NCBI GenBank assembly: GCA_032622095.1 | Contig: CP136066.1 | Coordinates: 202,080,978 to 202,144,977 of the forward strand | Reading direction: 5' to 3' | From: Siphonodentalium dalli | Lineage: Eukaryota > Mollusca > Scaphopoda > Gadilida > Siphonodentaliidae | Length of the DNA stretch: 64,000 nt | Shown: in pieces, positions 1-64,000 of the stretch | How the letters are laid out: each line of letters begins with the position of its first letter | Numbering within the stretch: position 1 is the first letter of the stretch | Notes under the pieces: model-generated | What the model saw: only the letters and a program-made list of their open reading frames with translations | Databases searched by the model: none | Told to the model about the DNA's origin: nothing | Program-made: the position numbers and the translations under genes

Positions 1-156
1 CTTGTTAAATTGATAATAAAGATACTTTCCAGAGAAGATGAGGCCTAAGCAGAATGAGGTCCCCAAAAGGTGAATTTAGTGATGCTAACCCATTGTGCAG
101 GATAGCCCTCTGGGGACCTCATTCTGCACATGTCTGGCACCATATTTTCTGGCCTG
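1..156. mobile_element. Family D inverted-repeat MITE, truncated by window start
   Basis: It has the family D signature agaatgaggtcc and its inverted copy around a short loop, ending in a degenerate ggcctg. Family D elements run from caagcct(t/g) to aggcttg and contain one or two palindromes of gaggtccccagagggtgaat. Confidence 0.7.
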
Positions 157-180
157 ATACAGTTATTGTATTTCACATAT

Positions 181-387
181 ACAGTAATGCTCTAATTAAT
201 CAACTCCTTAAACACATCAGAATTATGGGTAACTTTTCAGGATTTAGTCGGAAATATGGCTTGTTGCCATTCATCGGAAAGCTCTCTTTCCGATGAATGG
301 CAACAAGCCATATTTCCGACTAAATCCTGAAAAGTTACCCATAATTCTGATGTGTTTAAGGAGTCGATTAATTTGAGCATTACTGTA
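181..387. mobile_element. Family A foldback MITE
   Basis: A near-perfect palindrome of about 100 bp per arm, with acagtaatgc at one end and gcattactgt at the other and ggaaagctctc at the centre. It is bounded by TA, consistent with a TA target site. Several copies occur in this window; reading across the palindrome produces spurious short ORFs. Confidence 0.85.
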
Positions 388-492
388 CTTATAATGGATC
401 TCCTCCTACAATATTTTGGTCGTCATTCTATGATTATACCCTCGTCTCCTTCACCAAGTGACGTCTGCCATAAAACATACAAAGTGTCTCTA

Positions 493-628
493 AATAATTG
501 ACTCCTTAACCACAGCAGAGCTTTCTGATGAATGGCAACAAGCCATATTTCCGACTAAATCCTGAAAAATTACTCATAATTCTGCTGTGGTTAAGGAGTC
601 GATTATTTAGGGCATTACTAGCCATGGA
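493..628. mobile_element. Family A MITE, internally deleted
   Basis: About 30 bp of the left arm (gactccttaaccacagcag) is joined directly to an almost complete right arm ending in ggcattact. One arm has been lost, so it can no longer form the full foldback. Confidence 0.75.
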
Positions 629-1622
629 TATTTAATTTACGCTGTGACGTCACCATACTCATACTCATGATGTAACATGTATGCCATTTTGATTCTTCCA
701 CAATGGCAACAGCGCTAATTTTTTATGACGGGGACTTACTATTGCCTAAAAATGAATACTCGACAGATGTGGGTTACTTTTTCACTATGTTATAATTCAT
801 GTTTCCCCTAATGTTATAAGTAGGCTAAACGACACAAGACATACAAACAGCCAAGAATATCAAATCTAGTAAACAGTTCAGCTGAAATTCAGAGAATAGC
901 ATGCACGAGAAATGTCCGGTATGCCTATAGATGCTGTGAACAAGTTTCTAATCTGCTTTTGTGATGCATATATATACTATGTAGGCTACCAAATGCGTGC
1001 ACACACTGTTTAAAATCCAAATTATATAGACACATAGAAAACTGTGTAGGCCTACATGTATATGACTTGAAGGTTGTGTATAGCATCATAAAATAAATTT
1101 GAAATAACCAGAATGACGTCACAGTGTAAATTTAAGCTCCCATCATGAAAGGGTTAAAATAATTAATGAATATACCTGTTATTGCTGATATATTAATTGG
1201 CAGCTTACTAGAACATAATGGTATAAAATGTGTTACGTCGATGTACATGTTGGGTGCTAATGTCAATGTCTAAGATGGAAACAAGATTTGTTTTCTTTCA
1301 TATTTTGAGCTCTCTCGTTATCAATATACATGTATTGTGTGTAAATAATAGGTTACTTCAGTTGTTTCTACGTCCAGTAAAATGCTTTCCCAATGAAATT
1401 GACACTTTGTGCAGTCTTTCTGAGTGAACTGCTGATCAAACTGACAACGTGGTAAATATGCCTGAAACAACAATATATATCCCAATAATCAAACTTTGTA
1501 TTTAAAAATTAAAAAAAAAATATACAAATATATGTTATTTTGAAGGCAGACTGTTTAGGGCATATCTTTATGAGACTAATCATATACAATGATCCATGTA
1601 AACACACAGGCTACATTTGGAG
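629..1622. other. 5' flank, nothing recognised
   Basis: AT-rich DNA with no coding signal, RNA gene or clear repeat structure visible. Short ORFs here lack any recognisable motif. Confidence 0.5.
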
Positions 1623-2066
1623 CAAGCCTGAATTTAGTGTGCCTGTCATTTGCAGAATGAGGTCCCCAGAGGGTGAATTTAGTGACGCTATCCCACATAG
1701 CAGGCTAACATCACCAAATTCACCCTCTGGGGACCTCATTCTGCTCTGGAAAGTTTCTTTATTATAAAATTTCTATAGAATTTCTTCACAAAGATTCTAG
1801 TTCTTTTTTAGTTTAGTTTCTCTTTATCCCCAAATTGGCAGACGACATATTGCACAATCGAGGTTCCTAATGGGTTTACATCACAATATTCACCATTTGG
1901 GAACTTCAATCTGAGTCTATGTCTCCCATAACAGATGAGGTCATGCAGAATGAGGTCCCCAGAGGGTGAATTTAGTGATGCTAGTCCAGTATGTGGGATA
2001 GCGTCACTAAATTCACCCTCTGGGGACCTCATTCTGCAAATGACAGGCACACTAAACTCAGACTTG
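1623..2066. mobile_element. Family D inverted-repeat element, full length
   Basis: It runs from caagcctgaatttagtgtg to cacactaaactcagacttg. Each end carries a palindromic hairpin around gaggtccccagagggtgaat, and a spacer of about 200 bp separates them. A good reference copy of the family. Confidence 0.8.
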
Positions 2067-2162
2067 TGTATGATAATAAATGTGTGCTATTGGAGCTATT
2101 GTAATTTATTTTTTTGGCACTTCCTTGTCAGGATCAATTACTAGCTGCATTGACGAAGGAAA

Positions 2163-2807
2163 TAGGGCTCTGCGAATCGGGCATTTTCATTTCGAATCAA
2201 ATCTTGAATCGAATCTGCCAAATGATTCCGAATCGCATCGAATCTCGAATCGAATCATTGTATAAATAGTGAAGATGTAGATGTCACTGACTGAGTGGCC
2301 ATAACGGTATTAATTTGCTCACTTCTTAACAATGATAAGTGATGCCATTTGACTTAATGGCCTTTTAATGGTATAAATTTGCTCAATTCATAACAACGAT
2401 AAGTGATTGTCGGTATACATGTAAATATTATCAATAAATGGATCAAATGCTCATCTAATATAACCTATTAAGTGAGTATTCTTTGCTATACAATAATGAA
2501 ACATTATCAGAAGCAATAATGAAGCCAGATTTATAGCCAGTAAGCAATCACATTCATGCATCTCAAGTTTGACATATATATGAAAATTTTCTAGATCAGT
2601 TATATATCAGTCTTACAATGCTTCGGTGGTCTATAGTATAGTTCAATCAGTGATAATGTAATCTGTTTTTCGTTGGTATCATAATATATCTTCATCAAAA
2701 AAGCAATATGGTCAGTTGAATTAATGAGAATGCAACTGGTGCCAATGATTCGATACAATTTGAATCAGGTCAGCAGATTTTGAATCGAATCGATTCGCAG
2801 GACCCTA
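2163..2807. mobile_element. Family I hAT-like element with 8-bp target duplication
   Basis: Terminal repeats tagggctctgcgaatcg and cgattcgcaggacccta flank 645 bp without coding capacity. An exact 8-bp duplication, gaaggaaa, lies at 2155-2162 and 2808-2815. The YARNG-type terminus and 8-bp duplication are hallmarks of hAT transposons; this is a non-autonomous copy. Confidence 0.88.
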
Positions 2808-2965
2808 GAAGGAAACTTTGTATACATTTTGAGTGAAAGGTAAATGTTTAACGTGAGAGTGATATACATGTGTTATTTTTTCCGCTGACATCCATTTCAA
2901 GAGCAATGCAATCAATGGCAATCATAAAACATTATTTCTATGCTTTTAGTTAACTTGTATTTTAC

Positions 2966-3140
2966 AGCTAAGCCTTACATGCGTATCAGCTTCTTCATAA
3001 GTCTTACGTGCGTATCAGCTTCTTCATAAGTCTTACGTGCGTATCTGCTTCTTCATAAGTACTGAATAATGTCCATCTTTGGTATCTTACGTGCATATCA
3101 GCTTCTTTGTAAGTACTGAATAATGTCCATCTTTAGTATC
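2966..3140. repeat. Short tandem repeat, about 29-bp unit
   Basis: Three adjacent copies of gcgtatcagcttcttcataa separated by gtcttacgt, then a diverged fourth copy. The last two are followed by a shared tactgaataatgtccatctt segment. Confidence 0.8.
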
Positions 3141-3158
3141 TTTACCACACGGGGTGAA

Positions 3159-3351
3159 CAAGTCTGGATATAGTGTGTCTGTCATTTGCAGAATGAGGTC
3201 CCCCAGAGGGTAATTTAGTGGGCTAGCGTCACCAAATTCAATCTCTGGGAACCTCATTCTGCCTATGTTTCAACTGTGTGGGATAACATCAATAAATTCA
3301 CCCTCTGGGGACCTCATTCTGCAAATGACAGACACACTATTTGCAGGCTTG
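3159..3351. mobile_element. Family D inverted-repeat element, degraded
   Basis: It begins caagtctggatatagtgtgt and ends cactatttgcaggcttg, with gaggtccc hairpin arms between. A second copy of its end (cactatttgcaggcttg) occurs at about 3491-3507. Confidence 0.7.
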
Positions 3352-3866
3352 GTCAGTAATGTATAAGACATCCATTTAAAACCTCACTTATAAACTTAAT
3401 GTTTAACCCACAGGGAGCCTCACACAGATGGAAGCATGCACTACAGAGTGTTGTCTGCTCCAGTCTATATGGGGCTCTCTATGGGTCAGACACTATTTGC
3501 AGGCTTGTAAAACATTATAAAAAAAAATCACCCAATTTGCTAGGTCTGTCTGCCCATCATATTTGTGCACTGCAGTTGTAGTTTATCATCCGTAGTATAG
3601 TAGAACTGCTGGCTTCCATTGCATTGTGCGTTCATATGTTTGAGTTGTATCATAATTGTTTGCATGAATGTACATGGACACATGTACGGAATAAAATTAT
3701 GTAATATTAAAACTGTTGATAATTCTCTTTTCCCAAAGATACTAGTAGTTGTGAGTTGCATCAAGTTATTTCTCGATGAATTGAAAGACACAGGTGGCCT
3801 TGGTTGTAGGTTATAATTTAGAAATAAAAGTTTACAAATTATGAATTTCCTCAAGAACATACTAAT
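3352..3866. other. No gene seen
   Basis: Besides the duplicated family D terminus near 3491-3507, no coding signal or repeat was recognised. Confidence 0.5.
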
Positions 3867-4453
3867 ACAGTAATGCCCTAAGTAATCGACTCTTTAACTA
3901 CAGCAGAATTATGGGTAACTTTTCAGGATTTAGTCGGAAATAAGGCTTGTTGCCATTCATCGGAAAGCTCTCCCCGAGAGCTTTCCGATGAATGGCAACA
4001 AGCCATATTTCCGACTAAATCCTGAAAAGTTACCCATAATTCTGCTGTAGTTAACCCTTTACCCAACAAAACGGCCAAAACCGGCCAAATAAAGCTTCAA
4101 CAGCCTAAAATATCTTCGGTCTGTCTCAATAGAACCATACAAATATGGATATCATTGGAACCGGCTCCTTGACCACATTGTGATAGTTACAGTTATGCCC
4201 TGTGCCAATGCATAGGTCGCCTCGCATATATAAGAGAATGCATTGGCCTAAAAAAAATTCTTTTTTTAACACTTTTTACCATTTTTTCTTACATTCTTTA
4301 ACAATTTTATAATTTTTAATGTGTTAAGCCAATGCATTCTCTTATATATGCGAGGCGACCTATGGTCGACTCGCATATATAAGAGAATGCATTGGCACAG
4401 GGCCCTTCTGTTGGGTAAAGGGTTAAAGAGTCGATTAATTAGGGCATTACTAT
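3867..4453. mobile_element. Family A MITE interrupted by a family B MITE
   Basis: The left arm and centre of a family A foldback (from about 3867) are intact. The right arm is split at 4051-4054 (TTAA), and its remaining agagtcgattaattagggc resumes after a second TTAA at 4423-4426. This shows that family B transposed after this family A copy. Confidence 0.88.
4055..4422. mobile_element. Family B piggyBac-like MITE (copy 1)
   Basis: Termini ccctttacccaaca and tgttgggtaaaggg flank 368 bp, bordered by TTAA on both sides, as expected of piggyBac-type transposition. It contains two perfect hairpins built on gcattctcttatatatgcga. No transposase is encoded. Confidence 0.9.
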
Positions 4454-4647
4454 GTATGTTATATTACCCACAAAACAAACTTTGTGTGAACCGAGTATTT
4501 CTTTATATACAGCAAGTTTTTAGGAGAGTGATTTACGATGAAATCTTGAGTGGCTAAGATTAGCCAGCGCTATATCGGTATGTCTCCCCAGTGTTGAGTG
4601 TTTTGCGCGTTGCACACTCTTTACTCTCTGTTCTGTACAATCCTTTT

Positions 4648-4758
4648 CTGTCATTTGCAGAATGAGGTCCCCAGAGGGTGAATTTAGTGATGCTATCCCG
4701 CATAGTGGGCTAGCATCACCAAATTCACCCTCTGGGGACCTCATTCTGCTTACACCTC
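4648..4758. mobile_element. Family D single-hairpin fragment
   Basis: One palindrome of gaggtccccagagggtgaat with the loop cccgcatagtgggctag; the outer terminal segments are missing. Confidence 0.7.
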
Positions 4759-5339
4759 AGTGATTCCAGTGAAATTTGTATTAATTACAACAGACCTACA
4801 CTATTACTTACTTACTTACTCTAAATTTCAAAGTTAACCCTTTCGATACCTTGCAGCATACGCATACGTTCTGAATTTCAAAATTGGTAAAACACAACTA
4901 TGTAACACGGTCCCATCTTTATCTTAAACTTCCGGTGTAGGAAAATCATGTTCCTGAAGCTTTTTAAACTTTTATGACTTACATGCATTTTAATTATGAT
5001 GGTGCATGATTCTACGATACTGGTACGCATACGCTTGTCATATAGTATGCACTTATTCCCTAAATTTCAGAACACCAAGCATACTTCTGTTATGCTCCTG
5101 TTATTTATTTGGCTTCTAAATTGTCCATGTGGCGCTTCAGAATGCGTACATAGTTTTAGTATACACCTTTGTCCATGTTACCGAAGACAGACCGGTTGAC
5201 TCCTGTATTGTGCGGTGTTCCCAGCCCACCTGGATCTCTATATCTACAACAAATATATTGATGCAATCTATACGTTTTTGTACTTGGATTTAATTATCAG
5301 GAATAACTCTCTTGTTTAGATTAAGGCTATGAGCTATAA
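4759..5339. other. No gene seen
   Basis: AT-rich flank with no supported coding or structured feature. Confidence 0.5.
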
Positions 5340-5806
5340 TATATGTGACCCGCCATATAAAATCCAGTCAGAAGTCGGAATTTTTTTACCCTGTGCCAAT
5401 GCATTCTCTTATATATGCGAGTCGACCATAGGTGGCCTCGAATATATAAGAGAATGCATTGGCCTAACAATTTTTTACAATTTTAATAATTTGTTCTTGT
5501 ATTCTTTAACAATTTTATAATTTCACCCATACAGAGCCCCAGACAAACATGAGCAGACGACACTCTTCTAGGTGCTTCTATATATGTGTGGGGCTCCCTG
5601 CAGGGTAATGGATGTTTTTTTATTTTATGTCCTAAAAATTGTAAGAAACATTTATTTAAAAAACATGATAAAAAATTGTTAGGCCAATGCATTCTCTTAT
5701 ATATGCGAGGCGACCTATGGTCGACTCGCATATATAAGAGAATGCATTGGCACAGGGTAAAAAAATCCCGACTTCCGACTGGATTTGATATGGCGGGTCA
5801 CATATA
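5340..5806. mobile_element. Family C1 hairpin MITE (copy 1)
   Basis: Terminal repeats tatgtgacccgccatat and atatggcgggtcacata border 467 bp. The inside has two hairpins with the gcattctcttatatatgcga cassette and a second inverted pair (ggggctccctgcagggtaa). The hairpin is shared with family B, but the outer termini are unrelated. Confidence 0.85.
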
Positions 5807-5840
5807 ACTTCATAACCTTAATCAAAACAAAAGTTATTTC

Positions 5841-6329
5841 TTAAAGGTACTCAATCCGAACAGAGGGTCCTCATCTCAACAGATTCCAACAACAACAATT
5901 CGATCAGAGGGTCCTATATTACTATTTCTTTGGCTTTGGGGGTAAAAAATAGTTGATTCGAGTAGAGGAACCCATCAAACAAAGCTCAGAGTTATTAGAT
6001 ATTGATTTTTGAAAATTGTTATTTACTCGAGATGAGTACTAATAATTGCCTTCAACTGCCGTAATCTGCTCGGGATGTGTACACCAAAATCTATTCAAAC
6101 ATACAAGGATGGATAACTCTAAAATCAAGTGGTAATAATAACGCAATTTTGACTGAGTTCTGGGCCAGAAAGTATTCCCGATAATGAAAAATAATAGATT
6201 TCTAAAATCGATATCTAACAAATCTGAGCTTTGATGGGTGACTTTCTCGACTCGAATCAAATATTTTTGACCCCCGAAGCCATTGAAATAGTAATTGAGA
6301 GGAGTTTTATCGGATTGAGTACCTTTAAA
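5841..6329. mobile_element. Family E inverted-repeat MITE (copy 1)
   Basis: Ends ttaaaggtactcaatccga and tcggattgagtacctttaa are inverted repeats and the interior is itself largely palindromic. No coding capacity is recognised. Confidence 0.8.
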
Positions 6330-6727
6330 GTGATGTAAAATACTCAGGCTGATCAAATATACATAGAGAATAATTTTGCTCAAAGTAGTTATTTTTTACA
6401 AATATTAATCCAAACTGACAACAAACACCGTCATTTTTAAATATTAATTTAATTTGCAATCACTCTCGATGGCGAATTATTTGTGTATACACTATACACT
6501 ATTTGTGTATAGTTTACTGTCAATAATTGTGTCCCGATTTGAGATGTAAATATTTACAACTGAGCATAGTTCAGACGGTGTTTTCTATGGATGGGTGGGT
6601 ATACGGTCAATTTCTTTGAAATATGTTTGGTGATGTTAGTAGAATGTTACATTCCCCAGCTTGGCATAGCGCCTGCGTGTTAACTTATCAACTTCAGGCA
6701 CCCGAACAAGTCCATAATATGTCATTA
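6326..6727. mobile_element. Family F element (copy 1)
   Basis: It starts with aaagtgatgtaaaatactc (family consensus aaagtgatgtgaaacactcc) and ends gaacaagtccataatatgtc. It abuts family E copies on both sides. Other copies are at about 29885, 49455 (reverse) and 61775. Confidence 0.75.
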
Positions 6728-7153
6728 AAGGTACTCAATCCGATTCGATGGTCCCTGTATCATCAGATTCCAACAACAACAATTTTTTGGAAATGCCGCT
6801 TCAGTCATCAGAATCGATTAATTGCCCAAAAATAATGCTAACCACAGTCAACTATAGTATAAAATTGCCCAAAACCTGTTATTTATCAACATTTTGTTCA
6901 GCGAAATTTTGCCGGTTTATCTGACACAAAATAGCCACTTGATTTCAGAGTTTAATCCATCTTCATCCGCAATTTAGTCCGAGAAGTCTTCTTGTCGACT
7001 TTTACTGGGCCACTAAATATTCCAGGTGGTGAAAAAAATAGATTTTAAAAATCGATATATCATCACTCTGAGGTTTGATGGGTGGTTCCTCAACTCGAAT
7101 CAAATATTTTTTACCTCGAAGCCAAAATAAATATTATTTGAGGGGCGCTTAAT
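6725..7153. mobile_element. Family E MITE (copy 2, right end degraded)
   Basis: The left terminus ttaaaggtactcaatccga is intact and the interior is family-like, but the mirrored right terminus is not recognisable. Confidence 0.65.
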
Positions 7154-7322
7154 GGTTATTATGCTATTACTTGTTCACTATCTATGATAAGGGCCATGTG
7201 AATCGATTTGATGCGATTTGGAATTGTTTGTCTGTTTCTATTCGATTCGAAATTGGCTGCCTTTATTCGAATTTGATCGAATCTGTTCTCTCAGGTGCAT
7301 TGACCGCAGCAGTCACATGGCT

Positions 7323-7789
7323 TATATGTGACCCCGCCATATCAAATCCAGTCGTAAGTCGGGATGTTTTTACCCTGTGCCAATGCATTCTCTTATATAT
7401 GCGAGTCGACCATAGGTCGCCTCGCATATATAAGAGAATGCATTGGCCTAACAATTTTTTTTCATTTTTTTAAAATAAATGTTTCTTACATTTTTTAGGA
7501 CATAAAATAAAAAACATCCCTTACCCTGCAGGGAGCTCCACACATATATAGAAGCATATAGAAGAGTGTCGTCTGCTCATGTTTGTCTGGGGCTCTGTAT
7601 GGGTAAAAAAAAAAAATTTTAAAGAATACAAGAACAAATTATTAAAATTGTAAAAAATTGTTAGGCCAATGCATTCTCTTATATATGCGAGGCGACCTAT
7701 GGTCGACTCGCATATATAAGAGAAGGCATTGGCACAGGGTAAAAAAAATCCCGACTTGCGACTGGATTTGATATGGCGGGTCATATATA
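7323..7789. mobile_element. Family C1 hairpin MITE (copy 2)
   Basis: It has the same architecture as 5340-5806, with termini tatatgtgaccccgccat and atggcgggtcatata. It lies next to a gaatcgatttgatgcg segment that resembles a family I hAT end. Confidence 0.85.
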
Positions 7790-8119
7790 GACTACAAGGT
7801 ACTTAGACCATTACTCCTAAGAAACTTTGCGATGCTAGCGAATGCATCACATACAGACAACACTGTTGCAAATGATCCAGGAGTTGAATGTCAGAATGAA
7901 ATTACAGCCAAACTCATTCGGCAAACCTCACATGTCTCCATTTCATATACTGCCATATATAGGTCAAGGAGTTCAGAATGATACAAATTAAATGGCGGAG
8001 TTCAGTAAAACATGGAGAGCTTCGAAGGTTGCCGCTACGAACGGTCGAAAGCACATTATAAAGAGTTACTCCCCATCCACTACTCAACGATTCGCACCCA
8101 TCAGTAACTATGAGGATAA
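7790..8119. other. No gene seen
   Basis: No supported coding, RNA or repeat feature. Confidence 0.45.
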
Positions 8120-8707
8120 TTAGATTACTTTTGCCAAATAATTTGCCAAATGAAAATATTTTTTGCCAAATTCTTTTAGAATTTGGCAAATATTATTCCT
8201 GATAGTATCATTTTCAGCAACCTGGATTGAGTCTTATGTTTCGACACTCGTGGATTGATATCGATAAAAAAGCAGTTAGTTAATAATTATACTCGCATCT
8301 CTATATATATATATTGTGGTTATCATACAACAATAAACCAATCAACGAACAATACAATGGTAGAAGCGTTGCTTCATCCGAAGGGATCACAAGAGGATTA
8401 GCCATGTAAACACCACCATCACACTAAATACGGGTAATCCCTCCAGCCATCGATATTAATGATATCAGCACAACTGCATCTTAATGGAGGTGTTAACTTT
8501 TGCGAAACTAAATAAAATGCAAAAAATATAATTCCATTGTAATGTTTTTCTGTGTAAAATGAATGGTATTAATTGACCGATACTTTTCAACTTTATTGAG
8601 GAATTAAAAAGTGACTTGCCAAAACTTTTGCCAAATGAAAATATTTTTGTCCAAATGTGAATTATTTTTGCCATTGGCAAATTTGGCAAGTGGCAGCGCG
8701 AACCCTG
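8120..8707. mobile_element. Family H element (ttgccaaat-rich), partial
   Basis: Repeated ttgccaaatgaaaatattt words occur near both ends, and the right end gcagcgcgaaccctg is identical to the end of the 40785-41580 copy. A CAGGGTTCGCG-type terminus (reverse strand) is compatible with hAT. The 54-bp array starts immediately after it. Confidence 0.6.
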
Positions 8708-11700
8708 ATTATAGGTAATATAAAATCCAATGGTGATCAGTTATTAAGACGCATTAATATCATTGTAGGTAATATAAAATCCATTGATCAGTTATTAAGA
8801 CGTATTAATATCATTATAGGTAATATAAAATCCATTTGTGATCAGTTATTAAGATGCATTAATATCATTATAGGTAATATAAAATCCATTGGTGATCAGT
8901 TATTAAGACGCATTAATATCATTATAGGTAATATAAAATCCATAGTTGCTCAGTTATTAAGATGCATTAATATCATGATAGGTGATATGAAAGCCAATGG
9001 TGATCAGTTATTAAGACGCATTAATATCGTTATAGGTAATATAAAATCCATTGGTGATCAGTTATTAAGACGTATTAATATCATTATAGGTAATATAAAA
9101 TCCATTGGTGATCAGTTATTAAGATGCATTAATATCATGATAGGTAATATGAAATCCAATGGTGATCAGTTATTAAGACGCATTAATATCGTTATAGGTA
9201 ATATAAAATCCATTGGTGATCAGTTATTAAGACGTATTATTATCATTATAGGTAATATAAAATCCATTGGTGATCCGTTATTAAGATGCATTAATATCGT
9301 TATAGGTAATATAAAATCCATTGGTGATCAGTTATTAAGACGTATTTATATCATTATAGGTAATATAAAATCCATTGGTGATCAGTTATTAAGACGCATT
9401 AATATCATTGTAGGTAATATACAATCGATTGGTGATCAGTTATTAAGACGTATTAATATCATTATAGGTAATATAAAATCCATTGGTGATCAGTTATTAA
9501 GACGTATTAATATCATTATAGGTAATATAAAATCCATTGGTGATCAGTTATTAAGACGCATTAATATCGTTATAGGTAATATAAAATCCATTGGTGATCA
9601 GTTATTAAGACGTATTAATATCATTATAGGTAATATAAAATCCATTGGTGATCAGTTATTAAGACGTATTAACATCGTTATAGGTAATATGAAATCCAAT
9701 GGTGATCAGTTATTAAGACGCATTAATATCGTTATAGGTAATATAAAATCCATGGGTGATCAGTTATTAAGACGTATTAATATCATTATAGGTAATATAA
9801 AATACATTGGTGATCAGTTATTAAGATGCATTAATATCGTTATAGGTAATATAACATCCATTGCTGATCAGTTATTAAGACGTATTAATATCATTATAGG
9901 TAATATAAAATCCATTGGTGATCAGTTATTAAGAAGCATTAATATCGTTATAGGTAATATAAAATCCATTGGTGATCAGTTATTAAGACGTATTAATATC
10001 GTTATATGTAATATAAAATCCATTGGTGATCAGTTCTTAAGACGTATTAATATCATTATAGGTAATATAAAATCCATTGGTGATCAGTTATTAAGACGTA
10101 TTATTATCATTATAGGTAATATAAAATCCATTGGTGATCCGTTATTAAGATGCATTAATATCGTTATAGGTAATATAAAATCCATTGGTGATCAGTTATT
10201 AAGACGCATTAATATCATTGTAGGTAATATAAAATCCATTGGTGATCAGTTATTAAGACGTATTAATATCATTATAGGTAATATAAAATCCATTTGTGAT
10301 CAGTTATTAAGATGCATTAATATCATTATAGGTAATATAAAATCCACTGGTGATCAGTTATTAAGACGCATTAATATCATTATAGGTAATATAAAATCCA
10401 TTGGTGATCAGTTATTAAGATGCAATATCATGATAGGTGATATGAAAGCCAATGGTGATCAGTTATTAAGACGCATTAATATCGTTATAGGTAATATAAA
10501 ATCCATTGGTGATCAGTTATTAAGACGTATTAATATCATTATAGGTAATATAAAATCCATTGGTGATCAGTTATTAAGATGCATTAATATCATGATAGGT
10601 AATATGAAATCCAATGGTGATCAGTTATTAAGACGCATTAATATCGTTATAGGTAATATAAAATCCATTGGTGATCAGTTATTAAGACGTATTATTATCA
10701 TTATAGGTAATATAAAATCCATTGGTGATCCGTTATTAAGATGCATTAATATCGTTATAGGTAATATAAAATCCATTGGTGATCAGTTATTAAGACGTAT
10801 TTATATCATTATAGGTAATATAAAATCCATTGGTGATCAGTTATTAAGACGCATTAATATCATTGTAGGTAATATACAATCGATTGGTGATCAGTTATTA
10901 AGACGTATTAATATAATTATAGGTAATATAAAATCCATTGGTGATCAGTTATTAAGACGTACTAATATCATTATAGGTAATATAAAATCCATTGGTGATC
11001 AGTTATTAAGACGCATTAATATCGTTATAGGTAATATAAAATCCATTGGTGATCAGTTATTAAGACGTATTAATATCATTATAGGTAATATAAAATCCAT
11101 TGGTGATCAGTTATTAAGACGTATTAACATCGTTATAGGTAATATGAAATCCAATGGTGATCAGTTATTAAGACGCATTAATATCGTTATAGGTAATATA
11201 AAATCCATGGGTGATCAGTTATTAAGACGTATTAATATCATTATAGGTAATATAAAATACATTGGTGATCAGTTATTAAGATGCATTAATATCGTTATAG
11301 GTAATATAACATCCATTGCTGATCAGTTATTAAGACGTATTAATATCATTATAGGTAATATAAAATCCATTGGTGATCAGTTATTAAGATGCATTAATAT
11401 CGTTATAGGTAATATAAAATCCATTGGTGATCAGATATTAAGACGTATTAATATCGTTATATGTAATATAAAATCCATTGGTGATCAGTTCTTAAGACGT
11501 ATTAATATCATTATAGGTAATATAAAATCCATTGGTGATCAGTTATTAAGACGTATTAATATCTTTATAGGTAATATAAAATCCATTGGTGATCAGTTAT
11601 TAAGACGTATTAATATCATTATAGGTAATATAAAATCCATTGGTGATCAGTTATTAAGACGTATTAATATCATTATAGGTAATATAAAATCCATTGGTGA

Positions 11701-12265
11701 TCAGTTATTAAGACGTATTAATATCATTATAGGTAATATAAAATCCATTAGTGATCAGTTATTAAGACGTATTAGTATCATTATAGGTAATATAAAATCC
11801 ATTGGTGATCAGTTATTAAGACGTATTAGTATCATTATAGGTAATATAAAATCCATTGGTTATCAGTTATTAAGACGTATTAATATCATTATAGGTAATA
11901 TAAAATCCATTGGTGATCAGTTATTAAGACGTATTAATATCATTATAGGTAATATAAAATCCATTAGTGATCAGTTATTAAGACGTATTAGTATCATTAT
12001 AGGTAATATAAAATCCATTGGTGATCAGTTATTAAGACGTATTAATATCTTTATAGGTAATATAAAATCCATTGGTGATCAGTTATTAAGACGTATTAAT
12101 ATCATTATAGGTAATATAAAATCCATTGGTGATCAGTTATTAAGACGTATTAATATCATTATAGGTAATATAAAATCCATTGGTGATCAGTTGTTAAGAC
12201 GTATTAATATCATTATAGGTAATATAAAATCCATTAGTGATCAGTTATTAAGAGGTATTCGGTTC
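8708..12265. repeat. 54-bp minisatellite array, about 66 units, open in one frame
   Basis: Tandem units around taaaatccattggtgatcag and ttattaagacgtattaatat. Because 54 bp is 18 codons and the unit has no stop in this frame, the + strand stays open for about 1,200 codons, repeating GNIKSIGDQLLRRINIII. Both visible indels are 3 bp. A block of about 27 units is duplicated (an acaatcgattgg variant unit recurs 1,455 bp apart). The open frame has no upstream ATG; the first in-frame ATG is inside the array near 8975. I treat it as a repeat, not a gene. Confidence 0.95.
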
Positions 12266-13082
12266 GTTATACAGCGACCAATTTAAGTGTTTCTTGAACT
12301 GTTCGAGATTCGATTCGAAATGAAAACCCCTGATTCGCAAGGCCGTATTTCCGTTTAAACGTAAACAAATCGACGTCTGTTAGTCGTAATAAACCGGAAT
12401 ATTATGTGCATAAAATTTCAAGTTAACACGAAAGTTAGATTACAATACATCATTATGACCATAAAGACACTCATGTACTGATATTTTTTTGGTAAAATAG
12501 ACGACAAATCCCGCCACCAGGTCTGGGCATAAAGCCTGTTCTATATAGGATGGGACGTAAACCAGCACATCGTTAAATGGTTTACGTACGAGCAGACTTG
12601 GACTATTCAAATCCCCCTGGCTTTGGTAGTGGCTTTAGTGGTATTATTTAAAAAAAAGAAAAAAAGAATCCTTTGCCGACCAATTACGCGGTATTCGGCC
12701 ATTTCAGGCGATACGCGCGGGATTTATATCGTATTCTGGATTCAACAAAAAGGGCGGCACGCAGCTTTTATAACATAAAATAAAAAAAATAAAAAAATTC
12801 TGGATTAATCAGGATTAATGACATATTTTTATGTAATTCATGCAGTTAAATACCTCTTGATATGTTGAAGTTATATGTATACTACTTCAGCATATGTGTG
12901 AAAACTATGGTATTTAGTGTCAACTTACATGTACAGTGAGTGACATGTATTCCATAGTTGCTTAACTGGTATGCAGGAATCACCCCTCTAACTCCACCCC
13001 TCTAACTCTCTGTTTATGCATGGTATTAATGATTCAGGGTAGGGGTGACACATCCATGTGGGTGGGGGCAGCGGAGCCCGTT
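12266..13082. other. Flank with dispersed repeats
   Basis: 12300-12345 resembles a family I hAT end (attcgattcgaaatg, then ttcgcaaggcc). 12390-12560 is related in reverse orientation to 42420-42600 and 62120-62240. 12725-12980 is a diverged copy of 15195-15400 (shared ggattcaacaaaaag and atactacttcagca). No gene seen. Confidence 0.55.
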
Positions 13083-13483
13083 AAAAGACACTGGCATCAG
13101 GGGGGGGGGGTCGGAAAACATTTCCAGGCACGTATGCTGATTTTTTCCTTGTTGGGACCCACCCACCCCCGCGTCCAATTTCTTTTACATTTTCGGCATT
13201 TTTTTCCGACCATTTTTGGACACCCACCCTGTGAGTTGAGGGGGAAAAAATTGTTGGTCCCATCGACCACCCACCCACCCCAGCATACGTACCCGGAAAA
13301 ATCCCCCCCCCCCTTGTTATTGCAAAACAGTCATTGCATAAAACAGTCAACAAAAATTTTGTTGAGTTACCGAAAAAATTATTTGTTGGTCCCATAAATT
13401 GTTTGTTGGTCCCATCGTCCACCCACCCACCCCGGCATATGTGCCCGAAAAAAAAAAATCCCCCCTCCCCTGGTGGCACGACA
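13083..13483. mobile_element. Family J G/C-tract inverted-repeat element (copy 1)
   Basis: A run of G with tcggaaa, caggcacgtatgctgattt and gggacccacccacccc is mirrored by cccatcgaccacccacccac, gcatacgtacccgga and a run of C. A related copy is at 56374-56760. Proline-rich or glycine-rich ORFs over it are artefacts. It ends about 225 bp before the ERMARD start codon. Confidence 0.7.
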
Positions 13484-13707
13484 ACTTACACTCGGAAAAA
13501 TAGTAGCACGACTTTAGTCCACTCCCAAGTCGACGCTTTTGATATCGCCGAATAAAAATAGAGTTAGCTCTCTTTGAATGGAAAGATATTATATTCTGCA
13601 AATTATGTTTTTGTTGTGCAAGATGAGACTCGGACCCTATCACCACTATTTTGACATGCGACTCTGAAGATGAATGGTCATGGATCCTTGACGTCAGATA
13701 GGTGAAC

Positions 13708-13891
13708 ATGGATCCCGATATAGGTTTGAGGGAGTCAGGAATGTCCCCAGGTGTGAAACGTTTGATCTGTGCCGACGGCGTTTCCCAAACAGTCGATGAC
13801 GCAATACTCAACCATGTGCATGTGGCGGGAAAGTTTGGCGACGAAGTCTACACAGTGTTTGATTGGAATCGCTTGAGTACTTTCATTCCTG
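13708..13891 (+). CDS. ERMARD: ERMARD exon 1 (start codon)
   Basis: The ATG at 13708 opens [11 protein letters not shown] and an in-frame TAG lies just upstream at 13699, which fixes this as the first usable start in the frame. The exon contains [10 protein letters not shown], resembling the family's N-terminal segment, and ends at a gtgagt donor with one base of the next codon (phase 1). No TATA box or other core promoter element is evident upstream; the 5' flank is repeat-derived to about 13480. A 5' untranslated exon cannot be excluded. Confidence 0.85.
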
Positions 13892-16800
13892 GTGAGTTAT
13901 TGAAACAATATTCCTTTATTTATTCACAAGAAACGTCGACCTAGAGATATGGCTATAGTATATGTCCAACTTATTTCAATCTAAAATTGTAACCGAAAGT
14001 AGATAAAATATTCCCTTATTGGTACTGAATTGGAAAAAATAACTAATTTTGTAGTTGGAAAGTTAAAATATCGGAACAATTTCAGCCTATTTCTGAAATT
14101 TCCTCTGAGCAGCACTGTTGATTCAGGCATGAACTTAACAATTGTTTTTCAGATCACAGTCCTTCCAAATGATATATTTCAAGTTGTTGACTGATAATTT
14201 AAAATATCATTTTATTTAATATTTACTAATTATATAATACCAGCTGAGGTAGTCCAACAAATTAGACTTTCGGATTAATTGGAATTTTAATATTTGGACA
14301 TTTATGGACCATTTAATTTATGGACCATTTTAGAAGGAGTAATACAATCGTAAATGTTGAAATATTAAAATATGTATTAATCCGAATAGTCTAATTTGTT
14401 GGACTACAGCTGAGGGAGCCTTTATTCAACATCGGAGGGTCCCTGTCCTGCACAAAGGGGCTGAAGCCTTTGTCTGTTAGGGGCCTGTTGCACTTTGCGC
14501 ACATTTTGATCTTAAACAGAGTATTTATTCAATAGGGGCCCATTTGCACACTTCGCGCACATTTTTTGATAATTTAAATATGTGGATTTAAAATAAAAAT
14601 ATATTTAATAATAATTTATAATATATATATATTTTTTTTAATTAAATTTTTTTTTTTTTAAATTTATTTAATTAAATTTTTTTATACCAACATTATATGA
14701 AAAACTAACACCGATATAACATCTGCCAGGGAATCACTAGTCACCACCCCAAATTTGGTTGAAATCGGTCAAGGGGTCTGAGGAAAATCTGAACAGACAG
14801 ACAATACAGACAGACACATCCTACACTTTAGATTATTCTATTCTTATATGTATAGTATAATATTATATACTTGGTAAATTTTAATTAAAATTAAAATTTT
14901 AGCACTTATTACAAAAGTTAGAAGGACTAGGTTCCAAATTTTGAATATTTGGTTTGAGGGGGTGGGGTTGAGACACCTCCCCAAATCCCCATCACATTGT
15001 CCCTGTCTATCAATTGAGATTAGTGCCACATATTAGATTTTATAAATTGTCGCAAATTAGTTAAGTCCTAATTAATCACAATGATCCTTGTAAATTATAT
15101 ATGAGGGTGTCTTATATTACACATATACTTATATGCGGGATACAAGCCATTTTCAGACAGTACTCATGTTTCATACCCCCTGTTAACTGGTACTCGCGAT
15201 TCATCCATGCCCAATTTAACCGGTATCCAGGATTCAACAAAAAGGCACAAAATTACACAAATTTTTACTATTTTCCAGCTGAAATTACATATTTTGGAGT
15301 AATTCAGTCTAATACCGCTTGATATGTTATGGATACTACTTCAGCAAATTTATGAAAACTATGATATTTAGTGTAAAAATTACTAAGTATATATTCCCTG
15401 CTAAGCGTAAGTGTCCAAAGAGTAAAATAAAACTGTTATAAACTTGGGATATTAAACTGTTTCTTCTAAAAATCGAAAAGATGTCATTGCTACCTTTTTT
15501 AATGTGGCCGACATTAATGTAAATTTGGTAACACACGTGTTATGTATGTTGCGAGAACGTGCATATTGTATACAGTGCATGGTCGGACAATAGACTGAAT
15601 AGAGCATTGTCCTTCCCAGGTCGGTTTCCGAAACCCATCGAACCCTATCCAGTTACGCCCATGTACATGTAGGTCATGCAAGCACATACACATTTGTGCA
15701 TTTGATAAAAGAGGGATAATCAAAAATTATATTTTACAAAACTGATTAAAAATTACATTTGATGTTGCATTATTTCACTCTATCTTATAAGAGATACATA
15801 CGACAATTCTGTTTCAGTAATTTTCCGCTATTTTATAGGCATGCATATGATAAATACATGTACTGTTTGTCAGACACACTATTTCCAGGCTTGTCTATGC
15901 ATGTACAGTAATGCCTTAATTAATCGAGCAGAATTATGGGTAACTTTTAAGGATTTAGTCGGAAATATGGCTTGTTGCCATTCATCGGAAAACTCTCAGT
16001 GAGAGCTTTCTGATGAATGGCAACAAGCCCTATTTCCGACTAAATCCTGAAAAGTTACCCATAATTCTGCTGTGGTTAAGGAGTCGATTATTTAGGGCAT
16101 TACTTTACTTGTTTTCAGACAATGAAGACAGTGACCAGTATTTCACAGTTGCTACCAATCGGCTTGTTCCAGTATTCAAAGCATGTGAGCAACATTTGTG
16201 TGGAATGGATTCTCAGATATATAGGAAACAATATGCCAAATACCTTGCTTGGACAGGTAACGCTGAGGTGAGTAGGGAGAAAGCCTCGATGACAGTACAA
16301 TTCTAGAACATGTATCATGGATTCATTGAGCCAGCTGAATGATAAACATTTCCCAGATGTTTGTACTGGGGCCTTGCGAACCGTTGATGCACAACAACTG
16401 ATTGTCATTCGGTTGGACTTTAACCCTTTACCCAACAGAACAGCCCTGTGCCAATGCATTCTCTTATATATGCGAGTCGACCATAGGTCGCCTCGCATAT
16501 ATAAGAGAATGCATTGGCTTAACACATTAACAATTATAAAATTGTTAAAGAATGTAAGAAAAAATGGTAAAAAGTGTTAGGCCAATGCATTCTCTTATAT
16601 ATGTGAGGCGACCTATGGTCGACTCGCATATATAAGAGAATGCATTGGCACAGGGCATAACTGTAACCATCACAATGTGGTCAAGGAGCCGGTTCCAATG
16701 ATATCCATATTTGTATGGTTCTATTGAGACAGACCGAAGATATTTTAGGCTGTTGAAGCTTTATTTGGCCGGTTTTGGCCGTTTTGTTGGGTAAAGGGTT

Positions 16801-19800
16801 AAATGCAGATATAAACCACGAACAGAGGATTTTACATGTGCTTAAAATGTATGTAATCATCAACTGGTATGAAACGTTCCAATCTGATTGCGGATTCAGC
16901 AAATTTATATATGTCATAGAAATGAAACAGTCAGAAGTTAGCTACAATGTATCAGCAATATAGGAATATAACCAGGGTTTATTTACCACATTTAATTGAT
17001 GTGCCACAGGACCGTTAACTGCGATGCAGTTATTGTTTGACCACAGTTATAAATGCATAATATACTGGCAAGCCTTGAAATAGGGTGTCTGTCATTTGCA
17101 GAATGAGGTCCCCAGAGGGTGAATTTAGTGATGCTACCCCGCATAGCGGGCTAGCATCACCAAATTCACCCTCTGGGGACCTCATTCTGCAAATGACAGA
17201 CACACTATTTCAAGGCTTGGAGGAAGGCCAGTGGGTGACAGCTTTGATTATTGAGCAGCTACATTGTGTTAAATATTAAAGGTACTCAATCCGATTAAGC
17301 ACCCCTAAATTACTATTTCTTTGGCTTCGGGGGTAAAAAATATTTGATTCGAGTCGTGGAACCCACCCATTGATTTTTGAAGTTTGTTAATTTTTGGATA
17401 TGTGGGACAGATCCACGCGCTCAAACAGACAAATTGCGGGTGTAAGATGGATAACTCTAAAATCAAGTGGTTATTATTGTTAATAGTAACCACTTGATTT
17501 TCGAGTTATCCATCGTACGACCGCAATTTGTCTGAGCACGTGGATCTGTCCCACATCTCCAAAAATTAACAAACTTCAAAAATTGATATCTGATCACTCT
17601 GAGCTTTGATGGGTAGGTTCCTCGACTCGAATCAAATATTTTTTACTCCCAAAGAAATAGTAATTTAGAAGCATCTAATCGGATTGAGTACCTTTAAATG
17701 CTGATTTAACTACACGGCTCCTCTGATTATTGAGCCACCAAGAAGACAGGAAACGGCCTAGAGGCCCGGTGACTTGGGAACCATCCTAGAGGGTGACTTG
17801 GAAGACATCTTTATGCACCTAGGCTGTTCCCTGCTACAAGATTCTAATTGTTATTTTTAAATCTGTCCAGCTGTTAATGGATTTATATATCTTATTCCAG
17901 TTATTTGTTGAAAGCCTCCATTTACTACAGACTAGAGAGAGTGGATTGGACGTTCTGTCTCTGTTGGTCATGACATCCGGGCTCGAGCGAGCTCTAGGTG
18001 ATGTACGTATCATCGTATGACAAGTGAGGTTATCTATAGTATATTAAATGAAATTATGAAATGTATTCAAGCCCTCAAGTTTAAACAAGAACATAACAAA
18101 TTTACTTGAAGGCATGGATGGCCTTCACAGTGGGTATACTGTTAAAATAGTCACACCCATTAAAACTGCCATAAACAGAAAGAATATTAAAATATAGACA
18201 TATTTTGTTCTTATAACAATCATAGATATCGTGTAAATAGAATGTTATTGTCAAGTTCATACCCTTTGTTATGTAAACAAAAGCCAGGTTCTGTAAAGTT
18301 TTTGATATTTGTTTACATAAAAAAGCATACTAACTTGACAATAACATACTATTTATGCGATATTTATGATTGGTATAAGAACAACATTTGTCTATATAAA
18401 TAATATAATTTGTTTTCTGTTTATTAATACCCAATTACATAATTATTTATTGAAAAATTATCAAAATAATTGTTGGTTTCCCTCCAAAACATCAGAATGT
18501 TATGAAATAAATGCATAGAAAATTCAACATTGGTCAACCTTCCTATTCCAAACATGTTATTTCAAACACTAGTATCAAAAGAAATAGCAAAATTGGTTTT
18601 GTCAAGAGTGCCTGGAACCATAAATACATCCTTATATATTTGGTAATGTATTTGATCTATACACCCATCAGTAAGCCCATCCCAAAATTATCATGGGGGC
18701 ATTCCTCTAGATAAGCCCACCCCCATTTTTAGAACTTTAGAGGGTGAGTATATATTGATGTCACGTTAAAGAAAATGTTCCATTGTGCTGTGAAAGGTGA
18801 AGATAATCACACCAAATTTGATTTTAATTGACCCATTCTACCGCTGTGAGTTAAAAATCCAGCTAATCCACGTTACTTCATGATTGGGGAAATCATCAGA
18901 CAAAAAACGTGTACATAATATAATTGTTCTTGAAAACAGATGAATATTTTTCAATCCATTTAGTATTTTCTCCTAACACATACCAAATAAGGAATTTCCT
19001 ATGATAGTATTGTGAGTTGTAAGTTGTAGACACACCAAATTAGGGGTTTTACAACCGACATATATAAATGCACACAAATCTAAATAAGGAAATAATGAAA
19101 TATCGTGACTCTGCTTATAAACAATTCACTGTGCTTTTTTCGAGAAACTAAACAATGTTCAACATGCATTTTCTCTAAAACAAAGTGTGTTTAGTGAATA
19201 ATATCACATTAATATCATCATTAGGCTATACTATTAGTATATTCTTGAGGAAATTATCATAATTTGATAAATGTTATTTTCTGAATTATAACCTACAATG
19301 AAGGCCACCTGTCCCTTTAAATCTGATTCAAAATGACAAACTCATTAATACTAACTGCCCCATTGTGTTTCACAAAATGCTGTGTTTAGTGAATAATATC
19401 GCATTAATATCATCATTATGTTATACTATTAATTAGTATATTCTTGAGGAAATGATCAATTTATCATAATTTGATAAATGTTATTTCTAAATTATAACCT
19501 ACAATGAAGGCCCCCTGTCCCTTTAAATCTGATTCAAACTGGCGAACTCATTAATACTAACTGCCCCATTGTGTTTCACAAAAAGCTGTGTTTAGTGAAT
19601 AATATCGCATTAATATCATCATTATGTTATACTATTAGTATATTCTTGAGGAAATGATCAATTTATCATAATTTGATAAATGTTATTTCTAAATTATAAC
19701 TTACAATGAAGGCCACCTGTCCCTTTAAATCTGATTCAAACTGGCGAACTCATTAATACTAACTGCCCCATTGTCTTTCACAAAATGCTGTCTTATAATA

Positions 19801-22800
19801 TATAAGATGATCTTTGTGTCTTATCTGCTATATAATTTGGATGTTATAGACTCGAAAACTGCTTGACCGATCTGACTCAAATTTGGTATGTAGACCTACT
19901 TTGATACGGGGAACAACATGGGTGGGTCCAATTTCACGTGCGACCGTGACCTCGACCTCGCTCTTATATGCTCATATAGGCATGTTTCTGGACCTCGACC
20001 GATCCGACTCGAGTTGGTATGTAGGCCTACTTTTTTCCTGGGAACAATATGGGCGGGTCCAATTTCACGTGCGACCATGTCCTTGACCACGCTCATATAT
20101 GCTCATATAGGCATTTTTCTGGATTGATGCTGTATATTCTTCCCAGATGGAGGTGATCACAAAGAAATCCCTAAATAGCCCATACGAAGTCGGGCATATC
20201 AGCTAGTTTTAAATATTTATCTACCGGTAACATAATAATACACAAAACAAATTATTTCCATAATAATATACATCATCATTTATATCACTGTGGAGGATCT
20301 ATTCCTAGAAATGTGGTGCTCTACCAATTTTTTTAGCAATTTTTATCGTGACATTCCGGTGCTTTACTGGGGATTATTTATTTTCGCCGCACAAAAGTGA
20401 AGAAAAATTACAGATTATGTAAGTATATCGCAGGTTTCTTTTAACCAATGGATTATTTATATTGATGTTCACATTGATATGTGAGAAACTGTAAGAAATC
20501 CCACAGGAATGCCCGTAAATCAACATTTTATAATTATATTCCGATACTTTACAGAGTGCTCAGTGCTCTCCCAATAGTCAAGCGCTCTCCCCAGGATCAT
20601 GTATTGTGCTATAACAAGCAAAAAAGCGAATAAATACTAAATATTATGCGTTGGTTAGGAGGTAATAAACTTAATATGTTATTTTGCGTCGCATATACAT
20701 CCATAAAGGCATACTTTGTTCGTTTAATCACGTATTTCAGGGGTAGCAAACGCAATGGGGAGTATATGAATGAACTATGTAATCTATAATTATTTCAATG
20801 TGTTCTATTGGATATAACTGATAACAAACGCTCAATTCTTGTTCAGGAAATGATTGTCGAACGTATTTTTATTGTGTAACTGTAATTGTGGCCAATCGGA
20901 ATAACGATTATTCAACTCACAAAGCACCGGATTGACTCAGTAAACCACCGGAATACACATGTAGACCTATTTTATGGTCGTTTTCTTCGATTGGTATGTT
21001 ATTAATGATATTTTCATGTTGCATTGACTTCAGGAATGTATTGAGGAACAGGCGTTCAAAGTTACAATATACAGTATTCAGTATTAAGTCGGTAATATGC
21101 CGTTGAAGTGACGAATTTTCCAAAAAACGCAAAATATCGAGGAATTTATTTATATTACTGGGCAGTATGCCAATATAGTGGCATAATATTACAACATATA
21201 TTACTCACCTTCTTTGCCACGTCCATCCCGTATACATTCGTCCAATATTTGCATTTAAAACATTACTAAAATGCGTGTTTATTAATACCCACGCATGTCA
21301 TCTCTGTCGCACAATGAGCAAAATGTGACAGAACCCCGGAATATTTGCTCGCTAAGCACGTAAATATTACTCGGGAGAGCACCACATTTCTAGGAATAGA
21401 TCCTCCACATTGATTTATATTAAACATGACATTTGATCAGCACTATAATGAATGAAAACTGAGATCATCCCCAACCCCATATTTAATACAGCATTAAAGA
21501 TCCTGTGCCAGTGCATTCTCTTATATGTATGACTCCCTTAGGGAGCATTGTATATATGAGAGAATGCACTGGCTAACATTAGGTCAAGTTAAATATTGTC
21601 AGGCCAATGTATTCTCGTAATATATACAAACAAGTCTCCCATAGGGAGCCTAGCATATATAATAGAATACACTGGCTTACAAGGTCAAGGTTAATATTGT
21701 CAAGTCAATGTATTCTCTTATATATGTGAGGCTCCCTATCATCATAATATCATAATTTTTACAGCTGTACCAAGTTATGGGAACAGAGAAAGTCCCTTCG
21801 ATGCTGAAAGACCTTCTGGTAACTGATGAACTTCAGACATCACTCGGCAAAACTGTGGTAAGTTATAGTAATGCTCTAATTAATCGACTCCTTAACCACA
21901 CCAGAATTATGGATAATTTTTCAGGATTTAGTTGGAAATATGGCTTGTTGCCATTCATCAGAAAGCTCTCGGGGAGAGCTTTCCGATGAATGGCAACAAG
22001 CCATATTTCCGACTAAATCCTGAAAAGTTACCCATAATTCGTCTGTGGTTAAGGAGTCGATTATTTAGAGTGTTACTGTATGTTACATATTTCAAATATA
22101 ATGATTTCACTTGAAGCCAATAAATGTTTATTAAATTTTTAGCAGCTGTCTGTCACCTGTATACTAATTCAATACCTAATATTTCAAATGTGTGATTTTT
22201 ATGAAAATATTCTTGAAAACTATAAAAATAATCCTTAACGTAGGGGGTTGAAAATAGGGTAGGTAGGGAAACCCGAACCACAACTATATATTTTTGTTTT
22301 GCCTAATGACATCCTAGTGACTAACCGAATGCCAGTGTGATTTCCATTAATTAGCAACAAAATGACATTTGGAGGACTAAAATCGAGACAAGAAATGTTT
22401 CATTCTGATTACATTTATATAAAGTTTTCCATTTCGGGGCAGTGGGTCAAATATCCCCAGTTGTACATCACATATGTTGAGTGATGACACAAGGATTGGT
22501 CATTGTTTTATGGTGCCCATATTCAGAATGAGCAATGGGTGATGCCACAGTGTCCTGGTCCCGCAAACAAGGTACCCTGCTTTGCTCACCGGAAGCTTAT
22601 ATTCTGCTAATGATGAACAGACAGTCTGCCATCAGAGCAGTTTTAGCCAGTCAAAAATAAAAAATAGTGTAAATAAAATTGTAGAGAACCCTGAATCTTA
22701 TGATTTGCTTACACCATGGAGTCCACTTACAAAGCACAACATGTGCAACTTTAAATCCCACACACAGTCCTGGTCAGGTTATTTTGTTTATATAGGTAAT

Positions 22801-25800
22801 CATCGAAGGTGCCATTGTTAACAGCGAGAGGTACCGGATTCCTCCGAGATCGCGGCGGGCGCACGAATATATGGAGGTATCTGGTGAGCAAGGCAGGGTA
22901 CCTTGTTTGCGGGCCAAGGACACTGTGGCATCACCCATTGCTCATTCTGAATATGGGCACCATAAAACAATGACACAAGGATTGGTCATCAAGAACACCA
23001 AGGGTTAAATGAGAAGCCATGCCAACACCACCCCTGGTTAAGTGGTCCTGCTAATTTGCTATGATGCTGGTAGGGAAAACCGATGCTGTTAAGAAAAAGT
23101 TGTTATTTAAATTTTTTTTTTTTATTCAGGTCTCAATGTATAACAGATATATACAAGAATCAAAGAATTAATGAAACAAAAATACAATTATTACACAATA
23201 AGCGTACAGTATCTGTGATATATATGACTTGTGTCTGACTATCCCAAAGGGTAATAAATTATGTGAAATATAAAGGGCATTTTCAAATGGGCATTTTCAT
23301 TGTCTGTGTTATCAAGCATGTATGTGCTCAGATCAAAATTAATGCTATAAATTTATTATTATAAATAAGTATTGTCTATCATGAGTAGATGTTGCTTAGC
23401 TTATCACATCTTTCCATAAAACATATCTCTTTCTTTGACTTAAGAGATGAGGATAATTCATATTCTATAATTTTGTATTGTTTGATGCGCTTCAGAAGTC
23501 CTTGGACTTTAGGCTTCATCGATCTTATTTTGCAACAGTATATAAATCTCTTGTATAATAAAAAACATATATAACGTATATCCAAGTCTGATTTGTCTGT
23601 TCCTAAACCAAGGATTATATATTCTGGGGTTAAGAAAAAGTTGTTATTTTTGCAGTGTTTGCAGTGTTTGAGCAAAAGCCAGTGTCTGTATGAAATATTC
23701 AACAAGCTATAAAATATTTTAATATTGTTGGCACTGGTGTTTGCAAAATTACAAGGATAGCCATCATAATTATTGACGGTTTGCAACAACCAATACAGCC
23801 ATTGTTAAAATATTTCATAATATGCATCTTTTTAAATGTTTTCTACACAGAGTGACTTAGTTATCCTTGATTTGGTCACATCAGTCAAACACTGTGAAGA
23901 TGACGACTTTAAATAAAATAACTTAAAAGCATCGCTTTGACATACCAGCATCATAACAATTCAACAGGGCCCACCAGCATCATAGCAAATTAGCGTGACC
24001 ACTTAACCAGGGGTGAACACAGGGTCCAATCAAACACGGATTGTATTTGTGACGACGTTTTGTCTTGTTGTTCATTGCTACTATTTGACCCTCTCTTGAC
24101 GGGAGCTGCGCTAGTTCAGCATTCAAGACCCTGTACCAGTGCATTCTCTTATATATGTGAGTCTCCCATAGCGAGCCTTTCATGACGGGAGCTGCGCTAG
24201 TCAGCATTCAAGACCCTGTAACAGTGCATTCTCTTATATATGTGAGTCTCCCAACCAGGGCATTCTCTTCTATATGTGAGTCTCCCATAGCGAGCCTTTC
24301 ATGTCGGGAGCTGCGCTAGTTCAGCATTCAAGACCCTGTACCAGTGCATTCTCTTATATATGTGAGTCTCCCATAGTGAGCCTCTCATGAGGGAGCTGCC
24401 CTAGTTCAGCATTCAAGACCCTGTAACAGTGCATTCTCTTATATATGTGAGTCTCCCAACAAGTGCATTCTCTTATATATGTGAGTCTCCCAACCAGTGC
24501 ATTCTCTTATATATGTGAGTCTCCCATAGTGAGCCTCTCATGAGGGAGCTGCGCTAGTTCAGCATTCAAGACCCTGTACCAGTGCATTCTCTTATATATG
24601 TGAGTCTCCCATAGTGAGCCTCTCATGAGGGAGCTGCCCTAGTTCAGCATTCAAGACCCTGTAACAGTGCATTCTCTTATATATGTGAGTCTCCCAACAA
24701 GTGCATTCTCTTATATATGTGAGTCTCCCAACCAGTGCATTCTCTTATATATGTGAGTCTCCCATAGTGAGCCTCTCATGAGGGAGCTGCGCTAGTTCAG
24801 CATTCAAGACCCTGTAACAGTGCATTCTCTTATATATGTGAGTCTCCCAACAAGTGCATTCTCTTATATATGTGAGTCTCCCATAGCGAGCCTCTCATGA
24901 GGGAGCTGCCCTAGTTCAGCATTCAAGACCCTGTAACAGTGCATTCTCTTATATATGTGAGTCTCCCAACAAGTGCATTCTCTTATATATGTGAGTCTCC
25001 CATAGTGAGCCTCTCATGAGGGAGCTGCCCTAGTTCAGCATTCAAGACCCTGTAACAGTGCATTCTCTTATATATGTGAGTCTCCCAACAAGTGCATTCT
25101 CTTATATATGTGAGTCTCCCAACCAGTGCATTCTCTTATATATGTGAGTCTCCCATAGTGAGCCTCTCATGAGGGAGCTGCGCTAGTTCAGCATTCAAGA
25201 CCCTGTAACAGTGCATTCTCTTATATATGTGAGTCTCCCATAGTGAGCCTCTCATGAGGGAGCTGCCCTAGTTCAGCATTCAAGACCCTGTACCAGTGCA
25301 TTCTCTTATATATGTGAGTCTCCCAACAAGTGCATTCTCTTATATATGTGAGTCTCCCATAGCGAGCCTCTCATGAGGGAGCTGCGCTAGTTCAGCATTC
25401 AAGACCCTGTACCAGTGCATTCTCTTATATATGTGAGTCTCCCAACAAGTGCATTCTCTTATATATGTGAGTCTCCCATAGCGAGCCTCTCATGAGGGAG
25501 CTGCCCTAGTTCAGCATTCAAGACCCTGTACCAGTGCATTCTCTTATATATGTGAGTCTCCCATAGTGAGCCTCTCATGAGGGAGCTGCCCTAGTTCAGC
25601 ATTCAAGACCCTGTAACAGTGCATTCTCTTATATATGTGAGTCTCCCATAGTGAGCCTCTCATGAGGGAGCTGCCCTAGTTCAGCATTCAAGACCCTGTA
25701 ACAGTGCATTCTCTTATATATGTGAGTCTCCCAACAAGTGCATTCTCTTATATATGTGAGTCTCCCATAGCGAGCCTCTCATGAGGGAGCTGCGCTAGTT

Positions 25801-28800
25801 CAGCATTCAAGACCCTGTACCAGTGCATTCTCTTATATATGTGAGTCTCCCAACAAGTGCATTCTCTTATATATGTGAGTCTCCCAACCAGTGCATTCTC
25901 TTATATATGTGAGTCTCCCATAGTGAGCCTCTCATGAGGGAGCTGCCCTAGTTCAGCATTCAAGACCCTGTAACAGTGCATTCTCTTATATATGTGAGTC
26001 TCCCAACAAGTGCATTCTCTTATATATGTGAGTCTCCCATAGTGAGCCTTTCATGGCGGGAGCTGCGCTAGTTCAGCATTCAAGACCCTGTAACAGTGCA
26101 TTCTCTTATATATGTGAGTCTCCCATAGTGAGCCTCTCACGAGGGAGCTACGCTAGTTCAGCATTCAAGACCCTGTAACAGTGCATTCTCTTATATATGT
26201 GAGTCTCCCAACCAGGGCATTCTCTTATATATGTGAGTCTCCCATAGTGAGCCTCTCATGAGGGAGCTGCCCTAGTTCAGCATTCAAGACCCTGTAACAG
26301 TGCATTCTCTTATATATGTGAGTCTCCCAACAAGTGCATTCTCTTATATATGTGAGTCTCCCATAGCGAGCCTCTCATGAGGGAGCTGCGCTAGTTCAGC
26401 ATTCAAGACCCTGTAACAGTGCATTCTCTTATATATGTGAGTCTCCCAACCAGGGCATTCTCTTATATATGTGAGTCTCCCATAGCGAGCCTTTCATGTC
26501 GGGAGCTGCGCTAGTTCAGCATTCAAGACCCTGTAACAGTGCATTCTCTTATATATGTGAGTCTCCCATAGCGAGCCTTTCATGAGGGAGCTGCGCTAGT
26601 TCAGCATTCAAGACCCTGTAACAGTGCATTCTCTTATATATGTGAGTCTCCCAACCAGTGCATTCTCTTATATATGTGAGTCTCCCAACCAGTGCATTCT
26701 CTTATATATGTGAGTCTCCCAACCAGTGCATTCTCTTATATATGTGAGTCTCCCATAGCGAGCCTTTCATGACGGGAGCTGCGCTTGTTCAGCATTCAAG
26801 ACCCTGTGTCATTGCATTCTCTTATATATGTGAGTTTCCCACACTGAACCTTGCATATATATGAGAATGCACTGGTTTACAAGGTCAAGGTAAATATTGT
26901 TAGGTCATTGTACTCTCTTATATATACCAGGCTCCCTATCAGAGACTTGCAAATATAAGAGAATGCATTGGTACAGGGTTTTCGCAAAATTGCAGGAAGC
27001 TCCAGTCATGGAAAGGTTAACTTTTTTAAGTTTCTCTTGTGTTACAGATATCATTGCTGCGCATTCTGATAGGCCCACCCACTTCACTTAATCTGAGAAA
27101 TGTTGCATGGCATGGTTTTCCTGCAAGCGGAGAAATACCATTGAGGTTAGTGATCGATCTATCTACCTATTCTATGTATGTACATGTATTTTCAAATTTA
27201 TGATGGTATTTTTTTTTTGATTGATTAGGGTTTAATATCAGTTTAGCAGCTAGTCCATAATGACAGTAATTTATGACATCATGAGGCAGTGTTGTAAACC
27301 GAATATTGCACAATTAAGTGCATGTTACAAATTCTAGCCAGTCCTCTACTTTCAACCCTTCATGGAGGAGTAGTCTTAGTCTTAGTCTCCATGAGGCAAC
27401 CTCCCCTACCCCCTTGGAATCTGGCTTTTAAAAAGACATATGGATCAGTTTAAGAATCTTACAAGATTGAACTATTTTTGGAGAAAAACAGCAGTTAATT
27501 TAAACAAAGAAGGCCAATATAAATAAATTTCTAAATTTACATCCAACTTTTCAGAGAAATTGGGTGTGAGGGCAAAATAAACTTGTTGTATTTTATTCTT
27601 CCTAACATAAATGGTCATGGATATTCTATATATTGAAGCAGAATCATATCTTATATAATACAAGGTAACTTACATTGTCCAATTTGATCAATATAGACTG
27701 ATTAATTGCACAGGTCCCCAGAAAAAATATTGACCCCACCCCCAATAGTACTTAATCCTATAGATTAAGTACTATTGGGGGTGGGGTCAATTTTTGTTCT
27801 GGGGACCTGTGGGTCGGGAGGGTATGTGTATCAAACAAATTTTTGTTATGTTGGTCTAATAACCCCATATTTAGTGTAATTCATGGAGCGCGTTGGTCAT
27901 TTGGCGAGATCACTATCCCACTGTGGCGGAGATAGTATAGGCCCAAAATTGTTACCATATCATGGTGTATGGAAATTAATTATGTTACTTCAGTGATCTT
28001 TATAGTGAACTAAGTGAACAGGTATGTTTACTAGATTTTAAAAACACAAGATTGTGAAGAATATGAAGTAATATGACTGAATTGTTGAATTTCACTGTCA
28101 CAGGATCCAGTTATGGAATTGGAGTCTGGCATATGATACAGACGGAATCCGGCGTATAGCTCCAAAACACCCGAAACCTGGCATATTCAAAAAAAAGGGG
28201 GGGGGGGGGGTAGCCTCCTCACTCAATATTATTACAAAAAATAAGTGAACAAATTTCATTTATTGACAGTTAGTTATTTGGCCAGAAGTCCTGAACTTGG
28301 AATCTTTATTTTATATTCTAGAGACAATATAGAGAGAGTCAAGAGTCTTGAATACATCTGAGCATAGTAAAATACCATTAACAGTTTCTATACAGTTACA
28401 ATAGTGTACATTTGAATGGTCTATTATTCATCTGGAGGGGTGTTCAGAAAGTCAATCAGGATTTATAGTATAGAAAGGATTATCCCTTCCATGACTGGAA
28501 CTTCCTGAAATGTAGCGAAAACCCTGTGCCAATGCATTCTCTTATATATGCAACTCCCTATGGGAAACTGGCATATACAAGAGAATGCACTGGAACAGGA
28601 TCTTAATCATGGCTCAAAATAAGTGGCCGGTCACGGTCATTGTCCAACGAAATATAGCTTATGACCAGTGCACTTCTGTATCTGTCGGACATTTTGTCAA
28701 ATGCAAATTTTTAAACAATCTGTATCTGTTTGGGTATGTCAAAGGAGCCACTATGGCCAAATCTGACATTGAAATTAAAAAATAGTTCTTTTTTAATTTC

Positions 28801-31800
28801 AGATCAATTCAGAGTGAATATAATTATCTCATTTGTGAATTACATGTGTATTTATTAATCGACGTAAAGTTTTTAACTTTTGAAAACAAAAATAACATAG
28901 GTTTTTCCTGGGTGGCAATTGGCTCACTAAAATGTGCACATCATTGACGAATAATAAGTCGATTGGAAATTTAAATACTGTCTCATACAGTACATCTGAA
29001 AATTTGACAGGCACCATTTTGAAATTACCAACACCATCCATTTTTTGACAGGCACCATTTTGAAATGACCAACACCATCCATTTGGTGCCTGTCATTTTG
29101 ACAGTCAGTAAAACAAAAATTATTTCGAGCCTTGTCTTTAATGCATCATGAAAGAGATAATACATTTTATTTTCCTTCCAGATACATGTACACCACTCTG
29201 ATTGTTGTTCCTAGCATTGGGCATGTGTTGGCTGACCACAACATTCCACCTGAAAACCTTCCTCACCGAGAACAGATCAAACTCCATCAGGAGGAACTAT
29301 ATGTTAACACACCAGGTATGCTAACACACTGGGTATGATAACACACTGTGCAGTATAACACTGGGTATGATAATATACCAGGTATGGTAACACACTGGGT
29401 ATGATAACACTGGGCAGGATAACATACTGGGTTTGATAACACATCGGGTATGATAGTGCACTGGGTATGATAATACACACCGGCTATGATAACACTGGGT
29501 ATGATTACACACTGGGTATGATAACACATCGGGTATGATAATGCACTGGGTATGATAACACACCAGGTATGATAACACCAGGTATGATATCACACCGGGT
29601 ATGACAATATACCCTGTATGATAAGACACCGGGTATGATAACACACTGGATATGATAACACACCAGGTATGATAACACTGGGTATGATAGCACACTGGTT
29701 TGGGTATGATAACACACTGGGTATAATAACACACCGGGCATATAACACTGTGTATGATAACACACCGGGTATGATTACACACTGTAATGTTTGTTCTATT
29801 GCCAGAACAATTATTGGATTTCATAATGGATTATTTAAACAAATAGTGAACCACAATTGACTATATGTATATGATAATAGCCATTTAAAGTGATGTGAAA
29901 CACTCCGGTAGGGTGATCAGATAGAAACTGAGAATAATCTTGCTCAAAGTAGTTATTTTTTATGAATATTAATCCAAATTGACAACACACGCCATCATAC
30001 TTATATATTAATTAAATACAATGACTCTTGATGTCAAAATAATTTGTGTTAGTTTGTCGCCAATAGTTGCGTCCCGAATCGAGATGTAAATATTTACAAT
30101 TGAGCGCTGTTCAGATGATGTTTTCTATGGAGTGGTTAGGTAGATTTCTTTGAAATTTTCGGCGATGTTAGTAGAATGCTACATTCCCCATGTTGACATA
30201 GTGCCTGGGTACTAACTTATCAATTTCACGCGCCCGAACAAGTCCATAATATGTCTTTAACAGATTTCGTAACTGATCATCCTGATGGTTTAATACATTT
30301 ATCAACTATAAATGTTTGTGTTGAGCTGTCACCGTTATAATTGGTTACATTAGATAATAATCAACTATAGTCTATATGTATGTTGGACCTGTTGGTATGA
30401 TAAACTTTGTCAAGCAAACAAATCTCATTTGACACCCATCAATTACTATCAGTTTTTTTCAATGTCAAATTTTAAAATTGATTTTTTCTATGCACCTTGA
30501 CTTATACGGAAATGCCATTTTGATAGGTTACATGAGGTTGGGAAAAGAGGTTGTTTGTGATTACAACATCTGGTTGTGACGAGCGAAAATAATCATAAAC
30601 AACAGCTTAGGTCCACACAAATTCTCATCAGAAATCAATTGACAGAATCATGATCAAGGACTCGCAATTTATCAGCAATAATCGCTCGTTGTTTTATCTT
30701 TTCATACTACCTTGATATATTACATGTTTGGCAACTATGATACTGCAGCTGGTAATAGTTGGGATTCAAATTCTATATTGGGATTTGAATATGCTAGTTT
30801 TTAATATTGTCCTCCGAAAATATTTCAGAGGACTATTATAATCAACATGTCTGTCCTTGCGTGCGTGCATCCGGCTTATCCGGTTGATAACTTCAACACT
30901 ATTGTTCGGAATTCAATCAAATTTGATATTTTTATGCGTAGTTCAAGTTCAAATTTGGGTACGAACCGATGATTTCGGATGGAGTTACGCCCCATTTTGA
31001 CTTAAAATTTGATGGTTTTCTTGATGTCCGAATGATGACTTGAGAAATATTTGACAGAATGCTATGAAATTTGGTATGTGGTGTTTATATGAGAAAGTCA
31101 CTATATGGTTCAAATTTGGGTCCGGTAAAATTAATTCTGACAGAGTTAATTTACGCCCCCTTTAGACTTAGAATATGACAATTATCTCAATGTCCGAATG
31201 ATAACTTGAGAAATATTTGACTGAATGTTATGAAACTTGTTAAAGCAACTTTTGCAACTGGATCAGGCCAAATAAAATAGTACCGTCGTTTCCGGTAACG
31301 GAGGGCAAAAAATTAGGGTAGGGAGGGGGGTAAACCTCTTCTTTTTTTCTTCTTTTTTTTTATTCCCATAATGCACAAGGTAATAACATCCCTTAATGTA
31401 TTGTAGATACATGTACAGATATACTATGTAATAATGTATATATAGTCTATCTAGATATAATATTGTGATAAACTTGCAAGGCACTTTATTTTATATTCTT
31501 TTATTTAAGTTTTTATTTATCATATGGCCTGGCAATAACAGGAGTTAGACTGCTCTTTGTACAAATCTCGCATATATAGGAGTGGCTGTCTTGAATCTTT
31601 TGTCTTAGGGAAGCTTTCACCACACCAATACCTTCCCCACATTGGGCACAATAATACTAAGTCAATACCTCTATAAAACTGGTAGAGACTTTATTCTAGT
31701 TAGTTGAATTTTTATTTACAAATTATAGTCAGGACTATTATATATGATTGATTCTTGGTATAATTTAGTACATGCATGTAGAATTAAGTAGTTATTCCAT

Positions 31801-34800
31801 AATAACATGTTGCGTTAAAGCATGAGTTCCCTGTATGTGAACAATATTGACCTGCTAAAAAAATTCCCACCTCCCTGCACCTTCCCACAAATCATCAATG
31901 TTTCATCCAATTTTCATACTGGGGTTACATGCTTCAGTGCCTAAAAATCTGAAAATTTAACAACAGATTGTTGAGAATTTGTATGAAACAATCAATTGTC
32001 ATATATGTCCAAAGCCGTTTAATTTCTATTAATCAACACCCCCAAACATTTCAAATTGAGTTTATAAACATATTCCATACCCATCAGTCTAAAAGACTTT
32101 GGGTTAAAGTTGCCTATTTTCGAGGAATCATGTTTTTGTATGTTTGTTAGCCCACTATCCCTGGTTTGGTGTGTTTTGTGAGTGCGATTTTGCAAGTTAA
32201 TTAGGCTAATGACTCATTGAATTGAAACCAGCAACTTAAACTAATAGAAACTGGAAGAATAAACTTCAATAAAGTCAAGTTGGGAAATGAGATTTGTAAT
32301 TTTCAGACTGTAAATTGGGAACTTTTGAAATTTTTTTTATTTTGCAAATAAAAAGTTTACGGGGGGCCATCTGGCTAGCGGGGGGTAGGGTTACTGGAAA
32401 CAAAGCTATTTTTGTTTATGCCTCATACAGGAACCTTTGAATCAGATGTCTTGATTGTTATATTGTGTTTTGATTTACACTGATATCTGTTGAATATTAA
32501 TTACAGCTGTAAACGATTTACACTGATATCTGTTCTATATTAATTACAGCTGTAAACGATTTGCACTGATATCTGTTCAATATTAATTACAGCTGTATAC
32601 GATTTACACTGATATCTGTTCTATATTAATAATTACAGCTGTAAACGATTTACACTGATATCTGTTCTATATTAATTACAGCTGTAAACGATTTGCACTG
32701 ATATCTGTTCAATATTAATTACAGCTGTATACGATTTACACTGATATCTGTTCTATATTAATAATTACAGCTGTAAACGATTTACACTGATATCTGTTCT
32801 ATATTAATTACAGCTGTAAACGATTTGCACTGATATCTGTTCAATATTAATTACAGCTGTATACGATTTACACTGATATCTGTTCTATATTAATTACAGC
32901 TGTAGACGTAAGTGTCCTTGAGATGTTCACCAATAGTGTTCTGTGTCGAGAGAGCTACCTATTCACATCCTGGATGAGGAAAAACCTTGAGGCGGCTTTC
33001 AAACTTTATTTGAAACAGGAGTATGTACAGGTTCTTTATCAACTTGATACTCTATATTATTTGATAAATTGGAATCATTTAATTGGATTTCTTGGTAAAT
33101 TTAGCCACAAAGAAAGACCTTTAACACTTCTATGATTGGAGCTTCCTGAAATTTTTCGAAAATCCTGTGCCAATGCATTCACTTATATATGCAAGTCTTG
33201 CATATATAAGAGAATACATTGTCCTAACAATATTTACCTTGACCTTGTAAGCCAGTGCATTCTCTTATATATGCAAAACTCTCTATGGGAGACTCGCATA
33301 TAATGCCATATATAAGAGAATGCACTGGCACAGGATCTTTAATTCTGCACCATTGCAGCTTCTGTCATGAAGGGTTTATTAATAATTTAAATAATGTAAA
33401 TGACATTGAACAAAAACAATAAAATGACACTTGCTTGTTTGAAATATTAACCATATAATGTACATTTTTTTCAGATTTGCATACTATAAATATATAGTGT
33501 TACCACTGTCCTAGTTTGTTTTGTGATGTTTCCACTTAATCAACTTTAAATAAATTTGCTTTTGAATCTTAATATTATTGCTGCATGGTTCATTTCCTCT
33601 GTTGCCAGTGTTTCCATCGTAATAGAAGAAATATTTTTAAAAGTTAAAAAAAATATATAGTGTACCCACTGTCCCAATTTGTTTCAAGATTTTGCCATTG
33701 AAAAATGAAAATAAATAGCAAGATATGATACTAATAGTTACACGTATAATAAATTCACGCAACATATGTCACCACTACCTATTTAGTCTGTTTGATGTCA
33801 AAATTTGATGAAATAACGTCCAGATATTTCCAATGTTTCCACATGTTTGAAGGGCCTCTATTTACCCAGATATGGGTACAGCAATGTCGAAATTCTTATA
33901 CGGGTTAAGCACCCATCAATGTATAATTTTTCAGGTACGGGTACAGCATTGTATAATTTTTCAGATACGGGTACAGCAACGTATAATTTTTCAGATACGG
34001 GTACATCACCTGCCTATGTATAATTTTTCAGATATGGGTACATCACCTGTCTATTTTTATTATGTATAATTGTTTAGATACGGGTACAGCACGCATGAAT
34101 GTCAAAATGTTTGTGAATGCATCCTCAATGTATAATTTTTCAGATCCAGGTTCAGCACCCATCAATGTATAATTTTTCAGAAACGGGTACAGCACCTGTC
34201 TATTTTTATAATGTGTAATTTTCCAGACATGGGTACACAACCTGTCTATGTTTGACTTGTATAATTGTTCACATACGGGTACAGCACCTGTCTATGAGCG
34301 GATAGCTCAGTTGGTTTGTGGGCCGACCTCTGAGCTACACCTTCGACACGGTCAAGGGTTCAAATCCGACAAAATATCGGTCGGACTTTGTGTCGCCATG
34401 TGCATTCCCAGTACCATGGGCATCACAAATCAATCATCGATGCCACGATCGGTGATCCCAGAAGCCAAAGAGTCTCAGACAAAATTTGAAAAAATGCGTA
34501 CTGGACTAACTTCGTACCTCTGCTCCTCTCGTAATGTCATGACCAGGGATGACACTACACTTGGCACACCGTCGGATCGGGAGCCGACGCTAATGGCTGT
34601 CCCATGTGCAACAATGTGCGCACGTTAAAGATCCCTACCGTGGCGAAGAAGTCACGGGTTCGGCAAAAAAAACTTCCTGGAAAAATTATGGATCTACTCG
34701 ATCCCGTCCTGTAAAAGCCAGCCCTGGTGACTAGGACGTAACTACAGATATGTATAACTTTGTAGTTACAGGTACAGCACCTGTCTATTTTTTACTTGTA

Positions 34801-37800
34801 TAATTTTTTAGATACGGATACAACAGTACCTTCTATGGATATTTTTTAGATACAGGTTCGGCACCTGTCTATGTATATTTTTATATGTGGGTACAGCACT
34901 TGTCTATGTATAATATGTTTAGATATGGGTACAGCACTTGTCTATGTATATTTTTAGATATTGGTACAACACCTATCTATGTATATTTTTAGATACAGGT
35001 ACAGCACCTGTCTATAATTTTTCAGATATGGGTACATCACCTGTCTATGTATATTTTTAGATATGGGTACATCACCTGTCTATGTATAATTTTTCAGATA
35101 TGGGTACAGCTCCTGTCTATGTATATTTTTAGATACAGGTTCAGCACCTGTCTGTATATTTTTAGATACGGGTACAGCACCTGTCTATTATTGACTCAGC
35201 TGGAGCATGGGTTGCGGAGATTATTTGCTAAAGTAAACAACGCTCCCGAGAGGATGGTCACAGCTGAGGTAAGCTGCTAAGATTCATTAAAGCATATATT
35301 TCCTAGATTCCTAAATGCTACATGGTTATTTGCTAATTGACTTTGTGACTCTCTTTCTTAACAACTCTTCCAATAACAATAAAATTGTTCATGAAATATT
35401 TCAACCATTTGATTGTTTTAGTGTTCCAGAACACAGTGTCATGCATATTTAACCCTTGCTTCGCGATTTGTAAGTTTGTGATTTGGCAAATGTCTTTAAA
35501 CTGTGTAATTATAATAAAAATACTATAGAAAATAGAGTTACAACCCTTTGATTGTAATTTTTCGTGGTTTAGCACCCAGGAAAATTTGTCTTTGTTGTCC
35601 CACATTTGTTGAATTACTTACAATAAGCCGATAAACTTCTTGGGTCCTGATATAATGTTTGTCACACTGCAGTGGCTGCGAAGCTTACTTTTGAACTTCA
35701 GACTCTGTAAAGACATATTCAGGGTTCCAGACCTCCAGTTACAACAACAACATGAAAAATCATATTGTGTTTTGTTCTGTTGAAAAAATGTTGAAAACCA
35801 AATATGACACATAATAAACTGCATGGAACTATATAAAATACAAATAATATCATTTTGTCATTCATTAATTTATAAAATAATTTTTGGTGTCCCTCTAAAA
35901 CATCGAAATGATATGAAATAAATTAATAGACAATTAATTCAATATGAAACAAAATAGCATCTTTCATGCAAGCCTGCAAATAGCGTGCCTGTCATTTGCA
36001 GAATGAGGTCCCCAGAGGGTGAATTTAGTAATGCTATCCCGCACAGCGGGCTAGCATCACCAAATTCACCCTCTGGAAACCTCATTCTGCTTAGGCCTCA
36101 TCTTCTGGGAAGTATTTATTGTATCAAATTAACACTGTTTTTAGTTACATTTTCCCTTCTGGAAGTTTCTATACCCCCTAATTTGCAGAAGATAAAATCC
36201 ATAATCGAGGCGCCCAATGGGTGAACATCACCAACTTCAACTGGGGAACTCCAATCTGATCCTAGGTCTACCATAGCAGTTGAGGGCCTAAGCAGAATTA
36301 GGTCTCCAGAGGGTGAATTTAGTGATGCTAGCCCGCTATGCGGGGTAGCATCACTAAATTCACCCTCTGGGGACCTCATTCTGCAAATGACAGACACTCT
36401 ATTTGCAGGCTTGATTTCATGTAGCACGCCTTGTTTTAAACATGTTATTATATGCTAGAAACTAAATCAAATGTGTTTGTAAAAATAAGCCCGGAACTCT
36501 GAATACATCTTTAAAGATGCATAATCTGATTAAGCACCCCTTAATTACTATTTATTTGGATTTGTGGGTAAAAAATATTTTGATTTGAGTCGAGGAACCC
36601 ACCTATCAAAGCTCAGAGTTATATTAGATATCGATTTTTGAAATCTATTATTTTTAACAATCGAGGCTTATCAGTAGCCAAGTAAAAAGTCAACGAGCCG
36701 ATTGAAGATGAATTGCCGATGAAGATGGATAACTATAAAATCAAGAGACTTTGTGTTGATAATAAGGCCAAATTTTGACAAACAACATTGTTGATAAAAA
36801 ACACGTTTCGGGCAATGTTATACTAGAGTTACAGTGGTTAGCATTATTTTTGGACAATTAACCAATTCTGATAACTGAAGTGGCATTTCTAAAAATGTTG
36901 TTGTTGGAATCTGATTATATGGGGACCATCAAATCGGATTGAGTGCCTTTAAGTTAATTAATGCTACATTGTTACTATTTGCAGGCTACGACTCTCTATA
37001 CCACTTTCGATGAGGTATGTATGTCTACAAGTATATCTAATCCTGCCATCCAGTAAACTATTTTCCAGTAATGCGTTCATTCCAGTGCAATGTTTTGGCC
37101 GAGGTACGCTTTCACGCGGGTGATATAACACTGTTTTGGCCGAGGTACGCTTTCACGCGGGTGATATAACACTAACTAGACTTGGTCTATTACGTTTACA
37201 GCCTTGAATTAGTGTCTGTAATTTGCAAGATGAGTCCCCCAGAGGGTGAATTAGTGACAATATCCTGCTCAGTGGATTAGCGTCACCAAATTTATCGCCC
37301 TCTGGGGACCTCATTATGCTAAGGCCTCGTCTTCTGGGAAGTATCTATAGTCTCAAAATAACATTGTTTTCAGTTTCTTCTGTCCAGTTTCTATATCGAC
37401 TAATTTGCAGAAGATAAAATGCATAATCGAGGTAACTTAAATTGGTGAACGTCACCAACTTCAACTGTGGAACTTCAATCTGATCCTAGGTCTCCCATAA
37501 CAGTTGAGGCCTAAGCAGAATGAGGTCCCCAGAGGGATAGCATCACTAACTTCACACTATTTCAAGGCTTGTTTGTTTGAACTAAAACCTATTCTAAGTC
37601 CACACAAACTTTTTTTATATCTGTTTCTCAGACATTACTTTTTTTCAATGGGAAGGCAGGTTTTTATTCCCACTTTTTATGACAAAAATTTCCCAGCAGG
37701 TCTGTTTTTAGCTCAACTTTACTTTGGGATCTGTTGTCCTGCACCTGCGATTATGAGGTCCGTCTGACTTTTGTGTGTGGAGTTATCCTTGGATAATCAG

Positions 37801-40800
37801 GTTGAGATTAATAAATCCAGGCTAATTACCCAACCTGTTTTCTTCGCATTTCTGTTGCCTTTTTTTGGCTGCTATTGTATATCAGTTTTTGAATTTGTGA
37901 GAAACTGTTTCCGATTAGGAGTGCGGTACTCTAGTGTCCCAAATAGAAGAACAGACCGGAATAGTAGTACAGGGTGGACAATTGGGCAAATTTCAATAAT
38001 AGAATAGACCGGAATAGAAGTACAGGGCGGACAAATTCTTAGATATGTCTCAATATTCGAACAAGCCGATCATTGGCTATCAATATGTCAACCCTCCCTT
38101 GGTATTTGCTGGTACTTGAGTGTCCAATAACTGTAATTGAATTCAAAGTCAATGACATCCTGTTTTTTATATCTACCAGTACCAATACCAGTACATGTAT
38201 ATATATATATATATATATATGAGCATCAAGATTTAATTAACTATAAATATTTATTATAACCAATCACGTTCATGAAAGTTGCTTGCTGATGGTAGGGGTG
38301 GGGTCTACCTATGAAATTTCCTATTGCACCCACATCTTTTACCCTTTCATGGCTCCCAATTGTTCGACTGGCCCGTGCCCATCTGGATGAAATTTTAGTT
38401 GGGGAAATTTCGCGGGGAAATGTGCGTGCCCATATGACGTCGCTTTGGATACAACTTATGATGTCACCTAATAGTTTATGTGAACGTGAACATGCTTTTA
38501 CTAATTTATTAAACTAAAGAATAGTTTATTTAGTGATATGACAAACATTTTAGACATTTACGAGATAAGTCATGTTGTTTTCGCGATGTGGCTAACTAAA
38601 TGTGCAGTTTTAAATAATTTCCGTCATTTTCCAAATGGCATAGCAACCCGAGTCAGGTCGGCAATATTTAGGATTTAAGTAATGATTATTGTTTAAAGTA
38701 TAAACCATGTAATGTCTTCATGCAATGAATACTGTTTTGTTGGCTATATGAAAAGTAATATTTTGTAGTTTTAATTTAATTGTAATGACGTTTCCAATAT
38801 GGCGGCGCCTCAAAATCAAGATGGCGGTGCCTTAAATTCAAGATGGCGGTGCCCATGTTGAAAAACGAACTCAGTATAAGGACGATTCAGCGCATGTGTT
38901 GCTATGCCATGCTATGCATGCTGTGCCCAGCTGGTCGTCTTTAAAAAAACCTCCGTGCACTGCTTTCTCTTCGTTTTTGCTTTCTTTCAGATTCTAGACA
39001 AAAGTTTGCCAAGTGACACTGAAAATAAACTAGTCCCGATGCTTGGTGAATCCCACATGGTGAGTGGTATGTTCTGTCACCTACATCTGCTTTACATTCT
39101 ATAAGTCATTGTTGAGAGTTGTACATGATGGTCTCAATATTAATCCTTTCATGATGGGAGCTGTGCTGGGGCAGCATTAAAGATCCTGTGCCAGTGCATT
39201 CTCTTATATATGCAAGTCTCCCATAGGGGGTAAATGGAGTGCACCCTAGAGACAATAAATTTTGGCGCACTTCACCAATAAAAAGTTAAATTCTAAAAAT
39301 TTCTGACTGGCAAGAGAATTCACCCTTCCATGACTGGAGCATCCTGAAATTGTGCAAAAACCCTGTGCCAATGCATTCTCTTATATATGTGAGTCACCCA
39401 TAGGGAGCCTCACATATAAAAGAGAATCCATTGGCCTAACAATATTTACCATGACCTTGTAAGCCAGTGCATTCTCTTATATATGTGAGGCTCCCTATGG
39501 GAGACTCGCATATATATGAGAAAGCACTGGCACAGGATCATTAATGCCGCACCAGCGCAGCTCCCATCATGAAAAGGTTAACCTAACTGTAAAAGTCTTT
39601 ATCATCATTTGGACAGCAAAATAAACACGTCTGATGATTTATTTCAAGCCTACCAACCGACCCTATTTTTTTTCGGCTTGTAACCCAAACCAGACATTTT
39701 ATTTTTTTTGGCCTAAGGGTCACACTGTATTCTATTTTTATATATATGAAAATCACCAAAAATGTTGCGGGGTAGGGGTAAAAAGTCACCTCATGGTGCC
39801 GAATTTATAGCAATTTGTAAATAAAATTTAGCGAAGATATTCAAACACCAATTTTCAATTTCATTACACACATGCTTTACTGAATCTTCTAACATGCTGT
39901 ATGTTTCCTTATTTCTTTGTGAATTGCATGATTTATTAAAATTTGTATATTTATTTTTGTCCAAATGTGTCTGCTTCATAAAAAATCACCTGCGTAATTG
40001 TTTCAGTTCCGGTTTCAAGTTAATGTGAACACCTCATTTACTCTATTTTCAGGATATCCTGCTTGATCTGCTGATTTATCCAGAAGGTCCGAGAATCCGA
40101 GACAAATTGAGCCACGGTGAAACGCCCTTGCCCCAGTTTCCGAGGTCTCTTGCCACAGCTGTTATCTGTCTTATAATTTCTGTATCATGTAGTGTTTGTG
40201 AAAGTCCACAGGTAAGGGTTATTCTCTTCAATCATTGCTTTGATTAACCCCTTCATGACTGGAGCTTCCTGAAAATTTGCGAAAACACTGCGTCAATGCA
40301 TTCTGTACATGATACTCAAGTGATCATACGGCCATATTTCATTGAACAACATGTTGATAAATAACATGTTTTGTGAAATTTTATATATGCGAGTCTGGCA
40401 TATATAAGAGATTAATTTTGCCTAACAATATTTATCTTGACCTTGTAAGCCAGTGCATTCTCTTATATATGCGAGGCTCTCTATGGAAGACTCGCATATA
40501 TAAGAGAGTGCACTGGCACAGAATCTTTAATGCTGCACCAGCACAGCTCCAGTCATGAACCTCATGAAAGGGTTAAGAAGTAGCTTTCAGATGAATCCGT
40601 TGCATTGGTACGTACATTGCGTCGAAATGATCCGTTGTCTGCGTCAAATCATTCACACAGATGCGTACATTGCGTTATAACACAGATTCTTATTAATAAT
40701 TGCAGCTAAATAAGTTTGATATTGGAATAAATGCAATATTACAAATCAATCTATCTGTAATAAATTAATTCTATGATAATGTCAACCCAGGCCAGGGTTG

Positions 40801-43800
40801 GCGTTGGACCCAAATTTTCTCTTGCCAAAACTTTTGCCAAATGAGATTTTTTTTGGCCAAATTTAAAAATGATTTGCCAAATTTATTTGAGGGTATATAA
40901 TTTGGGAAATTGAAGAATGTTCTAATCTTTCTATTGTTATATAATGTAAAACCTAACCACATACACAGGTAAAATGAGCTAGTGAAGCAAGCTAGTATTA
41001 TTAATATATATCAAAGTAACAATAAATATCTAAGTGACACCAGAAATTACATTTAATGTTGCTAAGACAGTTATCAAATTTAAAGTATCTGTCATCACAG
41101 CAGACCTAATATTTCACCCTGTGTCTCAGTTGTCAATAAAGCCGAACCACCAATTAATCCCTCGCTCGACTGATTAACCTATAGTCTTATAATCGCTGGT
41201 CACAACACCCGGATATCATATATACGCGGTGTACAGTGTCGACAGCAATGTCCATACAAAGGGGATTAACTGTAAAAACTATTTTATAATTACATTTTGC
41301 GGTTGATTAACAGTTTGATGGCAGTTTGATATATACAGAAAGATATTACTGTTTGGTGAAAACTAAAGACTGATTGCTGGGTTGATAGATTTGTTGATCG
41401 GGTTTCATTTCGGCACGTGTAACGGATAATCCACCTTTGATGATGTTTTATGACTAGATAGTTCACATCACATAATTTAAAAACCCACTTGCCAAAAATT
41501 TTGCCAAATGAATTTTTTTTTGCCAAATGAAAATATTTCTTGCCATTGGCAAATTTGGCAAGTGGCAGCGCGAACCCTGGTCAAACCTGTCAAATCCCAA
41601 CAACTAACATTTTATGATATAATACAAATGATTTTCCTTAGCTTCGAAGACATTCGCCATCTTTTATCGATTGAAGACCAAGAAACGTCATGATGCACTC
41701 CATATGCAATACACCTTCTTTTGTATTGAAAAATAGAATATCTTTGTTGTGTGCATTAATGGATGCATCGTAATGGTCGCATCACAGCCATATATTTACA
41801 TACTAAGTGTTGTCATCACTAAATCCAGTATTCTGATTGGTCGGCGCCCACATGGCTAGTTGCAATTATTTCTCGGTGAATGCGCAACAGCTAATAACTG
41901 CAAGCTCATAACAACATCGATACGTCATTTGGGTTTGGAAAGACGAACGCGTAATGTTTTGGGCGCATTTGGATTCGCGCAGGATTGACTTAATAAATCA
42001 TCGAAACCAATTGTTCCTGTTAACTTTTGCCAACGGTGCTATGGGGTATTTTGGGCCGGTTTTGTCACGATACACTTTTCGATTTAAATACATTTACAAA
42101 AGTGCCTTTTTCGATAAATGTATATAAATATAAGGATTAACTGTCATGTGGACTGTTTTTATGGAGATGTAACCGTGAGGTTAGTGGTCATAACTTGTAT
42201 GTAAAACCCTTCGGGTTTTACACAAGTTATGACCACTTACCTCACGGTTACATCTCCATAAAAACAGTCCACATGACAGTTAATCCTTATATGAACGCCA
42301 ATTTCAAGCAACACACACAACAGTCCAAGTGTCCTTCAACATAAACCAGCAAGTGAAATCGTGACATAAACCAGCTGATGAAATCGGTTGGGATTATAGT
42401 GCTTGTTTTACGTTGAAGTCCCATTCATCATATACATCCTATATCAACTTTATGCCCTGATCCAGAGGCGGGATTTTTTGCCAGTTTTAATCTATTTTAC
42501 CTAACAAATAAATACATGATGCTATATATATCAGAAAGAGTGACATCTTATGGTCATAATGATAAATTATAATCTAAATTTCATGTTAAATTGCACATTG
42601 AATATGTCGTGCAAATACAGTAACCTCACTTTGTTTACATATTAAAGGCCCACTTAATATTCTAATGCCCAGATCACATTATTCACAACATAGTCCATGT
42701 TATATACCATTTGGAAGAGGAACCAAAAATATATATATTCCACCAGAATACGGAACAGCTGTGGCCTAGGAGTGTCCACCAAGCGATAGAGATTCTCAGA
42801 TTCACCCCAAGAGATACAGTTATTCCCCTTCCATTGAGAATAATAAAATGGTATATAATATGGAATGTGTTGTATATAATGTGATCTGGTAATTCACAAA
42901 TTAAGTGGCCCTTTAATACACACAGGCACTTTGCATTACATTACTACTTTCAGTTGATAATTCTTGTGGAGATCAAAACAAATATCATAGTTTTATGGAA
43001 TAAACAGGTATGCTATATCTTCGCCCGTGCGACTTCCCCATGAAATTTTGTGAAAACCCTATGCCAATGCATTTTCTTAAATATGCGAGTCTCCCATTGG
43101 GAACCTCACATGTATAAGAAAATACATTGGCCTAACAATATTTACCTTGACCTTGTAAGCCAGTGCAATCTCTTATATATGCGAGGCTCCATATGGGAGA
43201 CTTTATTGCTGCACCAGCTCATCTCCCATCATGAAGCTCAAACTTGTGTTGTTCTGTTTATTTCTAGTGTTGTTGGGCAAATGTTGTATCTTGATGTAGT
43301 TTCTTGATATTCCATCAGGTACCAGAGGCAGATGAACTTCGTGATGTTCTAAGCTTCTGCAAGAAATACGAATCCATGTTTCATCCAATTTCTATATTGA
43401 AGTCCAAGGTAATAACTACTATTGTCTATATACAAGATGCAAGGACATGATATACAAGCCTGGCTATAGTGTGTCTCACATTTTCAGAATGAGGTCCCCA
43501 GAGGGTGAATTTAGTGACGCTATCCTGCACAGTGCAGGCTGGCATTACCAAATTCACCCTCTGGGAACCTCATTCAGCTCAGGCCTGAACTGCTATGGGA
43601 GACCTAGGTTCAGATTGTAGTTCCCCAGTCAAAGTTTATGATGTTCACCCATTAAGTCACCTCGATTAAGCAATTTATCTTGGCAAATTAGGGGATATAG
43701 AAACTGAACTGAAAGGAAAAATTAACTAAAAACAATGTTAATTTGAGACTATAGATACTTCCCAGAAGATGAGGCCTAAGCAGAATGAGGTCCCCAGAGG

Positions 43801-46800
43801 GTGAATTTGGTGATGCTAGCCCACTGTGCCAGTTAGCGCCACTAAATTCACCGTCTGGGGACCTTATTCTGCAAATTACAGAATGACTATATGCAGGCTT
43901 GATGATATTTACTTGTTATTGCTGCTTCGTCTCACATCTTGTTGAAGAGGTCAGGTTGCTGGATCAAACGAGCTGCCACAGGTGTCGAGTTTGATCCAGC
44001 GATCTGACCTCTTCAACGAGACGTGATGTGAAGTAAAGCCCAGATCAATTTACTGCAGCGATAACAGGTTTATTATATGACATGCTTTTTATTTAAAAAG
44101 CACAATTTAATTCTGTCATTAATTATGAAACCACATTTAGGCCACTAGCTAGTAACAAAAATAGAGAAGGAACTGTTTTTGTATAGTAAATAGTCCGGCT
44201 TTTTATTGACATTGCACTATGCGAGATAGAGAAGGGTGGTATGACATCTGATCAAACTATAGCTTATCCGATGGTCGGGAAATGATCACTTTACTATAGT
44301 GGTATTGGGGAAAGATAAACGATAGTCATATAATAAATAGAGGATATGAAATGAGTGTTTCTCTCATATGATATTTATGAAACGAGTCTAAGAATTTTCA
44401 GTTTTCTCGAGCCTTCCGCAAGAGAAAACTGAAAATTCGTGACGAGTTTCATAAATATCATATGAGAGAAACACGAATTACATATTCTATTTATCATATG
44501 ACACCTATAAATTGATTATGATGTCCAAAACGCACACAAATCACTAAATAGCTATATGACATCGGCAGCAAAAGGTTAAATGTGACGTCACTTCATTGCA
44601 CCGGAAGCCCAATTACACCTGGTGAACTAGCAGAAATAATATGCACGCGAAGATATAGTGCGCTATTCTGTTCTCAGTTTGTGACATTATATCGTATGTT
44701 TATTAGATAAATACGAATTACATATTCTATTTATCGTATAACAATGTCCAAAACTATATATTTCAAGATTATAATTGCGAGAATTTCGGCATCGTGTTGA
44801 TTGACGCGCACGAATTTGAGCTGCATTTAGTCAGAGATGCGGCTCGGCCCCCGGCTGCCATTCAGCCAATCAGAACACACTTTTTGTCAACAAACCAATC
44901 AAATTATCGGAAGGTGATATGAATTAGTAATTGATATGAAATTGATTTATGACATAGTTTCCAACGTAAATAATGATTGAGTCATATGATAAATATATTT
45001 CTCAGTTTATCCATATTTGATTCGCACCTAAGTTCCTTACCTTAATTTTTTTTAGTATAGACCTTTATTTTCCCCAACTTCAGGGAAGTTCCAGAAATGT
45101 CAAAAGTTCCATTTGAAATTCCTTTCGGATCCAGATATTACATAATAAGTAGCCATGTAATTATTTCACTTACAATGTATTGGGATTATGCAGCTTCTCT
45201 GTCCATCCATCCATCTGTCTTGCTGACATTCTGTGGACACAGCTTTCTAGTCAATTTTTCTTTAAGATTGTCTGTCTTTTCATGGCATCAATTCCAAAAA
45301 TAACATAAAAATTTCTATGAAATACATTTTGGTGGCATGTAAACATTGTGGTTCCAATCTGGTGTAACTTACAAACATTTTTCGATATCCTCTCAAAACA
45401 TTAGATATTCTCTATATATTTAAATATTTTCATTCACTATGATGCTGAACTACAGTAATTCCCTAAATAATCGACTGCTTAACCACAGCAGAATTATGTG
45501 AAATTTTTCAGGATTTTGTCGGAAATATGGCCTGTTGCCATTCATCGGAAAGCTCTCACTGAGAGATTTCCGATGAATGGCAACAAGCCATATTTCCGAC
45601 TAAATCCTGAAAAGTGACCCATAATTCTGCTGTAATAAAGGATTTGATTATTTAGGGCATTACTGTAAGTCACCTTTGTGCTGACTTGGGACCTATCTGG
45701 TAGGGACCTGCGAATCGGGGATATTGTATCGAATCGAATCTCGATATCGAATCTCCTTCCTGATATCGACATCGAATCCAATCTCGAATCGAATCAGCTA
45801 GTGATTGACATTGTTTACCAGTATTTTATTTCAGTGTCTCATGACAAAAGACTGCAAAATTCACTAGATACTGTATAACAATGTTAATCCCCATAAACAT
45901 CCGTTGGAACTTTTTTAGGAAAATCATGACATAGGCATAGGGTTTGGGATATGTTGCATTGAATTTTTATCTGGCTGTGTCATGGCGAACATGACACCAG
46001 AAGTGACAGAAAGACACTTAAAGACAGTTTAATCAACGTATACCACAAACCCCATGGGGTGAAAGTCCCAATTGGACATGCATGGGTACACCGTTCAGCT
46101 ATACAATAGTTGTAGTCCGTTACTAATGGTAGGTATCTGTTAAACTGTTCGCACCACAATAGACCAAACACCTACAGCACATATTCACAGTAGTTGTCTT
46201 CACGGAGGGGGTCCCAGAAAACAGACACAAATTACAAGTTTTAAATGTTACTAACAAGATACAACGGATCAAAAGTTGATGCAACGCGCTCGATTTCCCG
46301 GGAAACAGAAATTAGGAAATTTCTAGGAATTATGCCGGCAGTGTCACAGATAACTGGTCGCACATAATGACGTCCATTTAAGAACGTAAGAGACCGATTG
46401 TTCAAGATTTCTGTTCATTCCAATCTATGTTTTGTCGCGCATAACGGCGGCTGACATTGAATTTTATTAATATAATCTGAATTGGATATCTAAAGTTCTA
46501 AACATAAGGTAATCAATTGCGATCATGTGTAGACAACTTATATTGTGTCGATACAGATTACGAATATATGCGGCGATTAATCACCATCACGGTTGCGAGC
46601 GAAGCACATACTTTGCATAATGCACATCTATTCTGAATAGCATACATTTAAAATTACCTACGTTGGCTAACTTGGCAACCTTGTGCTTCAATTTTTGTGA
46701 TCTCAGGTCATTTGGCATGTGTTATCTAACGCAAAAAAACGAGACTACACCAAAGTAACGCCGATTCGAAAATACCGAATCAGCCGACCAATTCGGTGTC

Positions 46801-49800
46801 GACCTCGAATCGGGTGCCCGATATCGACATCGAATCGAATCTCGAATATTTGTTCGCAGGTCCCTACTATCTGGATAAATTAAGTGACATACTTCTTTTT
46901 TCTAATATTTCAGGAATTTATAACTTACGATTTAATTCTTTGTCGTTCCAGGTGAAGAGATTAACAGACAATCATGATTTGTTGTGTCGGTCGCTAAAGT
47001 ATACTCCAGACTTCAATCAGCGGTATATTATCAAAACATATTATCTATAGAGTCTGCAAATAGTGTGTCTGTCATTTGCATAATGAGGTCCCCGAGAGTG
47101 TGAAATTTGTATTCTATCACATACAATGGGATAGCATCACCAAGTTCACCCTTATTCTACTTAGGTCTTATATTCTGGAAAGTATCTATAGTCTCAAATT
47201 AACATTGTTTTCTGTGGGATAGCATCTCTAAATTCACCCTCTGGGGACCTCATTCTGCAAATGACAGACACACTATTTGCAGGCTTGGATAGAACTACTG
47301 AACCATACAGTTTTACAGTCTGATTGTGCTCAAAATTGTTGGCTAAAAGGTTGGAAAGACTAACAAGCCTTGAAATAGTGTGTCTGTCATTGCAGAATGA
47401 GATCCCCAGAGGGTGAATTTAGTGATGCTACCCCGCATAGCGGGCTAGCATCACCAAATTCACCCTCTGGGGACCTCATTCTGTTTACACCTCAGCAGAA
47501 TGAGGTTCTCAGAGGGTGAATTTGGTGATGCTAGCCCGCTATGCGTGGTAGCATCACTAAATTCACCCTCTGGGGACCTCATTCTGCAAATGACAGACAC
47601 CCTATTTCAAGGCTTGGGTTGCACAGTTCTTGGAAATGTTTTCAAAAAACCTAAAAAAATAAACATTTCCACCGGCTTTTGAACAATCATCAAATCACAG
47701 TACACATAAAAAGTCTATAACTATAAATATAGTTTATATAGTAACTATTGTGGTGGAAATTGTAATTTGTTCACTTTTTAACACATATTTCCGCAACTGA
47801 TAACTGTTGCTATTCGAAACATGATTTGTGATGCATCATGGCAACATTCTGCATTGCATTGCAGAGAGAGAATCGTGATGCATTTAAATTACCATTCATC
47901 ATCGCAGGCCAACAATGTTTACTAATTTTTCACAATGCAAGATTTATGCTGTCACACATAAATACAACCTTATGACTTTACAATTGATTTATCACTCTTT
48001 TCATATGAAGGAATGAAAACAAAGATGATAATGAATGGTATGGAAATGATAACAAATTTGCTGATTTTATGGCAAGAATACAAACTGTGAGACAAGCAAT
48101 TCAGGACTGCAGGCCACAGGATCCATGGCTGACTGTAGATGAAAGGTAAGCTCTATAATACCTGAATCGTCATGGTGACATAATATGGCTCTCTAAAACT
48201 CTCTATATATCATGTCAGGAGAAGATTATAAGTATATGTAGTATATACCATACCTTACAAACCTTTTACATGTCAATTCATTTCTTCCAAAGTTACAGTA
48301 ATGGCCTAAATAATCGACTCCTTAACCACAGCAGAATTATGGGTAACTTTTCAGGATTTAGTCGGAAATATGGTTTGTTGCCTTTCATCGGAAAGCTCTC
48401 AGTGAGAAAAATTACCCATAATTCTGCTGTGGTTAAGGAGTTGATTATTTAGGTCATTACTGTATGGCCCCTAGAGTGTAAACTATGTCCATCCCAGTAT
48501 TTCCATCATGATAATTAGATCAGATGTGAATTATTTTTTGGTATTTTCATGAACCATAATGAGATGAAGTATACCACATGTAAATTTATCAAGTCATCGC
48601 AGACTGAATTAAGACATCTGTCGAATTAACCCTTTACCCAACAGAACGGCCCTGTGCCAATGCATTCTCTTATATATGCGAGTCGACTATAGGTCGCCTC
48701 GCATATATAAGAGAATGCATTGGCTTAACACATTAAAAATTATAAAATTGTTAAAGAAAGTAAGAAAAAATGGTAAAAAGTGTTAAAAACAGATTTTTTT
48801 TAGGCCAATATATTCTCTTATATATGCGAGGCGACCTATGGTCGACTCGCATATATAAGAGAATGCATTAGCACAGGGCATAACTGTAACCATCACAATG
48901 TGGTCGATGAGCCGGTTCCAATGATATCCATATTTGTATGGTTTTATTGAGACAGACCCAAGATAATTTAGGCTGTTGCAGCTTTATTTGGCCGTTTTTG
49001 GCCGGTTTGTTGGGTAAAGGGTTAAGCCACCTCAGAAAATGAATAAACCTCAGAGAACAGGAACATTTGTGGGGGATACTCCTGCTGAAGGATTCATTGT
49101 CGCCACATGTTGGTGTGTTGGGTACCCAGCTTTACGAAAAGGTGTTTTTGGTTACCCAGCTTGACCTTTGCTTTTTATCGGCATCATAACACAAAGAAAT
49201 GTGATAATTTCTATAGCATAAACCCACTAAGGTCAAGCTGGGTACCCAAAACAACTTCTCTTAAAACTGGGTGGGTAACTAACGCACCAAAATGTGGCAA
49301 CAATAACCCCTTCAGTGCACTTGTGATTTTTCTCAACCCTTTCTGTACTAAATACTTATTGACAAGTAGTTATCCCTTAGGAAATGTTCAGATAATAAGT
49401 TCAACAAATTACCATATGTCGCAAAATTTGTTGAAAGACATATTATGTTTTTGTTCAGGTGCATGAAACTGATAAGTTAGTACTCAGGTGCTATGCCAAC
49501 GGAGGGAATGTATCATTCTACTAACAGCACCGAAAATCTCAAGCAAATCGACCATACCACTCCAAAGAAAAAATTGTCTGAACTACGCTGAATTGAAAAA
49601 TATTTACTTCTCGAATCGGGATGCTTCTGTCGGCGATTAACTAATGAAAACGATTTTGCCATCGGCAGTCACTGCATTTAATTAATATATACGAATGACG
49701 GTGTGTGTTGTCAATTTAGATATAATATCTGTAATAATAACTACTTTGAACAAGATTATTCTCCGTTTTTTATGTGATCACCCTACCGGAGTGTTTCACA

Positions 49801-52800
49801 TCACTTTAAGATTATTCTCCGTTTATATTTGATCACCCTACCGGAGTGTTTCACATCACTTTTAGATTATTCTCCGTTTATATTTGATCACCCTACCAGA
49901 GTGTTTCACATCACTTTAAGATTATTCTCCATTTATATTTGATCACCCTACCGGAGTGTTTCACATCACTTTAAGATTATTCTCCGTTTATATTTGATCA
50001 CCCTACCAGAGTGTTTCACATCACTTTAAGATTATTCTCCGTTTATATTTGATCACCCTACCAGAGTGTTTCACATCACTTTAAGATTATTCTCCGTTTA
50101 TATTTGATCACCCTACCGGAGTGTTTCACATCACTTTAATATTATTCTCCGTTTATATTTGATCACCCTACCGGAGTGTTTCACATCACTTTAAGATTAT
50201 TCTCCGTTTATATTTGATCACCCTACCGGAGTGTTTCACATCACTTTAAGATTATTCTCCGTTTATATTTGATCACCATAGCGGAGTGTTTCACATCACT
50301 TTAAGATTATTCTCCGTTTATATTTGATCACCATAGCGGAGTGTTTCACATCACTTTAAGATTATTCTCCGTTTATATTTGATCACCATAGCGGAGTGTT
50401 TCACATCACTTTAAGATTATTCTCCGTTTATATTTGATCACCCTACCAGAGTGTTTCACATCACTTTAAGATTATTCTCCGTTTATATTTGATCACCCTA
50501 CCGAGTGTTTCACATCACTTTAAGATTATTCTCCGTTTATATTTGATCACCCTACCGGAGTGTTTCACATCACTTTAAGATTATTCTCCGTTTATATTTG
50601 ATCACCATAGCGGAGTGTTTCACATCACTTTAAGATTATTCTCCGTTTATATTTGATCACCATAGCGGAGTGTTTCACATCACTTTAAGATTATTCTCCG
50701 TTTATATTTGATCACCATAGCGGAGTGTTTCACATCACTTTAAGATTATTTTCCGTTTATATTTGATCACCATAGCGGAGTGTTTCACATCACTTTAAGA
50801 TTATTCTCCGTTTATATTTGATCACCATAGCGGAGTGTTTCACATCACTTTAAGATTATTCTCCGTTTATATTTGATCACCCTGCCGGAGTGTTTCACAT
50901 CACTTTAAGATTATTCTCTGTTTTTATTTGATCACCATACCGGAGTGTTTCACATCACTTTAAGATTATTCTCCGTTTATATTTGATCACCCTGCCGGAG
51001 TGTTTCACATCACTTTAAGATTATTCTCTGTTTTTATTTGATCACCATACCGGAGTGTTTCACATCACTTTAAGATTATTCTCCGTTTATATTTGATCAC
51101 CATACCGGAGTGTTTCACATCACTTTAAGATTATTCTCCGTTTCTATTTGATCACCATACCGGAGTGTTTCACATCACTTTAACTGTAAATATGTTTATT
51201 CCTTGCAGTCCTATCTCATCGTTGATATTAGTATTGTTTAAGTATGCAAAAATAATGGGAACTATTAAAGGAAAAGCGCCGGAAAGGCACAGACGGTTAT
51301 CTCATAAGTTTGCGCGTTTCCAGGATAGATACAGTAATGCTCTAATTAATCGACCTCTTAACCACAGCAGAATTATGGGTAACTTTTCAGGATTTAGTCG
51401 GAAATATGGCTTGTTGCCATTCATCGGAAAGCTCTCGCCGAGAGCTTTCCGATGAATGGAAACAAGCCATATTTCCGACTAAATCCTGAAAAGTTCTGAA
51501 AAGTTACCCATAATTCTGCTGTGGTTTAGAGGTCGATTAATTAGAGCATTACTGTAACTCTTGAAAAACATACGAAGACAACACGTTTCTCTACATTTAG
51601 TATAGAGATTGCTCTTGTTATATGTTAGCTTCTTATTTGTTGCAGGTTCTTTTTGGCGCTGCGCCCTTTTGGACCATCGATGGAATGTATTCTCCATAGT
51701 CACATAATAACATTATACAGATGTGGTTCAAACCAGGTTTGTTCTTAGTAAATTATTCTTCATAGTCACATAAAAGGTTCAATCATTTTGTTCCGATTTT
51801 CCATTCTTGAGTTATTCATCTTTGTTTATCAGGAAATGTTGACTTTTTGGTCCGTCCGATGTCTGTTCATGTCATAACTTCAACGGTTGCGCTCGGATCT
51901 CAATGTAATTTGGTATGGATGTTCACTACTATGAGAACATTCAATGGAAGGTTCAATAGTTTTGTTCAGATTTTCCATTCTAGAGTAATTCATGTTTGTT
52001 TATATGAAAATGATGATTTTTGGGTCCTGTCTGAGTATATAAGTCATAGGTTATAGGTTATAGGTTATAGGTATACCCATACTATGCAGTGTGCCACAAG
52101 GGGGTATGTACCGGACGACAGTCCATCTCTTGTTATGTACCTCAGGAAAACAACAGGCATCTCTGTGGACTCCTAGGCTACTTTATAGATGAGACAAGAC
52201 ACAGATGATTCTAATAACAACACAAATAGTTTTATATGATATAAAAATAGAAAAAAAGATGTGTTTTATGGATTTAATGATATTTTATCATTTTAATTTT
52301 TTGCAGGCGTATGAACAGTCACATGTTATGTCAAGGGAATCACAGATCATTGGTTTACTGCAGAAAATCGTCACTGAGCTGTATGATGGGGCGTCCCATT
52401 ATAATGATGCTGCATGTATGCGACAACATCAGCTTGAAACTCATCAACTGAGATCTCGCCAGAGAGAAAACACAAGAAGACTGATCGAAAGGTAATTATT
52501 TAAACTTTAAGTCTTATATTGAATTAAATGATTTAATGATTTTTTTGCCCCATGATGAAAGTGTACAATCGAAGCGGTAATGTAACGCAATGTGTCATAA
52601 TTGAGGGAAGCCTGTACACTTCCAGGAAATGACAGTTTGATGAGACTGCATTTGACTCAGTATGCAGGATTTCCATTAGTACGGCTCAGTGTCTGTAGGA
52701 TGGCCTCAATCCCCTCGCTGATGATTTGTGAGTCATACATGTACCTAAATTAAATCGCATTCTATCGTAGAAAATCTGGCTGTAATGAGAGTTCCATGGT

Positions 52801-54148
52801 TAAATAGAATGCTGGTGAAAAGGCACATCAATTCATCACTATGTTACCGGTACAAGGTCAAGAAATTATAAAAGCACCAAAACTACAACGTAATGTTTGG
52901 TGTGACATCAGAGAGTGGCGTTCTACATATGAAATTGTCATGGTAACACCGGACTGCTGAGTATTGCACTAATCAACAATAATATACCAAGCCCGATACA
53001 AACGCTTAAACAACGACGCACATTTTCACATTTTAGCGCCAAAGCGGGTACGCACAATACTCATTTATATTTCATAACACGTGGGTTAAAACTCGGCCAT
53101 AATATCAGTCCTCACTTACATTAGCAACGGATTGTGACCTAGTTTCGGGTGGCTTTCCTTGGGTTTTTTTGTTGAATCACTTTCATGCAAAAGTAATTCA
53201 TTGTAACGTATCACAAATCTTACTGGACATTGCGTCAAAAATAACAATAAAGAAAAAAACTCTACAATATAATATTAAAATCTAATATTTTATTTAACCC
53301 TTTACCCAACAAACCGGCCAAAACCGGCCAAATAAAGCTTCAACAGCCTAAAATATCTTCGGTCTGTCTCAATAGAACCATACAAATATGGATATCATTG
53401 GAACCGGCTCCTTGACCACATTGTGATAGTTACAGTTATGCCCTGTGCCAATGCATTCTCTTATATATGCGAGTCGACCATAGGTCGCCTCCCATATATA
53501 AGAGAATGCATTGGCCTAAAAAATCTTTTTTTAACACTTTTTACCATTTTTTCTTACATTCTTTAACAATTTTATAATTTTTAATGTGTTAAGCCAATGC
53601 ATTCTCTTATATATGCGAGGCGACCTATGGTCGACTCACATATATAAGAGAATGCATTGGCACAGGGCCCTTCTGTTGGGTAAAGGGTTAATTGCAGATG
53701 GCTATACTTTTCTCAGTCACCATTTCTGCTGGGATGTCCAATAACTTCGGCCTCACCAGTCTGTTTGGAATGCAGACTATTTAACAAGCTACAAGTTGCG
53801 TACATGTAGTTTGAATGATTTCACCACTATAAATAGTTTCTGCAGACTACATGTATGATGTCACAGTGCACAAATGACAGAATGAGCAATTTTTCAGTCA
53901 AATATATTATAGAAAGTTTTATAAAAGTTTTGACTGGACAAAATCACACGTATTCAAAAGACACGTCAAATGAGATCACTAGGTGCTAAATAGTTAACCT
54001 TCATAATTGCGCATTCATCTTGTTGATGTCTTAATTCCAGCACACCTTTCTTCAGCAGTGCCATTAAGATGGTTGTCTTCTATACATCATGGATCATTTA
54101 TCATATTGATGCAGCATATTTCCCATTCGCACCAGGTGTCATAGTCAA
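13708..54148 (+). CDS. ERMARD: ERMARD gene, 18 coding exons recognised (3' end missing)
   Basis: The spliced exons encode about 651 residues of ERMARD, an ER-membrane protein implicated in RNA degradation; the human protein is about 680 residues. Family signatures seen: LERALGD (exon 3), [10 protein letters not shown] (exon 5), [10 protein letters not shown] (exon 8), LYTTFDE (exon 9), [13 protein letters not shown] (exon 11) and RSRQREN (exon 17), in the order expected from human ERMARD as I recall it. The two R-x4-H motifs are typical of HEPN ribonuclease folds. All 17 introns join in phase. Exon 18 ends in phase 2, so at least one more exon is required; none was convincing in 54149-64000. 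Introns are 0.4-5.2 kb and mostly repetitive. Overall identity is firm. The least certain boundaries are the exon 8 start and the exon 15 end. Confidence 0.93.
13892..15904. other. ERMARD intron 1 content
   Basis: Holds a 170-bp inverted-repeat element at 14241-14412 (gtagtccaacaaattagact and its mirror), an A/T tract at 14580-14690, a dispersed segment with ttgaaatcggtcaaggggtc near 14760, and a copy of the 12725-12980 repeat at 15195-15400. No exon recognised. Confidence 0.55.
14241..14412. repeat. Short inverted-repeat element
   Basis: agctgaggtagtccaacaaa and tttgttggactacagctgag form matching termini about 170 bp apart. Confidence 0.75.
15905..16104. mobile_element. Family A foldback MITE against exon 2 acceptor
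   Basis: Full-length palindrome, from acagtaatgcc to gggcattact, with tctcagtgaga at its centre. It ends 14 bp before exon 2, leaving only ttacttgttttcag between transposon and exon. Confidence 0.88.
16119..16267 (+). CDS. ERMARD: ERMARD exon 2
   Basis: It follows a ttgttttcag acceptor and completes the Asp codon split with exon 1. It encodes [16 protein letters not shown] through YLAWTGNAE and ends in phase 0 at GAG|gtgagt. A closer gtaacg at 16257 is rejected because only the 16267 end keeps exon 3 open. Only 14 bp separate the acceptor from a foldback MITE at 15905-16104, so any branch point more than about 14 nt upstream lies in transposon sequence. Confidence 0.9.
16424..16798. mobile_element. 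Family B piggyBac-like MITE (copy 2)
   Basis: ccctttacccaaca to tgttgggtaaaggg, with TTAA at 16420-16423 and 16799-16802. Two gcattctcttatatatgcga hairpins inside. Orientation is opposite to the copies at 4055, 53298 and 58679. Confidence 0.92.
17069..17219. mobile_element. Family D short element
   Basis: A compact, almost perfectly palindromic copy from caagccttgaaatag to ctatttcaaggcttg. Confidence 0.85.
17276..17698. mobile_element. Family E inverted-repeat MITE (copy 3)
   Basis: ttaaaggtactcaatccga and tcggattgagtacctttaa at the ends, with long palindromic arms meeting near 17480 (aaatcaagtggttattattg and mirror). Confidence 0.85.
17901..18002 (+). CDS. ERMARD: ERMARD exon 3
   Basis: It follows cttattccag and is phase 0 at both ends. 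It encodes [15 protein letters not shown] and the family-diagnostic [11 protein letters not shown], which closely matches the corresponding part of human ERMARD. The donor is gtacgt, a slightly weak but acceptable 5' splice site. Confidence 0.92.
18003..19189. other. ERMARD intron 3, first part
   Basis: Contains an imperfect inverted repeat at about 18210-18385 (tagaatgttattgtcaagtt and its mirror). Otherwise no feature recognised. Confidence 0.55.
19190..19795. repeat. About 205-bp tandem repeat, three copies
   Basis: Three successive copies of a unit with gtttagtgaataatatc, attcttgaggaaatgatc and cctgtccctttaaatctgat. The second and third are nearly identical; the first lacks a few bases. 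Confidence 0.85.
19862..20115. repeat. About 125-bp tandem duplication
   Basis: Two copies of a segment with tggtatgta(g)(g)cctac, gggtccaatttcacgtgcga and atgctcatataggcat. ORFs on both strands arise from the duplication and have no recognised motif. Confidence 0.8.
20287..21413. mobile_element. 1.1-kb element with long terminal inverted repeats
   Basis: tgtggaggatctattcctag...gtggtgctct at the left is matched perfectly, inverted, at 21379-21412 (34 bp). The interior has no convincing coding region. Superfamily not determined; no clean target duplication seen. Confidence 0.85.
21492..21745. mobile_element. Family C2 MITE fragment against exon 4
   Basis: It has gcattaaagatcctgtgcca, hairpin cassettes based on gcattctcttatatatg, and an aaggtcaaggttaatattgt spacer, breaking off about 20 bp before the exon 4 acceptor. 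Confidence 0.75.
21765..21857 (+). CDS. ERMARD: ERMARD exon 4
   Basis: It follows tttttacag and encodes [18 protein letters not shown] to LGKTV, phase 0 at both ends, with a GTG|gtaagt donor. Transposons close in on both sides: a hairpin MITE fragment ends about 20-25 bp upstream of the acceptor, and a foldback MITE starts about 9 bp after the exon. Confidence 0.92.
21867..22081. mobile_element. Family A foldback MITE against exon 4 donor
   Basis: Palindrome centred on ctctcggggagag. It begins about 9 bp downstream of exon 4, directly after the gtaagtta donor. Confidence 0.88.
22082..22484. other. Intron 4 segment, nothing recognised
   Basis: No coding or repeat signal identified. Confidence 0.45.
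22501..22972. mobile_element. 472-bp element with 90-bp terminal inverted repeats
   Basis: The left arm cattgttttatggtgcccat...gctcacc (22501-22590) is mirrored at 22883-22972. Direct copies of acacaaggattggt lie outside each end (22487-22500 and 22973-22986), unusually long for a cut-and-paste target duplication. Confidence 0.85.
23109..23628 (-). mobile_element. 5'-truncated LINE with 21-bp target duplication
   Basis: The insertion is flanked by the same 21 bp (starting gttaagaaaaagttgtta) at 23088-23108 and 23629-23649. Its 3' end, on the minus strand, is an A tract (T run near 23112-23124). The minus-strand frame matches the C-terminal tail of a LINE reverse transcriptase. These are signatures of target-primed reverse transcription. 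Confidence 0.85.
23379..23628 (-). pseudogene. LINE reverse-transcriptase C-terminal remnant
   Basis: The frame reads [27 protein letters not shown], then a Lys-rich end with a stop at 23379. This resembles the tail of LINE ORF2 after the polymerase domain (the ILLGL and LLAKxYIYxCK-like part). The catalytic reverse-transcriptase core and the endonuclease are absent, so it is inactive. The open frame continues to 23789 only by chance into flanking DNA beyond the target duplication. Confidence 0.65.
24090..27016. repeat. 2.9-kb expanded array derived from a family C2 MITE
   Basis: Dozens of copies of gcattctcttatatatgtga with gtctcccaac (about 33-bp short unit), interleaved with a longer unit containing gagcctctcatgagggag and agttcagcattcaagaccct. 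The array is bounded on the right by the normal C2 end (gctccagtcatggaaagg, then TTAA at 27017) and on the left by a tgacgggagctgcgctag C2-type start. It ends 31 bp before exon 5. Confidence 0.93.
27048..27145 (+). CDS. ERMARD: ERMARD exon 5, first R-x4-H motif
   Basis: It follows ttgtgttacag and encodes [23 protein letters not shown], ending in phase 2 at GAG|gttagt. RNVAWHG is the RNxxxHG signature of DUF4209 and fits the R-x4-H active-site pattern of HEPN ribonucleases (R193, H198 in this reconstruction). The right end of an expanded MITE array, marked by a TTAA at 27017-27020, is 27 bp upstream of the exon. Confidence 0.95.
27146..28484. other. ERMARD intron 5, first part
   Basis: Contains one long hairpin at 27713-27811 and a G run near 28198-28210. 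No exon or other feature recognised. Confidence 0.5.
27713..27811. repeat. Long near-perfect hairpin
   Basis: caggtccccagaaaaaatat and ttgaccccacccccaatagt are mirrored across aatcctatagatt; arms of about 45 bp. Confidence 0.88.
28485..28612. mobile_element. Family C2 MITE, short copy
   Basis: Starts cccttccatgactggaactt, has one gcattctcttatatatgca hairpin and ends ggaacaggatctt; the second hairpin is missing. Confidence 0.7.
28613..29181. other. Intron 5, last part
   Basis: Near 29006-29090 a segment with gacaggcaccattttgaaat and accaacaccatcca is duplicated and followed by an inverted ttggtgcctgtc, giving a small hairpin. No gene seen. Confidence 0.5.
29182..29315 (+). CDS. ERMARD: ERMARD exon 6
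   Basis: It follows tttccttccag; its first base completes the Arg codon of exon 5. It encodes [19 protein letters not shown] through QEELYVNTP and ends in phase 1 at CCAG|gtatgc. The exon-intron boundary is the first unit of a 17-bp tandem array that runs to about 29790, so the donor is followed by many near-identical gtatga sites. Confidence 0.9.
29299..29790 (+). repeat. 17-bp minisatellite seeded by the exon 6 splice donor
   Basis: About 28 units of aacacaccaggtatgat or aacacactgggtatgat. The first unit is the exon 6 end plus donor itself (aacacaccag|gtatgc). Because 17 is not a multiple of three, minus-strand ORFs through it cycle all frames ([15 protein letters not shown]-type strings) and are artefacts. 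Confidence 0.93.
29885..30261. mobile_element. Family F element (copy 2)
   Basis: Starts aaagtgatgtgaaacactcc with ggtagggtgatc, ends gaacaagtccataatatgtc. Complete by comparison with copies 1 and 3. Confidence 0.8.
30262..32460. other. ERMARD intron 6, middle
   Basis: 30820-31240 contains two related copies of a tgtccgaatgat(g/a)acttgag and aatatttgac dispersed repeat; a similar segment is at 60965-61050. A T-rich tract lies at 31340-31365. No exon or further feature recognised. Confidence 0.5.
32470..32906 (+). repeat. 43-46-bp minisatellite seeded by the exon 7 splice acceptor
   Basis: Ten units of cactgatatctgttctatat followed by taattacagctgta; the last is the genuine acceptor and exon 7 start (attacag|ctgtagac). 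Variants (aaacg/atacg, ttaca/ttgca, taat/taataat) recur every third unit, showing amplification in blocks of three. Confidence 0.95.
32900..33020 (+). CDS. ERMARD: ERMARD exon 7
   Basis: It follows attaattacag. With the G left by exon 6 it reads [16 protein letters not shown] through [17 protein letters not shown] and ends in phase 2 at GA|gtatgt. The acceptor and first exon bases (acag|ctgta) are the last unit of a 43-bp array that repeats the same 3' splice site nine more times upstream. Alignment with the human protein supports this start and frame. Confidence 0.88.
33125..33375. mobile_element. Family C2 MITE after exon 7
   Basis: TTAA at 33121-33124, then cacttctatgattggagctt, two hairpins, and a right end near gcagcttctgtcatgaaggg. 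It starts 104 bp after the exon 7 donor. Confidence 0.75.
33376..33861. other. Intron 7, nothing recognised
   Basis: AT-rich intron; two related phrases (atagtgttaccactgtcc and atagtgtacccactgtccc) suggest an old duplication near 33495 and 33658. Confidence 0.45.
33862..35187 (+). repeat. 35-37-bp minisatellite seeded by the exon 8 splice acceptor
   Basis: About 22 units of tttttcagatacgggtacag with cacctgtctatgtat, interrupted by a SINE at 34296-34748. The final unit is the real acceptor and exon 8 start (tttag|atacgggtacagcacctg). Each unit offers a pyrimidine-rich tract and one or two AG sites. Confidence 0.95.
34296..34748 (+). mobile_element. tRNA-derived SINE inside the minisatellite
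   Basis: The head resembles a tRNA with an A box (tagctcagttgg, 34303-34314) and a B box (gggttcaaatcc, 34356-34367) at the right spacing for an internal Pol III promoter. About 375 bp of body follows, including gcgcacgttaaagatccc. Minisatellite units continue on both sides, so it inserted after the array formed or the array later grew around it. Confidence 0.85.
35166..35268 (+). CDS. ERMARD: ERMARD exon 8
   Basis: It encodes [20 protein letters not shown] to ERMVTAE, a strong match to the human segment around LLLTQLE, and ends in phase 0 at GAG|gtaagc. The best start follows atttttag at 35165 and completes the split Glu codon. A second AG at 35177 would start the exon 12 nt later in the same frame. 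The start is the final unit of a 35-37-bp minisatellite, so many similar acceptors lie upstream. Confidence 0.88.
35269..35968. other. Intron 8, first part
   Basis: No feature recognised. Confidence 0.45.
35969..36413. mobile_element. Family D inverted-repeat element, full length
   Basis: Starts caagcctgcaaatagcgtg and ends actctatttgcaggcttg, with two gaggtc(c/t)cc hairpins and a central segment with caccaacttcaac. Confidence 0.85.
36511..36953. mobile_element. Family E MITE (copy 4)
   Basis: ttaaagatgcataatctgat to aatcggattgagtgccttta, with termini more diverged than in copies 1 and 3. It ends 31 bp before exon 9. Confidence 0.75.
36985..37014 (+). CDS. ERMARD: ERMARD exon 9 (30-nt small exon)
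   Basis: A 30-nt, phase 0/0 exon between tttgcag and a gtatgt donor encodes [10 protein letters not shown], matching the conserved LYTTFDQ segment of the human protein immediately after the exon 8 segment. Being a multiple of three, it could be skipped without a frameshift. It begins only 31 bp after a 440-bp inverted-repeat element. Confidence 0.93.
37091..37172. repeat. Perfect 41-bp tandem duplication
   Basis: Two identical copies of tgttttggccgaggtacgct followed by ttcacgcgggtgatataacac. Confidence 0.95.
37199..37571. mobile_element. Family D element, right half deleted
   Basis: Starts gccttgaattagtgtctgta and ends tatttcaaggcttg; the second hairpin is reduced to one arm. An ORF starting in its tail has no recognised motif. 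Confidence 0.75.
37572..38990. other. Intron 9, later part
   Basis: 37925-38035 holds a diverged duplication of agaccggaatag with gtacaggg. A TA microsatellite lies at 38200-38221. Three GGCGG-containing motifs at 38797-38850 are listed separately. No other feature recognised. Confidence 0.5.
38797..38853 (+). promoter_or_regulatory. Triple AAGATGGCGG-type motif cluster
   Basis: aatatggcgg, aagatggcgg and aagatggcgg occur at 38797, 38818 and 38840, about 21-22 bp apart and in the same orientation. AAGATGGCGG is the core of the YY1 binding site. It lies in intron 9, about 140-195 bp upstream of exon 10. Function is inference; the spacing may only reflect a local tandem duplication. Confidence 0.4.
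38991..39059 (+). CDS. ERMARD: ERMARD exon 10
   Basis: It follows a strong polypyrimidine tract (tttgctttctttcag). It encodes [20 protein letters not shown] and SHM, phase 0/0, with an ATG|gtgagt donor. ILDKSL...LGE parallels the human segment between TTFDQ and the second HEPN-like motif. Confidence 0.92.
39144..39577. mobile_element. Family C2 MITE with internal rearrangement
   Basis: TTAA at 39140-39143 and 39578-39581. Left end tcctttcatgatgggagctg, then half a hairpin, about 95 bp of other DNA, then a second C2-type start (cccttccatgactggagc) and a complete two-hairpin core. Confidence 0.8.
39582..40052. other. Intron 10 remainder
   Basis: No feature recognised besides the exon 11 acceptor tract. 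Confidence 0.45.
40053..40211 (+). CDS. ERMARD: ERMARD exon 11, second R-x4-H motif
   Basis: It follows ctctattttcag and is phase 0/0 with a CAG|gtaagg donor. It encodes [20 protein letters not shown] followed by HGE, then a hydrophobic stretch ([11 protein letters not shown]). EGPRIRD.LSHGE is strongly conserved in ERMARD. R377 and H382 give a second R-x4-H, so the protein may contain two HEPN-like units. A TTAA-flanked MITE starts 36 bp past the donor. Confidence 0.95.
40248..40572. mobile_element. Family C2 piggyBac-like MITE, 36 bp after exon 11
   Basis: TTAA at 40244-40247 and 40573-40576; termini cccttcatgactggagcttc and ctcatgaaaggg. The first hairpin has an unrelated stretch inserted (about 40302-40380). 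Confidence 0.85.
40785..41580. mobile_element. Family H element, nearly full length
   Basis: Left ccagggttggcg with ttgccaaaacttttgccaaa; right ttgccaaaaattttgccaaa, ttgccattggcaaatttggc and cgcgaaccctgg. A CAGGG-type end suggests hAT; gtcaaccc and gtcaaacc near the two ends are a possible but imperfect target duplication. Confidence 0.65.
41581..42121. other. Intron 11 segment
   Basis: No feature recognised. Confidence 0.4.
42122..42297. repeat. Long perfect hairpin, about 78-bp arms
   Basis: aaggattaactgtcatgtgg through gtaaaaccc is mirrored after a short ttc loop, ending in cagttaatcctt. Only a few mismatches. If transcribed in intron 11 it would form a long double-stranded RNA. Confidence 0.92.
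42298..43035. other. Intron 11 segment with dispersed repeat
   Basis: 42420-42600 is related to 62120-62240 (shared acctaacaaat, acatgatgctatata and tcttatggtcataatg) and, reversed, to 12390-12560. Confidence 0.55.
43036..43225. mobile_element. Family C2 MITE, truncated
   Basis: gtgaaaaccctatgccaatgc, one hairpin, the accttgaccttgtaagccag spacer, half of the second hairpin, then ctcatctcccatcatgaagc. It ends about 95 bp before exon 12. Confidence 0.7.
43319..43408 (+). CDS. ERMARD: ERMARD exon 12
   Basis: It follows attccatcag and encodes [20 protein letters not shown] and [10 protein letters not shown], phase 0/0. The human protein has a comparable segment ending in HPVFQLKKQ. The donor is gtaata, weaker than others in this gene. 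Confidence 0.88.
43455..43901. mobile_element. Family D inverted-repeat element, full length
   Basis: caagcctggctatagtgtgt to tatatgcaggcttg with two hairpins and an inverted central spacer; it starts 46 bp after exon 12. Confidence 0.85.
43928..44034. repeat. Hairpin, about 45-bp arms
   Basis: cttgttgaagaggtcaggtt and gctggatcaaac are mirrored by gtttgatccagc and gatctgacctcttcaacgag around a short loop. Confidence 0.85.
44338..44487. repeat. Hairpin, about 65-bp arms
   Basis: gtgtttctctcatatgatat and aattttcagttttctc are mirrored across gagccttccgcaa; flanking atatgaaatgag and cgaattacatatt are partly mirrored. A fragment of the same right end (acgaattacatattctattt) recurs at 44713-44732. 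Confidence 0.88.
44488..45453. other. Intron 12 segment
   Basis: No gene or repeat recognised beyond the short recurrence at 44713. Confidence 0.45.
45454..45667. mobile_element. Family A foldback MITE
   Basis: acagtaattccctaaataat to gggcattactgta; palindrome with a few mismatches, centred on ctctcactgagag. Confidence 0.85.
45701..46866. mobile_element. Family I hAT-like element, 1,166 bp, 8-bp target duplication
   Basis: tagggacctgcgaatcgggg and tgttcgcaggtcccta at the ends, flanked by an exact 8-bp duplication ctatctgg (45693-45700 and 46867-46874). It shares its subterminal cgaatcgaatctcgaat repeats with the 2163-2807 copy but has a larger, different interior. No transposase frame visible. 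Confidence 0.9.
46952..47022 (+). CDS. ERMARD: ERMARD exon 13
   Basis: It follows tgtcgttccag and encodes [20 protein letters not shown] and FNQ, ending in phase 2 (CG|gtatat). It sits 85 bp downstream of a 1.17-kb hAT-like element and 28 bp upstream of another inverted-repeat element. Conservation is modest here; phase compatibility with exons 12 and 14 is the main support. Confidence 0.82.
47051..47287. mobile_element. Family D element, degraded
   Basis: agtctgcaaatagtgtgtct to cactatttgcaggcttg; the left hairpin is largely lost. Begins 28 bp after exon 13. Confidence 0.75.
47364..47616. mobile_element. Family D two-hairpin short element
   Basis: caagccttgaaatagtgtgt to ctatttcaaggcttg with two back-to-back hairpins joined by gtttacacctcagc; same architecture as 62566-62818. 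Confidence 0.88.
48011..48145 (+). CDS. ERMARD: ERMARD exon 14
   Basis: It follows cttttcatatgaag; its first base completes an Arg codon. It encodes an acidic, Asn-rich linker ([20 protein letters not shown]) and then [19 protein letters not shown], ending in phase 2 at AG|gtaagc. This is the poorly conserved region between the second R-x4-H motif and the C-terminal part. Confidence 0.82.
48296..48465. mobile_element. Family A MITE, right arm shortened
   Basis: acagtaatggcctaaataat to aggtcattactgta; the central part of the right arm is deleted after ctctcagtgagaa. Confidence 0.82.
48630..49021. mobile_element. Family B piggyBac-like MITE (copy 3)
   Basis: ccctttacccaaca to gtttgttgggtaaaggg, with TTAA at 48626-48629 and 49022-49025. 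Confidence 0.92.
49026..49454. other. Intron 14 segment
   Basis: ttgggtacccagctt(t/g)ac is partly repeated and inverted (aagctgggtacccaa) between 49118 and 49250, forming an imperfect inverted repeat. No gene recognised. Confidence 0.5.
49455..49808 (-). mobile_element. Family F element (copy 3, reverse)
   Basis: Reverse-strand copy, from gataagttagtactcaggtg to ccggagtgtttcacatcact. Its terminal 55 bp is the seed of the following array. Confidence 0.8.
49745..51182. repeat. 55-bp minisatellite from the family F terminus, about 26 units
   Basis: Units of attattctccgtttatattt then gatcaccctaccggagtgtt and tcacatcactttaag. Variants ccataccgg, ccatagcgg and ccctaccag cluster in neighbouring units, showing local spread. 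It ends 26 bp before exon 15. Confidence 0.95.
51209..51241 (+). CDS. ERMARD: ERMARD exon 15 (end uncertain)
   Basis: It follows a good acceptor (tttattccttgcag) and is open only in the frame set by exon 14, reading [12 protein letters not shown]. The preferred donor is gtatgc at 51242 (phase 2, matching exon 16). A second in-phase but weak donor, gtttgc at 51308, would add 22 residues including [13 protein letters not shown]. The acceptor is 24 bp after a 1.4-kb minisatellite. Confidence 0.6.
   Translation, partial: SYLIVDISIV
51331..51556. mobile_element. Family A foldback MITE beside exon 15
   Basis: acagtaatgctctaattaat to agagcattactgta, with a 10-bp internal duplication (ctgaaaagtt) in the right arm. 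An open frame from the exon 15 region runs into its left arm before a stop. Confidence 0.85.
51646..51736 (+). CDS. ERMARD: ERMARD exon 16
   Basis: It follows ttatttgttgcag and is open only in the phase demanded by exon 15. It encodes [20 protein letters not shown] then [10 protein letters not shown], ending in phase 0 at CAG|gtttgt. It is moderately hydrophobic, with no clear conserved motif. Confidence 0.75.
51737..52306. other. ERMARD intron 16
   Basis: Two related segments (aggttcaatcattttgttcc and aggttcaatagttttgttca) are a diverged repeat. A short tandem run of aggttat lies near 52030-52060. No exon recognised. Confidence 0.5.
52307..52491 (+). CDS. ERMARD: ERMARD exon 17
   Basis: It follows attttttgcag and is open for all 61 complete codons. 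It encodes [27 protein letters not shown] and [17 protein letters not shown], ending in phase 2 at AG|gtaatt. RSRQREN matches the highly basic segment just before the C-terminal membrane region of human ERMARD. Confidence 0.92.
52492..53293. other. ERMARD intron 17, first part
   Basis: No feature recognised. Confidence 0.45.
53298..53687. mobile_element. Family B piggyBac-like MITE (copy 4)
   Basis: ccctttacccaaca to ctgttgggtaaaggg, with TTAA at 53294-53297 and 53688-53691. Nearly identical to copies 1 and 5, suggesting recent spread. Confidence 0.92.
53692..54040. other. Intron 17, last part
   Basis: No feature recognised other than the exon 18 acceptor tract. Confidence 0.45.
54041..54148 (+). 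CDS. ERMARD: ERMARD exon 18 (membrane-proximal)
   Basis: It follows cttaattccag; its first base completes a Ser codon. It encodes [20 protein letters not shown], then [16 protein letters not shown], ending in phase 2 at AA|gtgagt. The hydrophobic run lies where human ERMARD has a C-terminal transmembrane segment. The phase-2 end requires a further exon; the final 30-60 residues and stop codon were not found in this window. Confidence 0.85.
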
Positions 54149-54774
54149 GTGAGTATGTTCAGAAAATTAATCATAATTTCTGTCCAAAATAGAATTACGC
54201 ATAATACTGTCTGTATACCTGAATAGGTATTACTCATTGTTAATAATTTTATAATTATCCAAAAATATATTAAGGCCAGACAAAATTAATTTTATGTTTG
54301 TCAGATGCCGCCCCCTCATAAAGATATGGCCTTTTGGGTGCTTTTTAAAATAAAAATGATAAATCATCCTTCTGCTGGAAGCCATATCCCGATTAGAGCA
54401 AGCAACAACAACAACAACATCACCAACAGTAGATAGAAGGAAAAAGAAAATGAAATAATAATCATGTCTAGATCATTTCCATCTGTTATTTTACAGTCCT
54501 GTTAAATGTCATACCCTTTCATGACCCTTCCAAAATCTCTAAAGTGGGTTAAAGGGGAGGGCATACTGCCCTTCCAAATCCTCTCAGGTCCACCCCGAAA
54601 TCCCCAATAATCAGCGGTTCATATTTTCTTGAAAAAATCATCCTGATGCTCAGCTTCAAAGCGCGATGTCCACAATCTCTGGCCATAAATTTTGCTGGAC
54701 ACATTTCAACTTGTATTTAATATTTATCCGTGTTATATCTTATAATATTAAAGTTTTCTTTTTGGTTTGACTAA
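54149..54774. other. Downstream of exon 18, nothing recognised
   Basis: Begins with a strong gtgagt donor. Contains a short (aac)n-like run near 54404-54418. No further ERMARD exon recognised. Confidence 0.5.
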
Positions 54775-55040
54775 TCCTATCATGACTGGAGCTTCCTGAA
54801 AATTTTACGAAAACCCTGTGCCAATGCATTCTCTTATATAATTATGTCAGTCTCCCACAGGGAGCCTCGCATATATAAGAGAATGCACTGGCCTAACGAT
54901 ATTACTTTGACCTTGTAAGCCAGTGCATTCTCTTATATATGCAAGGCTTCCTAAGGGAGACTTGCATATATAAGAGAATGCACTGGCATAGAATCTTTAA
55001 TGCTGAACCAGCACAGCTCCCGTCATTAAAGGATTCAAAG
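54775..55040. mobile_element. Family C2 MITE
   Basis: tcctatcatgactggagctt to gctcccgtcattaaagga, with two hairpins and the accttgtaagccag spacer; the borders have drifted from TTAA. Confidence 0.78.
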
Positions 55041-55238
55041 GGTTCATGGCAGGTTTCGCTCCAAAATACACCTAATAATATTTGCTTTGGAAATTTCCCC
55101 AGTATTGAAACAGGCTGAAAAATACCTGATCTACATGTACCTTTCTACGAGCATTGTATGTCCCAAATACAACTTCAAACACAATGTACGGGCCCGAACA
55201 AAAACAGTTGTTACAGATCTCCATGTTGGTATGTTTCG

Positions 55239-56120
55239 TAGTGTTGAAACGATTAATCGACTAGTCGAAGTCGACGTGATTATTAAATTAGTCGATCCCA
55301 AAATCTGCTAGTCGATTAGTCGAAAAAAAAGCACTACCTATGTGCTATCATGACAGCAGTGCCATTGCACGGCCATATTATCACGTAATCTAAAAGCCTT
55401 ATTGCATTGTTCCTTTAACAATGCCACTGCCATCAGTCATGCACGGGCGGTGAAATCCATGACCTGAACTGAACCCTATGTATGCACGTGTAGGCGCGGT
55501 ATCTTTTATTTTGATCATCACAGAAATGAAGTGTCGCTGCCGACTGAGCACTCTAGTTCGATGTGACGCAATTGACCAGTGATAACTTCTCACTGTGTAA
55601 TACTAGAGTAATGATGGACCAAAATGGCTTGAATGATATACGAAACATAACTCGCGTAAACTGAATAGATTCTAATACCCATACCCCCTCCCCTGCGACG
55701 CGACATAGGGTGCCTATTCAGAGAGACAATAGAACACACCCGACATCTCGTTAGCAAGACTTGCGAATGAGACTTGCCTATTTACTGGTTACCAGTGTCA
55801 ATCTTGTTTAAATAAAATGTTTTTATTACCTGCATTCCCCAAACCGTGAGATTATATAGAGGTTGCAGGAGAGCCGGGTTTAAGACATCAAATTGGGAGA
55901 CTCACGGGCAAACGGGAGATTATATAGTTCACATGCTTTCCGTTTGAACGTTCTGAAACGAAGAGTTGGATTCTCAAAACTGCGATGCCACATGGGCCAT
56001 TTCATTAGTCATATGGCCATAGAAACGGGAACTCTTAGAAGGGGTCCGACTAGTCGACTAGTAGTCGATTACATCTGGCGACTAGTCGATTCCTTAAAAT
56101 CGCTAATCGTTTCAACACTA
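55239..56120. mobile_element. hAT-like transposon, 882 bp, exact 8-bp target duplication
   Basis: tagtgttgaaacgattaatc and gctaatcgtttcaacacta form the termini; subterminal cgactagtcg motifs repeat at both ends. The flanking 8 bp, atgtttcg, is exactly duplicated at 55231-55238 and 56121-56128. The TAGTG terminus fits the hAT consensus. No transposase frame, so non-autonomous. Confidence 0.92.
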
Positions 56121-56373
56121 ATGTTTCGAGATACCTCTTACAAATTATGTCCACATAATTTTAGGATTGAATGAACCATGTCCTTTTAAATTGTATGCAC
56201 TTGGGTTAACAACAGACATTTATGTCAAAATTATAGTCATTGTTTGTGTGCAACAATGTTTTTTCGCTAATTAGGTGGTAATTAACCTGTACATCTGCTG
56301 GGGAGATTTTTGTCATAAAAATCTGTCTGCTGGTTAATTGTGTGAGCTAAGTAAGAATCAAATTAAAAACCTG

Positions 56374-56760
56374 CCTGACCAGGGGGGGGGGGGGGGTCGG
56401 AAACAATTTGCAGGCACGTATGCTGATTTTATTCCTTTCGACCCTTGTTGGGACCCACCCACCCCCGCTTCCAATTTTTTTTCTCCGTTTTCGGCAGTTT
56501 TTTCACCCGACCATTTTTGGACAACCACCCCCCTTTTAACACTAATACAGAGATTTGTGGGGGGAAATTAACTGTAAACAGCTGTAAATGAATTTCTGTG
56601 CATACTATTTGTCATGGATGTTCACATTGACATGTAAATAGGAACAGTTTTAAACCAAATTCATTGCAAAAACAGTCAAAAAGACTTGCAGGAAAAAAAA
56701 AATTTAATTGCAGAAAAAATTGTTTGTTGGTCCCATCGATCACCCACCCACCCACCCAGA
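56374..56760. mobile_element. Family J G/C-tract inverted-repeat element (copy 2)
   Basis: A G run with tcggaaacaatttgcaggca and gggacccacccacccc, mirrored by ttgttggtcccatcgatcac and cacccacccaccca. Interior differs from copy 1. Confidence 0.68.
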
Positions 56761-58243
56761 TAATCAACTTTGTGTGGCCTAATTACCAACTACAACAATC
56801 CATTTTAAAACCATTAATTAACAATTAAATTAATTAAAACCATTAGGGGCAATCAGCGTATTCAATTACCCATTAATACTATATAAACCTTCTTAACAAA
56901 GAACATATTGAACTCTATTTTTGGTAATAACAATTATAACTCAGGCACTGATTCCGAATCATTTTACGATTACTCAGATTAATCATTTGATAAGTGCCCC
57001 AGACCACCCCCTGATGTATATTGAAACAATTATTTCCACCTCCTACCACCCACCTTGTATCTATTTTAATGGATACTTAACATTCCTCAGAATTACCTCA
57101 GCTAGCTGACCCTAATGGAAATAAATGGGTCTCGGTCTGCTTATTATGTTGTCCCCGATAACATTCAGTCACATGACAGTGCACCCAATCTGATTTTCTA
57201 TATTCTGCGCTCTTAATTTTACACAGCTTTAAATGATATTATGACATACATTATACATCACAGTACATATAAACCAATTTTACTGATGTTATACACACAA
57301 TTTATACAAGTTGTACTATTTTTCTGTAACATTGCACTGTCAACATGTACATGTATATGAATGTTATCAAAATAAAATCTAATCTAATTGCTTGGAATGT
57401 TTTACAACAGTATCTTTATTTGAAGATAAAATACAGGTTTGTGTATAACATGCTTGATGTTTGATAAATAGTATGATATTATTCATCAAACCTCAATCCT
57501 TAAAGTGGCACATTGTCTTCATGTCTCAAAATAAACCTACTAATTGCTTGATATCGTTTTTGTTTTTATTTTTTATTTTTTATTGAGAATGAAGTATATC
57601 AATGGAGGAAGAGACAAAATACATTCACGCATTCACGCTCTCAATCAAAGACATGGAAGAGTTTCACTCTTCCATGCTCTGGCCTACTTTCTTACCTGTG
57701 ACATGTAATTAGAAAATATGTAAAGGCACACAATGTGTTCGGACAACTTTACAAACACCGTTTAACTTAAAATCAAGATGAATCAGCGATACTAGGTACT
57801 ACCTTGACATATTTTTTACCCGAAATAGACTTTCTTTAGCTAGTACAACAATGGTGATAAAAAATATAAATAAAGAATTTCGTACTTTCTTACCTGTGAC
57901 ATATGTAATTAGAAAATATTTATAGGCACATAATGTGTTCGGACAATTTTAACGAACACTGTTCAACTTAAAAGCAAGACGAATCAGCGATACTAGGTAC
58001 TACCTTGACACATTTTTGCCCGAAAATGTACTTTCTACAACAATGGTGATAAAAAACAATAGATTATTTTTTTGTCTTCAGTATAACTTTAAATTTCCCT
58101 TATCAAACAGCTAAAGTGGTCGATGGTGTGTAATATTTAAGGTTTGCAGATTCAATGTTCCAAACACTATGTGCAGCTTTAATATTGCTTGATATTCTGA
58201 CGATGCATTGGTGAATATAGGTTGATCAGTAGGTGAATTACTC
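56761..58243. other. Downstream segment with a dispersed duplication
   Basis: 57688-57838 and 57888-58035 are diverged direct copies (shared tttcttacctgtgacat and gaatcagcgatactaggtac). No gene recognised. Confidence 0.55.
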
Positions 58244-58650
58244 ACAAGCTTGGAGAATGAGGTCCCCAGAACGTGAAATTATTGATGCTACCCAGAACAG
58301 CAGGCTAGCATCACCAAATTAACCCTCTGGGGGCCTCATTCTGCTTAGGCCTCATCTTCTGGGAAGTAGTCTCAAATTAACATTGTTTCAGTTACTTTTT
58401 CCCTTTAGTTTAGTTTCTATATCCCCTAATTTGCAGAGGATAAAATGCATAATCGAGATGACTAATGGGTAAACATCACCAACTTCAACTAGCGAACTTC
58501 AATCTGATCCTAGATCTCCCATAGCAGTTGAGGCCTAAGAGTAAGGAGGTTCCTGGAGGGGGAATTTGGTCGCTGTGTGAAATAGCATCACTAAATTCAC
58601 CCTCTGATGACCTCGTTCTGCAATGTCAGACACACTATATCCATGCTAGC
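58244..58650. mobile_element. Family D element, degraded full-length
   Basis: caagcttggagaatgaggtc to cagacacactatatccatgc, two decayed hairpins and the central atcaccaacttcaact segment. Confidence 0.75.
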
Positions 58651-58678
58651 ATACTATTCACCAAACCTCAATCCTTAA

Positions 58679-59070
58679 CCCTTTACCCAACAAACCGGCC
58701 AAAACCGGCCAAATAAAGCTTCAACAGCCTAAAATATCTTCGGTCTGTCTCAATAGAACCATACAAATATGGATATCATTGGAACCGGCTCCTTGACCAC
58801 ATTGTGATAGTTACAGTTATGCCCTGTGCCAATGCATTCTCTTATATATGCGAGTCGATCATAGGTCGCCTCGCATATATACGAGAATGCATTGGCCTAA
58901 AAAAAATCTTTTTTTTAAACTTTTTACCATTTTTTCTTACATTCTTTAACAATTTTATAATCTTTAATGTGTTAAGCCAATGCATTCTCTTATATATGCG
59001 AGGCGACCTATGGTCGACTCGCATATATAAGAGAATGCATTGGCACAGGGCCCTTCTGTTGGGTAAAGGG
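58679..59070. mobile_element. Family B piggyBac-like MITE (copy 5)
   Basis: ccctttacccaaca to ctgttgggtaaaggg, TTAA at 58675-58678 and 59071-59074. ORFs on both strands across it come from the hairpins. Confidence 0.92.
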
Positions 59071-59074
59071 TTAA

Positions 59075-59403
59075 AGAGGTACATTGCCTCATGACTCAAA
59101 TTAGACCTAGTAATTGCTTGATATTGTGATGATGCATGGGGTGAATATAGGTTGATTAGTAGATGAATAACTCATGTAGAAACTACATATATACCAGAAT
59201 GACGTAATGAAGTCACTAGGAAATAACCCCATGTGCAGGTATATGAAGTGCACAAAAGTAACATTGTTTTAAACTAATTCTAATAACTAGAACTTAAGTA
59301 AACCAAAACTAAAGAGTGGGTTAGGTTCTATAACCAGAACGGTAATTACCATTTCCTCTTTCGCACTTCGGTTCAGACTCTAAAGTCCACACACGATTTG
59401 TGA
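59075..59403. other. No gene seen
   Basis: 59095-59170 is a diverged repeat of 58180-58245 (shared tgcttgatattgtgatgatg-type text), so an older duplication has been split by the MITEs between them. Confidence 0.5.
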
Positions 59404-59826
59404 AAGCCTGGAAATAGTGTGTCTGACATTTGCAGAATGGTGTACCCAGAAGGTGAATTTAGTGACACATAGTGGGCTAGCATCACAAAATTCACCATTT
59501 GGGGATCTCATTCTGTTTAGGCTTCAATTGCTATGGGAGATCTAGGATCAGATTAAAGTTCCCCAGTTGAAGTTGGTGATGTTCACCCATTATAGTTACC
59601 TCGATTGTGCATTTTATTTTCTGCAAATTAGGGGATATAGAATCTGAACAGATCTGAGAAAAAGTAACTAAAAACAATGATAATTTGAGACTATAGATAC
59701 TTCCCAGAAGATGAGGTCCCCAGAGGGTGAATTTGGCAATGCTAGCCTACTGTGTGGGTAACATCACTAAATTAACCCTCTGTGGACCTCATTCTGCAAA
59801 TGTCAGACACACTATTTGCAGGACTG
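59404..59826. mobile_element. Family D element, full length, diverged
   Basis: aagcctggaaatagtgtgtc to cactatttgcagga, two hairpins with several mismatches each. Confidence 0.78.
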
Positions 59827-60651
59827 TGTGTCTGCATCACTCATGATGTCTGTATCGACACTATAATTTAAATCTGACATTTTTAAAATCAATGATTTTA
59901 TTCTAACTAATTTTATCCATGCCACAGGCAGGAATTAGCATTCGGAATGACACCCAGCTACATGTAGCTATTAATAGAAATATAATACATCATTGAGCAT
60001 TAAATATATATGAAATGTTGCCACCATTATGCATACACACATGTAATAACGGTATATTAAAGATTAATTTGACGATGCTGTCTCTTTCACTTTGATCACG
60101 ATGATTTGTAGTGTACGTACACTCAGCTCCATGATTGATTGGATCAAATAAACATGTTGAGGTAAAATCAAAGGATGTGTCACTTATTGTTCACACCTCT
60201 ATCAGAGTAAATCCAATTGGATGGGGAGTAATGACTTGGTGTTTTTGTAGGATCCTTTGATAATGCGGAAGAGTGATGTATGTTCACCTGCATCACACTG
60301 TGGTGTTTTTATAAACATTACCGTGATTAATAAGCATTAGTGTAACTAAATTAACTTGTGAACTCATCATATAACTATTTTGTTCACAAATTAATCCCAA
60401 AATATACAACCTTATTCAAATTGATCTCAAATGTATAGATCTGACTATCACTATCACTGTTTCTGGTTATTATCCTGTGATTATATCTTCTTAATAACAT
60501 AAATAAGACACATTATTATCTTCATTCAATGCAAAAATATGGTATTGGTATAAAACATGATGGTAGGTTGGCACCTGAAGGCTAACTGAATGAGGGGGTC
60601 CTCGTGAGTAAGCCCTGCAGTAACCACTTTTTGAGCAAAAACGTGCACGAG

Positions 60652-60682
<31 letters not shown>

Positions 60683-60742
60683 GCTTACTGACGGGTGTAT
60701 ACAGTATTATTATATATCCTTTGATGCTGTGGTGGATCATTG
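59827..60742. other. No gene seen; poly-C tract
   Basis: A run of 29 C at 60652-60680 sits between gtgagtaagccc and gggcttactgac, which are inverted copies of each other. Nothing else recognised. Confidence 0.55.
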
Positions 60743-60746
60743 TTAA

Positions 60747-60960
60747 CACTTTCATGACGGGAGATGCGCTGGTGCATTAAAGATCCTGTGCCAGTGCATT
60801 TTCTTATATATGCGAGTCTGCCATTGCGAGCCTCGCATAAATAAGAGAATGCACTGGCTTACAAGGTCAAGGTAATATTGTTAGGCCAATGTACTCTCTT
60901 ATATATGCGAGTCTCCCATTGCGAGCCTCACATAAATAAGATAATGCACTGGCTTACAAC
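60747..60960. mobile_element. Family C2 MITE, right end missing
   Basis: TTAA at 60743-60746, then cactttcatgacgggagatg and two hairpins; it stops after actggcttacaa. Confidence 0.75.
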
Positions 60961-61156
60961 GTGCTTCGGGGTGTGCGTCCATCCATGCATGTTGTCCGGA
61001 TGATAACTTTAGCAATATTAAACAGAATTTCTTGATATTTGGTACATGGTTCAAATTTGAGAATCATCAGATCAATATCTGAAAATTTCCCTCCAATGCA
61101 TAGGAATCCTTCTTCATGTTGATAATATTTCTTCTGTTTGTTGTCTGCACTTTTAT

Positions 61157-61672
61157 CAGGTCAGGCACATCCTGAATTCCACTATTATAGTGATATTTGA
61201 CTATAACATATTCATGTTTCCTTTATTTGCGTCGGGAATAGAAGACGGCGCATACCAGTGCACAGCCAAATGTCACTCATAACAATATCGCAGCGAATGA
61301 ACAGTCTTCAGACAAAATTCATTGTGCAATCGTTTGCGCCAGCTTTGATATTCAATCATATTATACTATTACTAATATATCCCGTGCTAATTGACAATAG
61401 CAGGATGACTCAATTGCTCCTTCATAACAATATTTCAACTAATTGCATGCTAATTGAGTTGCTTATCGTGTGCCGTCGTGATAAATCACTCTCCTGGACA
61501 AACTATATGCATGGTATCGAGTTAGTGCGATCTGATTTTGAATAATATTTCGTGGGAAATATGATTTTGGATTATCCCTCTTTTATCAAATTAACAAAAC
61601 AGTAATGGTCATATACCACTATTATAGTGGAATATCGCTATAATAGTGGAATTCGGGGTTTGCCTGACCTGT
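61157..61672. mobile_element. 516-bp inverted-repeat element
   Basis: aggtcaggcacatcctgaat with tccactattatagt at the left is mirrored by actataatagtgga... and gggtttgcctgacct at the right. A 95-codon ORF inside (61258-61545, +) has no recognised motif and is not called a gene. Confidence 0.82.
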
Positions 61673-61774
61673 TTATTACCTGAACATCCCTCTAAACAAA
61701 TAATAGCTAGTTGACCATTTCAATGTATACTTGTATATATAACTGATGAAAGAATCCATTCAGTATTGAAAGCG

Positions 61775-61995
61775 TTAAAGTGATGTGAAACACTCCGGTA
61801 GGGTGATAAAATCTGAGAATAATCGTGCTCAATCGTATTAAATCCATATTGATGCCACACACGCTCATTTTTATATATTAATTAAATGCAGTTACTCTCG
61901 ATGGCAAAATTTGTTTCATTTGTTTATCGCCAATAGTTGCGTCCCGAATCGAGAAGTAAATATTTACAATTGAGCGTAGTTCAGACAATGATTTC
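61775..61995. mobile_element. Family F element (copy 4, truncated)
   Basis: aaagtgatgtgaaacactcc and ggtagggtgat start, through tgcgtcccgaatcgaga, then broken off where the next element begins. Confidence 0.72.
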
Positions 61996-62563
61996 CTAGT
62001 CCAAGTCTTGTCGTACTAAAACCAGCTAAGATATTGGGATGGAGATGCTGGTATTTAGTCCGAGATTGCGCCCATAGCTTTCTTATGACACGAGTTACGC
62101 CCAGGATCTATGGCGGGAATCTGTGGTGTATTTTACTCGATTTACCTAACAAATCAATACATGATGCTATATACATCGGAAAGAGAGACATCTTATGGTC
62201 ATAATGGTGTATAATAATCTAACTTTAATGTTAAATTACACATAGAATATTCCGGTTGATTGCCACAAACATTGCTTTTTTTCTGTTTGTTTACGTTTTA
62301 ACTGAAAGCCGACGTGGTCCGAAGAACTCCGGCATAGCCGGAGTTTGTTCTGGGTATACTAGTTTCCGTTTCTATATATAGCGCGGGGTTTTCCGAACAA
62401 AATGGCGAAAACCGATCGCCCCAAAGTCAAATTTCCTATGTGCTTTGAGAACAATTCCCGCACTAAAAACTTAATGACACAATGGAGGATCAGAACAGTA
62501 GTTTTGTTGACGATTTTCATCCCAATATCTTAGCTGGTTTTAGTACGAGAAGACTTGGACTAG
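61996..62563. mobile_element. 568-bp inverted-repeat element
   Basis: ctagtccaagtcttgtcgta with ctaaaaccagctaagatatt is mirrored at 62523-62563. The interior includes a segment related to 42420-42600. Confidence 0.85.
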
Positions 62564-62565
62564 CC

Positions 62566-62818
62566 CAAGCCTTGAAATAGTGTGTCTGTCATTTGCAGAA
62601 TGAGGTCCCCAGAGGGTGAATTTAGTGATGCTACCCCGCATAGCGGGCTAGCATCACCAAATTCTCCCTCTGGGGACCTCATTCTGCTTACACCTCAGCA
62701 GAATGAGGTTCCAGAGGGTGAATTTGGTGATGCTAGCCCGCTATGCGGGGTAGCATCACTAAATTCACCCTCTGGGGACCTCATTCTGCAAATGACAGAC
62801 ACCCTATTTCAAGGCTTG
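62566..62818. mobile_element. Family D two-hairpin short element
   Basis: caagccttgaaatagtgtgt to ctatttcaaggcttg with two hairpins; almost the same as 47364-47616, pointing to recent movement. Confidence 0.9.
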
Positions 62819-62875
62819 TAAGCCAATTGTGTCCACAAATTATTAAATATTAAAATATACTGTTATATGATTATA

Positions 62876-63010
62876 AGAAATGACTTGCAGATCGATTGGG
62901 GTCATTGGTTTTGACCGGCAGAATAATTAAACAAAGTTCGGGACTCACACACTTTGTTTAATTTCTCTGCCGCTCAAAATCCAAGAACCCAAATCGATCT
63001 GCAAGTCAGT
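62876..63010. repeat. Inverted repeat, about 50-bp arms
   Basis: atgacttgcagatcgattgg and attaaacaaagt are mirrored by actttgtttaat and aatcgatctgcaagtcagt. Confidence 0.82.
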
Positions 63011-63054
63011 TCTCAATGCTATTTTTTAATAAACCTGGGTTTAATTATGTGGGT

Positions 63055-63815
63055 CAGTGATCAGTTCTAATTAAAATTAGAGCCTCGAACAAGCTCCGCA
63101 TTACAGAGTCTAAAGAAAATATCTGGGATTTCCATTACCACATACAAGCATTATGTCAGTGTCAGCCAGTCATAACATTTATCAGTAAAGCAATGCAGCC
63201 AATCAGGCGATTGTAAGAATTCATATACAGCAGTCGATTTGTCACATAGCTAAAAATAGTGAAATACATTTTCTGTCACATTGATAATTTAATGCATATA
63301 GCCTGGGAGCTATAAATTATTACTCACATGATTGAACACCAATGATATTGCGGCTAAGCATTTATCAGCGTGAAGCAGTCATGGCTAATTATTGAGCATG
63401 ATATTGAACCTTTGTTAACGAATACGGAAAGGATATCAACATATTGCTAATTGCGATTTGGATTGTATCCAAATAAAAACAATTTCACACAGTGTTCACA
63501 ATATTAGAAATTACGATAACTAATTAAACACTAAAAGTGCCTATGAAGAGTCCAGAATTTAATAATAATACCTAACAAGGAGAATAGAAATATGTATTTC
63601 CAAGAAATTCAACAGTTTACACCAGCTTGAAGCGGCGGATAAAAACAAAACCGACAGGAGATATCTGCCATTCATAAAACTGTTTGTGCGCTGTGATGTC
63701 ATACTGCATGCAATAGTTATTTATAGCAGTGGTACACAGTTAAATCCTTTAGACTCTGTAATACGGAGCATGTTTGAGAGTCTAATTTTTTTAATTAGAA
63801 CTGGTCGGTGATATG
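63055..63815. mobile_element. About 760-bp inverted-repeat element
   Basis: atcagttctaattaaaatta and gctccgcattacagagtcta at the left are mirrored by tagactctgtaatacggagc and ttaattagaactggtcg at the right. No coding frame recognised. Confidence 0.78.
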
Positions 63816-63846
63816 TCCTGATGTTTTTATTCATATGTTTTTATAC

Positions 63847-64000
63847 AGCAATGCTCTAAGTAATTGACTTCTTAACCACAGCAGAATTATGGGTAACTTT
63901 TCAGGATTTAGTCGGAAATATGGCTTGTTGCCATTCATCGGAAAGCTCTCCCCGAGAGCTTTCCGATGAATGGCAACAAGCCATATTTCCGACTAAATCC
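63847..64000. mobile_element. Family A foldback MITE, cut by window end
   Basis: acagcaatgctctaagtaat through ctctccccgagag into the right arm; the last bases match the other family A copies. Confidence 0.85.

Follow-up and report, generated by a model that had tools for sequence, protein, structure and literature searches.

Tandem repeats that run across exon-intron boundaries are described in amphioxus under the name of 'mirages' (PMC3087553, PMC3902484). Mirages occur at both donors and acceptors, have units of 10-160 bp, many of them with AG/GT, and differ in copy number among haplotypes (PMC3087553, PMC3902484). They are reported in Adh3, the globin genes BflGb6 and BflGb9, PGBD5, and troponin C, and are believed to be harmless to splicing. 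In the potato RdRp gene, a tandem duplication across a boundary produced a new intron (PMC4974935). Herein, we analyzed a 64-kb stretch of contig CP136066.1 of Siphonodentalium dalli (the window), in which an ERMARD-like gene carries a tandem array at each of three consecutive splice junctions. These arrays are minisatellites of the 'mirage' type, an already named kind rather than a new system. The initial annotation had taken the arrangement to be without a name, and the amphioxus reports correct it on this point, the arrangement being the same.

The ERMARD arrays likewise reach across the exon-intron boundary; they take in 16, 9, and 23 exonic bases, and their units of 17, 43, and 35 bp fall within the mirage range. 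What differs here is that three arrays lie in one gene, that such arrays recur at other genes (18 of the 398 exon edges in our sample), and that one of them (L039) contains at least 16 near-identical donors. As to length instability, which in mirages is seen between haplotypes, the comparison here was between paralogs, and these differ (about 4 vs. 29 units at one ERMARD junction, and in kinesin trios). The edge units of amphioxus mirages are reportedly excluded from homogenization; in our homogenization check, 6 of 12 arrays had an edge copy less similar than the internal ones, which is not a consistent exclusion. The potato RdRp case is also a tandem duplication over an intron-exon boundary with duplicated splicing signals (PMC4974935). 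However, no new intron is evident here and the copies remain within the existing intron. The arrays share their kind of unit, copy-number change, and sequence decay with ordinary intronic minisatellites, but have one end inside a coding exon and units that carry copies of the splice junction.

The gene is presumably ERMARD, a name given to it in an earlier reading of the window sequence. Pfam returned two half-matches to DUF4209, both below the cut-off and thus a weak identity, and no match in exons 6-8; the exon numbers follow the earlier reading. All coordinates below are on the plus strand of the window, and a slash marks the splice junction. Exon 6 (29182..29315) was delimited by its open frame and splice consensus, and the same junction is present in a second, diverged copy of the gene (copy B). 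Copy B is found on this contig too, at a distance of about 540 kb, and is 83% identical to the window copy across the aligned part of intron 6. Exons 7 (32900..33020) and 8 (35166..35268) were delimited by sequence and joined translation, and both are matched in the two ERMARD copies. The exon 6 donor is CACACCAG/GTATGC; exon 7 has the acceptor TTAATTACAG/CTGTAGACG and the donor CAGGA/GTATGT. Joined together, the three exons give a single open frame of 119 codons. Exon 8 has two candidate acceptors, 12 bp apart and in the same frame, both within the unit of the array at this junction: TTTTTAG/ATACGG (exon start at 35166) and GGTACAG/CACC (exon start at 35178). We prefer the former because an exon starting at 35166 would presumably align gap-free to human ERMARD.

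The initial annotation had described each of the three consecutive junctions as the edge of a different minisatellite, and TRF confirmed this description. Array 1 (29300..29782, 17-bp unit × 28.8) covers the exon 6 donor and extends into intron 6; the final 16 exonic bases form its edge unit, and the unit is nearly all exonic (16/17 bases). Array 2 (32472..32908, 43-bp unit × 10.0) has a unit containing TTAATTACAG/CTGTAAACG and ends 9 bases into exon 7. Array 3 (34797..35188, 35-bp unit, about 10 copies, × 10.4 from 34823) includes the exon 8 acceptor together with the first 23 bases of that exon. An older, degenerate part of array 3, with units of 30-46 bp, was found by TRF at 33917..34296. 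The array is split by an insert of about 500 bp with a tRNA-like head (34297..34796), recognized from its sequence and SINE-like by eye; scans of the 64-kb window returned no tRNA with ARAGORN and no match with Rfam. Both 5' and 3' boundaries are therefore affected in this gene (one donor and two acceptors), and the units within the arrays differ by point changes.

The three arrays are more than a chance impression, given that their TRF scores are 427-807, that their units are unrelated (longest common word of the consensus units, at most 6 bases), and that these three junctions carry arrays of this kind in copy B as well. The exon 6 donor array has about 4 units in copy B and 29 in the window copy, and the exon 7 acceptor array has 12 and 10, respectively. 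The possibility that a dispersed satellite had imported the splice sites was rejected for arrays 1 and 2: the first 221 bases of array 1 and the first 129 bases of array 2, compared with the 2.2-Gb assembly in a search that skips very common words, had no match outside the two ERMARD copies. The arrays were seeded in place at the ERMARD junctions.

To put these arrays in a wider frame, dynein heavy-chain and kinesin genes were sampled. The sample included 89 of 96 dynein matches and 110 of 123 kinesin matches (excluded from the latter were 11 from recent duplicate blocks and 2 others). A hand-written splice-site matrix served to predict the exon edges, and the edges of array hits were inspected by eye. 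Arrays were counted at a TRF score of at least 80 and a period of at least 15, and five MITE-like arrays of 63 were set aside. The junction-spanning arrays were found at 5 of 178 dynein edges and 13 of 220 kinesin edges. The same 253 kb held 40 further non-MITE arrays, of which one was located within an exon. The spanning arrays were at 11 donors and 7 acceptors, and the exonic share of the unit was 0.10-0.90 (mean, 0.51). The wide range of this share and the involvement of both kinds of site fit breakpoints falling anywhere across the junction. Several units hold conserved coding motifs, including GLASCGAWSCFDEFN (L018, 14 copies), DHYDFGMR (L026), MNLVDLA (L039, at least 16 copies, the array being truncated where the locus ends), and LGNVIMALANK (L034), indicating that the exon was the seed. 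The view of the initial annotation that splice junctions seed the arrays, and that this tendency extends beyond one gene, is upheld by these data. At the measured rates, and assuming 24-34 splice sites, the probability of three junction arrays in one gene is about 0.03-0.20. Three in one gene is thus uncommon but not extraordinary, because other sampled edges also carry such arrays.

We consider that these mirage-type arrays probably result from ordinary tandem duplication across a junction, which is tolerated and followed by copy-number turnover, with the copies remaining passive. A short tandem duplication would by chance cross an exon-intron junction. It would be tolerated because one exon-proximal copy stays intact: the copy adjoining the exon would still provide the full splice site and the coding edge, and the extra copies would fall in the intron. 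The array could then grow and shrink as any minisatellite does, by unequal exchange or slippage, and the outcome would be evolutionarily passive rows of cryptic splice sites. Separate events of this kind would have taken place at the three ERMARD junctions and been repeated elsewhere in the genome. We infer the duplication and exchange mechanism, accurate splicing, and neutrality beyond the dinucleotide test presented below.

It is possible, though rather unlikely, that splice junctions are instead hot spots for tandem amplification, with arrays starting or growing there more often than in the intron interior, for example through R-loop or transcription-linked breaks. The initial annotation had invoked such a boundary-prone process and proposed a comparison with random positions, which was made on the 398 sampled edges. 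Random placement predicted 10.1 spanning arrays against the 18 observed (p 0.002), with an excess in each family (dynein, 5 vs. 1.8, p 0.026; kinesin, 13 vs. 8.2, p 0.025) and with the MITE-like arrays included (18 vs. 11.0, p 0.009). Proximal array ends were about 4-fold more frequent in the exon zone than expected from their density in the intron (18 vs. 4.0-4.5; 2.8- to 3.3-fold with the MITE-like arrays). Chance placement does not explain the count of spanning arrays, and this weighs against the preferred reading, as does a stronger junction bias in multi-copy than in two-copy arrays (13/27 vs. 5/31, Fisher p 0.011), although dynein alone shows no such difference (3/9 vs. 2/8). GC content was tried as a cause and rejected, since spanning arrays did not differ from the others in this respect (0.35 vs. 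0.37, p 0.52). The excess was strongest in arrays of at least 2.5 copies (13 vs. 5.0 by placement, p 0.00004; 13 vs. 0.9-1.3 by proximal ends). Furthermore, the first 50 intronic bases had 4 proximal ends, equal to the background (2-6 per other 50-base bin to 300), indicating that the excess is limited to arrays containing the junction.

Other results speak against such hot spots. A 24-base self-match nearby was found at 20 of 396 junctions and at 18-29 of 356-385 intron control points, with no excess at junctions; taken together, two of the three tests gave a 1.8- to 4-fold excess and the third gave none. Two-copy arrays represent the youngest stage, and their count at junctions matches random placement (5 vs. 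5.1), a result that also favors ordinary duplication; they show no excess by proximal ends either (5 vs. 3.3-4.0). The kinesin sample may also be biased toward exons with arrays or repeated coding motifs; its spanning hits were 4 among 55 stronger exons and 9 among 55 weaker exons (Fisher p 0.25). The boundary-prone process agrees with the placement and proximal-end results and disagrees with the self-match result, and the overlap with junctions exceeds the random-position expectation for all arrays but not for two-copy arrays.

The junction bias of the multi-copy arrays could also suggest that selection keeps or expands the arrays, the extra splice-site copies aiding exon recognition or serving as decoys. 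Many internal sites do score equal to the real one (15 in L039 and 9 in ERMARD array 3, though only 1 in array 1). However, the decoy selection suggested by the initial annotation is improbable in view of the conservation of these sites. Using wraparound alignment of 21 arrays (without L031, L115, and the copy B exon 8 array), the internal splice dinucleotides were kept in 114 of 131 cases, compared with 112.7 expected from the other unit columns. The figures outside ERMARD were 65 of 71 and 64.6, and ERMARD arrays 1, 2, and 3 kept the dinucleotide in 22/27, 9/9, and 9/10 internal copies. Most of the sampled arrays are young and the test consequently has little power. In copy B, AG was kept in 7 of 11 internal acceptor copies vs. 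10.4 expected. Similarity was, if anything, lower in the splice-core columns (0.896) than in the remaining exonic (0.934) and intronic (0.953) columns, and the 17-bp arrays contribute in part to this low value.

It is very improbable that intron 6 itself arose when an exonic AGGT segment was duplicated in tandem, even though the 17-bp unit is almost wholly exonic with AGGT at the exon edge, and a boundary duplication yielded a new intron in the potato gene (PMC4974935). We compared the repeats at both ends of intron 6, and the same repeat was not present; the units at the two ends are unrelated, the longest common word of their consensus units being 5 bases. Duplication-born introns should bear the same repeat at both ends. 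An assembly artefact with collapsed or falsely expanded repeats is hardly credible: assemblies err at repeats and the second ERMARD copy is on the same contig, but the units carry point changes, the arrays differ between the diverged copies, and the pattern recurs among the sampled edges.

With tandem duplication and turnover as the preferred reading, a broader proposal can be made tentatively, and we regard it as doubtful. Junctions might attract or retain multi-copy amplification well beyond the surrounding intron, genome-wide and probably outside the amphioxus lineage, through a process specific to junction-containing segments, and a few percent of splice sites might be flanked by rows of near-identical cryptic sites. 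A haemocyanin family search, run with the lineage in mind, had no hit in this genome or in 14 control genomes, and is uninformative on this point. If mirages exist outside amphioxus, and as often as in the present sample (a few percent of splice sites), then more than one animal genome has them. Such rows, with 16 or more near-identical donors or 14 acceptors in a near-identical exon context, are natural experiments on the choice of the exon-proximal site by the spliceosome, and they also supply material for the 'mirage' route to new introns that has been proposed.

Several arrays close to junctions were not counted as spanning. They are the acceptor side of L117 (0 exonic bases), L095 (stops 2 bases short of the exon), L085 (25 bases short), and two arrays of L024, one beginning 4 bases into the intron though exon-derived in appearance and the other 48 bases short. 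The L022 array was missed by TRF on the plus strand and detected on the gene strand. Finally, three kinesin paralogs that are 95-98% alike have 11.5, 14.5, and 14.5 copies of a donor 30-mer, and 6, 4, and 1 visible copies of an acceptor unit.

The initial annotation had described three consecutive splice junctions of ERMARD, each forming the edge unit of its own minisatellite, and this arrangement was confirmed by TRF, by the reading of the exons and by their open frame. Array 1 (29300-29782; 17 bp x 28.8) lies at the donor of exon 6 (29182-29315), array 2 (32472-32908; 43 bp x 10.0) at the acceptor of exon 7 (32900-33020), and array 3 (34797-35188; about 10 copies of 35 bp) at the acceptor of exon 8 (35166-35268); array 3 also has an older, degenerate portion at 33917-34296. 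The exons were delimited by sequence reading and translation, and joined they form a single open frame. The arrays cross from intron into exon and include 16, 9 and 23 bases of exons 6, 7 and 8, respectively. For exon 8 there are two possible acceptors, in frame with each other at a distance of 12 bases, both within the repeat unit. The consensus units of the three arrays have no common word longer than 6 bases. The gene is tentatively labelled ERMARD, following the initial annotation and two weak, complementary Pfam matches to DUF4209, below cut-off, from exons upstream and downstream of exons 6-8; exons 6-8 themselves gave no DUF4209 match. A SINE-like insert (by eye) of about 500 bp with a tRNA-like head (34297-34796) interrupts the exon 8 array.

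Protein searches revealed a second ERMARD copy (L003/L004) on the same contig, about 540 kb away. All three corresponding junctions have comparable arrays there, and the splice dinucleotides at the exon edges are retained. The exon 6 donor has about 4 units in the second copy versus 29 in the window copy, and the exon 7 acceptor 12 versus 10; the exon 8 array of the second copy is degenerate. Compared with 29144-42028 of the window, the second copy rises from 83% identity in the aligned portion of intron 6, with about 90% near exon 6, to 99.2% across some 6 kb downstream (35942-42028). Given this range, the region is a mosaic, perhaps produced by recent gene conversion. The arrays of both copies would be either older than the duplication or transferred by conversion. 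Fragments of arrays 1 and 2 matched nothing in the 2.23-Gb assembly beyond the two ERMARD copies, so both arrays are home-grown and not a dispersed satellite. A 55-bp x 26 array lies at 49752-51183 (TRF), and since an isolated reverse-complement fragment of its unit was seen by eye in intron 6 (about 29890-29935), this unit, in contrast to the junction arrays, seems dispersed. The longest array of the window, at 8708-12259, consists of about 66 repeats of a 54-bp unit (TRF).

Two Pfam families served to sample exon edges elsewhere in this genome: AAA_6 of dynein heavy chains (89 of the 96 exon matches listed; 123,422 bases, about 18 gene blocks) and kinesin (110 of the 123 listed; 129,780 bases). 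The edges are predicted, and an array was counted as spanning when it crossed the junction and included 5 or more exonic bases. Such arrays were found at 18 of 398 edges (dynein, 5/178; kinesin, 13/220), at 11 donors and 7 acceptors. At these rates, with 24-34 splice sites assumed, the probability of three or more arrays in one gene is 0.03-0.20. Inside the Pfam matches, several units encode conserved coding motifs: GLASCGAWSCFDEFN at L018 (14 copies), DHYDFGMR at L026, MNLVDLA at L039 (at least 16 copies) and LGNVIMALANK at L034. Because these motifs lie within the units, the exon was the seed of the array at these loci, not vice versa. Two paralogous dynein genes (L010 11-204 and L022 207-378, gene orientation) bear different arrays, with units of 68 and 83 bp, at an equivalent acceptor; a third paralog (L023) has no array there at the score used.

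The arrangement, previously thought to lack a named mechanism, already has a name in amphioxus. According to two reports, mirages are tandem repeats over exon-intron boundaries at either intron end, in the genes for Adh, troponin C, globin and PGBD5; many of their units contain AG/GT, their length is unstable, and splicing seems to proceed normally (PMC3087553, PMC3902484). The ERMARD arrays clearly share three features with them: they span the boundary, they occur at donors and acceptors, and their unit length and AG/GT content fall in the mirage range. Paralogs differ in unit number, and the edge unit was less similar than the internal units in 6 of 12 arrays. Intron gain by tandem duplication (PMC4974935) is a related phenomenon, but the ERMARD arrays lack its signature. 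Among the papers listed in literature searches, none described mirages beyond amphioxus or counted them across a genome. The kind of array is already known; what is new is its density at the sampled edges, and its occurrence in a 2.23-Gb genome of 9 contigs, apparently unlike that of Branchiostoma.

A boundary-prone process, first proposed with slippage or R-loop break repair as examples, found support in two of three comparisons at the sampled edges. With MITE-like arrays set aside, 18 of 58 arrays spanned a junction versus 10.1 expected at random (p 0.002); the values were 5 versus 1.8 for dynein (p 0.026), 13 versus 8.2 for kinesin (p 0.025) and 18 versus 11.0 with MITE-like arrays included (p 0.009). 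The exon-proximal ends of 18 arrays fell in the exon zone versus 4.0-4.5 predicted from intron density (p 0.0004 to 0.00002), or 5.5-6.4 with MITE-like arrays kept. Arrays of at least 2.5 copies carried the excess (13 versus 5.0 in placement, 13 versus 0.9-1.3 in proximal ends), and two-copy arrays had none (5 versus 5.1 and 5 versus 3.3-4.0); dynein alone displayed no multi-copy junction bias (3/9 multi-copy versus 2/8 two-copy). The kinesin sample may be enriched for exons with repeated coding motifs, where the 55 exons with stronger matches held 4 spanning arrays and the 55 with weaker matches held 9 (Fisher p 0.25). The third comparison gave no excess: a direct search for the 24-base segment centred on each junction found a further copy close by at 20 of 396, not above 18-29 of 356-385 for control points lying 60-250 bases inside the intron. 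This control is only partly independent, since junction arrays reach over the control points, and there are fewer ways to cover a junction than an interior point. At the very least, arrays do not avoid junctions, and they probably favour them to some degree. A boundary-driven process is a directly testable claim.

Among three kinesin paralogs 95-98% alike, the donor of one exon has 11.5, 14.5 and 14.5 units, and the acceptor of another has 6, 4 and 1 visible units (L130, L115 and L131). Copy number therefore shifts fast. In L131, the single acceptor junction has a 130-bp array immediately upstream and by eye looks truncated beside it rather than ancestral; a splice junction can persist without its array. 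The best-supported route would be a tandem duplication with one end exonic and the other intronic, leaving one intact edge beside the exon; the surplus copies would turn into tolerated intron and then expand and contract. The sequences show in-place seeding, exon origin and copy-number difference; we infer the molecular route of the duplication and accurate splicing.

Selection for decoys, also suggested in the initial annotation, found no support. In functional copies the splice dinucleotides are expected to persist beyond the other bases of the unit. They were retained in 114 of 131 internal copies from 21 arrays, versus 112.7 predicted by the other columns, and outside ERMARD in 65 of 71 versus 64.6, with no excess in a test whose power is limited because most arrays are young. 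We therefore see no sign of selection maintaining internal sites, and their seemingly passive behaviour is new. Internal unit similarity was 0.90-0.98 in 10 of 12 arrays; ERMARD arrays 1 and 3 (0.77 and 0.85) are older than these. Internal sites scoring equal to the true site numbered 15 in L039 and 10 in L018, and 9, 3 and 1 in ERMARD arrays 3, 2 and 1, so that in several genes the cell has to pick among near-identical sites. In a kinesin donor array of 30-bp units (L117 636-988), the second donor, if used, would insert 10 in-frame residues (VCINLSRLLK), and later donors would lead to a stop.
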